From the NCBI GenBank assembly GCA_006503475.1, contig RSEH01000244.1:1-64000 (forward strand): a DNA stretch of 64,000 nt. Reading direction: 5' to 3'. Position numbers and translations under genes: made by a program. The notes beneath the pieces are model-generated. The model worked only from the letters and a program-made list of their open reading frames with translations, searched no databases and was not told where the DNA came from. Each line of letters begins with the position of its first letter. The stretch's first letter is position 1. Source of the stretch: Stentor roeselii (taxonomy: Eukaryota > Ciliophora > Heterotrichea > Heterotrichida > Stentoridae). Positions 1-64,000 of the stretch are shown here, piece by piece.

Positions 1-872
1 TTTACTCATTCACAATTTATCAAGAAATTGGACTCAGTGTTCTAGAAGCAAAAATATTTACTGTATCTATAGGCCTAACGTATCTAATTTCTAGTATAAT
101 TACAATTCTAATTCTGAGATATGTCAGTAGAAAAGCCTCCTTGATCTATGGCCACTCACTTGTTTGTGCGATTCTCATAGTTATGGGGTTAGTTTCACAG
201 TCTGCAAGTAGCTTGTCTTACTTCCAAGCAGTACTCATAATTATTTACATAGCTTTTTTAATTTCGGTTTGAATGCAACGTTATGGAGCTATATAGGAGA
301 AATTCAAACTGAAAGAGATGTCACTGTTACTGTTTCTTGAAAATTTAAAGCCAACTACGAATAAAATTATATTTAACTAAATAATTAAATTATTCGCATT
401 AGAAACAATCACTTTTTTGTTATATGCCTTTTTTTCAAATAAAATTTATAGAGTACCTGAAATTATATCAAGTGTTGTTTACACGCACTCAGTTCATATC
501 ATTAAAAGTTTTAATTTATTTGATTTCAAAGATTTACCAATCAATTATACTTTCTTCAATTCAAGATTATATTATGTATATATTTATTAGTTTTATAATT
601 TTATTATAAAGAATAAATCTTCGATCAGTATTTCTTTCACTTACATCGCAAATATTTTCATCAACTATACGTTCCCTGTTTCAATTAGTCTTTTTGAAAT
701 TTATTACATTTTCTATTTTTTTGGATTTTGCATGCTTTTAGCAACTATTTACGTTAAGTTTGACACTATTGAAACTAATGAAAAATCCCAAATTAATTTG
801 AAGATTGAGTTGAGCACTAAATCTAATAATATTATTACTGATGAATCTGAAATGATTGAAAATCGAAAATAA
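1..872 (+). pseudogene. MFS sugar-porter gene, 3' part, interrupted by a 301-bp insert
   Basis: This is the C-terminal half of a major facilitator sugar transporter (SLC2-like); its 5' end is outside the window. Translation from base 3 gives hydrophobic helices and a serine-rich loop. The next frame gives FGLNATLWSYIGEI, the family's TM10 'W-Y-x-x-E-I' signature. From base 630 the translation ISFTYIANIF continues into the final two helices and an acidic tail ending at TAA 870-872. Two things break the frame. One is a one-base shortfall in a run of T near 254-259. The other is a 301-bp TA-flanked insert (329-629) whose removal joins DVTV directly to ISFTY in frame. If the insert is removed in vivo and the T run is an assembly error, the gene is intact; otherwise it is a pseudogene. 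The family call is firm and the functional state is uncertain. Confidence 0.7.
329..629. mobile_element. 301-bp TA-bounded insert resembling an internally eliminated sequence or MITE
   Basis: The insert sits inside the MFS transporter frame. It is flanked by TA on both sides (328-329 and 629-630). Its ends are inverted: it begins TACTG and ends CAGTA, five perfect bases with weak similarity beyond. It is more AT-rich than its host gene and has no convincing gene. Exact removal between the two TAs restores the transporter frame. TA-bounded, precisely excised sequences are known in the heterotrich Blepharisma and in Paramecium. TA target duplication is also typical of Tc1/mariner-derived MITEs. 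The sequence alone does not separate these two readings. Confidence 0.55.
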
Positions 873-1392
873 ATAGCTTAGTGAATTAGTAGATAATTAT
901 TCTTTATAAGTTTGATTTGTTTATTCATATTACAAATTAATTTCAATAAACGAAATGGTTTGGTAATTTGCAAAATTTACTTTTCTATAAAAATTACAAA
1001 TAGTGTATTGCTCTTCAAGTATTTTCACTGTAAGACCTTATGATTTGATTTCATTAAAAATTGGTATAATTATATCTCGAGTTTCGAGCATAAGATTTCT
1101 CCAATCAGAATATCATATTGACATAAAAAAACAATCAAGTTTTAATGAATTTATAATGGCATATTAAAATAAATAATTTTATTGATCCAAGAAATAACTA
1201 TATTAAAGCAAGGCTTTTTAACGAAATTAAAACTTAGATAGTTTCAGCTTAAAAATATATTTGAGAAACTTCTTGGTAAGCTGAAAATTTGCTGATTGCC
1301 TGTCTGGGAAATAATCTAACTTTATAATGAATTAGGTACTAATAAATAGTGAAAAACCTACCAAAATAAATCCAATTCACTCATATTAATAA
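873..1392. other. Intergenic, no gene seen
   Basis: AT-rich spacer between the transporter remnant and the first B-box-like gene. All frames are broken by frequent stops. It ends in a stretch leading to the ATG at 1393, which has AATAA directly upstream. No repeat or RNA gene was recognised. Confidence 0.5.
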
Positions 1393-2709
1393 ATGGAATA
1401 TAGATGTTCATATGGTGACTGCCCAGGCAGTCCCAAGCACAGCTGCTCATGTGATCATAGTCTGAAATACTGTGAATTTCACATGGATAAGCATCTGGGT
1501 ATATCCAAAAGCCACTCAATTCGTCCTCTTATAAAGTTAGGAGATCAATCAACATCAAATCTCTTAGCAAAAGAAATGAAAAATTTGTCATCAACAATGG
1601 CCAAAGTAATGCTTACAGGAAAGGAAATGTTTGAAGAAATCTGCAAAAAACTTTGTCAAATTACTGGAGAACTTACTGAAAGACAAGATAAATTAATTGA
1701 GATAGCCTCGAATTTATCTGAAGCAGATTATATCCCTCAGCAATCACTCAAAGATTTAGGTGACTTAAAAATCAAGTTCAAAAGTTCTGAGGAATTCAAG
1801 AAAGTTGTTGAAGACCATTTTTCTAATGATACCACTTCAGTCGATTTCTCCCTTTTCAGTGATGATATCAAGAATATCATGAGCCATTTGCAGCAGAGCA
1901 ATATTTTGTTAGAAGAGGTCAGAAATCAATCCGAGCAGGATAAAAAGGCTAGAGAAGATATCAAAATTAGACTTGAAAAGATAGAAAACTCAAAGCTTCA
2001 GATGGAACAAAACATAAAAAGTACTCTTCATGTATTTGACTCTGAAGCTCGCGAACGAGAAAGGAGATTCACTTCAAATGATAAGACCCAAAATTTGCAG
2101 GATCGAATTCAAGTCTTAGAACAGTTAATTGAGATACAAAATAATGCTATTGAAGAGGTTTATAGTAAGTACAATAGTACTGTTTGTGGACTAGCTGCTC
2201 AAAATGATCTACACCAAAGCCAGGATAAGAAAATGAAAGAATTTAAAGAAAAATCTGAAAATGATATCACTTTTCTGTATAATCAACATTTCTTGATGAT
2301 TCAACAAAAAATACTTGAAGCTAATCAAATTTTAGAGAATAATTTGAATCAGCACAGTGAACAAATTGAGAAAAGAGAAGAAGATTTAAGGGTATTCTTT
2401 AAACAACGGATATATGAAATTAATGAAAATTTCAACCTGTTTTGTGAAAAGATTACAGAAGACTCTCAGTTATTAAATCAGGAGATACAGATACAAATTA
2501 ATCGATTTGATAAAGAATTTGGAATAAATGTTAGAAGAGAAATTGATTATTATAAACAACTTAAAAAAGATGAAGCAGCTAGAAATCAAAGAGAAATTGA
2601 AAGAAGAGATTGGAAGAGCAATAAGGGAAACAGGAAAAGAAAAAATGATAAAAAAGAAGCTGGAGAATTAGATAGAGTACAAAGTGGTTTTTATGATTAT
2701 AACTATTAG
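1393..2709 (+). CDS. B-box-like zinc/coiled-coil protein
   Basis: A 438-residue protein. The first 41 residues carry a Cys/His cluster (C5, C10, C18, C20, C27, H30, H34, H41) whose C-x2-H-x3-H-x6-H end resembles a B-box zinc finger. Most of the remainder, about residues 50-400, is charged and heptad-like, which suggests long coiled coils. The tail is very basic (KGNRKRKNDKKEAG). The arrangement is reminiscent of TRIM-like scaffold or E3 proteins, but no RING is present, so no enzymatic role is assigned. The gene at 3752 shares the same N-terminal Cys/His spacing and is probably a diverged relative. The start is the first ATG, preceded by AATAA. Confidence 0.75.
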   Translation: MEYRCSYGDCPGSPKHSCSCDHSLKYCEFHMDKHLGISKSHSIRPLIKLGDQSTSNLLAKEMKNLSSTMAKVMLTGKEMFEEICKKLCQITGELTERQDKLIEIASNLSEADYIPQQSLKDLGDLKIKFKSSEEFKKVVEDHFSNDTTSVDFSLFSDDIKNIMSHLQQSNILLEEVRNQSEQDKKAREDIKIRLEKIENSKLQMEQNIKSTLHVFDSEARERERRFTSNDKTQNLQDRIQVLEQLIEIQNNAIEEVYSKYNSTVCGLAAQNDLHQSQDKKMKEFKEKSENDITFLYNQHFLMIQQKILEANQILENNLNQHSEQIEKREEDLRVFFKQRIYEINENFNLFCEKITEDSQLLNQEIQIQINRFDKEFGINVRREIDYYKQLKKDEAARNQREIERRDWKSNKGNRKRKNDKKEAGELDRVQSGFYDYNY

Positions 2710-3751
2710 AAATTATAGATATAATGTGTATTTTTTATGAATAATTAGTACCCTTAATTCCTATTATAATATAAGGATCACTTCAATAGCTACTGCTTAA
2801 AAAAAATTAGTCATTAATTCCTTTTTAAGCAAAAATAGAAATTCTGTATAGATAGTGGAATTCAACATGAAAGTCCAGGACGAGAGCATGAAGTTTTTAT
2901 CAGGGGTTCAATCAAATATAGACTATTAAAGTAAGCCTGGAATCTCTAGGGCATGAAATTTAAAAATGCTAATCTTTCATAACTTTAAATTCAAAATTAA
3001 GCATTAATAATTTAAATAATTAGTACTTTCTCATGGGTCAAATCTGAGAACTCCTAAAACCTTTTAGGACTATATATTTGAAGACTAGACACTAAACAAT
3101 CTTTCAATTCACAACTTGAGACAGTTATATATCACATTGTTCTAATTTTGTTACTATTACTAATTTCAAAATAGACCTAACATATTTTCATATCGATTAT
3201 ATTTTTGAATAAAGGAAATCTGAGCAGCTAAGCAACTCATCATTTTTATCGATTGATTCAAATTGATATCGCACTTGGTTCAATTTTCAATAATAATAAT
3301 TGTCTAAAAACTTCTTGACAGTTGAAAAGCTGGAGATTCATGGATAGGAAAAATTAAAGATATTTTGTGAAATATGACTAAGGGCAGAAAATAGATTCGA
3401 TCAAATCAATGATGCATCATGGGATTCGCGAGGACCTATTATGAGTAATCCTCATTTTTTCAATACATTTGATCCAAACGTATCTCTGCATCGCAATCCT
3501 AAACATCCCCATGCTCATATATAGACGCCAATATGTTTGGTCCTATTTTTGCTAATAAATATATACTACAGAGAGTGCATCTATCATATATGACTCGCTC
3601 ATAAATATTACCTTAAGTCTTGCAATCCTTTCACTTTCATGCTTTTAAGTTAATTAAGTTAATATAATTTAAATTTAACCTTGTTGCGCTTTCTTTTAAT
3701 ACTAATAATCTTCCTTATAACTAATTTTATCAAATTTAAACAATAATTAAT
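2710..3751. other. 1-kb gene-poor AT-rich interval with possible decayed coding scraps
   Basis: No full gene is visible. Two short stretches look more protein-like than the rest. One, at about 2858-2929, is open for roughly 24 codons. The other, at 3378-3524, is open for 48 codons and contains NPHFFNTFDPN. Both lack a supported start and a recognisable family. They may be remnants of genes like those on either side. Confidence 0.35.
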
Positions 3752-4432
3752 ATGTCTTGCTCTTACGATTGCAATGAAGCTGATATCAAATATTTATGCA
3801 AATCTTGTACAAAAACCATATATATGTGCCTGAAACATTCAGAAATTCACAGAACTGAATTTGATCATCAATTTGACTTTTTGAACGATGAACAGGTAAG
3901 AATGATTCATTTAAGAACTTTAAAGTCTCAGATAAAAAAATATATCTCCCAGATGGCGCAAGAAACTGAAAGAGTAATCTCAGCATTGAATACCGCCTCA
4001 ATTGCAGCAATCAAACAACTTAAAGATGCAAATAAAAATTTAGAGAGCTTTTGCAAGTTTGAGACATTTGAATTCTCAAAAGAAAGAATTTCTTTTCTTG
4101 TAGATGAAGTCTTGCAAGTTTCAAAAAACATGAAAATCTCTTCGGTTAGATTTTCTCAAATAAAAATCGGAAAAACTGATGAGAGATTAAAAGAGCCTTT
4201 GAAAAAACATGATGAAGAAAATAGATTAAGAGAAATCAAAGGTTAGGAATAGGAAGCTCTTCAAGGAATGACACGAGAAGAAAAAATGGAATATATCATC
4301 GAGACTTTTTATGCTGATGATATCGAATGGGTCCGACAAGTATTTCAAGAACTACTATTTTCTAATGATGGAAATTATTGCTTTTTGTGTAATATCTATC
4401 TAGGTATTTTTAATGAAGATTGCAATCATTAA
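3752..4432 (+). CDS. Small B-box-like zinc protein with one atypical 15-nt intron
   Basis: The N-terminus has the same Cys/His layout as the 1393 gene (C3, C7, C16, C19, C26, H29, H33, H39), followed by a helical, probably coiled region. The simple frame hits two TAGs at 4244 and 4250. A 15-nt segment 4242-4256 (GTTAGGAATAGGAAG) covers both, begins GT, ends AG and has T9-A10 like the other introns here. Splicing it gives REIKALQG and a continuous frame to TAA 4430-4432, 221 residues in all. The recovered tail ends with a second zinc-knuckle pattern (YCFLC...EDCNH), which supports its being real coding. If the intron is not used, the protein stops at 4246 with 164 residues. Function is unknown. 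Confidence 0.6.
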
Positions 4433-4618
4433 TGAAGGGAGTAATCAATAATGAAGCTGGTAGCTCATATTGAAGGCTGTTATATTTATTAAGCTCGTGA
4501 GATGCTATTAAGTTTGTAAACTTGATCAAAGGCTGTAAATTATATCAAGGCGGTAATCTACATTAAAGGTGGTAATTAGCACTGAAGACGGTAACCTATT
4601 TCAAAGAAAGTAGCCTAT
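4412..4618 (+). repeat. Degenerate 19-bp tandem repeat, about 11 copies
   Basis: Consecutive 18-19-bp units align by eye to a consensus near ATTGAAGGCGGTAATCTAT. Examples are AATGAAGGGAGTAATCAAT, ATTAAAGGTGGTAATTAGC and ACTGAAGACGGTAACCTAT. The first copy overlaps the last codons of the preceding gene. Copies 5 and 6 are the most diverged. The period is not a multiple of three, and stops occur in the units, so the array is not a protein repeat. Confidence 0.75.
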
Positions 4619-5805
4619 ACTTAGGTAAGAAATGTATTAGTCTGTATTTACTACTTGAGTGTATGTATGGAACTTGGAGGATAAGAAACGTGAGCCCATG
4701 CTGCATGGTGAATCAGTAAAAGACTATAAACGAAGATGGGTTGCAAGCTACCCTGAATGCAAATTCCAACATTAGGATAGCTAGGTAATAGATTATAACA
4801 AATATTACTAATTTTTATATGGTCTCTGCTCCGAACTTGAAAATATTCTCCATTTTCATCTTAATTTGTTGGAGTAAGTTTTTGCAAGGTTCGAAAAATA
4901 CAAAAATAAAAGCTTCAAGAAAAGAAAAGCTTTTTGATGTGTGTTTATTGTTTCATCAGCGAAATTTCATGATCACAATACACTTGAATTATCGTTCAAG
5001 ACTCTATTCAGAAATATTATAGAAAACTTAAATGAGAAACGAATATAGATAAATAAAACTTAAAAGAGTATTAATGAAAAGATCAACTCTAACCACTGCC
5101 TTAGTTATTCGCTCTAACTTCAAGGTATTGAGTAGGTAATTATTTATAAATACAGATTTTATTGATAGAAATATAATTTGTGCAGTATATGACTGCAGTT
5201 ATTACTATTGGAATGAAAGTTGAATATCTTGTAAATTTCTGTAATTTTTCATGATATTGATTATAAAATTTCGTTATAGTTGGAATTTCTCTTCGAATTA
5301 GAGTGTTTTTTTAGAGTTTCCTGTTATTCATTTTACTTTATGGGATAATTTATGGAACCTTTTAATTATTAGGATTCCATTAAGTAATCCCTAATAATTT
5401 CATGATGAGAAGATAATCTGGTTTTGTTTAGTTTAGTTATGAAGGTTAATACATATGAACTTATTATAATGTTTTATTGGCAGTATGGTTCAATAATTTC
5501 CTAAAATAAGTTCAAAAATTTCTATCAAATACAACAAATTTATACCTCTAACAAAACCGTCCAATTTAGAAGTTAATCTAATGAAAAAAATACTTAAAAG
5601 ACTTTTCTTTGTAGCCAGTTTAAATTTCAAATTATTTATAAATTTTACTTTAGTGGTAGAGTAATTCACTCTTGATTATGCTTTTCTCTTAAAAAATCAT
5701 AATTTTTAAACAGTTGCATATTAAGGATTACTTTGAGTAAAACTTTAGTTATACAAATTATTTAATTAGAGTTTCTATAATATATTTAGATTTATAGGCT
5801 TATAA
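4619..5805. other. 1.2-kb intergenic, no supported gene
   Basis: AT-rich sequence with only short open frames. The longest, at 4819-5022, has an ATG but no recognisable domain and ordinary noncoding composition. It ends at the chitin synthase start, where a TTATAA abuts the ATG. Confidence 0.5.
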
Positions 5806-7857
5806 ATGGTAAATTACAGATTTATTCGTCTCGAGCAAATTTTCAATTTTATAGAAGAAAGTCAGTTGAATATACCTGGAAATAAAGATCTTCTATCATA
5901 CTATGAGGTTCCCAATGAACATGAAATTGATGAGAATAATGAGCAAAATATAGACATAATAAAAGAACTTAAAGACAAAAAAGGTATCATTTCATGCATT
6001 ACAATGTTTGACGAAGAATATCACCAGCTTGAAGAAACCATTCAACATATAGAGAAAAACTATAAAGAAATCGAACATCAAATTAAAACTATTGTGATTA
6101 TTGTTGACGGTTTAGATAAATTTTATAAAAAAACTAGGGAAAATGAACAATTCAAAAAGTACTTTGACATGGATAAAATTTTGAATTATTTCCATATAAA
6201 TCGAAGCCATATTCAGTTTAACTATGATTCAAATGATAAAATATCTGAAGAGTTTGCTTTGATAGATAAAAAACTGAAGAGTTTAATTGAAAAAGAGCCA
6301 AATAATAAAAACAATTCCGAATATGGTCATCTTTTTTATAATGAAATTGATATTCCTAACGAAAATATCAACATAGCCAACATTTTATTCTTAGTGAAAC
6401 ATGAAAACAAGCGAAAGTTAAACAGTCATTTGTGGTTCTTCACAGGCTTCTGCCGACTAATCCAGCCAAAATACTGTTTTTTAATAGATACCGGTACACT
6501 TGTCCAGAAGAGTGCTTTAAAATACTTTTATGATGAACTTGAGTCAACACGAAACGAAGACTCAAACAATATACCGAAAAGTCAAGTAACAATAGCAGGA
6601 GTTTGTGGAGAAATAGTCCCAATAATAAAAAGCGCAAACTTCACAGATATTTTCGTCCACGCACAAAAAGTCGAGTACAAATTTTCTCATATTCTAGACA
6701 AAGCCCTCGAGTCAGTCCTCGGGTTCATCACAGTTCTTCCAGGAGCCTTCAGCGGTTACAACTACAAATGTTTAGAACCTAATAACCCAAAAGGTCCACT
6801 CTTGCAAGATTACTTCCACTCCTCCAGAAACTCAAGCATGAGTTGCTTTGAGAAAAACATTTACCTTGCGGAAGACCGAGTCCTTTGTTATTCTTTAGTC
6901 TCAAGTAAAAACAGCGCGAATATTTTAAGCTATGTCTCGAAAGCCAAGGCGGAAACTGATGTTCCAACCGAATTGTCCAAGCTTCTGCTGCAGAGGCGAA
7001 GGTGGATCAATGGGTCTTGGTTCGCCATGCTCAACTCAATTCAAATATTAGCACAAATATGCAGATCTGGGCACAGTCGCTGCAGAAAATTCGTTTTTTT
7101 CATTCAATTGATTTACATGGTGCTTAATGCGCTTTATTCTTTTCTCTTGGTTGGAAGTTTTTACCTGGCTTTCAGTATCTGTGTCAGAAAACAGCTGAAA
7201 TCAGAAACTATTGAGAATGATCGAAGCACAACTGGCACAATGCTTGTGCTTTTTTACCTGGCTCAGCTGGTTTTACTGATGATTCTTTCACTTGGCACGA
7301 AAATTAAAAATGTTGAGTCAGCTTTCAACACTATTTCAACGATTTTAGTTTGTTACATGGGACTTTTTATCATGCTTTTGATAGGAATCATCATCAGTAA
7401 TTCCCAGGATATTGTTCTGATGGGTTTTATCGGAGGCACTGCTCTGGGGTTCTTGATCATTATCTGCTCTAATGAGTGTCTTTTTTATACACTTTCAAGT
7501 ATTGTCCACTTTTTGATTGCCACTCCGCTTTACGTTAATGTTTTCACGATTTATGCAATATGCAACATTCATGATGTCACCTGGGGAAATCGACCTGATT
7601 CGCAAAATTCTGAAGAAAGAAGTGAAATCGAGAAGTATAAAAAATTCAGAACTTCTTGGGTCCTTCTTTGGGCTTACTTGAATGGATTCGCTGCTTATCT
7701 CCTCGACGCGCTGGACTCGAAAAGCTCGGATTACGGAAAATATGTTTACTTTGTAGGGTTATTCGGAATGATTGTGCTCATCCTTCGGTTTGCAGGAGGA
7801 ATCATTTATGTTTTTCCTCAAATCTGTTGTGGATGTTTGAGGAGACATCGTAATTAG
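5806..7857 (+). CDS. Chitin synthase-like family 2 glycosyltransferase
   Basis: A 683-residue membrane enzyme that probably polymerises N-acetylglucosamine from UDP-GlcNAc into chitin. An N-terminal cytosolic GT2 domain opens with ISCITMFDEEY. It contains the acceptor-site region VEYKFSH...ALESVLGF, then VLPGAFSGY (about 309-317), the catalytic EDR (about 355-357) and the product-binding QRRRW (about 395-399). These are hallmarks of chitin synthases. After QRRRW come about six or seven hydrophobic segments forming the translocation pore. It is shorter than fungal enzymes and lacks myosin or cytochrome b5 additions. A role in cyst wall or lorica material is an inference; folliculinid heterotrichs are known for chitinous loricae. 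Confidence 0.85.
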   Translation: MVNYRFIRLEQIFNFIEESQLNIPGNKDLLSYYEVPNEHEIDENNEQNIDIIKELKDKKGIISCITMFDEEYHQLEETIQHIEKNYKEIEHQIKTIVIIVDGLDKFYKKTRENEQFKKYFDMDKILNYFHINRSHIQFNYDSNDKISEEFALIDKKLKSLIEKEPNNKNNSEYGHLFYNEIDIPNENINIANILFLVKHENKRKLNSHLWFFTGFCRLIQPKYCFLIDTGTLVQKSALKYFYDELESTRNEDSNNIPKSQVTIAGVCGEIVPIIKSANFTDIFVHAQKVEYKFSHILDKALESVLGFITVLPGAFSGYNYKCLEPNNPKGPLLQDYFHSSRNSSMSCFEKNIYLAEDRVLCYSLVSSKNSANILSYVSKAKAETDVPTELSKLLLQRRRWINGSWFAMLNSIQILAQICRSGHSRCRKFVFFIQLIYMVLNALYSFLLVGSFYLAFSICVRKQLKSETIENDRSTTGTMLVLFYLAQLVLLMILSLGTKIKNVESAFNTISTILVCYMGLFIMLLIGIIISNSQDIVLMGFIGGTALGFLIIICSNECLFYTLSSIVHFLIATPLYVNVFTIYAICNIHDVTWGNRPDSQNSEERSEIEKYKKFRTSWVLLWAYLNGFAAYLLDALDSKSSDYGKYVYFVGLFGMIVLILRFAGGIIYVFPQICCGCLRRHRN

Positions 7858-8077
7858 GGTAATATCAAGGAATTCAAATAATAAGAATTAAGTTCAAAGT
7901 AGAAATACTTCTCAAGTCTATCAATTTCTACTTCCTCCTCAGAATATCATTCAACACAACCCAATATTAATTCAAATTCTAAAATTTATCACTTTTTCAA
8001 CAATTTAAAAAATATTGATTAGAGGTGGGGAATCTTTTCACTAAGGCAAAGTCTTATAGAAAATAATAAAAATATTC

Positions 8078-8353
8078 ATGGACTTCACTTTTAGATACTT
8101 CTGCTGCATGTTCAACAAATGTGGCAAAGAATACATGACCAGGGAAAACCTCAAGCGACATATCAACATCAGCCACTTGCACAAGCGGGTAATAATCTGC
8201 CCGATATGCAATAAAAAGCTCTTAAATTCTGCCAACATGAAAGAGCACCGCTTGATCCACTCGAACGCGAAACCTTACCAATGTCCAGTCTGTCAAAAGG
8301 CCTTTAGACATAAGTCAAAATTAGGGTGTCACAAGAAGACTCACGAGTCCTAA
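8078..8353 (+). CDS. Small three-finger C2H2 zinc finger protein
   Basis: A 91-residue protein made almost entirely of three C2H2 fingers. Finger 1 is C-x4-C with HINISH. Finger 2 is CPIC...HRLIH. Finger 3 is CPVCQKAF...HKKTH. The linker before finger 3 (HSNAKPYQC) matches the classical TGEKP type, which suggests DNA binding and a transcription factor-like role. No other domain is present. The start ATG is the first in frame; no upstream exon was found. Confidence 0.75.
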   Translation: MDFTFRYFCCMFNKCGKEYMTRENLKRHINISHLHKRVIICPICNKKLLNSANMKEHRLIHSNAKPYQCPVCQKAFRHKSKLGCHKKTHES

Positions 8354-8458
8354 TCATCGATTGGTTTAAATAATTAAAGCTTTTCCTAGTAAGGCTATTG
8401 AGAAAATGTGTTAATTATATCAGAAAATGAAAAAATTTTAAATTTATATGTAATTAGC

Positions 8459-8647
8459 ATGGCTTTAATAAGACTAGGTCTTAAAAACAATGAGTTCCTC
8501 AGAAAACAATTCAAAAAGTCTAAAATTTTCTTCTTTTCCAAAACTCAAATCAAAAAACTTCCTCCGATTAAACTAATTAATCTTAAAGACTCTCTAAAAT
8601 TAAAACCCAATTTTTATAATATTCCCAAATCTTCTTCTGCTGAATAA
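8459..8647 (+). CDS. Doubtful small basic ORF
   Basis: A 62-codon ATG-initiated frame, rich in Lys, ending only 2 bp before the nucleoside transporter start. No family was recognised. Such tight spacing occurs elsewhere in this window, so it cannot be dismissed, but it may simply be the transporter's upstream region. Confidence 0.2.
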   Translation: MALIRLGLKNNEFLRKQFKKSKIFFFSKTQIKKLPPIKLINLKDSLKLKPNFYNIPKSSSAE

Positions 8648-8649
8648 AA

Positions 8650-9903
8650 ATGTCTAAGGCCAGTGACAAGCTATTACTTGGTGAAGTGTTGTTACAAGGC
8701 ATCGGAGCCCTAATCAGCTGGAATGCGATCCTCGCATCTCTAGATTGGTACAACAGTCGATTTTTCAATTATCAGCCGGCTTTCTGGATTCCTCTGCTCA
8801 ACTTTTTGCCAGGAATAGTCTTCCAGCCGCTGACGATTCTCTACGGAAACAAGTTTAAGTTTAACACGAGAATCGTGATTCCATACATCATAATCGCATG
8901 CATCCTGATAATGACTCCAATCGTCGTCGAGTTGGCTCCAGGCCTGACAGGTTTCCTGATAATTTGCATTCTGACCCTGGTGATGGGAAGTGCAAACGCG
9001 GTGGGGCAAACAAGCACCTTCGGCTTAGCAGGGACAATGCCAGACAAATACACGAATATGGTAATGCTCGGAAACGGCTTGTCTGGTTTATCAATTGCTT
9101 TAATAAGGTTGATTTGTCTCTTTTCCTTTCCACAAAACTCTTCAGGCTACCTGCTGAGCACAATGGTTTATTTTATAATTTCAGGAGGTACTCTGATTCT
9201 TTGCAGTGTGGCCCAGGTGCACCTAATGAAGAACCCTTTGGTCATTGAGTGTCTTTCTAAAGTCGGGTCGAAAGATGTGCAAAAAGGCGACCCTTTGATT
9301 GATAACGAACTTGACTCTTTTCGAGATACAGAAGGTTATCACCACAAGCCAAAGCCGAAAATAGACTATAAGTTGATTTTCCAGAAGATTTGGCAATATT
9401 TGTTCTTGATATGGCTTAACTATGTGATTACCTTTGGAATGCTTTCTCATGTGGCTTTAGCTACAGATGGAGAGTAATTTTTATTTAGTGGGCTGCCTTA
9501 CCCTGTGTTTTCGACTTTAATGATTTTGTTTTTCAACCTTTTCGATGTGCTTGGAAGGTACACCCCGGTGGTCTTCATGGTGAGCAACTTGCCGAAGCTC
9601 TGGATCATGGTTTTTATAAGGTTTGTCTTTTGGTTCACTTTTCTCATGATCGCTTCTGATGACCCGGCTATGCCGCCTCGAGCGCTTTTTGGAGGACTTT
9701 GGTTTAAACTGATCAATATGGCGATCTACGCCTATACTAATGGCGCCTGCTCTACCTTCATTATGATCTTGGGGCCTTCACGAGCACCTGATGAAAGTAG
9801 AGACAAGGCCGGGTACATCATGGTGACAGGTTTGATTTTCGGTATCTTTTCAGGACAACTGCTCTCTTTTGTGTTCCAAGGAGTGGGCAAAGTGCCGAGT
9901 TAG
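8650..9903 (+). CDS. Equilibrative nucleoside transporter (SLC29/ENT family)
   Basis: Facilitated transporter for nucleosides or nucleobases, 412 residues after splicing, with about 11 membrane helices and a short charged loop near residues 205-235. The segment GSANAVGQTSTFGLAG, followed by a tyrosine-containing loop and GNGLSG, is the ENT-family signature around TM4-TM5. A 15-nt intron at 9474-9488 (GTAATTTTTATTTAG, phase 2) interrupts the frame; splicing joins DG to DGLPYP and continues through the last helices. The length is normal for protist ENTs. Its stop codon lies 12 bp from that of the convergent neighbour. Confidence 0.9.
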
Positions 9904-9915
9904 TTAGATTAACAC

Positions 9916-10662
9916 TTATAAAGATAAAACTAATGAACTTTCGCTTTGTTTTGAGGATTCAGTCAAGCTTTTGTCCTTTTTTCTCCTCACCTCCTGGAAC
10001 TTCCTGACCTTGAGCTCGAGTTTTTCAATATACCCGAACATTTTCTTGTGTGTTCCAACCAGCTCCAGATACTTCATCTCCGTCTTTTTTTTCTGCTCGT
10101 TATTATCCGCCAGGACTTCTTCAAAGTCCTTGATTTTCGATCTCAAAGAGATAAGCTGGTCCTTCACCTTCAGGTACTTGTTGCGAAGCTCAATGTAGCT
10201 TTTTTGAAGATTCGATGAAGACAGGTTGGCGATCTGCACTTGAAGTTCTGTCATTTTTTCTTTGTGATCTTTCCTCAGGTCCTCGATTTCACTTTGGTAG
10301 ACCTCGACGGTGAATAAGTTGTTGTTGCCTTGCGACTTTTCAAGATTTTTTATTTCACCTTTCAAGTATTTTATCTCTGATCGACTCTTCTTCAGGTTCT
10401 CTTCAGAGATTGAGTAAAGGTTTTCAACTTTCAAGTATTTTTTGTTGAGCTCTTGGATTTGCTTTTCTGAAGAACTTTGGATGAAGTTGCCCTGGGCTAA
10501 AAGAGATTGAATCAGTTTATCAGAAGCTTCGAGAAATCTTCTGATTTGGTCTTCTAATGAGGAGGGCTGATGGTGAATGTCTTTGGAGAGGAAGGTGCTT
10601 AATTCTTGTTTTATTAGGTCAAAAGCAGTCAAAAGACTTTGACATTCTCCAGAAATATTCAT
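9916..10662 (-). CDS. Coiled-coil protein of unknown function
   Basis: A 248-residue protein. Residues from about 65 to 235 are almost continuous heptad-like coiled coil (repeated K, E, L, with segments such as LNKKYLKVENLY and LRNKYLKVKDQL that recur as loose internal repeats). The Ser-rich end resembles a flexible tail. No catalytic or membrane feature is present. A structural role, for instance in the cortex or basal bodies, is possible but not shown. Confidence 0.7.
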   Translation of the reverse strand: MNISGECQSLLTAFDLIKQELSTFLSKDIHHQPSSLEDQIRRFLEASDKLIQSLLAQGNFIQSSSEKQIQELNKKYLKVENLYSISEENLKKSRSEIKYLKGEIKNLEKSQGNNNLFTVEVYQSEIEDLRKDHKEKMTELQVQIANLSSSNLQKSYIELRNKYLKVKDQLISLRSKIKDFEEVLADNNEQKKKTEMKYLELVGTHKKMFGYIEKLELKVRKFQEVRRKKDKSLTESSKQSESSLVLSL

Positions 10663-10829
10663 GATCTTTTTTTATATCTTTAATATAATCAATAATTTAA
10701 AAGTGTGAGATTTCAATTGATTCTCATGCCAATACAATGAATGATTTAATGTAATTAATAGTGTTTATAAAATAATCAAAGGATTTTATATATTTGAGGA
10801 TTTAGAAATTGTCATCAATGTTTGAATTT

Positions 10830-12914
10830 TTAGTCTTCTCTTAGAAAATCCTTGAATTTCATGTTAATTATTTGAACTTGGTAGTCAGTTCCATTGTGTT
10901 TGAAAATTTCTGAAGGATTAACACCAGATGTATCATCAAGTCTCGCCCTGGTTTCAACAAATCTCGACACTTTCGCGAAAGAAGCAACGACTTCGATTTC
11001 ATTTTCCTCATTATTCTTTTCTTCATACAAAAAATGACTCATGTACCTTTTACTCGCTCCTTCTTCTTGATTTTTTATAAGAAAAACTTGAGCATCTTTC
11101 ATTTTCAAATCAAAAATCAAGAAGGTCCGAAGTTTTCTACTGCGATATTTATTTAAAGCCTGCAAAGAAAGTTTTTCAATTAACTTCAATGTAATATTTT
11201 CAAGATCTTCCAAAAAGTCAACCCTTTGATAGTCCTTGCAAATGCAATCGATTTTTCTAGCTCCAGTTTCTTCACACATCCTATCATCAATTGTTTCCAT
11301 CCAAAGACTAGCACAGTTTACTTGATACCCAGCCTTCCACTGTTGATAGTCCGAAGTCTTCAGTTTTCCAAAGGGACTCAAAGCCAAAGTTTTCAAAGAA
11401 AGATGAAGGTCATATCTGGAAATAAGTCTTTTTGTGTTAATTTGCAGATGTTTAAAAGACCCTGTTTTCGCTAAAAATTCTGAGTTCGTGATAAAAAGCG
11501 TTAAAGGAATCCTTTGCTCAACAAACTGCTCCAAATCAAACTCAAGTTTTCCTTGGGCTCTGCCATGATCAGACAGAACAAGCATCACAAAGTCTTCATC
11601 AAGTTCAGAGTAAAAATTAAGAACTTTTTCAATATGTTCTTTCAAGTCTTCATCAGCTGTTTGGATCACTCCACTTGACTCATGGCCAGGCGACAGATGA
11701 GAATAGACAAATCTACTCTGATTTCGGTAATTTCGCAAAAACTGGCTGTTGTAGTCTAAAGAAAACCAATGCGCGTCTCTGTCCCCGAAACATCTTTGTC
11801 TATCAATAAAATCATTATACCCAAAAATCCTCTTTCCTGCATTCCAGAAGTTAAACAACTGAAAGTCAGTAGTGATTTTTTTCCCTGTGACTTTTGAAAC
11901 AAAGTCAAAAGTTGTGTCATATGAAAAAAGTGTCACGAAGCCTAAACTTGAAAAAAACTCCCAAATTGAGTACTTTTTTTGAAGTTGCAGAAGTCCTGGA
12001 TTCGTTGAAAGGTTTTTAGGATTCATTAAATCCAGCTCGTCTTGAATGGATTTCAGTGACTTGCCGTAAAGAATCGGGAAAAGGTTCGGTTTCGTGTTGA
12101 GTTCGATTGTGTTTGTGAGAGTAAAGTCAAATATTTTAAATTTTCCGCTGTGAGTCCCTGTTACTAGGCTTGACTGAAGATAGTTCACAGTTTTCGTCAT
12201 TGATCTGTAAAAGTTCTGTCTTGATAGAGAGTCAAACATCAAAACGTAAACAGTCAAAGCACGAGTTTTGCTGAGATTCCAAAATTTCTCTAAATTTTCT
12301 ACACGATTTTTATGTTTTTTTGAGACTTCAGAGAGGAATCTGTTGAATACAAATGAATAAACCTCACTTTTCGCACATCTGATGAATAAAAATTGTCCTT
12401 TTGTAGAAGGAATTTCAGATTTTTCTTGAAAGGCTTCCCAGGATACTGGAAAATCATTCAGCCCAAAGACTTCTTCAGAACCTGGATCAATGAAGAAAGA
12501 GTTGTAGGAAGATTTAACGCACTGGACTTTTATTGAAGAATTCAGGTGATTTAGAGTGGCTGAACTGGACATCTCACATTTTTTGTAAGTCTTGCTGGGA
12601 GTGGCTGAGAAGTAAAGAGAGTCAACATATTCAGTAAATCGAGGAAAACAGGAAATGTTGAAAGATTTGTAATCTGGATGACGAGATATTGATTCAGACC
12701 TTGATACTTGAAAAGAAGAGTGAAACTCTTCCAAAGAGACACCTGGAAAAATCTCGTTATTTTCAGTATTTGAATGTCTTTCAGAGGAAATAGATGGATT
12801 GATATAAATTACTTGAACTTGTTTATCCTCCTTCTCAGAAAACAAGCACAAGTCGAAAAACACGAAAAAAGCGACCATGCCCGGCAGAACACAAAGAAGA
12901 CTTCTAACTTTCAT
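10830..12914 (-). CDS. DUF229 (sulfatase-like fold) membrane-anchored protein
   Basis: A 694-residue type II membrane protein. A signal anchor (LLCVLPGMVAFFVFFDLCLF) follows a short basic N-terminus. The lumenal part carries DUF229 features: VLMFDSLSRQNF near the start of the alkaline phosphatase-like domain, YSHLSPGHESSG, and the metal-site strand MLVLSDHGRAQG. Cys-rich and C-terminal accessory parts follow. The biochemical activity of DUF229 proteins is unsettled; the fold suggests hydrolase or phosphotransfer ancestry. The start was set at 12914, the first true ATG, because TATAAAT lies directly upstream; the open frame extends further only through a TTG. Confidence 0.75.
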   Translation of the reverse strand: MKVRSLLCVLPGMVAFFVFFDLCLFSEKEDKQVQVIYINPSISSERHSNTENNEIFPGVSLEEFHSSFQVSRSESISRHPDYKSFNISCFPRFTEYVDSLYFSATPSKTYKKCEMSSSATLNHLNSSIKVQCVKSSYNSFFIDPGSEEVFGLNDFPVSWEAFQEKSEIPSTKGQFLFIRCAKSEVYSFVFNRFLSEVSKKHKNRVENLEKFWNLSKTRALTVYVLMFDSLSRQNFYRSMTKTVNYLQSSLVTGTHSGKFKIFDFTLTNTIELNTKPNLFPILYGKSLKSIQDELDLMNPKNLSTNPGLLQLQKKYSIWEFFSSLGFVTLFSYDTTFDFVSKVTGKKITTDFQLFNFWNAGKRIFGYNDFIDRQRCFGDRDAHWFSLDYNSQFLRNYRNQSRFVYSHLSPGHESSGVIQTADEDLKEHIEKVLNFYSELDEDFVMLVLSDHGRAQGKLEFDLEQFVEQRIPLTLFITNSEFLAKTGSFKHLQINTKRLISRYDLHLSLKTLALSPFGKLKTSDYQQWKAGYQVNCASLWMETIDDRMCEETGARKIDCICKDYQRVDFLEDLENITLKLIEKLSLQALNKYRSRKLRTFLIFDLKMKDAQVFLIKNQEEGASKRYMSHFLYEEKNNEENEIEVVASFAKVSRFVETRARLDDTSGVNPSEIFKHNGTDYQVQIINMKFKDFLRED

Positions 12915-13037
12915 ATTTATACTCTCAACCAACCTTCATCATATCCTCATCAAAATTTCAAACATTCTCCACTAAAAACCCCTGAAAATCCTTCCAAAAC
13001 CCTCAAACCTTAAACTTTCTTCTAATAATTTAAAGAA

Positions 13038-14105
13038 ATGGGCAACATGTGTTCTTCATACATAACAGACATACACAGCGATCCAAAGAACTACAGAAGC
13101 TACTCCTCAACGCTAAACACGAAATTTCTTCAACTAAACCACTTCCACTACCTGGCAACTCTCGGCGAAGGGGCCTTCGCAAAGGTGATCCTTGTGCGAC
13201 GTAAGTCAAATCAAGAGCTCTACGCGATCAAAATGATCCAAACAGAGCGTTTGGAAGACTTAGCAAAACGCGAGTTCGCACGTTTCGAGCGTCAAGTTTT
13301 AGTAGAGTTCCAAAACCCGTTCATCATAAAGCTGCATCACATATTCGAGAGTTTCGGTAAACTTTGTTTCGTTTTAGACTTCATGCAAGGGGGGAGTCTT
13401 GGGTTCCACATGAAGAAGTACAACAAGTTCAAGCCTTCGGCAGCTGTCTTTTTTGCTGCTGAAGTTCTGGTCGCCTTGGAAATCCTTCATAAGCGAGAAT
13501 TTATTTATCGAGACTTGAAACCTGAAAACATCTTGATTGACATGGACGGGCATATAAAACTCGCTGATTTTAACTTGAGTACCACGACTGAAGATCTGAG
13601 CGACAGGGTTTGTGGAACTCCTGAATACGCTTCTCCTGAAGTCATCAGTGGCGATATTCAAGGAATCGAAGTTGACTTCTGGGGATTCGGGGTTTTGCTT
13701 TATCATATGTTGCAGGGAAGTACACCTTTTGAAGCTGCGAATAATTATGATACCTGCAAAAATATCATGACAGGCAAGTATGTTTTCACCAACAACTTTG
13801 ATAAAAATGCGGTTGACCTGATATCAAGACTTCTTGTGAATAACCCGCGAGAAAGACTTGCAAGTCACAGACTGATCAAGGAGCACAAGTTTTTCTCTGG
13901 AGTTGAATGGAGTCTTGTTGAAAGAAGGACAATGCAGTCTCCTCTCAAGTTGCATGTGAAGGACTCGTGCGATTTGAAATACTTTCCTAAGAAAAAGTAT
14001 CCTCCTGTTTCGATGGAGTTCGATCAAAGTGTTGATATCAATGCAAGCGTTGTTGACCAAAGCAGTCAGTTTAGTGAGTTTTCATATAATTCTGAAATTA
14101 ATTAG
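13038..14105 (+). CDS. STK32/YANK-like AGC protein kinase, probably lipid-anchored
   Basis: A 355-residue Ser/Thr kinase. Features in order: MGNMCSS, a myristoylation/palmitoylation-type N-terminus; glycine loop GEGAFAKV; lysine in YAIKM (about K65); catalytic YRDLKPEN; activation loop starting DFN rather than DFG; and CGTPEYASPEV. DFN and an acylated N-terminus are both typical of the STK32 (YANK) branch of AGC kinases. The C-terminal extension (about 70 residues) is short for AGC kinases, and no clear hydrophobic motif is seen. It probably acts at a membrane. The start lies 123 bp from the divergent DUF229 gene. Confidence 0.85.
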   Translation: MGNMCSSYITDIHSDPKNYRSYSSTLNTKFLQLNHFHYLATLGEGAFAKVILVRRKSNQELYAIKMIQTERLEDLAKREFARFERQVLVEFQNPFIIKLHHIFESFGKLCFVLDFMQGGSLGFHMKKYNKFKPSAAVFFAAEVLVALEILHKREFIYRDLKPENILIDMDGHIKLADFNLSTTTEDLSDRVCGTPEYASPEVISGDIQGIEVDFWGFGVLLYHMLQGSTPFEAANNYDTCKNIMTGKYVFTNNFDKNAVDLISRLLVNNPRERLASHRLIKEHKFFSGVEWSLVERRTMQSPLKLHVKDSCDLKYFPKKKYPPVSMEFDQSVDINASVVDQSSQFSEFSYNSEIN

Positions 14106-14112
14106 ATTTAAA

Positions 14113-15717
14113 CTAGTGCTTGGAAACTCGAGAACTTTTAGAAGGCTGAGGCTTTTTATAGTATTTTTCTGTTAGGTCAAGAGAAATGTTTGGCATTTTT
14201 ATGTCGATTGTCTCGTTGTTGCTTACTTTTTCGCTTTCTGAATCGCTGAATGTGCTCACGTAGGGCTCTTTTTGGTAAAGGTATGCGAAATTAGGAGACC
14301 TGAAGTTTATTGCTTTGACTCGAGCCTTTTCTAATATACGTTTACTTGACAATTTTTTCATGGAAGGTTCTTTGTCGCGTGGTTTGAGATTTTTGAAACT
14401 TGATTGGAATTCATTTACTGAATTTTCGATTTCCATGTCGAGGATGAACTTTCTGTGGTTTTCGTTTTCAGCCTGAGAGATTTTCAAAGAGTTTTCTAGA
14501 TTTTTCATCCGAATTTTCAGTTTTTCGCTTATTTGTTTGTTTTTTTTTACCTCTTTTTCAAGGAATGCGACTTGATTGGTTTTATCATCAATTAAAATAT
14601 GAGAATCGACTTCTTTTTCTTCGAATCTCTGACATTTCTTCAATAACTCTTGGTTGGTTCTAGTAAGAGCTTCGACATCTTCAAGTACTTTTAAGTGATT
14701 TTCTAATAATTCGTTATATTTAGAGGTAATTTGCTGCTGATTTTCTTTAGAGTATTTAATTTTTTCCTTATATTTCCTGATCTTCGAATGATTTGAGAGA
14801 CATCTACTAGTACAAGACCTTTTTAACACCCTGTCATTTACACAGTCAGGCTTTTCTTCACATTCTTCATCAAAGTTCTTCCCAGGTAAAAGCAAAGCCT
14901 TTGGAGCAGGGTCTTCAATTATTCTAAAAATTTTAAAATCCCCAGCATTTTCAGGAAGTTTCGAAAAACGATTTGCTTTGACAACCTGAAAGACTTTCAT
15001 TAAATTATTGATTTTCTCGATTTTACTCAAGGCTTGTTTCTTGTAACTTTCTACTTTACTTATTTCTTTCAACGATTTTTCATAGGAAATTAAAATTTTT
15101 CTAAGCAAAAAAGAGCTGTTTTTGCTCAAACAAGCTAAAAATTTCATGAATTCCTTGCAAGCTGCAGAGACTCTTTTAAAGTCTCTTTTTGCGAGTTTTA
15201 CTTTATCCGAATCAAGCGACATAAGAAAAAAAGAAGGCGGGAATTGGGTGTTTTTTTCTTTTAAACTTTGAAAAGCCTTGAAAAAAGCGCTTTCAAGGCC
15301 TTGTCGGTCTGTCGGGTGTTCTTCTGCCCAGTTCTCAAGACACTGCAACAACAAAATGTAGGTTTTGAACTCTTGCTTGTCAGAAGAGTCGAGAAGTCGC
15401 AGCCAGACGTGAAAACCTTCCCAAGGCCTGTGACTTGAAATGAAATCGAGTATCGTTGAAACCATTTCTTTTTGGACTAAAGAATTAATTGCTGACTTGT
15501 TTAATAACATCAACGATTTCAGCACCCGCACGCTCTGGAGACGGGTGAATGAAGAACTTTCTGGACTTGAGAAGCTTTCCTTTAAGGATGAAAAAAAGAC
15601 CTTTAGCTCGGATTTTGAAAGGCTTGAGCAAGAGCTTATCAGTTCCACGATTTCTAATTCTATGTTCGCAGTCTGCAGGATTTTGCTCAAAAGGATTAAT
15701 ATATCGACTTTTTCCAT
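14113..15717 (-). CDS. Protein with N-terminal helical (possibly VHS/ENTH-like) domain and coiled coil
   Basis: A 534-residue protein. The first ~190 residues form a helical, leucine-rich domain. It includes RVLKSLMLLNKS and LLLQCLENWAEEHP, whose pattern is reminiscent of VHS/ENTH helices (weak resemblance only). A long coiled coil occupies about residues 300-410, and the tail is Ser/Lys-rich and basic. No enzymatic motif is present. If the VHS-like reading is right it could act in vesicle traffic; otherwise it is an uncharacterised structural protein. The stop is 7 bp from the convergent kinase gene. Confidence 0.65.
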   Translation of the reverse strand: MEKVDILILLSKILQTANIELEIVELISSCSSLSKSELKVFFSSLKESFSSPESSSFTRLQSVRVLKSLMLLNKSAINSLVQKEMVSTILDFISSHRPWEGFHVWLRLLDSSDKQEFKTYILLLQCLENWAEEHPTDRQGLESAFFKAFQSLKEKNTQFPPSFFLMSLDSDKVKLAKRDFKRVSAACKEFMKFLACLSKNSSFLLRKILISYEKSLKEISKVESYKKQALSKIEKINNLMKVFQVVKANRFSKLPENAGDFKIFRIIEDPAPKALLLPGKNFDEECEEKPDCVNDRVLKRSCTSRCLSNHSKIRKYKEKIKYSKENQQQITSKYNELLENHLKVLEDVEALTRTNQELLKKCQRFEEKEVDSHILIDDKTNQVAFLEKEVKKNKQISEKLKIRMKNLENSLKISQAENENHRKFILDMEIENSVNEFQSSFKNLKPRDKEPSMKKLSSKRILEKARVKAINFRSPNFAYLYQKEPYVSTFSDSESEKVSNNETIDIKMPNISLDLTEKYYKKPQPSKSSRVSKH

Positions 15718-16104
15718 TAATTATTTGTAGGTAAATTGAAATTATTTAGAAAGTAAAGGGCTTAGTGACTCTTATCGATTTAGGATTGATTTAAGATGAG
15801 TTGGTGTTTTACTGCTGTAGATTGGATTCGTTTGTGCTAAGAAGTTAGGATTTAAGTGTGGCAGGATTGAATTTACTTGTGCTGAAGAGGTTGACGATCT
15901 TTTCTTAGGCTTTCAGAGAGTTCAGGTATTGAAAAACAGAATTTTAGACTCATTCTGGTTTTTTCATATATTTAAATTTTTATGACTTGATCTATTTTCA
16001 TATTTTTTGAATGAGGTAATCTCTGAACTTGTAACAAAGATAATAACATAATATTTAACTAAGAAATTAAGATAAATTATTCAAATTAATTATATTAACT
16101 CCAG
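15718..16104. other. Intergenic, with a 54-codon open frame lacking an ATG
   Basis: A spacer between two minus-strand genes. On the plus strand 15821-15985 is open and reads like protein (GFKCGRIEFTCAEEVDDLF). It has no ATG, no recognised family and no clean 15-nt intron linking it to the upstream ATG near 15795. It may be a relic or chance. Confidence 0.35.
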
Positions 16105-19100
16105 TCACTGTGCCGAAAACAGCGAAGACGGCCGAATGATTCCAGAAACTTTAGGCATCAAGTCCCTTGCAAGATCACCTTCCCTTTTGCGAAACCCATC
16201 CTCATTAATCCTCTTAATCAATTCCATATTCTGTCTCTGTAAATTTTCACTAGTCTCTCTACTAACCCTAAGTTCTTCCGAAAGTTTATTATTCAAGTTC
16301 TTCAAATTAAAAAAGTCATCTTTCCTTACACAAACCTCATCATTTTCCCTAAAAACAGCAGACCTGAACTTTTCCGGCTGATGAATTCCTTTGATTTCTT
16401 CCCTCAACGAATAAGTTTCATTCTGATAAACCAAGCACTTTCTCCTCATATTTTCAATAGTTTGATCAGCCTGTGTGTAGTACTCCTGGCCCTTGTCCTT
16501 AAGTTCTTTAAGTTCCTTTTCCTTATTCTGCAGCGCTTTCCTCAGAAACTTGACTTCAGGGTGTTCCTCTTCTCCCTTCCGAGCTTCATTCCTCAATTCT
16601 TGAATAATCAAATTTTTCTCATCAAGACACTTTTTCCAGTTCGCGATTTCTGCTTTGGTGTTGTTGATGCTTGTTTTCGTGTTTTTCAGAATTTCTGTTT
16701 TTTTCTTGTTTTCTTCTCGAAGCTCTTCAAGTTCTCGTGCCTTTTCCGCCAGTTCTCTTCTGAGTTGGTCTGCGATGTAAAGAGGGACATGTGAAGAGTG
16801 CATTTTTCCCAAGGAATTGGAAAGTTCTGCGTTTTTCTGGGTGAGACTTAGATTTAGTTCTTGGAAACTCTCTAAAGCGGACTTCGTGAATTTCAGGTCC
16901 TGCTGCAAGGTCTGAGTTTTTTGGAGCAGGTCTTCGGTTAAGGACTTCTGGTTCGTTGATTTTTGGATTTCGAGCTCTAAAAGGCTGATCTGGTTATTCG
17001 CTTCTGAAACTTTCGAGTCTCGCTCCTGTCGGCATCTGGTTAAATCGCTTTTCGCTTCCTCGAGACTAGCTTCAAGAGATTCCTGTTTTGATAAAAAATT
17101 TAAAATTTTCTCTTCCAGGTCGTTTTTGGCTTTGTGAAGGTTTTCCAGGGTGTTGTCCTGGTCTTTCAGTTTTGACTTCAAGATTTCATTCTCGAGCTGC
17201 AAAGGAACAAGAGAATCTGACTGGCTTCTTAGAGTTTTCAACTCGGATGACAAATTTTCTACTTTTTTATTTGAATCGTCGAGAGAATGCTTGGTTGACT
17301 GCAGCGTCAAACTCAGCGAGTCGTTTTTTTCAGTGATTAGTTTAATTTTGTCACAGAGTCGAAAGTGCTCTTGTTCTAAAACTCCTGATTTTTCTAGTTC
17401 AACTGAATAAAAATCGATCAAATCGTTTTTTTCAGATAATAAGATTTGGAGCTTGGAAAGGTCTTCTTGGAGTAAAGAGATTTTTAGAGTTTTTTCTTGG
17501 GAAGGTGGAATCTCGATGGTTGAAGTTGAGTCTTGGTGCAGGTTTAAGGATTTTTTGTTGACTGAATCAAGTTGTTGCTTTAAAGATTGGTTGTTTTCAA
17601 GGAGATCTTGAAGACGGCTGCTGAGGTTTTTAACTTCTTTTCGGCTTGTTTGGAAATCGGACTCGGTTTTTGATAGTCGGGTTTCGAGTTGCTTTGAATA
17701 AGCTTCTAAATCATTTTTGCATTCTTGAAACTGTTTCCAGTTGGTTAACTCTTGTTCAAGACTTTCTACTTTTTCTTGAAGGTCGAAATTGAAAAGCTCG
17801 ATTTGGGTCTTGGCTTTTAGAGTCGAGTCGTGGTTTAGAGAAAGTGTTTGAAGTTCTTGGTTCAACTGGTAAACAGAGGATTCTAACGAAATGATTTGGT
17901 CCTGGAGAAGAGTTATTTTGTGGAGGTTAACTGATTCAAGTTCATTTTTCAAAGCACTTCTTTCATTTTCTTGAAGGGTTTCAACATTCTCGCTTTTTTC
18001 AAGACTTTCGATTTTTTCATATAATTCTTTGATTTCCTGGGTCAAATGATGAACTTGTGAATGGTTTTTATTATCTCGAGTCTTGATAATATCAGAAAAC
18101 TCTTCTTCTCTTTCCTTTTGCTCTAAAATCAGTTGATTAATTCTCTGTAGTAACTTGATTTCGATTTGTTCTTTCTGAAACTCTACTTCCATGATCTTTG
18201 ACAGAAGTTCTTGATTTAGTTTTGATTTGCTGATCTTTTCATGAGACTCCCAGTTTTCCTTATCTGCTGCATTCCCTAAAGAATTGTCTTCTTGGTTTCT
18301 GAAAGTCAGGTCTTTGGAAATTTGACTTTTTTCTTCTTCTGATGGTCTGGAAATTGATTCTTCTTGATCTTTTAAAAGTTTTTCTATTGTTTTTTGAGAG
18401 TTTTTCACGGTTTCTTGAAGATTTTCTGCTAGTTTGCAGGAACTTTCTTCGAGGATTCGGATCCTTTCTTGGTAGATGTCAATGTTTTTTTGATCTTGAA
18501 GACTTGCCTTTAGCTTCTCGTTTTCCACGAATAGTTTAGCGATTAATGGGTTGTTTTCAACTTGTTCTTTTAAATAATTGATTTCTTGCTTAAGTTCTAT
18601 AATTTCTTTCTCAGTATCAGGGTTATTACTTTGAAGTCGTGAAATCGTAGAATCTCTAAACTTCAAAACCATTTTGTCATGATTAACTTTACTTTCCAAT
18701 TTTCCAAGAGAACTTTTCAACTTATCAATCAAAATTTCCTTATTTTTCAATTCCCTCTCATAAAACTCCGAGTTTTCCATTCGATCTTTTAAACTTTTCA
18801 AAAGAATCCCATACAAATCATCTTGTTTATCCTGACAAGTGCAACATTTCGAGCACTTAATCTCAGAAATTCCAACAAACTCCATCATCTCTTTACTCCT
18901 TTCAACTTCTTTCGATAAAGCCAAATCATTTTCTCTATTTAAAAGCTCTTCTTTCAATTTCCTAATTTCCATTTGCAAGACCTGAACAACTCCCGAAGCT
19001 TCCTCATTAACATGAGCTGAATTTTTGATTTGTTTCGCCCTTTGAGCGAATTTCAAAGTAGAGACCGTTTCATTAAGTGCAGAAAAGGCAGGACTGATAT

Positions 19101-20049
19101 TAGCAACAATGAAAGTTTTAGAGTTGCCTCCAAGTGAATCTTTTAACAAAAAAGTGAGTTTCGAGTCACGGTAATGAATATGTCTCGACTTGCCTTCCGA
19201 GATATCAACCAAAGAATTGATGACATTTCCCAAAGCGCTGAGAGACTTGTTGATCATTCCAGCTTCCTTGAGTCGTTCGCCTGCAGAGTCAGTCGCTTTT
19301 TGCCTTTCGCTGCCAGCCAAGTCGATAAGGTGAAAACGGCTGGTCTTGAACAAGCCACTTTCTTTGATTTCAACGAGAAGAGTGAAGACCGAGTGCGACC
19401 TGGAGCTTTCCTTGTTCATCGAAGTCGACCCGACGTGGCGGTTTTGGGTCCCGATTCGAAGCAAGTTGTAAGTTTCTTCAGTGGTTTTCACCTCTTCTTC
19501 AATAAGACCTTCAACGTATACACCTCGTTTCAGGTCTTCTCGAAGAAGAAGGTTTTGAGGACTGGGGTCGAGAAGGTCGTTGATTTGCTCTTGGTAGATT
19601 TCAAGATAAGAACATTTCACGGAAAACTCGATTTTTTCGGAAAGTTGTAAATTTTCGATTTTTTTGAAAATGTATTCAAAACAACGGGGCAGTAAACCTC
19701 GAGAGGTCTTTAATGCAAAGTTTTCACTGAATATCTCACCTGATGGACCGAGGATTGTGAATGTTTTACCTGCTCCTGTCTGCCCGTATGCGAATATTGT
19801 GCTGTTGTAACCTGCTAAGCAACTTTCAGCTACTGGCTTTCCTATTTTCTCGAACAGCTCTTCTTGGGATGTTGACTCGCCTGCAACATAGTCAAAGGTA
19901 AAAGTCTTTAACTCAAATTTTATCTCAAGACTAATAGAGTTTGAGGATTCAGACATAGAAAAAGAGTGTTTAGAATGCTCAGAACTTTCACGGTCATTAG
20001 GCGGGCGTACACGTATTCCAACTCTGACGTTATCTTTTTGATCTGTCAT
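16105..20049 (-). CDS. Kinesin, N-terminal motor, kinesin-12/KIF15-like
   Basis: A 1314-residue plus-end-type motor. The motor domain fills about residues 5-350, with P-loop GQTGAGKT (89-96), switch I NKESSRSHSVF and switch II DLAGSER. The neck reads KQIKNSAHVNEEASG, close to the kinesin-12/15 neck. About 900 residues of nearly continuous coiled coil follow, dense in Glu, Lys, Leu and Gln. A short basic tail comes last. No tail motor or PH domain is present. The family assignment rests on the neck and overall layout. A role in spindle or cytoplasmic microtubule transport is inferred from the family. No intron is needed. Confidence 0.9.
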   Translation of the reverse strand: MTDQKDNVRVGIRVRPPNDRESSEHSKHSFSMSESSNSISLEIKFELKTFTFDYVAGESTSQEELFEKIGKPVAESCLAGYNSTIFAYGQTGAGKTFTILGPSGEIFSENFALKTSRGLLPRCFEYIFKKIENLQLSEKIEFSVKCSYLEIYQEQINDLLDPSPQNLLLREDLKRGVYVEGLIEEEVKTTEETYNLLRIGTQNRHVGSTSMNKESSRSHSVFTLLVEIKESGLFKTSRFHLIDLAGSERQKATDSAGERLKEAGMINKSLSALGNVINSLVDISEGKSRHIHYRDSKLTFLLKDSLGGNSKTFIVANISPAFSALNETVSTLKFAQRAKQIKNSAHVNEEASGVVQVLQMEIRKLKEELLNRENDLALSKEVERSKEMMEFVGISEIKCSKCCTCQDKQDDLYGILLKSLKDRMENSEFYERELKNKEILIDKLKSSLGKLESKVNHDKMVLKFRDSTISRLQSNNPDTEKEIIELKQEINYLKEQVENNPLIAKLFVENEKLKASLQDQKNIDIYQERIRILEESSCKLAENLQETVKNSQKTIEKLLKDQEESISRPSEEEKSQISKDLTFRNQEDNSLGNAADKENWESHEKISKSKLNQELLSKIMEVEFQKEQIEIKLLQRINQLILEQKEREEEFSDIIKTRDNKNHSQVHHLTQEIKELYEKIESLEKSENVETLQENERSALKNELESVNLHKITLLQDQIISLESSVYQLNQELQTLSLNHDSTLKAKTQIELFNFDLQEKVESLEQELTNWKQFQECKNDLEAYSKQLETRLSKTESDFQTSRKEVKNLSSRLQDLLENNQSLKQQLDSVNKKSLNLHQDSTSTIEIPPSQEKTLKISLLQEDLSKLQILLSEKNDLIDFYSVELEKSGVLEQEHFRLCDKIKLITEKNDSLSLTLQSTKHSLDDSNKKVENLSSELKTLRSQSDSLVPLQLENEILKSKLKDQDNTLENLHKAKNDLEEKILNFLSKQESLEASLEEAKSDLTRCRQERDSKVSEANNQISLLELEIQKSTNQKSLTEDLLQKTQTLQQDLKFTKSALESFQELNLSLTQKNAELSNSLGKMHSSHVPLYIADQLRRELAEKARELEELREENKKKTEILKNTKTSINNTKAEIANWKKCLDEKNLIIQELRNEARKGEEEHPEVKFLRKALQNKEKELKELKDKGQEYYTQADQTIENMRRKCLVYQNETYSLREEIKGIHQPEKFRSAVFRENDEVCVRKDDFFNLKNLNNKLSEELRVSRETSENLQRQNMELIKRINEDGFRKREGDLARDLMPKVSGIIRPSSLFSAQ

Positions 20050-20415
20050 TTAAATTATGAACCACCGCCAAAAAATATGAAAAATCTCGAATCCCCTAGT
20101 TTCCAATATTCCAGTCTCCAAACCAAACAAATCTTAAAAAAATGCCCAGATCTTCAACCATACTTAAATGGCGGTAGCGAATCCAAGCATCAACAGAAAA
20201 CGAAAACTTTATAAATGAGCCAAAAAGAAGCCAGTCGACCCAAAAATACGAAATTCGAAACTACAAAGAAAAATAAAGGAAAATAACTAGTTCAACTGAA
20301 AAATGCGGACCTTTGTGTCAGCTGAGCTTTGAACTTGTCGCATCAACTGCTTGACAGGCGAATTTTAAAAAAGAACCTAAATTTTACTTCAGGAGAAACT
20401 AATATCTTGGAATGT

Positions 20416-20637
20416 ATGATAAAACAAGAACTTGATGACCAGATACGTGAGATAAAGGACTTTGGAAGTGAAGTGGTTGTTAAGCTTTCTAAAAATGAGG
20501 CCTGGTTTCGAAGATGGAAAATTATTAACTCTGAGGATGATGGTTTGGAGAAAGGTTTATTTAGGCAAGCGATTTCTTTAGGGGTTTTGTTCTTATCAGT
20601 AATTTTGGAATTGTTAACACACGAAAAATGGTCTTAG
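20416..20637 (+). CDS. Doubtful small protein with C-terminal hydrophobic helix
   Basis: A 73-codon ATG-initiated frame (an open frame continues upstream to about 20329 without ATG). The N-terminal half is charged. A hydrophobic stretch, AISLGVLFLSVILELL, near the end could be a tail anchor. No family was recognised. Upstream DNA to 20050 holds other short protein-like stretches that I could not connect with a 15-nt intron. Confidence 0.3.
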   Translation: MIKQELDDQIREIKDFGSEVVVKLSKNEAWFRRWKIINSEDDGLEKGLFRQAISLGVLFLSVILELLTHEKWS

Positions 20638-21029
20638 CCTTTTAAGAAAGAGTTGAATAATGGACAAGATCAGAGATAGAATAAAGAAGTTGCTAGTTTT
20701 ATTCACATTTAGAATTATTAACCTTTTTTTTGTTTCTATGATATTTAATTCACTTTATTATATATGGAATTTTATTTTCCTTATGTGAAATAAATCAATA
20801 AGAATATCTCATATTCTCATTTTCTATTCCTTTACAATCTTATTTGTAAACCTTTAAACTAATCCAAAAGCCAAATCTAACATTCCTCTATCACAACTAA
20901 AACAATAAATAATTTTCCCCTTTTAAACTACTCCTCTTATCCACAAAAACATCTAAATCCTAAAATTTCCCTAAAACCCGATCAATCCCTCTCCATAAAA
21001 AATCCCAAATTCTAGTTATCTACTAACTT
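20638..21029. other. Intergenic, no gene seen
   Basis: AT-rich sequence between the doubtful small gene and the end of Rab7. A 30-codon ORF from 20661 has no support. Confidence 0.5.
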
Positions 21030-21656
21030 TCAGCAGCATTTCCCTCCATCCGTCTTTTTCTTGTTATTCTTCAAGTCAATATTGGGTTTAAAATCCTCTT
21101 CTTCCTTCACCTGCGAAAGTGCTTTTTTCGCAATAGCCTGAAAAGCTTCTTCAACATTGACAGCTTCCTTGGCCGAGGTTTCAAAGAACGGGATGTCGCC
21201 ACTGCTCTTGCACCAGCCTTGGGCCTTTGCTGCAGGAACTTTGCGTTCAGGTTCTTTATCGAGTTTGTTTCCAAGAACGACAAACGGGAAGTTGTCTGGG
21301 TCTTTCGGGTTGGACTGGTTCAGGAATTCTTCCTTCCACGAGTTGAGAGACTCGAAGGTCTTCACTGCTGTTATGTCGTAGACCATCACGCAACAGTCAG
21401 CTCCTCGGTAAAAAGCTACTCCGAGTGACTGGAACCTTTCTTGTCCGGCAGTGTCCCAGATCTGCAAAGTAACTAGTTTATCGTCGATTGTGACTTCCTT
21501 AGTCAAGAAATCAGCTCCAATGGTAGCTTTGTATTGTTGACTGAATCTCTTGTTGACATACTGGTTCATAAGAGAAGTCTTTCCAACCCTATCTAGAACT
21601 TACGCAGAATCACCAAGGATGATCACTTTGAGCAAATGTTTTCTGCCTGTTGACAT
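21030..21656 (-). CDS. rab7: Rab7 small GTPase
   Basis: Late endosome/phagosome/lysosome traffic GTPase, 203 residues. One 15-nt intron at 21589-21603 (GTAAGTTCTAGATAG) splits the P-loop codons. Splicing gives [16 protein letters not shown]. The remainder is classic Rab7: [13 protein letters not shown] effector region, [20 protein letters not shown] switch II, GNKLD and ETSAKEA base-binding motifs. It ends GGKCC, a dicysteine prenylation site. TATAAAT sits just before the start ATG. The family call is very firm. Confidence 0.96.
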
Positions 21657-21688
21657 ATTTATACCAGATGAGTGGAAACTTAGAAGAA

Positions 21689-22564
21689 TTACAAAATGGC
21701 TTGAAACTCGTCTTCAGAGAAGCACTTTGAAGGTCTAGGCTGATTAGTTTTAAACATGATTCGAGTCATCAGCCCAAGAGGAATGATTTGGCCGACCAAA
21801 TAATAAGCGAAATAAACAACGACACTATTTGAACCTTACCTCAACGTCTCATCAACGCCAAACAGAAAAAAGCTGAGAACAAAAGAAAGCCAAAAACAAA
21901 CAATAATATGGCAAAAAGCGTAACAATAAGCTCTCAGATTCGAGTTGATTTCATTTGCCAAGGTCGGGTTTAACTGCTGCTTCACTCTTCGGTGCACTTC
22001 GATTATCAGCGAAACGATTAAAGTCAGAGAAACCATTGAAAATACTAATGTCAGAAGTAGTATTAATTGAAGAGCACTTCCTTCAAACATCCATGACGCG
22101 TCTCCGATGCAGGCGATGATGAATCTGCTGAAAAAATCAACGGATATGTAAACTATTAGAATAATTCTTGTGTTTTTCAGGGATTTCAGCTTTTCTTCGA
22201 AGGTTAAATCGATTTTTAGGTTTAAGTAAATGTCTTGAAGTAAGTAAGCGATTCGGCAAATTATCAAGGAGAACAAAGAACATGGAGAATAAATGAGAAT
22301 TAATTGAAGGGCTTTTGGATAGTTGATGTAACTACTCAGTAAGTGTAAGATTGATACTGTTTAGTGCTTACCAATGCAGATTCCTGACATGCAAAGAGAG
22401 ATAAATGACACTATTGATGAGTTTGGGCTTGCTTTACCGAAGGAGAGTTTTAAGACTTTGTATAATGAATATGATAGAAGCAATGCGAAAATCAATATCA
22501 AAATTATTCGGCAGATTGTGAAGGGCAGAGATTTTGAAGTGTGCATTGATATTGGGTTATCCAT
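21689..22564 (-). CDS. Seven-TM THH1/TOM1/TOM3-like protein, copy A
   Basis: A 281-residue protein with about seven hydrophobic helices. Two 15-nt introns (22357-22371 GTAAGCACTAAACAG, phase 1; 21825-21839 GTAAGGTTCAAATAG, phase 2) join three exons into one frame. The last helix with YYLVGQIIPLGLMTRIMF matches the family's final 'YYxxxEIxP' region, and the first helix follows a short N-terminus. Plant TOM1/TOM3 relatives are vacuolar-type membrane proteins with GPCR-like topology; the function in ciliates is unknown. The neighbour at 22814-23692 has both introns at matching positions and phases, so the two are a tandem duplicate. A downstream Met at residue 7 is an alternative start. Confidence 0.7.
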
Positions 22565-22813
22565 ATAAATTAACTTTATACTATAAAAATCAACACTTAA
22601 GTGGAGAATGATAATCTCTCCCAAGAATTCTTATCACTAAGAATAAGAAAGAAGCTTCAATTTTATAATGATTCATTTTTGACTTTATCCTAACTATTGT
22701 AATTTTAATCTGGTTTAGATTGCATATAAGAGATTTTATGATAAAAATAATCTTAATTAGATTTTATTAATTCTTATATATCTATTAGTGATCCTGCTGA
22801 AAATCCGAACATA

Positions 22814-23692
22814 CTAAACACGGTTCATTTCATCATTTGACTTAAATAAAAAACTGATCGACTCTTGATTCCTCTCTTTTTTGAATTTCCAGCAATAATA
22901 CAACATCAACGACATGGGGAAAATCAATCCTGTGATATTAACAAAAAGATAAAAAATCGCTCTAATTAAATCTTACTTCAAATAATCCTGAAAGTCCTTC
23001 CAAACAATATTCACAACAATAGTCATGATCAAACTCACAAAAATCGACAATGGAAACAATGAAAATTTTTTCATATTACTAACAATTTCCTCTCCAAATT
23101 CATTAATCAACACTTTTTTCACCTTATAAATAATGACCACAATCATGACAGTGAAAAAGCACATATTGAGTGTAGTATAAATATAATTAATCAAATAATA
23201 AGTTTTATCATAGTCATCATCAATCATTACATCCTGCTCAACAAGAAAAAAAATCAATACAAAAGGCTGACTAAAGTAATAAAAATACGACAAAATTTTA
23301 AACCTCTTCAAAATTTTCGAATGGTTCTGCCTCTGCGAAGGTATTCCCAAGAAAATATCAAAAAGCAAGTAGTTCATCCTAACAATCTGCGCACATAAAG
23401 CACTCCAAAAAACAATTGCAATTAAATGAAACACAAGCCAATCTTCTGAAAAAATACCCTTCAAGATATAAGGAACAACCGCTGCTTAGGTGTTACAAGC
23501 AGATGTAATAGAGTTAACAAACAACAAAAACCTCTTGACTTTCAAGTCATCATTCACGAAATTCCTAAAAAAACTGCAGCAGAACCTGAAGAAAGAAAGA
23601 ACTGCAATAGTGGCATAAGAACAACAAACCAAAGTAGCCGCTGTGAGAAAGTACTGATCTCTAGTTGAGTACTTTAGTATCTGATTTTCCAT
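22814..23692 (-). CDS. Seven-TM THH1/TOM1/TOM3-like protein, copy B
   Basis: A 282-residue relative of the adjacent copy A. The introns lie at 23482-23496 (GTAACACCTAAGCAG, phase 1) and 22962-22976 (GTAAGATTTAATTAG, phase 2), in the same places as in copy A. Aligned landmarks are CAQIVRMNYLLFDIFLG against LIICRIAYLLQDIYL, and NITGLIFPMSLMLYY against YYLVGQIIPLGLMTR. Sequence identity is low, so the duplication is old. The tail is charged and lies inside the cell if topology follows the family. Confidence 0.7.
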
Positions 23693-23736
23693 TTACAAGC
23701 CTCACATCTAATTTTCTTGTGAAAATATCTAAAAGA

Positions 23737-24987
23737 TTAATTATCAACCCGGCCTAACTTCTGCAAATATTTTATCACAGGCTCCGCTTTTGCCTTCTTC
23801 AAAATAATCAAAGTGCCGTTCGGATGATGCCACAAATAAGCATCACATTCATTCGCCTTGCTGAGGGTGTCTCGAAAGACCTTGACATCAGCGAAGTCTT
23901 CAATTAAAATTCCATCAAACTCAGAAATCCGGTTTCTTTCTTTTTCCCAAAGATGAAGCTGGTCCTCCACATTGACAGGAAAATTATTTGAATGATTTTT
24001 CAAGAATTCAATGATTTGACTTGCTTGAAGCCCGTCCTTCAGTGCTTTGGAGACACTATCGCGAGTGATGATTCCAACAACGAGTCCAGGTAGGCGATAT
24101 TCCATTTTCAAGAAGTAACTGAGAAGGACGATGTGAAGGTCGAGTTCAGTATTCGCGTAGATCCTGAAGTTTGTTTCAATCGTCAAGAACTTCTCAGTTG
24201 TCGGGACTGGTCTTGGCGAGTCTGTTAAAAGGCCGATCATGGTTTTAGGAACGTAATATCGCTTTGACTTCGAGTTATAACGATAAAGTAAACCAATTTC
24301 CACTAAAATCTCAATCAAACCTTTATCTGCATCTTTTTTCGAGTAGTCTTTTCCTACTTCCGCTATTGACAAGTTGTATAAAAAAGTCACTGTTTTCACT
24401 TTGTCTGTAGAATAAGCCAGAATCGACTTCAACAAGATCTCAATTTGTTGTTGCTGGGTTTTCAGTAAAAAACGGAAACATTGACTTGTTTTTTGAGAAC
24501 CTTGCGATGACTGACTAATAAGCCCTGCGTATTTCAACAAGTTAAACACCCCAAAAGTCACACTTTCTTGAATGCCAATTAAATAATCAATCATTCGCTT
24601 CCAGTGCTGTTGAGTCGTTGTTGCAATAGTCTCTAAAGTCGGCTTGCGACTGTCAGGCCTTGTCTTCGTTCTCAACATGCAGGGAGGAGCCGCGCAAAGC
24701 ATCGACTTGAGCTGTGACTGAACTTCTGTATTAGTCCTAACAGTATTCCCCTCAAACACAAACAAGCCAAAACTTTTCAATTCTTCTAAAATTTCTTCAG
24801 CTTCTACTTGACTTGAAACGAAACTTTGAGTGTTTTTTTCTTCCAATTTGTCAAGAAACTGAAAAATCATCAAAAAATGCTGAGCTTTCTGTGAAATGTG
24901 TCGAAAAACTCCGAGAACTACAGCACCTGAAGAATAAGCAGAAACTAGTTCTTTGTATTCTGTGAACGCCTTGACAAGCAGAGACAT
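23737..24987 (-). CDS. GTF2H4: TFIIH core subunit p52 (Tfb2/GTF2H4)
   Basis: Structural subunit of the general transcription and nucleotide-excision repair factor TFIIH; it binds and stimulates the XPB helicase. The protein has 416 residues (human 462). The diagnostic segment is MEYRLPGLVVGIITRDSV, followed by ALKDGLQASQIIEFLKNHS, matching the conserved Tfb2 region before the XPB/p8-binding C-terminus. The N-terminal winged-helix-rich part is diverged. The gene lies 14 bp downstream of the glycoprotein gene on the same strand. Confidence 0.9.
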   Translation of the reverse strand: MSLLVKAFTEYKELVSAYSSGAVVLGVFRHISQKAQHFLMIFQFLDKLEEKNTQSFVSSQVEAEEILEELKSFGLFVFEGNTVRTNTEVQSQLKSMLCAAPPCMLRTKTRPDSRKPTLETIATTTQQHWKRMIDYLIGIQESVTFGVFNLLKYAGLISQSSQGSQKTSQCFRFLLKTQQQQIEILLKSILAYSTDKVKTVTFLYNLSIAEVGKDYSKKDADKGLIEILVEIGLLYRYNSKSKRYYVPKTMIGLLTDSPRPVPTTEKFLTIETNFRIYANTELDLHIVLLSYFLKMEYRLPGLVVGIITRDSVSKALKDGLQASQIIEFLKNHSNNFPVNVEDQLHLWEKERNRISEFDGILIEDFADVKVFRDTLSKANECDAYLWHHPNGTLIILKKAKAEPVIKYLQKLGRVDN

Positions 24988-25001
24988 TTTTAGATAACTA
25001 A

Positions 25002-28000
25002 TTAGGAGGTGAAGTGGTTTATGGCAAAGAACTGCATCGTGTTTCGGTAAATCACTGAAGATTGACTTTGGGTTTCATCAAGATTTAGGTCTTTTAATAG
25101 TTTTTTTCTCTTCCAGAAGTATTTGTAACTGACGAAGCCGATGACTATCAAGGCGAGGGAGACCCCGATGATTATTAAAGCGATTTTCCAGGTCGCTATT
25201 TTAGTTGACACTGAAGAACTTGAAACTTTAAGGGCTCCTCTATCTACGTGGTATTTCGTGATTTTGTATTGAATGTCTCCTGAGGTTATGTTTAGAAAGT
25301 ATTTAAATGGACTACCTCCCCATATTTTTTGGACTTTTTCATACTCGGAAGAGGAATATTTCGGAAATATCAATGAAGGGATTTTTATCGTATAACCAAG
25401 AATTACTCCGAGAGTTGTATCAGCCACGAAAAACATGGAAGAATTGATGAAGTAGGCATTTGAGTAATAGTTTCCTGTTTGGGTGTAGTTTGAAATTAAG
25501 ATATCTCTGAGGACTGATGATGCAGGGTCTATTTTTGTATTAATTATTCTCATCACATATGCGGAAGATGACTCGATTGGCAATGCGAAAAAAATGGGAT
25601 TATAATAATTGTCACAATTTATATATCCACTTCTTGCTTTGTAGTTTTTCGAGGCATTGTTGTATGGATTAAACATTGCTAGATACTCGAAGTTTTTGTT
25701 GTACTTTCCGAAGGTCATCACACTTGTATCTAAACAGCCAACGAATAAAACTTTTCCACAAACCCCGATGGACTTGACGGGTTGAGAAATTTTGTGATTG
25801 TAGACTTTATTGAAAACATCATTACTGTAATTTAGGACTCTTAGACCGAAGTAAGAGTCAACCAGATAAAGTTCGAGGTAGCCTAGATAGTTGTAATAAC
25901 CATCTGCGCCTTCACATAAAAACTTTGATAAATTCATTGTGTAAAAATTGATTGTGTAGTTTTTTATTAACTCCACACTTGTATTGTTCCAGTGGCCGAA
26001 TACTACTTGGACATGATTGTTTGTTCTGTTTGTTTCCTCTACTAAAATTAATACAAAATTTTGATTATCTGAGGTCACTGCTCGAATTGAACCTACTATA
26101 AACTCAGGGTTTCTTGCATCTTTATAGATATATCTGTGAGGAGGAGTTGAGCTAAAACTGATGATGCCAACAGAAGGTTTTCTTATTTGATGATCGTCTT
26201 CAGTTATATATGTTATACAGCTTAGTGCAAATAAAACTTGCTCCTCAGTTCTGGCAACTGTTTCAATTATCGGACAAGTTGAGTTAAAATTATCAATTGC
26301 TGAAAAATTCGAAGTCCTATTCCCAGTAGTGTAATCATAAAGAAAAATGATTCCTGATTGAGCGCTGATTATAACATATGTTGAGTTTTTTATCATACTC
26401 ATTGAGTAAATCTTATTTTTAGTGCTGAATGTATAGCTTAGAATTATTGAATCTTCCAATTTTACAGGTGCTAACTTGCTTGAGCGATTATATAACCTGT
26501 TGTTTATGCTCAACGTTAATTGTAAGTCACTTCCTTGGGCATATTCCCTTAGAGGAAATGTGTCTTCTGTTGAATAAGCGATACTATCCACAATGTATTG
26601 AGACTCACTCATAAAGATTTTCATTCCATAAGTAAAAAAAACCACATTGAAAGAAATATTTACAGAAGAATTATAGTTTGAGCAATTTACTTCTAAATTT
26701 GTGGTAAAATTATAGTTGTCGGAGGTAGTCAGTGCTTTGAAATCTACACTGAATGGGGTAGAATTTTCACATTCGGAATTCATGTTTGGACAGTCTAGGA
26801 AGTATAAAATTGCATTATTTTCATAAGACATTGCAACTAAACTTCCACTTTTATTGGGTATATCGAAATAGCTAAAACCAATCAAAGATCCTGGTTTTCT
26901 AAATGAATAAAATACTGCCCTACTTAAAAGAGGTTCAGAGGAGTTAAGAACAATGACTTCATCATTATAAATTCCTAAAAGAGAGTTGTTTAAAATCCAG
27001 GTATTTTTGAAACCTATGTCGAATTTAAATATTATTTGATTCAATAAAGAGTCATAAACTATTGTTTCTGTTTCATGATAAAAGAAACAACTTGAAGGGG
27101 TGACATTAAAAGAAAGGAATTCAGATACAGTTACCTGAGAAATGCAATAAGGAAAGGAGAATATTGAAATTGTTTCTAAGTTATATACCTGAATAGTCGT
27201 TTTGTTATCTAAGCTACTGAATTGCATGTAAAGAAGATTTGCTAAATTCTCTGTGTTTCTAGATACTGCTTTAACATTTGATACAGGGTCTGAATTGATA
27301 AAGGTTTTATATTGTGAAACTTCGTATTCCTGAGTTATATTGTTGAAAACATAGAGTTGAATAAAAGTTGTATTGCTAAGTATCAAATAAATTGAAACTG
27401 CATCAAAAAATTCAACATTTTTGCAGGTTTCTAACGATAATGTTTTTATTTTTCCTGTAGGATAAGGATAAAATAAAATTTTCGATTTTTGATTATATAG
27501 GAAAATAAGTGCACTCTGACTGCTAGATATGCTGACTACTCTTACATTAGTAACATTTGAAACAGCTAGAAAAATTTTACTTCTATCTTTTATATTTGTC
27601 AGTTCAACGCATAGATTTTTTATATTTATCACAAAAATATCTAGGAGATATGCTTTGATCGAATCATTTCCAAGTTTAACATTCATAAATACATCTAAAC
27701 TCTGTTTATAAGTACTTGTTATATTCAAAGTTTCATTATTAAATGTCAAGTTTTTACTCCCTACAATACAAGTTTTATTCCATCCAGCCACTGAATATGT
27801 TGGAAGAGAAAAATTCGAAATATATTGATTCAAGTAAAATTTTTGTATTTCAAAACTCTTGTCTTCTTGAACTTTCTGAATATTATAAAACGAATCATTC
27901 AAAATATTGATTGAAAAATTCTTTATTCCATAAATCGAAGAATCTTTAGAATGTGCCTCTGTTGAAGTCACTGTACAATTAAAGTTGGAACTAGCATCTG

Positions 28001-29273
28001 CATGAAATTCGATCACAGGGATGTGAGCGTCTATCGTGGTTAAAGTAGCAGAACCATTATTTATTTTAAGCAGTAATGGTTGGCCATTTCCTTGAAAAAT
28101 TGCCCAGAAAGTATTTTTGGTAGTGATACGATTAAAATTGAAAGGTGTGTTGAAAAGAATCGATTGAGGGTAGTCTAAGTGAGCGATAGCCAAGCTAGGA
28201 GCAGAATCAACATCAGTTAATAAATAAAAAAACTTATTCGATTCAAAAAATCCTGCAACATCACTTAAAGAATTATTGATAAACATAATTTCGCTCATAG
28301 TTTCAAGATCTACAAGCAAGATTCCTTTTTTAGTATAAATAAATAACTGATCTTGATATTCACCATTATAAGTATATGGATAGATATATTCTGGGTCTAT
28401 GTATTCTTTTATGTCGAGAGAAAATGTCTCAGTGAATTTATCGTTTATAAGTTGATATAAAATGATAAATTTACTTTTATCTAATACAACCATTGTTATA
28501 TTCACTGGGTATTGAACTAGAAATGCTGATATTGGATTTATTTCTAATGATTTAATGTTTGCTTCTGAGTAAATAAAAGAAATATTTTGAGTTATCGTCG
28601 GCATCTTTGTATTGGTGCAGTTCACTATGAACAAATGGTTGCCATAACCATCATTAGCTGAAATAATCACGAAATTTGTACGAAAGTTATAATAAAGTTG
28701 AATAGATTCAAGTTGAGATAAACTTTCTAGTTTAACTTCACAAACATCTAAATTTTCACTATTTTCATAGTCAACAATAAAGAATTTGTTTTCATTATAA
28801 GATTTAGAAGCGATAAATACAAAAAATTCGTTATCTGATGTTATAAAAGGCTGCACTCCTGAGATATTTGTGATACTTTCCTTTAAAAAGAAATTATAAG
28901 ACCAGTAGACACTCATTGAAACTGTATGTGTATCTGTATCAACTTTTATACAAACAACACTTGTATTAGTGAAATAAAATCCAATTCCATACCCATCAAA
29001 CCATCTTGTCGACATTTGGATTGCTTCTATAATTACTTCTCCTAAGGAGCTGTCCAAATCCAGTGATTTAGTAGTCAGAATGGCGTTCTTATAACTGAGG
29101 GTCGCACTATTTTCACCTGGTGGGCTGCACTTTACAGAATAGTCAAGGGTAGAGCCTTGAATTATGCTTGGAAGTTGATAGCTAATTGAAGAATTTTGGT
29201 TGAGATTAATCAAAAGTGTTTCCTCTGATGATGTCTTCTCTAATAAAGTTAAGATCATGAAAAAAGTTACCAT
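25002..29273 (-). CDS. Giant type I surface glycoprotein of unknown family
   Basis: A 1423-residue protein. A hydrophobic N-terminus (VTFFMILTLLEK) looks like a signal peptide. About 1340 lumenal residues are rich in Asn, Ser, Thr, Tyr and beta-prone segments, with dozens of N-x-S/T sequons. One transmembrane helix follows (about 1362-1385, KIALIIIGVSLALIVIGFV), then a cytoplasmic tail of about 36 residues starting KRKK. Repeated short beta-like stretches could be propeller blades, but no repeat unit is clear by eye. Cysteines are sparse. It resembles ciliate surface or pellicle proteins in layout only. Confidence 0.75.
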   Translation of the reverse strand: MVTFFMILTLLEKTSSEETLLINLNQNSSISYQLPSIIQGSTLDYSVKCSPPGENSATLSYKNAILTTKSLDLDSSLGEVIIEAIQMSTRWFDGYGIGFYFTNTSVVCIKVDTDTHTVSMSVYWSYNFFLKESITNISGVQPFITSDNEFFVFIASKSYNENKFFIVDYENSENLDVCEVKLESLSQLESIQLYYNFRTNFVIISANDGYGNHLFIVNCTNTKMPTITQNISFIYSEANIKSLEINPISAFLVQYPVNITMVVLDKSKFIILYQLINDKFTETFSLDIKEYIDPEYIYPYTYNGEYQDQLFIYTKKGILLVDLETMSEIMFINNSLSDVAGFFESNKFFYLLTDVDSAPSLAIAHLDYPQSILFNTPFNFNRITTKNTFWAIFQGNGQPLLLKINNGSATLTTIDAHIPVIEFHADASSNFNCTVTSTEAHSKDSSIYGIKNFSINILNDSFYNIQKVQEDKSFEIQKFYLNQYISNFSLPTYSVAGWNKTCIVGSKNLTFNNETLNITSTYKQSLDVFMNVKLGNDSIKAYLLDIFVINIKNLCVELTNIKDRSKIFLAVSNVTNVRVVSISSSQSALIFLYNQKSKILFYPYPTGKIKTLSLETCKNVEFFDAVSIYLILSNTTFIQLYVFNNITQEYEVSQYKTFINSDPVSNVKAVSRNTENLANLLYMQFSSLDNKTTIQVYNLETISIFSFPYCISQVTVSEFLSFNVTPSSCFFYHETETIVYDSLLNQIIFKFDIGFKNTWILNNSLLGIYNDEVIVLNSSEPLLSRAVFYSFRKPGSLIGFSYFDIPNKSGSLVAMSYENNAILYFLDCPNMNSECENSTPFSVDFKALTTSDNYNFTTNLEVNCSNYNSSVNISFNVVFFTYGMKIFMSESQYIVDSIAYSTEDTFPLREYAQGSDLQLTLSINNRLYNRSSKLAPVKLEDSIILSYTFSTKNKIYSMSMIKNSTYVIISAQSGIIFLYDYTTGNRTSNFSAIDNFNSTCPIIETVARTEEQVLFALSCITYITEDDHQIRKPSVGIISFSSTPPHRYIYKDARNPEFIVGSIRAVTSDNQNFVLILVEETNRTNNHVQVVFGHWNNTSVELIKNYTINFYTMNLSKFLCEGADGYYNYLGYLELYLVDSYFGLRVLNYSNDVFNKVYNHKISQPVKSIGVCGKVLFVGCLDTSVMTFGKYNKNFEYLAMFNPYNNASKNYKARSGYINCDNYYNPIFFALPIESSSAYVMRIINTKIDPASSVLRDILISNYTQTGNYYSNAYFINSSMFFVADTTLGVILGYTIKIPSLIFPKYSSSEYEKVQKIWGGSPFKYFLNITSGDIQYKITKYHVDRGALKVSSSSVSTKIATWKIALIIIGVSLALIVIGFVSYKYFWKRKKLLKDLNLDETQSQSSVIYRNTMQFFAINHFTS

Positions 29274-30260
29274 AATATATAAACACTTAGACTAAATCTT
29301 ATTTATAATCAACCTACTTGAAAATTTTGTTCTATTCTCAAGGAAATAATTATTATCTTTATGATTATCAAAGAAAATTATATTTCGAAATGAAAACGCA
29401 AGAAATAAGAGTTCTTAATAATATCATTTACAGCAGAGACACTTGATTAAATCTCTTACTTTAACATTCTGATTTTAACGAAATTTATTCTTGTGAGAAA
29501 TACAATAAAGATTCTCTTCCTTAAAATAATTATACAATTTTCTGAAGTACAATAAAGTATTGAAAATACTTTGACAATATTTATCTAAAAAATATTAAAG
29601 CCCTTAATATTCCAGCTCTCCTTTTCAGATGTTTATACCCCAAATAAAACCTCCATCAAATTAATAAAAAAAGTTAATCCATATTAAAACTTTGATAATT
29701 CAACTATCTATGAGTCTAACAGAAATTAATTTAAAAGTTTGAATATAAAACTCAATACGAAATAACATACTGATCCACTTTCCTCTCTCGATTTTCTGAC
29801 TTAAGATTTCCATCTAGTTTCCTATCAAAATATTTAAACCCAATCATTAAAATCCCAGCTAAAATCATTAAATATTTAAAATCGCAATTCTTTATGAAAC
29901 TGAAGGGTTAGTAAAGTTAGAGATTATTTCAAAAACAAAAAAATTTTAAATCAATTATATTAGCAGTATTAATGGTAAGACTGTAATTATCAGATTTCTT
30001 CTTCAACAAGCCAAATTTTCTGAACTATGATGAAAAACTCGAGAAAAGAATCATAATCTCACAATACATCAACCTTTATCCAACTCAATTCATTTAATCA
30101 AAGTTTTAACTTACAATAACCAAAGTGAAAAATTCTTTTCCCCAAATAATTCAATTCCAGGACTTTCTAAAACTAAAGTAAATCTCATAAATATTCCCCA
30201 TCTAATCAAAAATCACTCTTCAATTAAAACATCCAGTTTCACTTTTAAATCAAACAAATA
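29274..30260. other. 1-kb AT-rich intergenic, no gene seen
   Basis: The largest gene-free stretch after position 5800. All frames are short. It separates two divergent genes, so promoter sequence of both should lie here, but only generic AT-rich runs are visible. Confidence 0.5.
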
Positions 30261-30791
30261 ATGAACAATGAAATGAAACAAAACTTTCAAACTCTTCTAA
30301 ACACCCTAGTCGAGGAAAAGCACCGAATTCGTTCAGAAATAACAAATTTGCACAAAGTAGCTGAAAACCGTGATTCCCAAATCAACCAGTTGATCCACCT
30401 TCTATCCGAGCTGAACACGGATCAAAAAATCAAGACAGAGCAAGAAAAACTATCTTTTCTTCTAACCCCAAAAGCAAATTCCATTAACCCAAACCCAGAA
30501 AAGCTGAAAAAGTGGAAAAGAACTATAAAAAAACACAGAAAATCCCTGGCAGCTTTAGCCCAACACATAAAAGACGAACTTGACGTCTTTCAAGTATGTT
30601 TTTTGGCTGACATCGAAACAATTCAATCAAAAATCCCTTCAAAGCCTTTGACAGTGAAGCTTTTTTCAGAGGTGACTCACGAGGACATAAACGAAGATCA
30701 AGAAGTCCTCGAATCAACCCCAGAAGAAATCGAGATAAGTCGAATCCATTTCGAAGGAATCCACAAAAAGCAGCGAAAAGTGAAAAAGTGA
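30261..30791 (+). CDS. Small coiled-coil protein
   Basis: A 176-residue protein. Residues about 1-65 form a helical coiled segment, the middle is basic (KLKKWKRTIKKHRKS), and the C-terminal third is acidic before a basic end (KKQRKVKK). No family was recognised. It terminates with TGA, one of the cases showing TGA is a true stop here. The stop codon is 16 bp from the convergent ankyrin gene. Confidence 0.65.
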   Translation: MNNEMKQNFQTLLNTLVEEKHRIRSEITNLHKVAENRDSQINQLIHLLSELNTDQKIKTEQEKLSFLLTPKANSINPNPEKLKKWKRTIKKHRKSLAALAQHIKDELDVFQVCFLADIETIQSKIPSKPLTVKLFSEVTHEDINEDQEVLESTPEEIEISRIHFEGIHKKQRKVKK

Positions 30792-30807
30792 CCCTTGATA
30801 TTAATCT

Positions 30808-31713
30808 TTACACTATTCTTTCAAGTTCATGCATTTCATTAACTTTTTCTGAGTTATCACTAAGAATAATCAACGACGGAGAACTCCGACTTTCTCGATT
30901 TCTGCAAAAAATTCCTAGTTTTTCCAATTTTTCTTCAACAAAAGAAAGAATTTCCGAGTTATCAACGATTTGCAACAAATACTCATGCATATAACGAATG
31001 TCAATTTTCACTTCATTGACCAAATAAACAACCAGGTCATAATACTCAAGTTTAGGAGTATTTTTATATCCAGAAACCGCGACAATCACCGCATTTTCCT
31101 TATTTTTATTCAGGACCTGCAGGTCCATTCTACAGACTTCTCTTAAATACCTGACAACGTCGAGGTTTCCAAACCTGCAAGCGACAAGAGCCGAATTTTC
31201 ACCTTTTTCATTCAAAGTCGTCAAATCGAACTCCGGGGGGGGACTTGCCAAGGCGAAGTAACTTTGAATAAACTTAATGATCCCCAAAGACCCTGCCCGA
31301 CAAGCTGCGTGAATCGGGAACTCGAAGAGACTGCTGAAAGACCTGCTTTTAAGGTATAGAGGAAGGTAAACCTGGGCAAGTTCTGTGAAGTTCTTGCTGC
31401 AGATCATGTTCATCGCTTGAAGACCTTGCGATTCAAGCTGGGCCTCCATTGATGACTGACTTGCACCCAGAGATAAAAGAAATTCGAACATTTTAGTGTT
31501 GCCGGAATGGACTGAATATGCAAGAGGACTGAGAAGTTTGTTGTTGATTGTCACGATTGTGTCGTCTAAGGAAGTGCAAGTTGTGGACTTTTCACGGAGC
31601 TTTGTGTAAAGAAGGACTTTGTTGGAATGGCAAAGGTCAATCGCTTCTTTGAACTTTTGGTTGTAGTAGGTCATGTTCGAAGGGTCTTGGTTCTGAGATG
31701 TACAGCAACCCAT
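30808..31713 (-). CDS. Ankyrin-repeat protein with acylation-type N-terminus
   Basis: A 301-residue protein. MGCCTS fits N-myristoylation at Gly2 with palmitoylation of Cys3/Cys4, so it is probably membrane-attached. About five ankyrin-like repeats follow: LSPLAYSVHSGNTKMFEFLLSLG, FPIHAACRAGSLGIIKFIQ and NSALVACRFGNLDVVRYL are the clearest. The C-terminal 60 residues are not ankyrin-like. The partner is unknown. It is the first of three ankyrin genes within 7 kb. Confidence 0.8.
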   Translation of the reverse strand: MGCCTSQNQDPSNMTYYNQKFKEAIDLCHSNKVLLYTKLREKSTTCTSLDDTIVTINNKLLSPLAYSVHSGNTKMFEFLLSLGASQSSMEAQLESQGLQAMNMICSKNFTELAQVYLPLYLKSRSFSSLFEFPIHAACRAGSLGIIKFIQSYFALASPPPEFDLTTLNEKGENSALVACRFGNLDVVRYLREVCRMDLQVLNKNKENAVIVAVSGYKNTPKLEYYDLVVYLVNEVKIDIRYMHEYLLQIVDNSEILSFVEEKLEKLGIFCRNRESRSSPSLIILSDNSEKVNEMHELERIV

Positions 31714-32019
31714 GAGAAAGTATTAAATTTTAAGTGGATTAATGGGTTAGTTTTTAGAGTTTTTGGGATTGATTTGGGTAAATTTTTAGTAGGTTTTTTA
31801 AACTGTAATGAAAAGGAAAATTGGGAAGAAATGTTGAATATTTTGGATTTTTACTTGTTTTGGAATAATTTTTTAGTTGTTTTAACTGTGAATTAAAGTT
31901 AAGAATTGACTAAAAATGTTGAATATTTTAATTTTATCTTGAAATTATTTTCATCCTTTTAGATAAATAAAATTTAGGATTAATCCTTGAACACTTCTAT
32001 TTGAAATCTGATTATTAAT
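31714..32019. other. Divergent spacer, no gene seen
   Basis: A 306-bp T-rich region between two divergently transcribed ankyrin genes. Open frames are low-complexity. No obvious shared TATAA pair is present. Confidence 0.5.
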
Positions 32020-32829
32020 ATGTCCATTAAATCATCATTGTTCACTCAAACCAGGTTCCACAAGTTACAAGCGATTTCTGGTGAAGAACATGAAATCAGT
32101 ACCGAAAACGAATCTGATAGTTCAGAAGATCTAACCAGTCAAGTTGCTGAATTTGAAGTATTCAACTCAAATAACAAAGTACCTGCTTTGATTATCGCAG
32201 GTACTCATCGAGTTGAAAACTGTGAAGAAATAAACATCGCTCTTTGGAAGGCAGCGCAACAAGGAAAGGCCGAGCTTTGCGAGGAGCTTTTAAGCCAGTC
32301 CTTCTACGGTCAATGCCAAGCGAACATTAATTATAAAGGACCAGGCAACTGGACCGCTTTACACGTCGCCGCAAATGAAGGCCATTTGCAAGTCTGTAAA
32401 TTTCTAACAAGCTTTAAAAATTCCCTTTCAATTGACGCGAAATCACTAAAACTAGAGACTCCTCTTCTTCTAGCATGTTCAAAAGGACATCTAGACATCG
32501 CCCATCTCTTGGTTAAGTCAGGAGCAGATATTCATCTTCAAAACGATGAAGGAAACTCAGCTATTCACCTTGCAGCGAAAGAAGGTCATGAACTTGTTGT
32601 CTCTTGGCTACTTCTGCAAAGACCTGCTTTAGAAGTGAAAAATTTTTTTGGCTTGACGGCTGAAGAAGTCTCATCAAGTTGCTGTATTAAATTATTTGAT
32701 AGATATAAAGACTTGCAAGAAATGCAGGGTTCAGGGAAAAAAATTGAAAGGACTTCTTTTCCTGTTATTGAGTATGCGAGGAAATCGAGGAGGAAGATCA
32801 GTGCTTGTAGTAATATTTTTCTTAATTAA
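32020..32829 (+). CDS. Ankyrin-repeat protein
   Basis: A 269-residue protein. An acidic, Ser-rich N-terminus of about 70 residues precedes four good ankyrin repeats: NIALWKAAQQGKAELCEELL, NWTALHVAANEGHLQVCKFL, ETPLLLACSKGHLDIAHLLV and NSAIHLAAKEGHELVVSWLL. A basic tail follows (RKSRRKIS). It is probably a protein-binding adaptor; the partner is not evident. Confidence 0.85.
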   Translation: MSIKSSLFTQTRFHKLQAISGEEHEISTENESDSSEDLTSQVAEFEVFNSNNKVPALIIAGTHRVENCEEINIALWKAAQQGKAELCEELLSQSFYGQCQANINYKGPGNWTALHVAANEGHLQVCKFLTSFKNSLSIDAKSLKLETPLLLACSKGHLDIAHLLVKSGADIHLQNDEGNSAIHLAAKEGHELVVSWLLLQRPALEVKNFFGLTAEEVSSSCCIKLFDRYKDLQEMQGSGKKIERTSFPVIEYARKSRRKISACSNIFLN

Positions 32830-32882
32830 GAGCTTGGTTTAAGCCACTTCATAATATTCATCAGTGATTATCTTAAATATAC

Positions 32883-34835
32883 TCAAACTATAGGGGTCTC
32901 TAAAAGGTCTTCGAAATAAGAGTCACTTCTGATTTTTTCCCAGTCACAAGATTTCAGAACTTTGACTTTTCCGAGACTTTTGATTTTTAACTTGGTTATT
33001 TGAGTGAGTTCTCCATTTCTAAAACAATCAGAATTTCGTATAACCAAAGCTGGAACTTTTCCAGGAATATGCACAAAAAACCCATTAACTAAATAGTAAG
33101 GGTCATATTTTCTATCAACTTCATAAAACGCTTTCAGTCCTTCAACTTTATAAAACTTTTCATTACAAAACCTTTCCAAATTCTCTAAAAATTCTTTATC
33201 AGCTGTTTTTTCTTCTCTAATTATTGATTACTCACTGAGAAACCACTGAAAATTGTTTTTTGAATGCAAAGAAAAGTCATGTAAAGGTCTAGGCACTTCA
33301 AGATTCTTGATACTCACAAAGTACTTTGCAATGAATTCCCTTACCTGCAAGACCATATCATGTTCCCTTTGATTAAGTGTTCCACCTCCTTGATTCAATT
33401 CAAAAAGTTGTCTCTCAACAAGTCGAATCATTAAATTCAGAATAGTTCCATCAACAATTTCAATACTCGAGTTATGCGCAATAACCAAGAAGCTCCAAAG
33501 TAACTTAATCATTTGTGTAAAGTCATAAAAAGGGTGACTAGTAATTTTCAGAACTTCCTTAATTTTCACAGGCCTCGCTTTTTTCGCCTCTTGTTTGATT
33601 TGAGGAAAAAGCATGTGCTTTACTTGGTCTATTTGAAAGTCTTCGTAGTCCGCATGGCTCAGCAGTCCGACTGGCGAAACTTTTTCAATTGACAGATGTC
33701 CTTGAATCGTTGAAGCTTGTGATAAAACCATCGGCTTTAAAATAGAGTTCAAGACTTTCGCACTTGCTAAGGACTTCACTCCTGTCAAGGCTAAGATAAA
33801 AGCACTGTCGATAAGATTTTCGTCATTTAAAGTTTTCGCATGTTTCACAAAAGCAATTGAGAGGATTTCGTAAAAATGAACATTTCCTTCACGAAGGGAA
33901 AAAAGGGATTTTAAGACTGGAAATAAATCATTTGATGAGAAGGTTTGCATTTTTTTCATGATATCGTTTAGTAATAACATCATGCTTTCTTGGAAATTTA
34001 AGAGCTTTTGAGAGTTGTGCTCACATGAATGGTAAACTATGGAGGATAGTTGAGATGATGATAGGTCTGAACTTATTATTAATAGTTTCATCATTGTGTG
34101 GTTGATGAAGTCTTTTGTGCCTTGGTTAAGACAGGAATAGACTTCATATACCTCGATAACTTCTTGATTTTCCATAACTGGCATGTCACGAAGTAAATAT
34201 GGTTCAAATACATAAAGCAATTCATCAGTTTTTTCTTTAACACCCTGCAACTTTTCCTTTAAATTCCTAAAAGCCTTGATAACTCTCATCAAATCATCAT
34301 ATTTCGGTAAACTTTTTTCAATATTTTCTAAAATTCCATCAATCATCATACAAAGAGTATCTTTTCCACTTTTCTTAGAAATAATAGAAAATACCTGAAG
34401 TCCTTTGCATTTCTCTGAAAGACTCCAGTGATTAAATCCAGTTAATAGTTCTGAGAACTTTGAAACAATGTCAGGGTGAAGCTCGACTCCAACATTTTGA
34501 TGAAGTTCTGCAAGTTCATAGGTTGTTGTCAAAAAAATCTCAGTTGATGGCTCGCTTTCAAGAGTTTTCAAGAAATTTCGGAAGCGGACGTCTAAAAAAC
34601 CTGTTTCAAGTTCGGACTTGCTGAATCTTTGCATGCTTCTTATGAAAGCGAACCCGTGATCGCGAAGACTGAAGACTTTTGACTGTCTATGCCAGATCTC
34701 AAAGAGTGAAGGAAGTGTTTTCGCCTCTGTGAACCGGTCTGATAGGGTGAAGGGGTCGATGAACATTACGAATCTTCGAGATCTAGCAAAGAACATTGTT
34801 TTTATTAGAGGGTTAATGGAAAGTATGGAAATCAT
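32883..34835 (-). CDS. RAP-domain/FAST-kinase-like protein, probably mitochondrial
   Basis: A 645-residue protein after removal of a 15-nt intron at 33217-33231 (GTAATCAATAATTAG, phase 2). Most of it is helical repeat-like. The C-terminal exon carries a RAP-like fold: YLVNGFFVHIPGK, VIRNSDCFRNG, then KVLKSCDWEKI near the end. Proteins of this type bind organellar RNA. The alternative start at 34796 (MFFARSRRFV) would make a short basic presequence-like N-terminus and may be the real one. The gene begins 15 bp after the upstream MFSD1-like gene ends, on the same strand. The RAP assignment is by pattern and moderately sure. Confidence 0.65.
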
Positions 34836-34850
34836 GATATTATTAAATTA

Positions 34851-36284
34851 TCATGGATTTTTATCTAATTCTTGAAATTTTGAAGCAATTCCGAGTACTT
34901 GAAAATTCTCCTTTGTTGAGATAGGATCATCTTTCTGAGATTCTGCTTTTTTTTTCATCTCGAATGCCTTCGCTGAACTAAGGACTTTTCCATTGTGCAT
35001 ATCATAATAATGAAGCCAGCACCCAGTGAAGACACCTACTAAGCCAAGGAAAGCAAGAAAACAACTGACCCAAAAGTATCCATTTTGTTGATGAGTGTTT
35101 TCCTGGATGTATCCTATGAGCACTGGAAAAACTACTAAATTAAAATTTCCGTTCGAAAATACGATTCCGTATGCTGTCCCGATCAAAGACTCATCAACGA
35201 TTAGAGGAACACATGGCCATGACGTGGCTAAGTTTATTGAGTATCCTGCTCCTATTAAGAGGAAAATAAACACTGGAAGTATGGAGTCGTTTGAGTCGGG
35301 GACAAGCATTAAAGTGAGGTGAAAGGAAGTGATCAAGAGGCAGGATGAAATGTTAAATAATGGCCTTTTTCCAACACGATCCACACAAATGCCAAACAAA
35401 GGACTCGAAACAGCACTAATCAAAAAAGTCATACTCATAACACTACCAGCAGTTTGCAAATCATACCCAAACCTATCCTGCAGATACCCACTAGCAATAA
35501 ACCCAAAGCAATAAACACAAGATTCAATACAAGTGATATTAAAAACCAATACCCAAAATGGTTTTCCAAGTTTCTTAATATGACTAAACCTGAACTGTTC
35601 TTTACTATTATCATCCCCAACAACCGCCATCGTCTTTTGCCTCTTCTGATTAAGTCTAAGCACAAAAAACGACAAAACAAAAGAAGCAAGACAAACAAGG
35701 CACCCAATCCACAAAGCCGTCACAAGTCCAGCCTGATTATAAACAAAAGGATTCAAGTTGTCATTTAAAACATCAGCAACAAGCGAAGTGCAAGAGCTGA
35801 TAGTGTAAGCCATTGAAAGTTCTCTTCCAGCGAACCAACTAATAACAAGTACACTTTGAGACATATCAAGATTTTCTCCTCCACACCCAAAAACCGCTCT
35901 TCCAATCAACGCAATATAAAAGCTCCTGACACTAACTCCGAAGGCAAAAATAGTCTGTCCTAAAGTGACTAAAAGTGAGGCAATAAAAGCAACAACACGA
36001 ATTCCGAACTTATCAAGCATCATTCCTCCAAGAAAAGGAAAGAAAATGTTAGGCAAGGAGTAAACCGAGTAGAGTAAATTGAATTCAACAAGAGAAATTC
36101 CAAGATGCTAGGTGAAAATTACAGACTCGATTTCAGACTCTAAAGCCGCAGGACTGTTATAAACGAAGTAGCTTCCGAAGCAAAGCAAGCAGGTTATTGA
36201 TAAAAAACCGAATCTTAAACGAGTGTCTGCCAAGTCAGTCGTGTTGGTGACCAGGTCTGCTGAGAGGTCATTGATCTTGGCCAT
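34851..36284 (-). CDS. MFSD1-like major facilitator transporter
   Basis: A 472-residue, 12-TM transporter after splicing a 15-nt intron at 36108-36122 (GTAATTTTCACCTAG, phase 0). Exon 1 supplies the start and first helix (FGFLSITCLLCFGSYFVYN). The text continues YSVYSLPNIFFPFLGGMMLDKFGIR, matching the MFSD1 loop 2-3 motif, and GRAVFGCGGENL. MFSD1 is a lysosomal dipeptide exporter in animals; a similar acidic-vacuole role is inferred only. Its ATG is 11 bp from the divergent RPB12 ATG. Confidence 0.8.
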
Positions 36285-36295
36285 TAGGTTATAAA
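36285..36295. promoter_or_regulatory. 11-bp bidirectional promoter spacer
   Basis: The whole gap between the ATG of MFSD1 (minus) and RPB12 (plus) is TAGGTTATAAA. It contains TTATAA, a near-palindrome readable from both strands. Any further promoter signal must lie inside the two coding regions. Confidence 0.55.
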
Positions 36296-36439
36296 ATGGA
36301 CGCGCCTCGATATATTTGTTGTCAGTGTGGCAAGGAAAACGAACTACAGTCTCGAGACGTGATCAGATGTAAGGCCTGTGGGTATAAAATCCTCATGAAA
36401 AAAAGGACAAGGCGACTGATTAAATTAAAAGCTAGATAA
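36296..36439 (+). CDS. RPB12: RNA polymerase I/II/III shared subunit RPB12 (RPABC4)
   Basis: A 47-residue zinc-ribbon subunit common to all three nuclear RNA polymerases. It reads M-D-A-P-R, then YICCQCGKENEL, RDVIRCKACGYKILMKKRT and a basic end RLIKLKAR. The CxxC and CxxC zinc pairs and the RDVIRCxxCGYxI block are the family signature, and the length is normal. The protein is short enough to escape length-filtered ORF calling. TTATAA precedes the ATG. No intron. Confidence 0.95.
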   Translation: MDAPRYICCQCGKENELQSRDVIRCKACGYKILMKKRTRRLIKLKAR

Positions 36440-36700
36440 TTTGAAGATCGTAAAATTACCTTTATGGGTTTGTATGTTTGAGAGTTGGATAAATTTATTA
36501 AGTTTAGAAGACCGAGAATTATCAAGTGAAGGAGCTTTAAGAAGGTAAATGTGAAGTTTCCTTTTATTGCTTTTTGATTGGATTTCTTGCTTGAGGGTCA
36601 AGAGGAACAAAAGAAACAAAAGAAACAAAAAGAACAAAAGAAACAAAAAGACTACAAATAACAAGAATACAAAAAATAACCACTCACGGTTAATAAATTA
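36440..36700. other. Convergent spacer with a short A-rich repeat
   Basis: 261 bp between the stops of RPB12 and the ankyrin gene. Bases about 36604-36652 are a run of AAAGAAAC-like units. The hydrophobic minus-strand ORF here is a by-product of this repeat. No gene is supported. Confidence 0.45.
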
Positions 36701-37729
36701 TTACCTGTCAAAGTTTTCTTGAAACCTTTTACCTTTCTTCATCAGCAAGCTACTAATAGTAGGATCTTTAATTTCATTACAAACCACAGTCCCAGCACGA
36801 GTCTTCACAAAAGGATTAGGTCGAAAGTTAACCAAGACAGAGACCATTTCAATATCATCAGCCTTGACAGCAAGAAACAAAGGGGATCGACCAGCCTATA
36901 TAAACCTTACAAAATCACAGACATCAACCCAAATTCCAGCAATAATCAAAGCCCTTGCAACCATTCCCTGCTTCCTCTTAACCGCCCAATGAAGTCCAGT
37001 CTGCCCAGATCCATCAAAAACATGAGCAAGCCACTTATTCATCTCTAAAAAACTCATAACTTTCTCCATATTCCCTTCTTTGCAAGCCGCTAAAAACTCC
37101 TCACTTTTCCCATGTCCAAAAGGAACCCCAGGTAAAAATTCCTTCAATCGAGGTGCAATTGAAGGATCAATTCTTAACTTTTTATAATGATTTAAACTCG
37201 TCATTCCTTTTCTTCTAATTTCCTTAAGTCGCTCGTGTTCCACTCGCGCGGAAGTGACTGTTTTTTTTAGTAGTTCAGGAAATTTCAAAGGTTTTGAAGG
37301 GAATATCGAAGAAGTGCTTGAAAAGTACTTCTCGCTTGGGTTTATGTTGAAGAATTTTCGAGGAAGTTGTAATTCGCCGATTAGCTTGTGGGAAAATTTG
37401 TGCTTTGTTGGACTGTATCGGTCGGTAAAGCTGTCGTTGTTTTCGATTATCGCGTCGATTTCGTTTTCGCGAGATGAAAGAAGTTTGAAGGTCAGTTGTC
37501 GTTGGTCTTGGTTTGCTGAATAGAAAATTTTACTGAGTTTTGCTTGGTTTTCGTGAATTGATAGAGATTGAGGTTTGGAGATGTAGAGAGGAGGCATGTT
37601 TCTATGAGATAACTTTGAGATAGGGTAACGGTTTAATGGGTGTCTTTGAGGAGGGCTTGGAATAGGTTTAAATGGTTTTTTCTTGTTTTGAGGATAGGAT
37701 GAGAATGAGGAGAGACTTGTTTTTCTCAT
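36701..37729 (-). CDS. Ankyrin-repeat protein with long disordered N-terminus
   Basis: A 337-residue protein after splicing a 15-nt intron at 36896-36910 (GTAAGGTTTATATAG, phase 0). The first ~200 residues are basic, Ser/Pro-rich and likely disordered. Ankyrin repeats follow: EFLAACKEGNMEKVMSFLEM, TGLHWAVKRKQGMVARALII and, across the intron, AGRSPLFLAVKADDIEMVSVL. It ends with a short basic tail. It is probably an adaptor; no enzymatic part is visible. Confidence 0.75.
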
Positions 37730-38098
37730 TTTTCAGAAATTTAATAAGAGTGGGAAGATAGTAGTTTATTTGTAGGAAATAGAGTTTAGGTTTTTTTATC
37801 ATATCTTTTGAAAATTTGGAAATAAAGTGGAATTTTCAAGGAATTTTAATAACTTTCAATCATTTTGAATAAAATTTTCTGATTTTTTTATTGGATATCA
37901 GCTTTTATTCAAATTTCAACTCTAAGAAAATTAGTTTAATCTTATTGAGAATTGGAGTTTTCTTTTATTAATAACCATTATTTTATTTAACTCGAAGAAT
38001 AAATGGTAATCTTTCTCTGCATTTTTCATTAAAACTTCATTACTGAGTATCAAATTATTTACTTATCTTCTGAAAATTATTCAATACATGAATTTTAC
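37730..38098. other. Intergenic, no gene seen
   Basis: A 369-bp AT-rich spacer between two minus-strand genes, expected to hold the 3' end of one and the promoter of the other. No motif was singled out. Confidence 0.5.
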
Positions 38099-39619
38099 CT
38101 AAACTAAAAGAAGCTGCAAAAGGTAAGGCTTTAAAAGAACACTTGTTTTACCCAGTGCTAGTTTCGCTACTGATTTCTGAAGAACCATTCTAGAAATTTC
38201 AGATTTCAAATAACTTTTACTTGTTTCCGACTGAATTTCGTTAATCTCCTGGGACAAAACAGAACAACTAGCTGCTTTATAGTAAAAATTCAAGAAGCTA
38301 TGAGAAAAATCCGCAGAAAATCTATGAATCTGACTAAAAATCATTGAAACTTCACTTAAAACAATCCTCTCCTTGATATCACGAATATTTTCCCTTAAAT
38401 GACTGGGATACTCTCTAAAGCTGTCTAAAACTAATTCATAGACATTAAGAGCATTGACCATTCCCTTAAGACTCGAAAGATCAAAGAAATACCCAACAAC
38501 CCGATCAATGATTTCAAAGCAAACCTGAAAAAAATACCTGATAACTGGTTCAAACCTCAATTTTTTAAAAGCCACAAGCAACTCAGCGACTTTAAACCGA
38601 ACATAAAAAATACCTGAAGTCTTCTCCAGTCCTGCCAGACCTGAAACACATTCAGTCGAGTGCCTTGAGTGAAAATTTATCCGATTTTCAATCATTTCTT
38701 TCAGCTTGTCAAGACTACTTAAAGAACAAAACTCTTTCACTTCCTCAACACTTTGTAAACAACTGAAAAGTTCGAAAAAATTGAAAGAAAGGACCTGTTT
38801 TTCTACTAATTTTGGCAAGTTCTTGAAAAAATCAGAGAAAGTCTTGGAAATCATTTCTTCTGCATCGTTTCCGAAAATCGCTGAAATTTTTTTATTTTCT
38901 GTTTTGACCAGGTCGACAAGGGACTCGAGATAATTGCAAAAGTCCAGATGTTTTATTTTTAACACCTTGATAAAAGTTTGCCTTTTTCGGATTCTTGAGG
39001 TAAAAGTGACTAAATTTTGGTATTTTTCAGGGTCTTTTTTATATATCAGGTCAAAAGCGAACTTGACTAGTGAAGGACTTGTAAGACTTTCCAAGTCAAA
39101 AACAAGAGTTTTTATCCTTCGGCAGACTTCCAAGATAAACCTTTTTTCGATCTGATTGACTTGATTTATGTAATCTGCGTGAATCTCCTCAAAGCTTACC
39201 TCATCTTGCAACAAGTCAAGATTATTCAAGTTTTCAATCAATTCCTGAAAGTTCAAAGATTTCGGACTCACCAAAGAAAACCGCTTTAAAATCAACTCGA
39301 TTATTTCATGCGAATTTTTCAGGTCCTCACAAATGAAAACATTTTTGCTGTAGTTTTTAAGAAAATCGAAGATTTTTCCAGTCTGTTGTGAAAGGTCTTC
39401 TGATTTTTCAAGAATAATTCCTTGGATCTGTTCACATTTTTTTAAAGAACTGATAACTTCAGAGAGACTTGATTGAATAAGTTTGTAATTCAATATTTTC
39501 TGATTTTTTATTGATTTAGAAAGACTTATGTGATTTTTCTGTATTTCATTGAAAAAATTGCAAGATTTCTCTATTTCTTCATCAATTTTCAAAGAGATGA
39601 TATTTTTGACCTTATTCAT
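38099..39619 (-). CDS. Uncharacterised all-helical protein
   Basis: A 506-residue protein. An N-terminal ~130-residue coiled coil precedes a long helical body rich in Leu, Phe and Lys (for example YFFQVCFEIIDRVVGYFF and NALNVYELVLDSFREYP). The layout recalls tethering-complex (COG/exocyst-type) subunits, but I see no diagnostic motif and do not assign one. The gene is divergent from the LC8 gene across a 39-bp spacer. Confidence 0.65.
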   Translation of the reverse strand: MNKVKNIISLKIDEEIEKSCNFFNEIQKNHISLSKSIKNQKILNYKLIQSSLSEVISSLKKCEQIQGIILEKSEDLSQQTGKIFDFLKNYSKNVFICEDLKNSHEIIELILKRFSLVSPKSLNFQELIENLNNLDLLQDEVSFEEIHADYINQVNQIEKRFILEVCRRIKTLVFDLESLTSPSLVKFAFDLIYKKDPEKYQNLVTFTSRIRKRQTFIKVLKIKHLDFCNYLESLVDLVKTENKKISAIFGNDAEEMISKTFSDFFKNLPKLVEKQVLSFNFFELFSCLQSVEEVKEFCSLSSLDKLKEMIENRINFHSRHSTECVSGLAGLEKTSGIFYVRFKVAELLVAFKKLRFEPVIRYFFQVCFEIIDRVVGYFFDLSSLKGMVNALNVYELVLDSFREYPSHLRENIRDIKERIVLSEVSMIFSQIHRFSADFSHSFLNFYYKAASCSVLSQEINEIQSETSKSYLKSEISRMVLQKSVAKLALGKTSVLLKPYLLQLLLV

Positions 39620-39658
39620 TTTTATAATTTCCTAAACTCACTACCGCTTCAGTTATAA
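39620..39658. promoter_or_regulatory. 39-bp bidirectional promoter with a TATAA at each end
   Basis: The spacer between the start codons of the 39619 (minus) and 39659 (plus) genes. TTTATAATTT lies at the left edge and AGTTATAA touches the right-hand ATG, so each start codon has its own TATAA within a few bases. Confidence 0.5.
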
Positions 39659-39994
39659 ATGGCTTCAACCATGTTAAAAAAAGGAGTTCCTCAAGTGATT
39701 CGAAAAAAAGAAGAATTCAAGCCTCCAGTGATCGACTACGTGGACATGCCTAAAGAAATGCAAGATTTTATCATAGAAAAATGTGAGGAGGTCCTAAGCG
39801 ACTACATCCACGGCGAAAAAAGATTTTTTTACGAATGTGCGGAGTCGATAAAAAAATCAATAGAGCAGAAGTACAAAGGCAGTTTCCATGTAATAGTAGG
39901 TCGTGACTTCGGCTCTTTTTTCAGTTATGAAGTGAGTAACTGCATTCAGTTCTGGTTGGCCCATTTCTGTGTCCTGATATTTAAGCATGGATAG
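39659..39994 (+). CDS. LC8-type dynein light chain (DYNLL)
   Basis: A 111-residue protein. After a ~20-residue extension it follows LC8 closely: VDMPKEMQDFIIEKCEEVL, then HVIVGRDFGSFFSYEV and a final FWLAHFCVLIFKHG strand. LC8 dimers act in axonemal and cytoplasmic dyneins and as a general dimerisation hub. Its stop codon is only 4 bp from the convergent URM1 stop. Confidence 0.93.
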   Translation: MASTMLKKGVPQVIRKKEEFKPPVIDYVDMPKEMQDFIIEKCEEVLSDYIHGEKRFFYECAESIKKSIEQKYKGSFHVIVGRDFGSFFSYEVSNCIQFWLAHFCVLIFKHG

Positions 39995-39998
39995 ATTA

Positions 39999-40313
39999 TT
40001 AACCCCCGTGTAAAGTGCTTATAAAACTAACTTTATCGCCTTCTTCTAGTTGATAGTCTTCTTTGCCGTGCAGTTCCCAGTCTACTTCGTTTATCAACAC
40101 GATGATCCCTGCCCGTCTGTCTGGATCTTACAGTCCTTCACCTGACACGAAGAACTCAGGTTTGATTCGAAGATGACGGTCTTTTAAATGAAAAACCAGT
40201 TGTTTTATAGATATTCTTTCAATTTGCAGCACTAAAGTCTTTTGACCGTCGAAGAGGTCCTCAAGTCCTCCGCTAAGTGAAAAGTACCTGAAATCAATAT
40301 GAACAGAAATCAT
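39999..40313 (-). CDS. URM1: Ubiquitin-related modifier URM1
   Basis: A 99-residue beta-grasp protein that carries sulfur for tRNA 2-thiouridine synthesis and can also be conjugated. The 15-nt intron at 40117-40131 (GTAAGATCCAGACAG, phase 2) splits it. Exon 1 holds [10 protein letters not shown]. Exon 2 holds [37 protein letters not shown] and a terminal Gly-Gly at the extreme C-terminus, as needed for activation. The length is normal. TTATAA touches the start ATG. Confidence 0.95.
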
Positions 40314-40369
40314 TTATAATGGATTTTTTTAATATTAGAATTTTGTTTCACTTAGATTTGATATAAACC

Positions 40370-41407
40370 ATGTCTGATAACTCGAAGTCGTCGGAAGATG
40401 AGATTCCTCTCGCTTTCGTTCCACCTTTATGGATGCAGAGGATTGATAAGGTCAAAGAAATATTAGCTGGGCTTAAAGCGGCTGAAATTTGTGACTTGGG
40501 ATGTGGCTCGGGAAAACTTATCTCGGAACTTATTTACTTTAAGGGGATTAATAAGTTGATTGGGGTTGATGTTGACTCTGAATGTCTTGTTAGAGCTGTG
40601 GAAGAGTGTAACCCTGGAGTTGCGGCTTATATCAATAAGAGGAAAAAAAAATTTGAGATTGATATTTTACAAGGGTCTATACTTGAACCTTGTGATCAAG
40701 TTCCTTTTCAGATTGAAGCCGTGACCCTTTGTGAAGTGTAACATTTACTAAGGATAGAGCACATCTACCCAAAAGATCTTCCATCTCTCTCCCAAAGCAT
40801 CTTCTCACACATAAACCCAAAACACGTGATAATAACGACTCCAAACCAAGATTTCAACTTCTACTTCCCCGACCCTTCAAAACTGCGTCATTACGACCAC
40901 AAATTCGAGTGGACCCAATCAGAGTTCCAATCCTGGTGCTTTAAAGCCTGTGAATCCTACGACTATTCAGTATCATTCACAGGAGTAGGTCTTCCAAAAG
41001 GTTACGAAAGCCAAGGTTTCTGCACCCAAATCGCAGTATTCCTTCGAAATTCCATGAAAAAGTCAAGAAATCAACCAGGAGGTACTTTTCAAAATTTCCT
41101 TTCAATAAAAATCCCTGAAAATTTCCCAACAAACTTCGAGTCTCGTTTTTTTAACGACTTTTTATACAGTTTCAACCTGGTGCGAAACTGGGAATACCTT
41201 GATCATGACGAAGGAATTTCTTTAAAGAAGATCTTTCGAGTGCCTTGCTTGAACATGTTATGTGACGGTTCTGAAGAAAGACTTTTGAAGTTGATAACTG
41301 AGATTCTTCCTTTTTTCAACAAAGGCTTCAAGATTCTTGACGGGTTGATTTTTCTGGATTTCGATCAAGTTGAAGACTGCGCTGAAGAAGAGTTTAACGA
41401 CTGTTAA
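40370..41407 (+). CDS. HEN1: HEN1 small-RNA 2'-O-methyltransferase
   Basis: S-adenosylmethionine-dependent enzyme that methylates the 3'-terminal 2'-OH of small RNAs, 340 residues. The SAM motif is ICDLGCGSGKL. The metal-binding EVIEH is split by a 15-nt intron at 40738-40752 (GTAACATTTACTAAG); splicing restores CEVIEHIYPKD. The HEN1-specific TTPNQDFN, LRHYDHKFEWTQSEFQ and FTGVGLP follow, including the fourth metal His. It is the minimal catalytic form without plant RNA-binding domains. In ciliates the enzyme protects Piwi-bound RNAs that guide DNA elimination; that role here is inferred from Tetrahymena. Confidence 0.93.
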
Positions 41408-41417
41408 TATAATAGTT

Positions 41418-42266
41418 ATGTCTGTTAACTTCGACTCCAAGTCTCCCCTCTTGGACGAAATCGTCACTTCGCGGCAGCTGAAAAGTGAAAATTCGACTCT
41501 TGTAAGCATCAACTTGATCTACAAACAACAAATCGCTAAACTAGAAGTAGAAGTCAGTGACTTAAAAGCACTTGTCACTGCCAAGAACTACGAACTGAAA
41601 ATGGCGAAAGAAAGCGAAATCAACGAGCTGAAAAAGTCGCTAAACTCTGCAAATTCTCAGAAAGTCAATTTTCCGACATCAGATCCTAAAGAGAACTTGA
41701 AAAAATCAGAAACAGTTGAAATTGAACAGTTAAAAAATCAGTTAGATAATGAAAAAAACGTCAATAAACTGTTACTTGCAAAAGTCCAGCAGCTTAGGAC
41801 CTACATTGAGGACTTTGAAAGTTCTCACAGTCCTTTCGGGTGCAGTTCAAAATTAAAGCATCTTGAGAGTAAAATCGAGGAACTATCAGAAGAAAACGAA
41901 TATTTAAAGCGCAAGTTTCTAACACCGACTTTCATCGATCCAGTTGAATCAACTCGCGAAACGATTTTAGCAACAAAGGCGGATATCACTTTAGAAGAAT
42001 CTGGAGAAATCCGCATCACGAATACTCCTCATCGCCTGAAGACCAACTTTCAACAAGATGCTTCAATCCTAAGACGAAAAAGTGAGTCGAATAAGAAATC
42101 ATTAACTCCAGGAAGAGTAGTAAAGCGCTTTACTTGTAACTTGTCAGATATTCTTAACTCGGCAAGCCCCAGCATTTCGCTTTGCCCGGGGCTTTCAGGG
42201 AAAACTGCTGAGTTCTGCCCAAGTACCATGAGGAGACTTAAGGTTCAGTCTTTTGTTGTTAATTAA
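41418..42266 (+). CDS. Coiled-coil protein
   Basis: A 282-residue protein starting 10 bp after the HEN1 stop. Coiled coil dominates about residues 12-175 (for example EIEQLKNQLDNEKNVNKLLLAKVQQL). The C-terminal 100 residues are basic and Ser/Thr-rich. An in-frame region upstream of the ATG overlaps HEN1 but has no ATG, so 41418 is the start. Function is unknown. Confidence 0.7.
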   Translation: MSVNFDSKSPLLDEIVTSRQLKSENSTLVSINLIYKQQIAKLEVEVSDLKALVTAKNYELKMAKESEINELKKSLNSANSQKVNFPTSDPKENLKKSETVEIEQLKNQLDNEKNVNKLLLAKVQQLRTYIEDFESSHSPFGCSSKLKHLESKIEELSEENEYLKRKFLTPTFIDPVESTRETILATKADITLEESGEIRITNTPHRLKTNFQQDASILRRKSESNKKSLTPGRVVKRFTCNLSDILNSASPSISLCPGLSGKTAEFCPSTMRRLKVQSFVVN

Positions 42267-42274
42267 TTTTCCAT

Positions 42275-44530
42275 ATGATTAAATTTCAGAAAATTTACAC
42301 GAGGATACCTGCAACGATACGAAATGAACTTTACTTACTTTTAACATCTCATGATCCTACTCAAGAGGCTCAGGAAGTGCTTCAAGCAGAAGGAAGTCAA
42401 AATTTTGAAGAAATTTTGAGTTCTTTGAATTCTTCTGAAGTCTGGCTTGCTATTGGAAAACATTTGATGGAAAAGTTTGAAGACTATAAAATACATAAAA
42501 AATTGCAGGAATTGTCGAAGTTTCATGCGAATAATGAACAGGCGAAAATGAGGGCGAGGGGGTTGAAACTTGAACAATCTTTTCAGGTTAAGGAAAATGT
42601 CTTTTGTCAAGGGATTGGGTTTTTTTATGTTTTGGAGGCTATGGCGAGGAAGGAGAATTGTAAGGTTAATGTTCCTGAGTCTATTGTGATTGGGTTCATG
42701 CATATGCAGACTACCAAAATCTGGACTGACAAACAAGGAATCCTCCGATGTTCCCTAGTAGAATGGGAAGACCTTCCAAAAGAAATCGAGCGAATCCACT
42801 CAAAAAGCGATTCAAAACTCTTTCCTTGCAGTCTATTAAAGTACGAAATGTACGGCGCAGAAGGACTAAAAGTGAAATCCGAGACCTTTCTCTTCAAATC
42901 ACATGAAACTCAAGACATTTTATGGAAAATTCAGCTGTTAAACCACAACAACTCCTACATGGTCTTCCAAGAGTTCATCAGACCTAAAACATCAACAGCT
43001 TCAAAAATCCGAGTCTCTTTTTCCACTAAAATCGAAAGAGTCTTCCGAATAAACAACCCAAAAATAATAAAACAACGACGCGAAAACCTCTCAAAAATAA
43101 AAAAAGGAAAAATCATTCATCTCGCCTGGAACGAATCAAGCATCTCATGTGAAAACCTCGACTATTACAAACATTCAGCTGAAATTTGTGACTTTTTCTT
43201 TGAAATTTCTCATTTTTTGCAAGAAAATCCTGATTTTTTAAAGTTTTCAGAGTTTCTTGAAAAAAAGAAAAATAAAAGTATAAAAAAATTGGAAATTTTA
43301 GGAAATCATGACTTTCAGAGAAGGTCTTCAAAATTAATTTTAACTCAGCAGTCGCGGTCGAAGCTTCTCAGAACATTCACGACGAGTCTCTCAGATTCTG
43401 ATTCTTTAGTTTACCCAGTGAATAACTTCTCATCACTTGAAGCAATTCCTCAAATTTTTCTTGAAATTTTGAGATTTTCTAAGATTTTACTTCCTCCAAA
43501 TCAAAAAGTTGCTGAAATCGTTGCTGATTTCTTGGAAGACCCTAAAGGACTCACTTTTTTGCATAAGCTGCAGAAAGTTGTTTGTGTTGAAAAGTCTGTT
43601 GCACAGGTGCCGGTTGTTAAAGCTTTTAGACATATATCGCTTTATAGTGCAACTGAAGGGTCTTCTGTTACTAAGGGGAAAAGGCAGCAGGTGTGCTGTG
43701 GAGACTACTGCAATATTTTAAAGAAAAATGACTTGAAAACTAGTGAAAAAATCGAAGTGATTATTAAGGCTCGACCTGAACACTCTAATGGACTTTTTCA
43801 GCTACTCAAAATTCAGAATTTTTTGAATTTGGATTCAGCTCAATCTTTGTTTAACCAGGGCAACCGTATCGGTACACCTTTGACACAAAACATGCAATAC
43901 AAAACAGTAAGAAGAATGATTCTTGAAGACCGCAACGACCCAAATTCCCTAAAAAGTGCATTAGCCAGTCTTCCCGAGGACATAATAAAAGAGCTAGGTC
44001 TTTTAAAGTTGAAATCAAGTGAAAACGAGAAGTTCCAAATGCACCACTTAAACAAAAAACTCTCCTGGGAATTCGAACTAGTCCCAGTCTGTGCAATGTG
44101 CTACAAAATATACGGACTCAAAGATTCCCAAATGAAAACCTCTTCAAATGTGCTGAAAAAAGGACAAAATTCAAGTTTCAAGCATTGGAAAGCAGGAGAA
44201 ACTAAATTTGAAATAAAAAAACAGACAAAAGTGCAGAAGTCTTATGTGGACTTCGGGAAAATACTTGGAAATTTAAACAGTCAGATTAACTACCCGAAGT
44301 TTATTAAGGAAAAAATATTGAATTCCAGTCATGTGAGGGTGAAAAAAGGACTTGATGAGGTTAAAGAATTCGTTCCGAATAAACCTGTTATTCATCACTG
44401 GGCATCAACTACCAAGATATCAAGTAACATCATCAACGAAGTCGTGGAAAAGTTCGAAAAAATCCAAAAAACCATAAAAAATTCAAAAACATCTGGAAAT
44501 CTGAAAAAATTGAATAATTCTGTTATTTAA
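42275..44530 (+). CDS. Uncharacterised 751-residue protein
   Basis: The ATG is 8 bp after the previous stop, continuing the head-to-tail series. The protein is mixed alpha/beta in its first third (FCQGIGFFYVLEAMARKEN and WEDLPKEIERIHSK are distinctive) and basic with helical stretches later. No transmembrane segment, zinc cluster or catalytic motif was recognised. It is full-length from ATG to TAA without internal break. Confidence 0.7.
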   Translation: MIKFQKIYTRIPATIRNELYLLLTSHDPTQEAQEVLQAEGSQNFEEILSSLNSSEVWLAIGKHLMEKFEDYKIHKKLQELSKFHANNEQAKMRARGLKLEQSFQVKENVFCQGIGFFYVLEAMARKENCKVNVPESIVIGFMHMQTTKIWTDKQGILRCSLVEWEDLPKEIERIHSKSDSKLFPCSLLKYEMYGAEGLKVKSETFLFKSHETQDILWKIQLLNHNNSYMVFQEFIRPKTSTASKIRVSFSTKIERVFRINNPKIIKQRRENLSKIKKGKIIHLAWNESSISCENLDYYKHSAEICDFFFEISHFLQENPDFLKFSEFLEKKKNKSIKKLEILGNHDFQRRSSKLILTQQSRSKLLRTFTTSLSDSDSLVYPVNNFSSLEAIPQIFLEILRFSKILLPPNQKVAEIVADFLEDPKGLTFLHKLQKVVCVEKSVAQVPVVKAFRHISLYSATEGSSVTKGKRQQVCCGDYCNILKKNDLKTSEKIEVIIKARPEHSNGLFQLLKIQNFLNLDSAQSLFNQGNRIGTPLTQNMQYKTVRRMILEDRNDPNSLKSALASLPEDIIKELGLLKLKSSENEKFQMHHLNKKLSWEFELVPVCAMCYKIYGLKDSQMKTSSNVLKKGQNSSFKHWKAGETKFEIKKQTKVQKSYVDFGKILGNLNSQINYPKFIKEKILNSSHVRVKKGLDEVKEFVPNKPVIHHWASTTKISSNIINEVVEKFEKIQKTIKNSKTSGNLKKLNNSVI

Positions 44531-44886
44531 TATTCCCTAAAAACATTTAAAGTCATCATCCTCGAAACCTTTAAATTTCATCATAATATTTACCTTACTA
44601 AAAAATTTCCATATTTTATTAAAAATTCCTCAATAGAAAAATCAATAGAGACTATCGCAGTCTTAAACTAAGAACCTTCAGGAAAAACAATACATTTTTT
44701 AACCACCTATCCACCCAAACATCCCTTTAAAATTTCATTATCCTGTGAATTTCCAGTTCTAAACCTAAGGCGGGAAATTCAAACCTTCCCTACAAATAAG
44801 AATCCAAGTCCATTTTTAAATTTCAAATCGAAAAGCCGAGAAAATTTAAAAAAAGGGGCTTTGAAATCTAATGACTATCCTAATAA
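44531..44886. other. Intergenic, no gene seen
   Basis: A 356-bp AT-rich spacer between two genes on the same strand. Short frames only. It ends in AATAA directly before the ATG at 44887. Confidence 0.5.
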
Positions 44887-46128
44887 ATGAAACTAGGAAA
44901 CAAATGGGTTATGCTCTTTTTATACTCAGCCCTTCAGTGGTTCGGTGGCACAATATGGATCAGTTTCGCATCAATATCAGACCGAGCATCAGAATACTAC
45001 TCAGTCTCAATCGACTACATAAATTTATTTTCTTTATCTTTTCTGATGCTTCAGTTGCCGATGGCGCCGCTTTCATCATACTTCCTTCGTAAGAGTTATC
45101 ACTGGACAATGATGATAGCTTACGTCTTGTCAGTGGTCGGGGTCTGGGTGCGAGTGATCGCATCTTCGAACTTTATCATCTCACTGCTCGGCCAGCTGAT
45201 TATCGGCGCAATGAACTCGATGACGCTTGCTGCTTGTTCCACCTTGACAGCCCTTTGGTTCAAGCCGAGCGAACAGACTTTAGCGGTTTCCATTGCGAGC
45301 ACAAGCAACTTGCTTGGAGCGGGTTGTGGATTGGTCTTCGCTCCTTATGTTTCGAATATTCCTGAACTTTTGTATATACAGGCTGGGTATACTAGCTTCT
45401 TGGCAGTTGTTAATCTTGTCTTTTCAAGGAAATTCAATCAGAATGACTGTACTGATGTTAGAACAGAGTTTTCTAAAGAACTTTCTATCATTTTTAGAGA
45501 TTGGTATCTACTTGCTCTCATCTTTTTTATTAGTTCGGGACTTGCTATTGCTTATGCGCTTTCTGGAGTTATTTTTCAGGTACTTAGTCCTTTTGGGATT
45601 AGTGAAAGTGAATCTGGGTGGATTGGGTTTAGTATGTACGTCGGTGCAATAGTAGGAGGCCTGTTCACATCTCTAATAGTTCACAAATCCAAGACATTTA
45701 TCGGTCCAGTGAGGATTTTCGCAGTAATCTCATTAGCTGGGATCAGTCTATGGGCAGGTCTAGCATACAACTTCTGGGGCAACGTCTTCGGTGCAATGGT
45801 GAGTGGTTTAGGCCTATTCGGTTTCATGCCTCTCGGAATTCAAGCAGCTGTGGAGCAGAACAAGAACATCGAAGAGAGTATTCCAACGAACCTGATATTT
45901 TTGACTGCTCAAGGTTTGAGTGTGGCTTACACGTATCCAGTGATTTACTTTTACGGGTGGTTTCGACTATCAGGTCTCTGGCTTTGCACTATTTTTGCAG
46001 TCTCTTCATTTATAGCCCTTCTCATTTTATACTGCCCAAGACTCATAGAAAAGTATAAACAACCCCTGATAGTTCCTCAGAATACAATGAAAGAAATTCC
46101 TCAGGATATAGAAAACATTGATAATTAA
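44887..46128 (+). CDS. FLVCR/SLC49-like major facilitator transporter
   Basis: A 413-residue transporter with 12 predicted helices. The opening NKWVMLFLYSALQWFGGTIW and the block STLTALWFKPSEQTLAVSIAST resemble the FLVCR/MFSD7 family (RWVML... and xWFGxxExxxA). Animal members carry choline, ethanolamine or haem; the substrate here is not inferable. The start was chosen because a TAA lies directly upstream in frame. An overlapping ATG frame at 44871 is a shadow. The stop is 11 bp from the convergent neighbour. Confidence 0.75.
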   Translation: MKLGNKWVMLFLYSALQWFGGTIWISFASISDRASEYYSVSIDYINLFSLSFLMLQLPMAPLSSYFLRKSYHWTMMIAYVLSVVGVWVRVIASSNFIISLLGQLIIGAMNSMTLAACSTLTALWFKPSEQTLAVSIASTSNLLGAGCGLVFAPYVSNIPELLYIQAGYTSFLAVVNLVFSRKFNQNDCTDVRTEFSKELSIIFRDWYLLALIFFISSGLAIAYALSGVIFQVLSPFGISESESGWIGFSMYVGAIVGGLFTSLIVHKSKTFIGPVRIFAVISLAGISLWAGLAYNFWGNVFGAMVSGLGLFGFMPLGIQAAVEQNKNIEESIPTNLIFLTAQGLSVAYTYPVIYFYGWFRLSGLWLCTIFAVSSFIALLILYCPRLIEKYKQPLIVPQNTMKEIPQDIENIDN

Positions 46129-46139
46129 TGGTTAGATTT

Positions 46140-47075
46140 TTATACATGAAAAACACTTTTAAACATCCATAACTCTTCTTCAGAGTCATCTTCATTCTTT
46201 GTTGGTGTTCGCATTACCAGGATATCACCTTCGCTTTCCCTGATTTCATGTGATTCATTTAAAGAAGATAATTTCGTGACTTTCAGCCCGGTTTTCAATT
46301 TTTTTCCATAAAAAAACTCCTGGTTGTAGTCTTTCAACTTCCTGGCCTCATTCGAGATCTGCTTATCATTTTGCGTAGGAGTTGAACTGTTCAGTCTTGC
46401 ATTAGTCAGGACCTTTTTTTTCGAGCCACTTGTGAGATTTCTTTGAATATTCACTTTTTTGTCTTTAAAAGGAAGGGTTGCTGAAGGTTTTGAATCAGTT
46501 TTTAAGTCTTTGCAGATGATTTTAACTGTTTCTGAGGTTTCTTCAGTTTCTTTTATTGTTGTAGTGCTTTGAAGATGAGAAAGAAAGTCTAGGGTCTCTT
46601 CTGCGAGTTCGAAACCTTCTGATATTGTCATCAAAGTACTTGGAGGGATGTGGTGCAAGTATCGAGGAAGAACTTCTTTGAGGAAAAATGTGTTGAAAGC
46701 TGATGAGTCTTCGGATAAGGCAAGGGTTAGGCTCAGTCTTTGACCTTGCTTTATTATTAAAGAAATTTCCTCGAATGATGACTTTAAACGGAGACGCTCG
46801 AAACTGAGAAGAAAGAGAAGCTTTAGGTTTTGCTGAATAAGGATTACTTCCTTTGGAAGGTCTGGGCAGGATTGAAGAAATGCGCCAATTGTATCATAGA
46901 TTATTGGATAGGGCGGTATTTTTGTTTCATCGAGCAGAAAGTGGAAGGAATCGATGATTGACAGAAAATTTGTCATTGAGGAAGAATCTTCTTGGGTGTT
47001 AGATAGACTTGAAATCAACTCTTGGCAGAAAAAGGATGGGGCTTGGGTTTGAATAAATTTGTAAATAATTTCCAT
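46140..47075 (-). CDS. Uncharacterised helical protein
   Basis: A 311-residue protein. The first ~190 residues are helical and leucine-rich (IQTQAPSFFCQELISSLSN, FLSIIDSFHFLLDETK). The remainder is basic and probably disordered, with Ser/Thr/Lys runs. No known motif. The layout, a folded N-terminal helical domain and flexible tail, suggests an adaptor, but this is only a guess. Confidence 0.65.
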   Translation of the reverse strand: MEIIYKFIQTQAPSFFCQELISSLSNTQEDSSSMTNFLSIIDSFHFLLDETKIPPYPIIYDTIGAFLQSCPDLPKEVILIQQNLKLLFLLSFERLRLKSSFEEISLIIKQGQRLSLTLALSEDSSAFNTFFLKEVLPRYLHHIPPSTLMTISEGFELAEETLDFLSHLQSTTTIKETEETSETVKIICKDLKTDSKPSATLPFKDKKVNIQRNLTSGSKKKVLTNARLNSSTPTQNDKQISNEARKLKDYNQEFFYGKKLKTGLKVTKLSSLNESHEIRESEGDILVMRTPTKNEDDSEEELWMFKSVFHV

Positions 47076-47177
47076 TATTATTTAGAGAGGGGGTCAGCTG
47101 GATTGTTATTTCATTCAGAAAATTTGATAACTAACTGTGCTTTATTATCTGCACTGTTAAGCGATAGTTTAAAAAAA

Positions 47178-47768
47178 CTACTTTTTATTAATTTTTCTTA
47201 ATATAAACTTCGAAATGACTTTTAGTTTCTTTGAACTATCTAGTTCATGATTCAATTTAGATTTTTTGAATACAGGATTACTGAATTTTTTCTTTTGTTG
47301 AAAGTGCTTTTCTTCTAATGACTTTAAACTTTTCTTAATATTTTCTTCCTCAGCCTCAATTTTTTTCAGTTGTTGAGACCAGCTTTTATTTACAGTAGCA
47401 ATTTTCTGTGAATTAACTTTTAGATTATTTTGAATTCTGTTAAAACTTTTACTTGGATTTTGTTTGATTTTGACAAGATCATTTCCTAAGAATTTCAAGA
47501 GTTCATCTTCATAGATTTTTGAGTTTTTTTCAATATCTCTAAAAATTTTAGTGTGAATCTTTTGAGAGCTTTCTGATCTGGGAGGGAAATCACGAAGCAT
47601 ATAATCCTCCAGGTTGCCCATTAAATTCTTCTTTCCAACTAACTTGGTTTTTTTATTAGACTGTGCGTAGCTTCCACCAGCAACAGCTGCAAGACTAGCA
47701 AGCTTCACATTTCTAGGTTTCTTCGAATTTTGATATTTAAGTTCGATTTTTTTCACTTGTTTTATCAT
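47178..47768 (-). CDS. Small very basic coiled-coil protein
   Basis: A 196-residue, Lys-rich protein. The N-terminus KKIELKYQNSKKPRNVK is basic. A likely coiled coil covers about residues 130-165 (QLKKIEAEEENIKKSLKSLEE). The end is again basic. It could be nucleic-acid or microtubule associated; no family was recognised. Confidence 0.6.
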   Translation of the reverse strand: MIKQVKKIELKYQNSKKPRNVKLASLAAVAGGSYAQSNKKTKLVGKKNLMGNLEDYMLRDFPPRSESSQKIHTKIFRDIEKNSKIYEDELLKFLGNDLVKIKQNPSKSFNRIQNNLKVNSQKIATVNKSWSQQLKKIEAEEENIKKSLKSLEEKHFQQKKKFSNPVFKKSKLNHELDSSKKLKVISKFILRKINKK

Positions 47769-47988
47769 AATTAAGACTAAAATTTAATAAAATCCTTACA
47801 ATACCTATTCTAATATTATTAAAGAATTTTAATCCTCACAAATAAATCTGATCAAATACTTGAAATAATTTCAGAATCAATACGATTTAAATCCTTTCAT
47901 TAAAAATTCTTTAAATTTCTAGTCTTCTTTCATCCTCATCCTTAAAATTCTTTCTTACTTGCCAAGATTAAATCTTTCTTAATAAAGA

Positions 47989-48648
47989 ATGGATGAAAGT
48001 AAAGAAAAGGAAATCCCAGATATTCCTGAATCAGATAAAATAATCAGAACTCTCGAATTCAAAGTGACAGGAATTCCAGAATCACAGGCCTACCTCTTCA
48101 CAGAAATGAGTGACTCACTTAATCTTCTACAAGGTGAAGAAATGCTTCGAGTATCTGACTTAAAACTAGCAGTCCACAGTTATTCAATCCAATATTTAAT
48201 ATACGGCAAGATTTTGGCATTGATAGTTTTCTTCCTCGGGCTAAGCCATTTAAAATTTTTGGCTTTTCCGCTGATGAGTGTTTTTGAATTATCAGGGTAC
48301 TGGGGAAGTTCTCGAATAAATTCACGATTGAATAACTTTTTCATTTGGTTCTTGGGATTGAGTATCTTGGTAAAGGTTTCTTCTTGTTTTTATTTATATT
48401 CTTTGACAGTATTTTCAGGATGTCTTTCAAAATCCTTTTATTCCTCTGAAGACTCCTGTGACCTTCACTCAAGATTCATAATTGGATCAGTCCTTCTAAT
48501 TGCTTTTGAGGTTCTTCAGATGTACTCAACTTGGAAGTTGATGAAGGTATTAGAAGGATTTTCAGAGTTGAAAAGAGAAGATATAAAAATTGCTTTAAAT
48601 ACAAAGTCAGTTTCTAGATTCATTTGTTGGGGCGAATTGAATTCCTGA
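47989..48648 (+). CDS. Four-TM protein, member 1 of a local family
   Basis: A 219-residue protein. About 60 acidic cytosolic residues precede four hydrophobic helices. After helix 2 it has GYWGSSRINSRLNNFFIWFL, equivalent to GYAGIQRFSIQLNKIYIVAL in the next gene and GYFASKRFSLCMSIGYF in the third. The last part, WKLMKVLEGFSELKREDIKIAL, also aligns with member 2. Function is unknown. It ends with TGA. Confidence 0.7.
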   Translation: MDESKEKEIPDIPESDKIIRTLEFKVTGIPESQAYLFTEMSDSLNLLQGEEMLRVSDLKLAVHSYSIQYLIYGKILALIVFFLGLSHLKFLAFPLMSVFELSGYWGSSRINSRLNNFFIWFLGLSILVKVSSCFYLYSLTVFSGCLSKSFYSSEDSCDLHSRFIIGSVLLIAFEVLQMYSTWKLMKVLEGFSELKREDIKIALNTKSVSRFICWGELNS

Positions 48649-48675
48649 GGATGAGTTATAATAATTAGTTATATT

Positions 48676-49173
48676 ATGAATAGTGAAGACTTAGGACTTA
48701 GAAGTGATCAGCTACGATCCTCACAGTTTTTATCGAGGGAAGATATCTCATCCTTGTGGCAGGCAGAGTTTTTGGTGTACCTGATATTTTTTAAGTTGAC
48801 TTTCACTGTGACTTTTATTATCTCTGAATTTTCTAAGCATTCGATTATTTTTTCAATTGTTGCTTTGATGGACCTTCTTGGATATGCTGGGATTCAAAGG
48901 TTTAGCATTCAATTAAATAAAATTTACATCGTTGCACTTTTTGGGAACTTTTTGTTTGTTTTTCATGAAGGCCTTTTGGAGAAAATTGAGATGTTGAATG
49001 TTGGGATGAATAACAAGGCTCATGTTATTTATTGTGTTGTTTTGTTTGTTTTCGCTTTGTATCAGGTTTTAGTTCATTTGAGATTTCAGTACTTTTTGAA
49101 ATCGATTAGTAATTTAAAAAGAAATCATTTGAGAAGGTTGATTAAAGAAAACAATGTTTCGATTAGGGTTTAA
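48676..49173 (+). CDS. Four-TM protein, member 2 of a local family
   Basis: A 165-residue protein, 27 bp after member 1 on the same strand. It has a short N-terminus, four hydrophobic helices and a basic tail (KRNHLRRLIKENN). It shares the GY-x4-R-[FI]-S loop and the end region FLKSISNLKRNHL with member 1. It is shorter than its siblings because the acidic leader is reduced. Function is unknown. Confidence 0.7.
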   Translation: MNSEDLGLRSDQLRSSQFLSREDISSLWQAEFLVYLIFFKLTFTVTFIISEFSKHSIIFSIVALMDLLGYAGIQRFSIQLNKIYIVALFGNFLFVFHEGLLEKIEMLNVGMNNKAHVIYCVVLFVFALYQVLVHLRFQYFLKSISNLKRNHLRRLIKENNVSIRV

Positions 49174-49223
49174 ATAATAATCTTGGATGAGAAGTAATAG
49201 AAAAAGTGGTTTAATTAACTAGA

Positions 49224-49883
49224 TTATTTTTTTGACTCTTCGTTGACGAAAGTTAGAATTCTGATGAACTGCTCAGTGGAGGCTTCATAGAGGGATGAAA
49301 TAAAAAGCACTTGAAACATCATGAATGCTATTTGAACTATCACGAGTAGAGAGTAGATTACTATCACGTATATGATGGGGAAGAATATCATTAAAAGGAT
49401 TCTGCTTATGATTACTAAGATGTTGTATATGAAGTAACCGATACTCATGCATAAACTAAATCGTTTTGAGGCGAAATAACCAAGAATGTTGAACAGGATC
49501 AAAGGTAGGAGGTGAGGAAGAGTCAATGCGAATAAAAAATCAAAGATTAGGTTTAATATAGCAGTTACTTTGAAGACTTTTGATAATTTGATTATGAAAT
49601 CATCGTTTTTGGTTAATGAATCAAGTGTTTGGTCTTTGATCTCAATATTCAAACCCTCCACATTATATCCCTCATCGACTTTAACCTCAGTCTTCGAAAA
49701 CACACCTTGATTATCATCTGATACCAGCAACCGATTTTCACTAACAGAAAAAACCCTAAGAGTCTGTGAATTGACACAATCATCACTTTTCCCAATAAAA
49801 TCTAAAGTATTTTCCTTTTCAATCTTTGATTCAAGTTTTCCAATTTCACTATTCCGATCAAATTCTTCATTTCCAATATCCAT
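49224..49883 (-). CDS. Four-TM protein, member 3 of a local family
   Basis: A 219-residue protein convergent with member 2. About 100 polar, acidic residues precede four hydrophobic helices, with the family loop GYFASKRFSLCMS between helices 2 and 3. The first ATG in frame is at 49883; an upstream GTG extends the open frame but is not a credible start. It is the most diverged of the three. Confidence 0.65.
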   Translation of the reverse strand: MDIGNEEFDRNSEIGKLESKIEKENTLDFIGKSDDCVNSQTLRVFSVSENRLLVSDDNQGVFSKTEVKVDEGYNVEGLNIEIKDQTLDSLTKNDDFIIKLSKVFKVTAILNLIFDFLFALTLPHLLPLILFNILGYFASKRFSLCMSIGYFIYNILVIISRILLMIFFPIIYVIVIYSLLVIVQIAFMMFQVLFISSLYEASTEQFIRILTFVNEESKK

Positions 49884-49947
49884 AATAATAATAGGTTCAA
49901 TCACATCAACAAATAATTCAAAATTTTAAACTTATAAACGTTAAATA

Positions 49948-50556
49948 ATGAACTTCAATGTCAAAAAGTCTGTTGAGACCTTTGACCCTTTTTTTATTTT
50001 CCAGTTCCCAGAATGCAAAAGGTCAGAAGCTGGGATTCGCCCAAGAAATATAAAAAAGCTTCGGCTTCAGAAGGAAAACATAAAAAAAAGCATGATGGTC
50101 GAAAGATTTATCAATGAAAACAACTCTATTGGCTCTAAGTCACACTTCAGGCCTAACAGGTTTTTAATTAAAAGCCGATTGCCTTATGGACTACCTGCTG
50201 AACCTTTGCAAAAACAACAAAATATCGCTTTTTTTAACTTTTTGCCTGAAAGTGATGAAAATATTCCAAAACCAATGAAAAATCCTTCAAGATGTGGAAG
50301 CTTTCGATATGGAAGAGAAAGTAAATATTTGCAGAAGTATCTCAAACCTAAACACAAGGGCTTCAGTTGTGAAGGGATCAAAAAAAGATATACCTTGAGT
50401 TGTGAAAGAGAAGGAAAAAAAGGAGATTTGAATGATTTTGATGTGATGATCGAAACTCCGAATAAGTGGACTGAAGTTTTGCCTGAGATCACTGATGATG
50501 AAGAGAGCCCTTTGAGGGAGTATTCGAATGTACTTAAACCTAGGTTTAATCAGTGA
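49948..50556 (+). CDS. Uncharacterised basic protein
   Basis: A 202-residue protein, Lys/Arg/Asn/Pro-rich, mostly predicted disordered, with an acidic end (EITDDEESPLREYSN). No motif was recognised. TTATAAACG lies 14 bp before the ATG. It ends with TGA, 12 bp from the convergent CFAP77-like gene. Confidence 0.6.
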   Translation: MNFNVKKSVETFDPFFIFQFPECKRSEAGIRPRNIKKLRLQKENIKKSMMVERFINENNSIGSKSHFRPNRFLIKSRLPYGLPAEPLQKQQNIAFFNFLPESDENIPKPMKNPSRCGSFRYGRESKYLQKYLKPKHKGFSCEGIKKRYTLSCEREGKKGDLNDFDVMIETPNKWTEVLPEITDDEESPLREYSNVLKPRFNQ

Positions 50557-50568
50557 GTTTTAACTTAT

Positions 50569-51189
50569 TTAAGCCTTTCCACTATTGACGACACTCTTTA
50601 CCTTAGATTCAACATTTTGGAACTTTTTCAACTTGAACTCTTTTTTTTCTTCTTCAATTTTAGACTTTTTGCTTTCATTTCCTTGAACCGACTGTTTAGT
50701 CTTAACTTGAGGTTCATTCAAGTTGACTTCATAAACCCTTCGAATATCAGCAGCGGCCTGGTTTCCGTAACCGAAGCAAACAACTTCGTCAATAGGAGTG
50801 CTAGGTTTGTTAGGAACCCCGAAGTAAGTATTGGTCGGAACATCATTACCTTTATGAAGCTTTACTCTCTTTTCCTTGACCTTCACGTTATTATGATCTT
50901 TGACAAAATCACTGACTTCCTTCGCAGAGGTCAACTTGTTGTCAAGACTCATTTTGTTGAGAAGTTTGAAGTCCTTTTGCTTTATTTCTTTCTTTGTCGG
51001 GTTGTGCTCCTGCCAACTCGATATTAAAGCGCCCGCCCCTTCTTTGTCAGGTCTCGGCTTGGATCCGTAAAAATGTTCAGTACCTGGCAAGTCTCGGACA
51101 CTGACTTTAGGCTTTCCGACGTCGTCTTTTACGAGTAGAACGTTTTTGCTGTTTTGAAGTTTTTGGTAGAACGGGTGTCCTTGATCCAT
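50569..51189 (-). CDS. CFAP77-like ciliary microtubule inner protein
   Basis: A 206-residue protein. Points of resemblance to CFAP77, a protein bound inside axonemal doublet microtubules, are: VSVRDLPGTEHFYGSKPRPDKEGAGALISSW; then DFKLLNKMSLDNKLTSAKE, the family's 'N..a...gl.ta.e' region; and FGVPNKPSTPIDEVVCFGY, the 'RPSTP' region. The C-terminus is a Lys/Glu-rich extension. If right, it helps stabilise ciliary doublets. The identification is by remembered pattern, so it is tentative. Confidence 0.5.
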   Translation of the reverse strand: MDQGHPFYQKLQNSKNVLLVKDDVGKPKVSVRDLPGTEHFYGSKPRPDKEGAGALISSWQEHNPTKKEIKQKDFKLLNKMSLDNKLTSAKEVSDFVKDHNNVKVKEKRVKLHKGNDVPTNTYFGVPNKPSTPIDEVVCFGYGNQAAADIRRVYEVNLNEPQVKTKQSVQGNESKKSKIEEEKKEFKLKKFQNVESKVKSVVNSGKA

Positions 51190-51376
51190 TTTTTACTTTC
51201 TGGATTTTAAAAGATTGAGAATTAAGACTTGAATGGTTTTTTGAATTTTAAGGTTGAAGGAGGAAGAAGATTGGGTGTTAATGGTGTTTTGAGAATGAGG
51301 GTTATTTAATTGTGGATGTTTTGATTTTTGATTTTTGATTATTGGTTTATTGGTTTATTCTATCTTAAACAATTTT

Positions 51377-52519
51377 TCAATCGAACAACTCAATCAACTT
51401 CTCAATAGAAGGCACAATGGCATCAGCATGATTAGTGATAAAGTCCCACCAAAACGTTCTTTTCCCATCTTCCACGAAATGACTTCCCCAAAACTGAAAA
51501 TAATCAAGAATATCTCCATCAGGGGGATTCATCAAAGAGTTTTCAATGAACTCCTTGTCCCTCAACTCACAAATTCCCTTTTCATAAAAAATCTCTTCAA
51601 CAAGTGCGACAGTCATCCATTCAAACTGTTTAGCTCCATGAACATCAGACAAATAATGATCTCCAACAAAAACATAATGATGACCTCCAACTTTCTCTTT
51701 CAAATTCTTACTGCTTCCTTTCTTAAACACTTCTCCATCAAGCTGAAGATGTTCAATAGTTTCCAGTTCATTTTCATGATAAAAAAACTCAGGTTTCCCA
51801 GCAGAAAACACATAAGCTTCAAACAACGAGTGCCATTCAGGTCCAAACGCGTAGTTCATAATAAAATTCGCGTATTCCCCGCCTCCATTAGTGACAATTG
51901 CAAGTTTTTTTCCATTTTGCTTCAGTTGTGCAAGTCCATTTTTCAACTGATCAGAGGCTTTAACTATGAATTTCTCAGGATTCGCGTAAAACTCAGGGTA
52001 AAACTCAGAGTCTGAATTACTTCCGTAGTTTAAATTCGCGATTTCATGGATAAGACTAGCGAGTTTCTCATAACTTTCAATTGAAAACTTGCCTTGTTTC
52101 ATTAACTCGACTGAGGCGATCCAGGCGAGGACTGCGCCGATTGAAAAGTGAGTCAAAAAAATCCATCTTTCGCCTTCGATGTAGTATTTTTCAATGTTTT
52201 TCATTGAGTACCTCGCCGGGGCACCGTAGATGGAGGAAGGGTCTTGAACGAGTGTCAAGCCGTGGTAGGCTCGAAGGATGGAATCGTCGCTTGCTAGCTT
52301 TAAGAGGAAGCCTGTATTAAAATCAGCTACTAGACAACTCGCTCCTAGCTTTAAAAAATCACTTGGGGGGATTATTGTAAGTAATTCTTCTGGAGCTCCG
52401 TGTTTTATTAGAAGTCGTGCTAGTGATTCAAATTGCAGGCTGATGAAATAACGGCTTGTGTATTTGACTAAAGTGTAGTCTACGTCAAAACAGATCACAT
52501 CGGCCTGGTTGAATTTCAT
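51377..52519 (-). CDS. NT5DC1-like HAD 5'-nucleotidase family protein
   Basis: A 380-residue HAD-superfamily protein of the cytosolic IMP/GMP-nucleotidase-like (NT5DC) group. Motif I is CFDVDYTLVKY, with the nucleophile and acid/base aspartates D12/D14. Motif II is the T of AIVTNGGGEY. Motif III/IV is VFVGDHYLSDV. The substrate of NT5DC proteins is not established. TTATAATG joins the TATA-like element to the start codon. The length is somewhat shorter than animal homologues. Confidence 0.85.
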   Translation of the reverse strand: MKFNQADVICFDVDYTLVKYTSRYFISLQFESLARLLIKHGAPEELLTIIPPSDFLKLGASCLVADFNTGFLLKLASDDSILRAYHGLTLVQDPSSIYGAPARYSMKNIEKYYIEGERWIFLTHFSIGAVLAWIASVELMKQGKFSIESYEKLASLIHEIANLNYGSNSDSEFYPEFYANPEKFIVKASDQLKNGLAQLKQNGKKLAIVTNGGGEYANFIMNYAFGPEWHSLFEAYVFSAGKPEFFYHENELETIEHLQLDGEVFKKGSSKNLKEKVGGHHYVFVGDHYLSDVHGAKQFEWMTVALVEEIFYEKGICELRDKEFIENSLMNPPDGDILDYFQFWGSHFVEDGKRTFWWDFITNHADAIVPSIEKLIELFD

Positions 52520-52751
52520 TATAAAGAGGAATGGGTTTAGGGATGATACTTTTTGGGTTTAATAGATTTTGGCAGATATTATAAATTAATGATTTTTGGA
52601 TTTATAGTTAAAATTTGTTTAGAATTATTTTATTGGAATTTAGAGTTATTTTAATTATAAGTGATTAAACATTCAAAGCTCCCAAAGTAAAACTCTTAAA
52701 ATTTCATTCTCCATTCTTATTCTTTTAACCCTACTAAAATTCTAAACTAAC

Positions 52752-53792
52752 TTAAAGTACTGGATAAATAGCATGCATCTGTACTCCACAAGTACCTTCC
52801 CCTTCTTCAATAGTAAGTCTGATAAACCCATCTTCACCCCAATCAGTTCCCCAAGAGTTTTTAATAATATAATAACCTCGATCAAGATCAAACCCAACAG
52901 CAAGTACAGCATGATTCAATTCAGTACTACAATCAGTACTATCAAAAACTCCTGTAGTATAAAGTCCCCATTCAGTGGCATCAACAATAACAGTGATCGG
53001 CATATAATAAATAGCAATAACTAGCTGTGCCCAGTCATTAGGCTGTACATATCCATACTCACTAAGTGTGACCTGAGGATCCAAAGTATCCCAAACCCTG
53101 CAAAATCCATCTTCTCCTCGATAACGATACATCCATTCATTCGAAATTCCATAAACAGTCATATAATCAAAGGCAGCTTCAAGGTACCCTCCATCACATC
53201 CCAAATTTCCGAAGTTTCCAGAACAGTCAACGAGTTCCTGCTCACTCAAATCAGTAGTCTTTCCATAAGTGATAGAAACCAAAGACTCAACTGCTGCGAC
53301 AGTCGCAAAAGCCCAGCAAGACCCGCAGTATCCTTGGTCTTTCACTTGGGTCACGTGACCTTCTTGTCGCCAGTCTACTTGACTTGGGAAGTCTGATGTT
53401 TTAAGAGATTTTACTGGCTTCTTAGCAGGCTGGTACTTCGCTGTCAACAAGGATGAAAATTCTTCTTTTGTCATGTCGGCGAATTTTGTGGTTCCTAATT
53501 TGTATGAACGGCTTTCTTGGTTCACTTTTAAGATTTTTGCCTGGTTTGACTTGAATGCCTCGTATTTTGATTGGTATTCCAAGTCGTCTTTGTAGTTCTT
53601 GTGGTGCTTTGATATGAAGTTTTGGAACTCTGCGTGAAGTAATGAGTCTTCGTTTAGAACTGTGAATGATGAGGAGGATTGGGTTTTTAATATGAAGATT
53701 AGTGATAGCAGTGCACAAACTGATAGGGTTGCTATTATATAAGGCTTTTTAGAATTTCTACAATTTTGACGCTCGGCTGGTAAAAACTCCAT
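52752..53792 (-). CDS. Papain-family (cathepsin L-like) cysteine protease with signal anchor
   Basis: A 346-residue preproenzyme. A hydrophobic segment at about 19-36 follows 18 cytosolic residues, so it is probably a signal anchor like that of some ciliate lysosomal cathepsins. An I29-type propeptide covers about 50-120. The mature domain starts near DFPSQVDWR. The catalytic set is complete: Q153 and C159 in QGYCGSCWAFA, H294 in LNHAVLAVG, N312 in KNSWGTDWGE. Disulfide cysteines CSGN...GCDGG are present. It probably digests food-vacuole protein. Confidence 0.93.
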   Translation of the reverse strand: MEFLPAERQNCRNSKKPYIIATLSVCALLSLIFILKTQSSSSFTVLNEDSLLHAEFQNFISKHHKNYKDDLEYQSKYEAFKSNQAKILKVNQESRSYKLGTTKFADMTKEEFSSLLTAKYQPAKKPVKSLKTSDFPSQVDWRQEGHVTQVKDQGYCGSCWAFATVAAVESLVSITYGKTTDLSEQELVDCSGNFGNLGCDGGYLEAAFDYMTVYGISNEWMYRYRGEDGFCRVWDTLDPQVTLSEYGYVQPNDWAQLVIAIYYMPITVIVDATEWGLYTTGVFDSTDCSTELNHAVLAVGFDLDRGYYIIKNSWGTDWGEDGFIRLTIEEGEGTCGVQMHAIYPVL

Positions 53793-54073
53793 TTTTTATT
53801 AATTTTTTGGATTTTTTAAATAATGTGATTTGGTTTTAAATTTGGGTTCTAGGGTAGTGATTTTTTGGTTTAAGGGTCATTTTAGGGATTTAATTCAAGA
53901 ATAATGAAAAGAGTTTAGAAAATAGAATTGAAAAGTATTATTAAATTTCATTCAAGAGATTTAGTTATAATTAGATAACTTCGAATCTTTCGAAAAATAA
54001 GAGATTTTTTCAAGAAAATTATTCAGTTGATAATCAAAAATTCAAAGGCCATAAATCATTTAATCTAACAATC
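53793..54073. other. Intergenic, no gene seen
   Basis: T- then A-rich spacer behind the protease start. It runs directly into the decayed duplicate copies described next. Confidence 0.5.
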
Positions 54074-54373
54074 AAAACAATCATTAAAATTTCTAAATAT
54101 CTCATAATTCATTATTTTTTGAAATCTTATAAAAATAATGATGAGCCTCTTCCCTCTCTCATAAACCTACTTTTCCAAATCTGCTCATCATATCCCTACT
54201 TCATATCAAGTGCAGAATAGAAAAATCATTAAAAAAATCACATTTTCCAAAATCTCATATTTCATAATACTAATGAAATCTAATAAAAATGATAAAAAGC
54301 CTCATCCCTCTTCCCTTTCACCTCCATCCCCAAGCCACCTGATAATCTCCCCATTCAATCCTCCTCAAAATAA
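54074..54373 (+). repeat. Two decayed tandem copies of the carbonic anhydrase promoter and signal-peptide exon
   Basis: Copy A (about 54074-54220) and copy B (about 54221-54373) each repeat a ~150-bp unit whose third copy (about 54374-54528) is the live 5' end of the carbonic anhydrase gene. All three have a (T/C)CATTAAAA block, a CTCAT(A/T) block, a run of AATAAAAAT, an ATG, and a CTC...CCTCT stretch. The reading frames are MMSLFPLS-stop in A, MIKSLIPLPFHLHPQAT-stop in B, and MKSLFPLTIHLLLQ in the live copy. The duplicated segment thus includes the promoter and about 28 codons. Confidence 0.75.
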
Positions 54374-54444
54374 AAAAACCATTAAAACCGTTCAAATTTT
54401 CCAAATCTCATACTTCCCAATTCCTCTAAAATCCAATAAAAATA

Positions 54445-56004
54445 ATGAAAAGTCTCTTCCCTCTCACAATTCACCTCCTTCTCCAAATCTGTTCATCATA
54501 TACCTACTTCGAATCAGGTGGAGAATGGAGAGGTCTTTGTTCAAGCGGTAAGAGTCAATCACCAATAAGTCTCTCAGAGTCCTCTTCATCTCCAATAAAA
54601 GATGACTCACTCACAATCTCAATCGACTTCCATCCATTCCAAGGTAAATTTCGAACTGACAAGGGTTCAAACGTGAAAGTTTACAACAATTTCGGCAAAG
54701 TCGAAATAAACTCCAAGCCTTATCGAATGCTTGGAATTCATTATCATTCCCCTTCTGAGCACTTCATCGACGGGGAGCAGTTCGACCTGGAGATGCACTT
54801 TGTGGGTCAGTCGAATTCAGGTAGTTATCAGGTGGTAGCTTTGATGTTCTCAAAGGGACAAGAATCGAACCCTTTTATTCAAGCGACTATTGACAAGTTT
54901 GAATCGGTTTCAAATACAACTTTTGACAGTTCTTTTTTGATTTGTAATGGACTACTTGATGATTATTTTCATTATCTAGGGTCTTTAACTGCACCTATCG
55001 GGAATCATGACTGCCTTGAAGATGTGAAGTGGACTATTATAAGAAAACCTCTGGAGATAAGTGAAAGTCAACTTAACTTTTTCACTAGTCGATGGCAGGG
55101 GAACCAGTCATTTGCTGGAGGACGGGGAAACAACCGGAAGTTGCAGAATTTAAACAACAGGACTGTCTGGTTCCACGAAGCAAATTTCGTATCAAATAAA
55201 TTCTGCTCAGCGAAAAAGTGTCCTAAAATCGAATGTTCCGCAGAAGTCAATCAAGCCTGTTACTCAGTGAAAAACAACAGTCATACTATTTCAGAATGTG
55301 GAGAAAATTCTTATTGTCCTGATGTTTCCATTCAAACAGCCTCGAATCAAACCTGTTCATCAAAAGATTCTTCTTTTGTTGAAAGGCAAGAAAGGATCTC
55401 AGGGACCAGCCAGTCATCTTGCTATAATCTTTATGACTGTGATCAAGGTTTTTACTGCAGTGAAGGCACTTGCAAGGTGAAAAAAGGACTTGAAAGCGAA
55501 TGTGAGTCGCTTTATGAATGTGAAGATGGATATGTCTGCAACCTTGGAAGATGCTCTCCTTATTTTTCTGTTGAACAAGGACAACCTGCTAATTCAAGTC
55601 TGGCTTGTGCCTCGGCCATTGTTCTTGATGGCATCTGTCAGCCCAGTCAGAAAACTAATGGGCTGATGCCTAAAGCTTGTGATAGTGACAAGGACTGCCT
55701 TGCAAGTGATGGTGTCACTCCTGGAACTTGCTCTTGTGTCTTTGATTTGAATGGACTCAGTTATTGCAAGTTGCATCGCTCTGATCCTGATATGGTCAAT
55801 TTACTTGTCGCTGCTCATGAAGGAAAAAATGACTTGGCAAGGTTTTATGCAAGATTAGTCAATTTTTACCCGATTCATTTGTTTGCGGATCAGTGCTTTA
55901 AACGTGAGAATTTTGAGATGAAAGGATTGGAAAGTGCTAATGATACTCGAAATCGAGAAAATGGGATGGCTTTAATGTTTGGTTTCATCTGGATGATGAT
56001 TTAG
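54445..56004 (+). CDS. Alpha-carbonic anhydrase with C-terminal Cys-rich region
   Basis: A 519-residue secreted or surface enzyme interconverting CO2 and bicarbonate. A signal peptide (LFPLTIHLLLQICSSYTY) precedes an alpha-CA domain at about 25-250: QSPISLSE, zinc site GIHYHSPSEHF...LEMHFVG with all three His ligands, and SLTAPIGNHDCLEDVKW with the T199 equivalent kept. About 250 residues follow with many cysteines in short C-x(5-7)-C repeats (YDCDQGFYCSEGTC, YECEDGYVCNLGRC), resembling dickkopf/EGF-like knots. The hydrophobic end GMALMFGFIWMMI may be a GPI-anchor signal. The fusion is unusual. Catalytic competence is likely but untested. Confidence 0.85.
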   Translation: MKSLFPLTIHLLLQICSSYTYFESGGEWRGLCSSGKSQSPISLSESSSSPIKDDSLTISIDFHPFQGKFRTDKGSNVKVYNNFGKVEINSKPYRMLGIHYHSPSEHFIDGEQFDLEMHFVGQSNSGSYQVVALMFSKGQESNPFIQATIDKFESVSNTTFDSSFLICNGLLDDYFHYLGSLTAPIGNHDCLEDVKWTIIRKPLEISESQLNFFTSRWQGNQSFAGGRGNNRKLQNLNNRTVWFHEANFVSNKFCSAKKCPKIECSAEVNQACYSVKNNSHTISECGENSYCPDVSIQTASNQTCSSKDSSFVERQERISGTSQSSCYNLYDCDQGFYCSEGTCKVKKGLESECESLYECEDGYVCNLGRCSPYFSVEQGQPANSSLACASAIVLDGICQPSQKTNGLMPKACDSDKDCLASDGVTPGTCSCVFDLNGLSYCKLHRSDPDMVNLLVAAHEGKNDLARFYARLVNFYPIHLFADQCFKRENFEMKGLESANDTRNRENGMALMFGFIWMMI

Positions 56005-56469
56005 ATAGGTTTAGATTTGGGTTTTAAGTCTTTCGGGAGGAGGGAGTTAGGGATTTTATTGATGGATAGATGAATGGAATTTACTATCTGCATAATAAGA
56101 TAATTTAGTAACTCTAAAATATGATTGATTTTGTGAATTTATCAATTTTATTTTTCCTACATATATAAAGTTCTCATATAATCCTCAGAGAATAAATTAA
56201 CTTTACTTAGAAATTTATCTTTATAGTGAAACGGTCGATTAGTGATTAAATATCTTAAAGAGAATCAACTGAGAGAGTTTAAAGATCTTAACATATTTTC
56301 AATAAAATAAAAATTAGGAATTTCATTATGAATAATAATAAATATGAACGATCGATGCTGATTAATCTTAAAGATCCACATTCCCAACTCTCTTCATCTC
56401 TCCATTCAACATCAATCCCAAACCTCTAAAAATTTCTCCAAACAGATGTACTCTTAATTATTAATAATT
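56005..56469. other. Convergent spacer, no gene seen
   Basis: 465 bp between the stops of the carbonic anhydrase and a minus-strand gene; unusually long for a convergent pair here. AT-rich, no open frame of note. Confidence 0.5.
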
Positions 56470-57147
56470 TCATTTCTTTTTCGAAATCTTCAACTGCTTA
56501 ACAAGTTTAGGCACATCTTTTGCTTTCTTCAAAGTACTTTTAATTTCAACCGCTTTTCTCGAATTAGGCTGAGTAGTTCCATCAGACATTTTATCAAAGC
56601 AACTATTGTGTTTACCCAAATCAACCAAATCATTCCTATAGCTCTTACAAGTGATTTCCCCGAAATTCCTCCTATTAAGATACAAAAACTGTTTTCCAAG
56701 ACACAAGTCCGCATCAGAAACTTCAATTTTCTTTGCATCCGAATTCAAAATTCCGTTCTTAGCCTTCATCCTCTTAATAGGCTCTCTAGGAAAGTTGAAG
56801 TCCGCAGGAAAGGTTTTAAAAATTTCATACTTTTGCTGGTTTTTCTCTCTTTTTTCCCTAAACTTCTGAATTTCGACCTTCCATCCATCATCTCTTTCAT
56901 CAAAAGTATGAACCGATGCAGTGAGTCCTTGAATATCTTTCAAGATTTTCTGAGAAGCATGTTTTTTTGTCTGTTTCAAATCTTTATGAATTAAGTTGCA
57001 AGAGTTTTCAACCTGGTTCAATTTTTCAAAGTACTGAAACTTGTGAATCTTCATTTGTTGCTTTTTCGGGTCATGGTTGAGAGAAAAAAGCGATGAAGTA
57101 GGTTTCAGGGTGTTTTTATTAGTAAAAGTTGAAGATATTGAACTCAT
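56470..57147 (-). CDS. Uncharacterised basic protein
   Basis: A 225-residue, Lys/Asn-rich protein. Helical middle parts (KFQYFEKLNQVENSCNLIHKD) and a region FPREPIKRMKAKNGILN stand out. The tail is basic (PKLVKQLKISKKK). No domain was recognised; it may be a ciliary or cytoskeletal small protein. Confidence 0.6.
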   Translation of the reverse strand: MSSISSTFTNKNTLKPTSSLFSLNHDPKKQQMKIHKFQYFEKLNQVENSCNLIHKDLKQTKKHASQKILKDIQGLTASVHTFDERDDGWKVEIQKFREKREKNQQKYEIFKTFPADFNFPREPIKRMKAKNGILNSDAKKIEVSDADLCLGKQFLYLNRRNFGEITCKSYRNDLVDLGKHNSCFDKMSDGTTQPNSRKAVEIKSTLKKAKDVPKLVKQLKISKKK

Positions 57148-57191
57148 ATTTTATTAAATAGTTGTTTTACGATTTAAACGATTTCAGTGGA

Positions 57192-57809
57192 TTAATTATT
57201 TTCTGAGGATTTTTCGTATTCTTCCTGCTCGGCCATGAGAAAACGTGCAAGGTGGAAGGTTGGAAGGCCGATCACGTTATGAAAACATCCAGAGATTCCT
57301 TTGAATATAGTGCAACCTAAACGGCCGTCTATTGAATAGCCCCCTGCATGGTTGAACCATTCTTCTGGACTGTCCGCGATGCACTCGATGTCAGCTTCTG
57401 TCAGTTCTACCATTGTGACCTGAGTTTTGACTATGATCGTTTGGGTCAATAGGCCTTTTACTATCAAGGCTGTCATTATTTCGTGAGTCTTTCCACTGAA
57501 TGCTCGCATCATTCTTTTTAAGTCTTCTCGGTCTGATGGCTTTTCGAATACTTCGTTGTTTAGGCTTACTACTGTGTCTGCTACTATTATAACTTTTGAG
57601 GATTCTATGTTTTTTAGCTTTTGCTCTGCGTTGAATAATGCGTATTCTTCAGCGGTTTGGAAGTCTCGCCAGTCTTTGTCTTCTGGAAAGCCACTCACTT
57701 CCACTGAAAATTCTAGACCCATTTTTGAACACAGTACCTTTCTTCCAATAGACCCAGAACCCAGGACCACCCCTCTCTGATTAATCCTAGGAAGATACTC
57801 CTTAAACAT
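57192..57809 (-). CDS. Maf-like nucleotide pyrophosphatase
   Basis: A 205-residue house-cleaning enzyme hydrolysing non-canonical or UTP/dTTP-type nucleotides. Motifs in order: VVLGSGSIGRKVL (Maf N-terminal loop, S-x-S/R), then VIIVADTVVSLNNEVFEKP (catalytic D and base site), MMRAFSGKTHEI, and HAGGYSIDGRLGCTIFKGISG near the end. The length matches the family. The ATG is 24 bp from the divergent gene at 57834. Confidence 0.93.
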   Translation of the reverse strand: MFKEYLPRINQRGVVLGSGSIGRKVLCSKMGLEFSVEVSGFPEDKDWRDFQTAEEYALFNAEQKLKNIESSKVIIVADTVVSLNNEVFEKPSDREDLKRMMRAFSGKTHEIMTALIVKGLLTQTIIVKTQVTMVELTEADIECIADSPEEWFNHAGGYSIDGRLGCTIFKGISGCFHNVIGLPTFHLARFLMAEQEEYEKSSENN

Positions 57810-57833
57810 AATAACCCATCCAATAATCCTAAA

Positions 57834-59000
57834 ATGATGACAGAAATCGGTAAAAAGTTCGAAAAATTCCGAAATCTTCCTCTAAGCAAGTTAACAAAAG
57901 ACATAAAATCTCTAGCCGAAGACCTTCAACCAATCTCAAACCTTCTCCAACCTTCATCAGAATCCGATTCAATCTCATTAAAACACTTAAAAAACCTGAA
58001 AATTTACATTCTTTCCCAAAAATCGACAGGAATGAACCTATATCGAATGTTAAACTACACAAAGCCATCCAAGATCTTCCTTCAAATGCGTCCAGACGAC
58101 GTGTTGCCATCGAACCCAAGCGAAGAGGTGGGTCCAGAAGAAGTGGTCTCCTCCTCCTTGTTCTTCAAAGACACTGAAGAAGCTTTAAGAAAGTCAGGAT
58201 TTTTCATCAGCGACTCAAAAATCAAAGTACCTGGAAACGATTCTCTCTGGAGAGACCGCTTCAGTGAAAGAACATCGCTTTTCGCTTCAATCTGGGCAAT
58301 TCAACACGACCTTGACCATCTAGACCTATGCGACGTGCCAAGGAAGGTGTTGTACAGAACGATCAGCAACACCCTGACCCTCATGCAGCTTCAAAGCATG
58401 TTCAGCCATGTCTGCAAAACCATCGGAGCCAAACCTGACGCGTTTGACGAGGAAGACGTGAAAGTCCCTCTGACAGTCAGTTACAAACTCAGCCCGGAAG
58501 TCTGGGAAAAGCCGAGCATTCATTATATTGCTTGGAAATTGATAAAAGCTTCTAATTCTAAAAATCCTCAAACGATCTTTTGCGTTACTAACAGAGAAAC
58601 TGGGAAAAAACTTGAAGAAATTCTGGATTTTGACTTGAGCCCTTTTAATAAAAACCCGCCTTTAAGACATTCTTCGATTGTAAGAAAAGAGTCTTCTGAG
58701 ATGGTGACTGAAAAAATCGCTTTACTTGATGTTTTTTCTTATGGCTTTGGAATTCCTAGTGTTATTTCAACACATCCTGCTGTGAAACGAGTTATTTCTT
58801 TCATTGCAGAGATGGTTGAGGAAGAAAGGGCTGATGGACTTTTTAGAATGGCGCATAAAGATTTGGTTTTAAGGAAAGAGAAACTTTTAGCGCTTTATTT
58901 GAGCAGGTTGAAAATGTACTCAACTGCGGGAAGTAAAAAAATTGAAGAAGGGAAGGCTCAGCTTAAGGTTGAGATCTTGAAATCGGTTATTAAGGATTAG
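57834..59000 (+). CDS. Uncharacterised protein, weak TraB-like resemblance
   Basis: A 388-residue protein. A segment near residues 60-95 (LKIYILSQKSTGMNLYRML...SKIFLQMRPDDVL) has the rhythm of the TraB-domain opening (strand, S-x-S helix, Pro, strand with E/R). The expected downstream GDR motif is not evident, and the call is weak. Helical segments rich in His and Leu follow, ending in a basic helix (KDLVLRKEKLLALYLSRLK). No signal peptide. Otherwise unknown. Confidence 0.6.
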   Translation: MMTEIGKKFEKFRNLPLSKLTKDIKSLAEDLQPISNLLQPSSESDSISLKHLKNLKIYILSQKSTGMNLYRMLNYTKPSKIFLQMRPDDVLPSNPSEEVGPEEVVSSSLFFKDTEEALRKSGFFISDSKIKVPGNDSLWRDRFSERTSLFASIWAIQHDLDHLDLCDVPRKVLYRTISNTLTLMQLQSMFSHVCKTIGAKPDAFDEEDVKVPLTVSYKLSPEVWEKPSIHYIAWKLIKASNSKNPQTIFCVTNRETGKKLEEILDFDLSPFNKNPPLRHSSIVRKESSEMVTEKIALLDVFSYGFGIPSVISTHPAVKRVISFIAEMVEEERADGLFRMAHKDLVLRKEKLLALYLSRLKMYSTAGSKKIEEGKAQLKVEILKSVIKD

Positions 59001-59008
59001 ATTTAGCC

Positions 59009-59362
59009 TTATTGGTATCTTAGAATTAAGTGAATTCCTGAGTCGCTCACTATTGGACCGCTTATTTCACCCACTTTTAAGCTGAATGCTCCGTCTTCGA
59101 ATTGCTTTTGCATGTCACCTCGTCCGAATATGCCTAAATCTCCACCTCTTGCTGCACTTCCACACTCGCTTAATTCTCCTGCGATGTCTTCGAATCGCTG
59201 ACCGCCGGATAAACGCTTTTGAACCTGCTGAATACCGCTCATTGCCTCGTCGAATGAACGAGTGACTGGTCTCCTTCGATAAGAGTCATTAGGATTGCGT
59301 GAGCCAATATGTTTAAGCAGTATATGTTTAGCGCCAACTTGAGTCAAGTTCCTATCAACCAT
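59009..59362 (-). CDS. Pin1-type parvulin prolyl isomerase without WW domain
   Basis: A 117-residue cis-trans prolyl isomerase. The parvulin fold is complete: AKHILLKHIGS; basic phosphate-binding loop SYRRRPVTR; SECGSAARGGDLGIFGRGDMQKQFEDG with the active-site Cys in SECGSA; and SGPIVSDSGIHLILR. The RRR loop and Cys are typical of Pin1 (pSer/pThr-Pro specificity) rather than Par14. The WW domain is absent, as in plant Pin1. TTATAATG overlaps the start. Confidence 0.93.
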   Translation of the reverse strand: MVDRNLTQVGAKHILLKHIGSRNPNDSYRRRPVTRSFDEAMSGIQQVQKRLSGGQRFEDIAGELSECGSAARGGDLGIFGRGDMQKQFEDGAFSLKVGEISGPIVSDSGIHLILRYQ

Positions 59363-59383
59363 TATAATACTGATGACGTATAA
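59363..59383. promoter_or_regulatory. 21-bp bidirectional promoter with TATAAT and TATAA ends
   Basis: The whole spacer between the Pin1-type gene (minus ATG at 59362) and HPRT (plus ATG at 59384). TATAATACTG lies at one end and CGTATAA touches the HPRT ATG. Read from the other strand the same arrangement appears, so each start codon has its own TATA-like box abutting it. Confidence 0.6.
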
Positions 59384-60022
59384 ATGGAGTCAAAAGGTAA
59401 CTACATATACGTTCCCGATGACTTTCACCTAAACCCAGACCTCTTCGTAGTCCCAGACCGTTACAACGGCTTCATCGAAACAGTGCTGATAACCCGCGGT
59501 TCAGTCCAAGACCGTACAAAAAAACTCGCCCAAGACGTAGTAAGAGACTTTCCCAATGAGCCAATAGTCTTCATTTGCGTATTACGAGGAGCTTTCATGT
59601 TCTTCAAGTCCCTCGTAGACAAGGCACACAAAGCAACGAAAGGAAATTTCAGTCATTCAATTGAGTTTATAAGAGCGAAAAGTTATACAAATGACGTGCA
59701 ACTTGATGTGACAGTTGAAGGACTCAGTTCTCTCAGCCTCGAAGGCAAAAATGTTGTAATTGTTGAAGACATGGTCGACAGTGGAAGGACTCTGGCAGCA
59801 GTAACTGAGATAATAAGACAGAAGTCCCCGAAGAACTTGAAAGTTTGTGTCCTGGTCTTCAAGAGAAACACGAAAAATGTGAATATTGTCCCGGATTATA
59901 TCGGGTTTTCGATCCCAGATAAGTGGATCATCGGACATAATATGGACTACAACGGACATTTTAGGGACTTGCCACATATTTCTGTACTTAATGATGAAGG
60001 AAAAGTGCACTTTAGGGAATAA
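59384..60022 (+). CDS. HPRT: Hypoxanthine-guanine phosphoribosyltransferase
   Basis: Purine salvage enzyme that converts hypoxanthine or guanine plus PRPP to IMP or GMP; 212 residues, normal length. Motifs: CVLRGAFMFFKSL (PPi loop), the flexible loop with IRAKSYTND, the PRPP-binding VVIVEDMVDSGRTL, and VPDYIGFSIPDKWIIGHNMDYN (base-binding K and the D-Y-N region). TATAAATG joins the promoter element and start codon. Confidence 0.96.
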   Translation: MESKGNYIYVPDDFHLNPDLFVVPDRYNGFIETVLITRGSVQDRTKKLAQDVVRDFPNEPIVFICVLRGAFMFFKSLVDKAHKATKGNFSHSIEFIRAKSYTNDVQLDVTVEGLSSLSLEGKNVVIVEDMVDSGRTLAAVTEIIRQKSPKNLKVCVLVFKRNTKNVNIVPDYIGFSIPDKWIIGHNMDYNGHFRDLPHISVLNDEGKVHFRE

Positions 60023-60043
60023 TGATTTTCTTATTATTTAGTA

Positions 60044-61054
60044 ATGGCCAGAAGTAAGTCTCCTGATCTGGTTTTAGAAAAACCGAGGACTAAAGTAAAA
60101 AGTTTGGCGAATAACTTGGGTTTCAGTAACTCTCCTAGCACATCGAATATCAGTAAAATCTTCATTCATTCAAGTAAAAGCAGAAATGACTCGATTTCTC
60201 ATAACAGGTCTTCTAAACTGCTGAAACGAAAAAGATCTTTTAATAAAATCAGGTTCCCTGTTAGCAATTCACCTTCTTTCTCGAAAATCAATGTGAAAGA
60301 TGATTTAAGTGAAAAGTCTCAAAGTCCTTCTTTTTATCAAACTGAAAATTTGAAAAACATTGAAAGTCTTTTAATGAAAATACAAAAAATTGAGGAAAAA
60401 CAATTCAATCAATCTGAAAACTCTGAAATTTTACAGAAAAATCATCAAAAACTCGGAATTTTCAATGAAATCTTTGAAATCATCATCGAAAATGATAGAA
60501 TTTTCGGGAAGTATTTAAAAGCTGTTAAAGAGTTTTACGAACTTTACAATGATCAAGAGATGAAAAAACAATTGAAAATTCTTCAAAAACTTGAAGATGA
60601 AAAAAATTCTTTGAGTCAAGAACGTGAGTCTTTTCAGAGACTTTTAGAAAACCTTTCAAGAGAAAACTTCAAACTTAGCAAAGAAATCGATTCCTATGAA
60701 GAAGAAATTGAGCAACTTCATCAGGAATTAAAAAACGTACAAAACATGGACTTTGAACCACTTCCAACTAATAAAGACTCGTGGAAGTATGTTTTAAAGC
60801 AAAACAAGTACTATAAAGAAAAATATAAGAACATCCAAAGCGAAGTTCAAGTTTACAAACATAATCAAGAAATCTTTATCAGGAAGTTCGAGGAACTGAA
60901 AGAACAAGGAATCGACGTCTATTATGAATATGCGGAGGAAGGCAAGTCTTCTAGTCGAGGGTCAGTTGTTTTATTAGAACTTCCGAAAAGTTTGAAAAAA
61001 TCATCTTCCAAAGTTCCTGGATTGAAAATCAATAATATATCTAATTTTCCTTAA
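60044..61054 (+). CDS. Coiled-coil protein
   Basis: A 336-residue protein, 21 bp after HPRT on the same strand. The first ~100 residues are basic, Ser-rich and likely disordered (SKSPDLVLEKPRTKVKS). A coiled coil follows from about 105 to 245, containing LEDEKNSLSQERESFQRLLE. The tail is Ser/Lys-rich. No motif identifies the function. Confidence 0.7.
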   Translation: MARSKSPDLVLEKPRTKVKSLANNLGFSNSPSTSNISKIFIHSSKSRNDSISHNRSSKLLKRKRSFNKIRFPVSNSPSFSKINVKDDLSEKSQSPSFYQTENLKNIESLLMKIQKIEEKQFNQSENSEILQKNHQKLGIFNEIFEIIIENDRIFGKYLKAVKEFYELYNDQEMKKQLKILQKLEDEKNSLSQERESFQRLLENLSRENFKLSKEIDSYEEEIEQLHQELKNVQNMDFEPLPTNKDSWKYVLKQNKYYKEKYKNIQSEVQVYKHNQEIFIRKFEELKEQGIDVYYEYAEEGKSSSRGSVVLLELPKSLKKSSSKVPGLKINNISNFP

Positions 61055-61068
61055 GTTATGAATGGTTT

Positions 61069-62550
61069 TTAGATTGTTTCTGAAGTCGAATTTGTGCTTG
61101 AGGCTGAAGATTCACTTGTTTCGGTTGAATTTGAACTGCTTGAAAGGGATTCGTTGGATATTTGTTCTGAGTCATCTGATGATACACTTTCAATTTGACT
61201 ACCAGTTGATTCATCTATCGTCTCAGTTTGATCGAGATTTGAGGTTTCGGATAAATTTTCAGAGTCTGTGGTATTGCTTGAAGACTCAACGGTACTCACT
61301 TGATTATCAGATTCAATATATTCTGATTCAACCTGGGCATCAGTAGATTCAAAAGAAGCCTGATTATTTTCACTTTGATTTTGACTAGTTTGATTGACCT
61401 GACTATCCTCTTCTAGACTCTGATCACCTTCAACAGTAGCAGTTTCCTGACTCTGTGCGCTATCATGACTTTCAGTTTCATTCTGAGTATTTTGCTCCTC
61501 ATTATTTAGCTCCTCATTATTTTGCTCATCATTACTTTGCTCCTCATTACTTTGCTCCTCATTACTTTGCTGATCATTGCCACTATCATCACAGCAGAGA
61601 TTAATATTTTCTTCAATATTTTCAATATCATTCTCAATACTTTCAAGCCGATCAAGTTCATCTTCTTCAAACTCATCCAAATCCTCAAGAACAATCTCTG
61701 TGCGATTATTTACAACTGAAACCACCTCATCAGTGCTATTTTCCAATTTTTCATCAACCTGGTTAACAATTTCATCAGTTGTATCCTCAGCCAAGTTCTC
61801 TTCAAAGACCTTCATCTGCTGTTCTTCAAGTTGTGCTAAACTTTCAACATCCTGCTGAATACCAAGCAGTTGATTTTCAATGGAAACATCAACAATTTCT
61901 TGTTTTTTTCCGTTTTCAGCTTGAACTTTAAGCGTTTCTTCATTTTCCTTGAGCTCTTGAATTAACTCGTCAGTTTCTTGAAGTTCTTCATCAAGTAAGT
62001 CGATTTCATCAAGATTTTCCTGATATTGAGAAGTTCCTTGCCTGACATAAGAAGTGTTTCCACAACTGTCAGTCGTGAAATTCGAACATTCCCCGCTCCA
62101 AGTGGAATTTTCATTTCCAGCAACACAAGAGGCAGGGTCAAGACACCAGACACAGTTGAGGTCAGCAAGACAATCATCACAATCACTAAGATCAGAACAT
62201 TTTTCATTGATTTCCGCATTTTCTTCATTCAACTCGTTAATATCTTCTGAAATGTCTTCTTTTGTATTGTTTAACTTCGCGATTTCATTTTCAATCAAAG
62301 TGACTCCAATGTCTGCATTCAAGTCAATGTTGGCGTCGAGTTCTTTGTCCAGGTCTTGCATGGCTTGGTCGAGTTTCAGTGAAAAGTCCGACAGTTCTTG
62401 GCCTAATGTTTCGAGGCCACCGGCTAAGGCGCCGGATGAGCTGGTTTCTGTTGTTTCTGATGAAGATTCTGAGTCTTCTACTTGTAAAAACTTCTGAGGA
62501 TCATTTGGGAATGACTCGGTTAGCAGAAGAAAGGAAATAAAAAAAAACAT
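61069..62550 (-). CDS. Acidic secreted protein with a PSI-type Cys cluster
   Basis: A 493-residue protein. A signal peptide (FFFISFLLLTESFP) is followed by coiled, acidic sequence, then a compact Cys cluster at about 115-165 (CSDLSDCDDCLADLNCVWCLDPASC...GECSNFTTDSC). This fits a plexin/PSI fold, with two N-glycosylation sites inside. The C-terminal ~180 residues are Glu/Gln/Ser/Asn low-complexity with a five-residue repeat, encoded by the 15-bp repeat at 61490-61580. It ends in Ser/Thr-rich sequence without a membrane helix. It is probably extracellular or vesicular. Confidence 0.75.
   Translation of the reverse strand: MFFFISFLLLTESFPNDPQKFLQVEDSESSSETTETSSSGALAGGLETLGQELSDFSLKLDQAMQDLDKELDANIDLNADIGVTLIENEIAKLNNTKEDISEDINELNEENAEINEKCSDLSDCDDCLADLNCVWCLDPASCVAGNENSTWSGECSNFTTDSCGNTSYVRQGTSQYQENLDEIDLLDEELQETDELIQELKENEETLKVQAENGKKQEIVDVSIENQLLGIQQDVESLAQLEEQQMKVFEENLAEDTTDEIVNQVDEKLENSTDEVVSVVNNRTEIVLEDLDEFEEDELDRLESIENDIENIEENINLCCDDSGNDQQSNEEQSNEEQSNDEQNNEELNNEEQNTQNETESHDSAQSQETATVEGDQSLEEDSQVNQTSQNQSENNQASFESTDAQVESEYIESDNQVSTVESSSNTTDSENLSETSNLDQTETIDESTGSQIESVSSDDSEQISNESLSSSSNSTETSESSASSTNSTSETI
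61490..61580 (-). repeat. 15-bp tandem repeat encoding N/S-N-E-E-Q units
   Basis: About six units near GCTCCTCATTACTTT (plus strand), in frame with the host gene and encoding repeated five-residue acidic units. Units differ by one or two bases, mostly changing Ser to Asn or Glu to Asp or Leu. Confidence 0.7.
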
Positions 62551-62560
62551 GATGTTATAA
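62551..62560. promoter_or_regulatory. 10-bp bidirectional promoter spacer
   Basis: The gap between the ATG of the PSI-domain gene (minus) and the HID1 ATG (plus) is GATGTTATAA. TTATAA touches the HID1 start and lies four bases from the other start. It is the shortest divergent spacer in the window. Confidence 0.55.
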
Positions 62561-64000
62561 ATGGGAAATAGCGACAGTCGTACTATCTTTAGGGAACATA
62601 TTCAAATGATGGGTAATGAGGACTTGTCTGGGTCTTATGAGTTCTGGAATTCTTTGTTTACTTTGGATTTTACTGTACAGGATGCGGTTTTAATGGTTTC
62701 GGATGAAGATGTTGAGAGACTTATTAATGAATATCAGATGAACTTGTTTAAACTTATTGAAAATTCGATAAGAAATATAGAAAATAGCGTCAGTAAGCCG
62801 AATAGTCTTGACCTGCAACAAATCACTTGCACCAGCAACTCAGTCAAGATATTAGCCAGGGTATTGCCTTGCACTTTTAAGTATCCATCCATCCTCGCTC
62901 TTTGGAGCGAGGAGAATCGACTTGCTAAACTCATAAAAAGTTCATTAGAGTTGCTGCATACTCAAGTTTACTCTGTAACAGCTTCTTTAAGTATCAAGAA
63001 AACAGATGGAATAGTCCTTGCCTTCTTATGGAAAGAAGGACTACTCTGTCAAAGTCCTCTTGTTGATGTAAGTGAAAGTGTCTGGCTAAGAAGATTTGAA
63101 GTTTTATTACTTTTAAAGTCTGCCCTTACTGAATTACACCCAAAGTTTCACACAAGCAGGGCGGGAAGCTTTTTAGTAACTCAAAGTCTCACCCTTCAGT
63201 CAGTGTACTCAATACTAAACACTTTAATCACCTTCAACCCAAGTGGTCTGTGGAACCTTCCATATACAAGTTACCTTAACACCCAAAACAAAGAAAAAAC
63301 CTTAAAAATCGGTCTTCAACTTCTCTCTTTACTCAACTTTTTAACCCCAGGACAATCATCAGTCAACCCATCAAACAACGTGAAAACAGTCCTAAAATCT
63401 CTTAAAAATCGTGAAGACCTGCGACTTCTCTGCACAGGTATCCAAGGTATCTACCAAAGCATTTTAATCTCAAACAACACTTATTTTCCAGGTTCACAAA
63501 AAACTTTCAACTTAACCAACGAGCTGTTGATGTTTTTACTTGTTTTAATAAAAGAAAACGAGTCTTTCGTCCACGTTTTAATCAGTTCAGAAGCGAGTGT
63601 CAAGTTAATTCCTTGGATCTTATCAACTCTGCTGAAATCTTCAGAAAAGTTGCAAGTTTCGCTTTGTTCTTACGTTTTAATCAAGCTTTCAGAACATCGG
63701 AAGTTTTGTATTTACCTCAACTCGCCGTTGCCTTCATGTCCTTTAGACCTGCCGTTGTTTTCAGGAAGCTACAGCGATATGACCCTTATCGCAATTTCCA
63801 AGATAATCCTGTCGAAAGCCCTTCTTCACGCTTCTGCCCTTCAGCTTCTTCTGACTTTTATCAGCAACTTTTCGCCCTTCATCAAAACGATTTGTCCTTT
63901 GGCTTCTCACTCGTTGATTAAAGTTTTGCAAGACTTGAGCCTGGTCTTGACTGAAGAGACGAATTTAGAGGCATTGGCATTGTTGCTTGAAATAATCTGC
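62561..64000 (+). CDS. HID1: HID1 (high-temperature-induced dauer-forming 1) homologue, 5' part
   Basis: The first 480 codons are open without a stop to the window edge. The N-terminus MGNSDSRTIF fits myristoylation, as in animal HID1. The middle aligns with the family: LYILNSPLP-type region EHRKFCIYLNSPLPSC, then PLDLPLFSGSYSDMTLIAISKIIL, equivalent to human PMDIPVFTGTHADLLIVVFHKII. Also matched are LLTRVLP (ILARVLP) and GLWNLPYTSYL (GYGIPYNHLL). HID1 is a Golgi-associated peripheral membrane protein acting in dense-core or regulated secretion. The C-terminus lies beyond the window. Confidence 0.9.
   Translation, partial: MGNSDSRTIFREHIQMMGNEDLSGSYEFWNSLFTLDFTVQDAVLMVSDEDVERLINEYQMNLFKLIENSIRNIENSVSKPNSLDLQQITCTSNSVKILARVLPCTFKYPSILALWSEENRLAKLIKSSLELLHTQVYSVTASLSIKKTDGIVLAFLWKEGLLCQSPLVDVSESVWLRRFEVLLLLKSALTELHPKFHTSRAGSFLVTQSLTLQSVYSILNTLITFNPSGLWNLPYTSYLNTQNKEKTLKIGLQLLSLLNFLTPGQSSVNPSNNVKTVLKSLKNREDLRLLCTGIQGIYQSILISNNTYFPGSQKTFNLTNELLMFLLVLIKENESFVHVLISSEASVKLIPWILSTLLKSSEKLQVSLCSYVLIKLSEHRKFCIYLNSPLPSCPLDLPLFSGSYSDMTLIAISKIILSKALLHASALQLLLTFISNFSPFIKTICPLASHSLIKVLQDLSLVLTEETNLEALALLLEIIC

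Follow-up and report, generated by a model that had tools for sequence, protein, structure and literature searches.

The insert and its host gene

The window, that is, the whole stretch of DNA analysed here, comprises bases 1-64000 of contig C166 in the Stentor roeselii assembly, which totals 44.39 Mb in 522 contigs. It begins within a sugar-transporter pseudogene of the MFS type, whose frame closes with the stop codon TAA at 870-872 and is split by a stretch of AT-rich DNA (Table 1). An earlier note on this DNA had described a TA-bounded unit of 301 bp near 329-629 that breaks the transporter frame, and we confirmed the break. We searched the assembly with window bases 1-900 and found six close transporter copies covering the insert site. 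The DNA search and the six-copy alignment establish that the extra DNA is a real insertion: the same site is empty in the three paralogs on contigs C518, C31, and C439, the insert is present at full length on C166 and C339, and only its right-hand part remains on C98.

Table 1. Features at the left end of the window, with positions in the window and the comparisons that define them
Feature	Position	Strand	Evidence or comparison
Left fragment of the sugar transporter (MFS, Sugar_tr) pseudogene, cut by the contig start	1..330	+	99% to C98:171-506, 92% to C518:15848-16186
Left TA named in the earlier note	328..329	.	sequence inspection
Insert, 298 bp	331..628	+	absent from C518, C439, and C31; present in C339 (89%), partly in C98 (92%)
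Left direct-repeat copy TGTTTCTT, candidate target-site duplication	331..338	+	7/8 bases match 629-636
Left arm of the 12-base AT-rich subterminal inverted match in the insert	360..371	+	pairs perfectly with 594-605 (window copy)
Right arm of the 12-base subterminal inverted match	594..605	-	pairs with 360-371
Right fragment of the transporter pseudogene, to the stop codon	629..872	+	90% to C518:16179-16448
Right TA named in the earlier note	629..630	.	sequence inspection
Right direct-repeat copy TATTTCTT	629..636	+	six-copy alignment, sequence comparison
3' flank matched only in C98 and C339	870..1206	.	78% to C98:899-1229 and C339:3896-4222

The protein encoded on C518 matches PF00083 with an E-value of 2.8e-63. 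Together with six other transporters of the same genome (66 to 30% identity; the seven were chosen from 43 matched places), it aligns through the site without any insert, indicating that the insert is the derived state. None of these seven relatives has an intron at the site either. Because the 3' flank of the window gene recurs on C98 and C339, the duplicated block extends beyond the gene, and no match outside the window was reported for 1207-1392. On C339, the 5' part of the copy (2211-3008) can still be aligned with C518 for 266 stop-free residues, although the 3' part is broken. A further transporter fragment was found at the start of another contig (C119:3-238), with 77% protein identity to C518 over 53 residues, which stops short of the insert site.

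Aligned with the empty paralogs, the extra DNA amounts to 298 bp (331-628), and the 8-bp direct repeat flanking it contains one mismatch. The empty site reads TGTTTCTT in C439 and TATTTCTT in C518, and the overlap between the BLAST pieces of the window on C518 consists of precisely these 8 bases. The TA dinucleotides on both sides and the TACTG/CAGTA ends were correctly recognised in the earlier note, but the inserted unit is 298 bp with an 8-bp repeat instead of 301 bp from TA to TA. Likewise, removal between the two TAs joins the fragments in the right frame as had been proposed, but the product is one codon short in comparison with the three empty paralogs: the join reads VTV-ISF, and the corresponding residues are LTLTISF in C518 and SVTVSF in C439. 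An 8-mer repeat with at most one mismatch at an offset of 298 was found at 85 of 63,680 window positions (0.13%), and 62 of 9,095 trials in the window (0.7%) gave one when nine registers were allowed. The TA-to-TA arrangement with three more inverted bases no further than 5 bp from both ends was reached in 67 of 5,787 window trials (1.2%). Each signature is thus infrequent but not exceptional by chance, and neither would be compelling by itself; it is the empty sites that settle the boundary.

The insert is richer in AT than its host, as the earlier note had observed, with 20.1% GC against 33.6% in the left and 25.3% in the right gene flank; the intergenic DNA at 870-1392 has 23.1%. In line with the note, no coding content was recognised in it. 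The longest open stretch in the window insert has 69 codons, a length reached by 14 of 400 Markov shuffles, and that of the C339 insert has 62 codons (47 of 400). For the 69-codon stretch, the sole Pfam match fell under the family cut-off (E 0.04) and the sole PDB match had an E-value of 2.5, neither of them significant. An Rfam search of the window and of 300-660 gave no match, and folding of 329-630 as DNA revealed no notable structure (z -1.56, with 7 of 100 shuffles folding as well).

Decay of the carrier copies

The copies carrying the insert bear other lesions. At the T run 254-259, the window copy is one base shorter than all five others, which breaks the frame a second time if it is not a sequencing error; the C339 copy has lost 46 bp upstream, and the C98 copy shows three gapped codons and a stop. 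Among the empty paralogs, no in-match stop was found in C518 or C31, and one in C439. Although the counts are small, the dN/dS ratios among the carriers are 0.66 (window-C339), 0.78 (window-C98), and 0.75 (C339-C98), compared with 0.20, 0.12, and 0.13 among the empty paralogs C518, C439, and C31. Intermediate values of 0.41-0.54 were obtained for the carriers against C518.

We counted 15 nonsynonymous and 5 synonymous changes private to one carrier, and 4 of each kind common to all three carriers against C518 and C439. The even ratio of the shared changes and the dN/dS of 0.41-0.54 to C518 indicate that constraint was present over part of the history. The private changes fit neutrality and are improbable under the constraint of an intact gene (P 4e-4), where the expected nonsynonymous fractions, 0.36 for constraint as in intact genes and 0.77 for neutrality, were set by hand and the substitution counts are small and blurred by gene conversion. 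The suggestion in the earlier note that the host gene is decaying is therefore supported by both its lesions and its relaxed constraint.

The synonymous divergence allows the insertion to be placed in time. Since dS is 0.035-0.064 among the three carriers and 0.17-0.20 from the carriers to C518, the insertion dates between the split from C518 and the splits among the carriers. With gaps disregarded, the copies of the insert are 94-96% identical to one another, a level inside the 92-99% span of the gene flanks, and the insert was thus most likely present before the copies split.

The C98 copy has changed further. Left of the insert it is 99.1% identical to the window, and right of the insert it is 97.5% identical to C339 and 92.0% to the window. 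This pattern, within C98:1-10000, suggests a mosaic that switches near the insert, produced by gene conversion or possibly by an assembly join. C98 is also missing 145 bp of insert sequence that lie between a pair of TGTTT repeats (window 331-335 and 476-480), a gap that looks like an ordinary microhomology deletion, not excision at TA.

Origin of the insert

We consider the most probable explanation to be a single old transposition-like insertion that took place before the three copies split and was then passed on through duplications within a decaying gene family, with a probability of about two-thirds. According to this reconstruction, AT-rich DNA of 298 bp (290 bp plus an 8-bp target duplication) would have entered a sugar-transporter gene once, when that copy had already separated from C518 but C166, C339, and C98 had not yet diverged, most likely through a transposition-type staggered cut of 8 bp. 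The source may have been a small non-autonomous DNA element without detected kin in the assembly, or captured DNA. The insert would have halted the reading frame, and the gene would then have lost constraint. Duplication of the block would have followed, along with some mixing, probably through gene conversion, and further damage. The insert most likely has no present function. The mismatch in the repeat, the lack of a longer terminal inverted repeat, and the lack of a second locus count against this explanation. Single insertions in duplicated pseudogenes are common in eukaryote genomes. The insert is derived and frame-breaking, and it sits in a host under relaxed constraint. In its inheritance by duplicates, its deletions, and the relaxed constraint on its host, it does not differ in any essential way from such insertions.

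The earlier note had proposed looking for other copies with the same ends, and this search returned nothing beyond the duplicated locus itself. No further insert locus was detected in 44.4 Mb by DNA search with the 301-bp and 298-bp units, the latter at E-values up to 10, although such a search skips simple repeats and very common words, and distant or low-complexity kin may escape it. Patterns of 26 bases from the left and right ends of the insert, with 3 mismatches allowed, and an nhmmer profile built from all three copies, run against the window and 57 loci (238 kb, with much overlap among the loci), likewise hit only the three known places in the own genome and in the loci searched, respectively. 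A single locus fits a unique captured fragment as well as the sole survivor of a small family of elements.

A more specific alternative is that the insert is a true MITE, belonging to a numerous set of short elements with inverted repeats that a transposase has mobilised in this genome. We regard this as unlikely, even though its size, AT-richness, lack of a recognised gene, and 8-bp direct repeat would all suit such an element. A plausible target-site duplication is present, at 8 bp with one mismatch and backed by the empty sites, but several genomic copies are not: the insert occupies one locus and its duplicates in the assembly, also at E-values up to 10 and with the end patterns, and a lone locus would be unusual for a MITE. 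The MITE proposed in the earlier note as an alternative therefore gains little support, even though its decaying host does. A perfect 12-base inverted match near both ends of the window copy, equalled between the outer 45 bases by only 1 of 500 Markov shuffles, argues for an inverted-repeat element; however, it consists of A and T only and is subterminal, lying 29 and 23 bases inward from the two ends of the window insert, and the longest perfect subterminal match in the C339 insert is 8 bases. At the very ends of the insert we found no inverted repeat beyond TACTG/CAGTA.

The genome has transposase genes of a family known for duplications of this size, which speaks for a transposition-like insertion in general as well as for a MITE. 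The DDE_Tnp_IS1595 domain (PF12762) has 12 matches in the genome, including C3:29252-29659 and C339:26858-27268, and the six best of these 12 lie in open frames of 385-473 codons with no stop in the match. Merlin elements, whose transposases are of this IS1595 type, make duplications of 8-9 bp according to an excerpt of PMC8101967. The insert resembles Merlin or IS1595-type transposons and their non-autonomous derivatives in the size of its duplication and in the presence of transposase genes of this family in the genome. Unlike these, it has no long terminal inverted repeats, and it does not start with the terminal GG with which Merlin ends begin in the same excerpt (PMC8101967), so that the size fits and the ends do not. 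It also has no meaningful similarity to the four IS1595 loci that we examined, where the best match spans 21 bases with an E-value of 0.039. One of these four loci has an imperfect AT-rich inverted pair flanking the gene on both sides (23 nt, 78%), and the other three have none around it. In Stentor coeruleus and S. roeselii, genes of the IS1595 type are given as 381-425 aa, akin to the frames found here. That excerpt describes such Stentor genes as probably domesticated and without terminal repeats (PMC8101967), which counts against their having moved the insert. BogoMITE of Blepharisma, derived from Pogo/Tigger, is comparable as a short non-coding element in a heterotrich, but it is reported with about 8,000 copies and TAA/TTA duplications (excerpt of PMC9942856), in contrast to the single locus and 8-bp repeat of the insert. 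A search for PF13843, the PiggyBac-type excisase, gave no match in a run in which the controls likewise matched nowhere.

The other origin put forward in the earlier note was an internally eliminated sequence (IES): a TA-ended germline insertion that is normally cut out in macronuclear development and has here remained wholly or partly in somatic DNA. The TA on both sides and the TACTG/CAGTA ends point in this direction, and the insert shares with the TA-bound IESs of Blepharisma stoltei their length range and a position in the coding sequence of a heterotrich-like genome. In the excerpted account of Blepharisma, about three quarters of the IESs are TA-bound, terminal direct repeats of other kinds are found in 6,566 more, and the IESs have a median length of 255 bp (PMC9942856). 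The single locus is also compatible with an IES, because a somatic assembly would not contain the remaining members of a family confined to the germline. Nevertheless, the comparison of the paralogs does not support this interpretation, and we judge it improbable. Removal of a TA-bound IES leaves exactly one TA at the empty site, but the TA-to-TA unit of 301 bp is 3 bp too long for the empty paralogs. Many Blepharisma IESs have non-TA terminal repeats (PMC9942856, in part), and the odd boundary alone therefore leaves the case open. All three assembled copies of the lineage, however, keep the insert wholly or partly, and no precisely empty sister was found among them; the gap in C98 is bounded by TGTTT repeats and not by TA sites. 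Nor does the host gene appear to evolve as one routinely restored by excision, which would be under purifying selection: as far as the small counts allow, the carriers have dN/dS of 0.66-0.78 and additional frame breaks. Low GC is no trait of IESs in Blepharisma either (33.3% vs 33.5% in the excerpt of PMC9942856). In contrast to the B. stoltei IESs, the insert persists, wholly or in part, in the three assembled lineage copies, has an 8-bp-repeat boundary, and resides in a decaying host, and it is known here from assembled contigs alone.

A variant of this idea, to which we also give only a slim chance, is that the insert represents a germline element of Stentor, all of whose kin have been removed from the soma. 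This non-excised copy would then be a rare visible member that, lacking a proper TA boundary, killed the gene. If true, such an element would offer a glimpse of normally eliminated Stentor DNA, and if many relatives were shown in Stentor germline DNA, the insert would provide a way into the study of programmed DNA elimination. Stentor mating, and hence genome editing, is described as hard to study (PMC9942806, in part). Among the papers listed for Stentor together with IESs or the micronuclear genome, the titles and abstract openings contained no description of a Stentor IES. The insert is most likely an ordinary insertion rather than DNA awaiting programmed removal. The case is a clean example of testing a suspected eliminated sequence with paralogs from one assembly, and it cautions that in an AT-rich genome a TA-bounded insert is not necessarily an IES, even if its removal restores a frame.

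Two further explanations are far less probable. Since the contig starts inside the gene and the C98 mosaic switches near the insert, an assembly artefact might be suspected, but the full insert is found on two contigs at 89% identity and part of it on a third, for which a single join error is insufficient; we consider this very improbable. A spliced intron is even more remote. An AG at 627-628 precedes the right flank directly, and GT occurs at 320, 326, and 332, but none of the three GT..AG pairs tried joins the correct frames. A spliceosomal intron runs from GT to AG, and its removal keeps the frame. Heterotrich introns are reported to be 15-16 bp long (excerpt of PMC11441545), whereas the insert has 298 bp. 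Introns of this genome likewise appear to measure about 15 nt: stretches of the form GTAAG..AG peak at 15 nt, with 16 cases against 1-9 at the other lengths from 10 to 60, though looser intron patterns gave no clear length peak. We examined six of these 16 candidates, and each has one frame that stays open over 36 codons or more to either side and meets a stop within the candidate itself.

Reading frames and other features of the contig

Stentor uses the standard genetic code. The longest frames changed little when TGA was read as sense (for example, 1429 to 1429, 1314 to 1319, and 701 to 713 codons). Open stretches of at least 150 codons increased from 48 to 91, a rise of which some is inevitable when a stop is dropped. 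Among the open stretches with 250 codons or more (26 in total), 15 end in TAA, 8 in TAG, and 3 in TGA. Blepharisma, by comparison, reads UGA as tryptophan (PMC9942806, in part). Elsewhere in the window, 5806-7857 contains a chitin synthase-like gene, with matches to PF03142 (E 2.8e-25) and PF01644 (E 2.1e-18). At the right end of C166, positions 9557-9961 of the terminal locus hold a short AT-rich unit repeated in a minisatellite-like array, recognised by eye and by its self-match.
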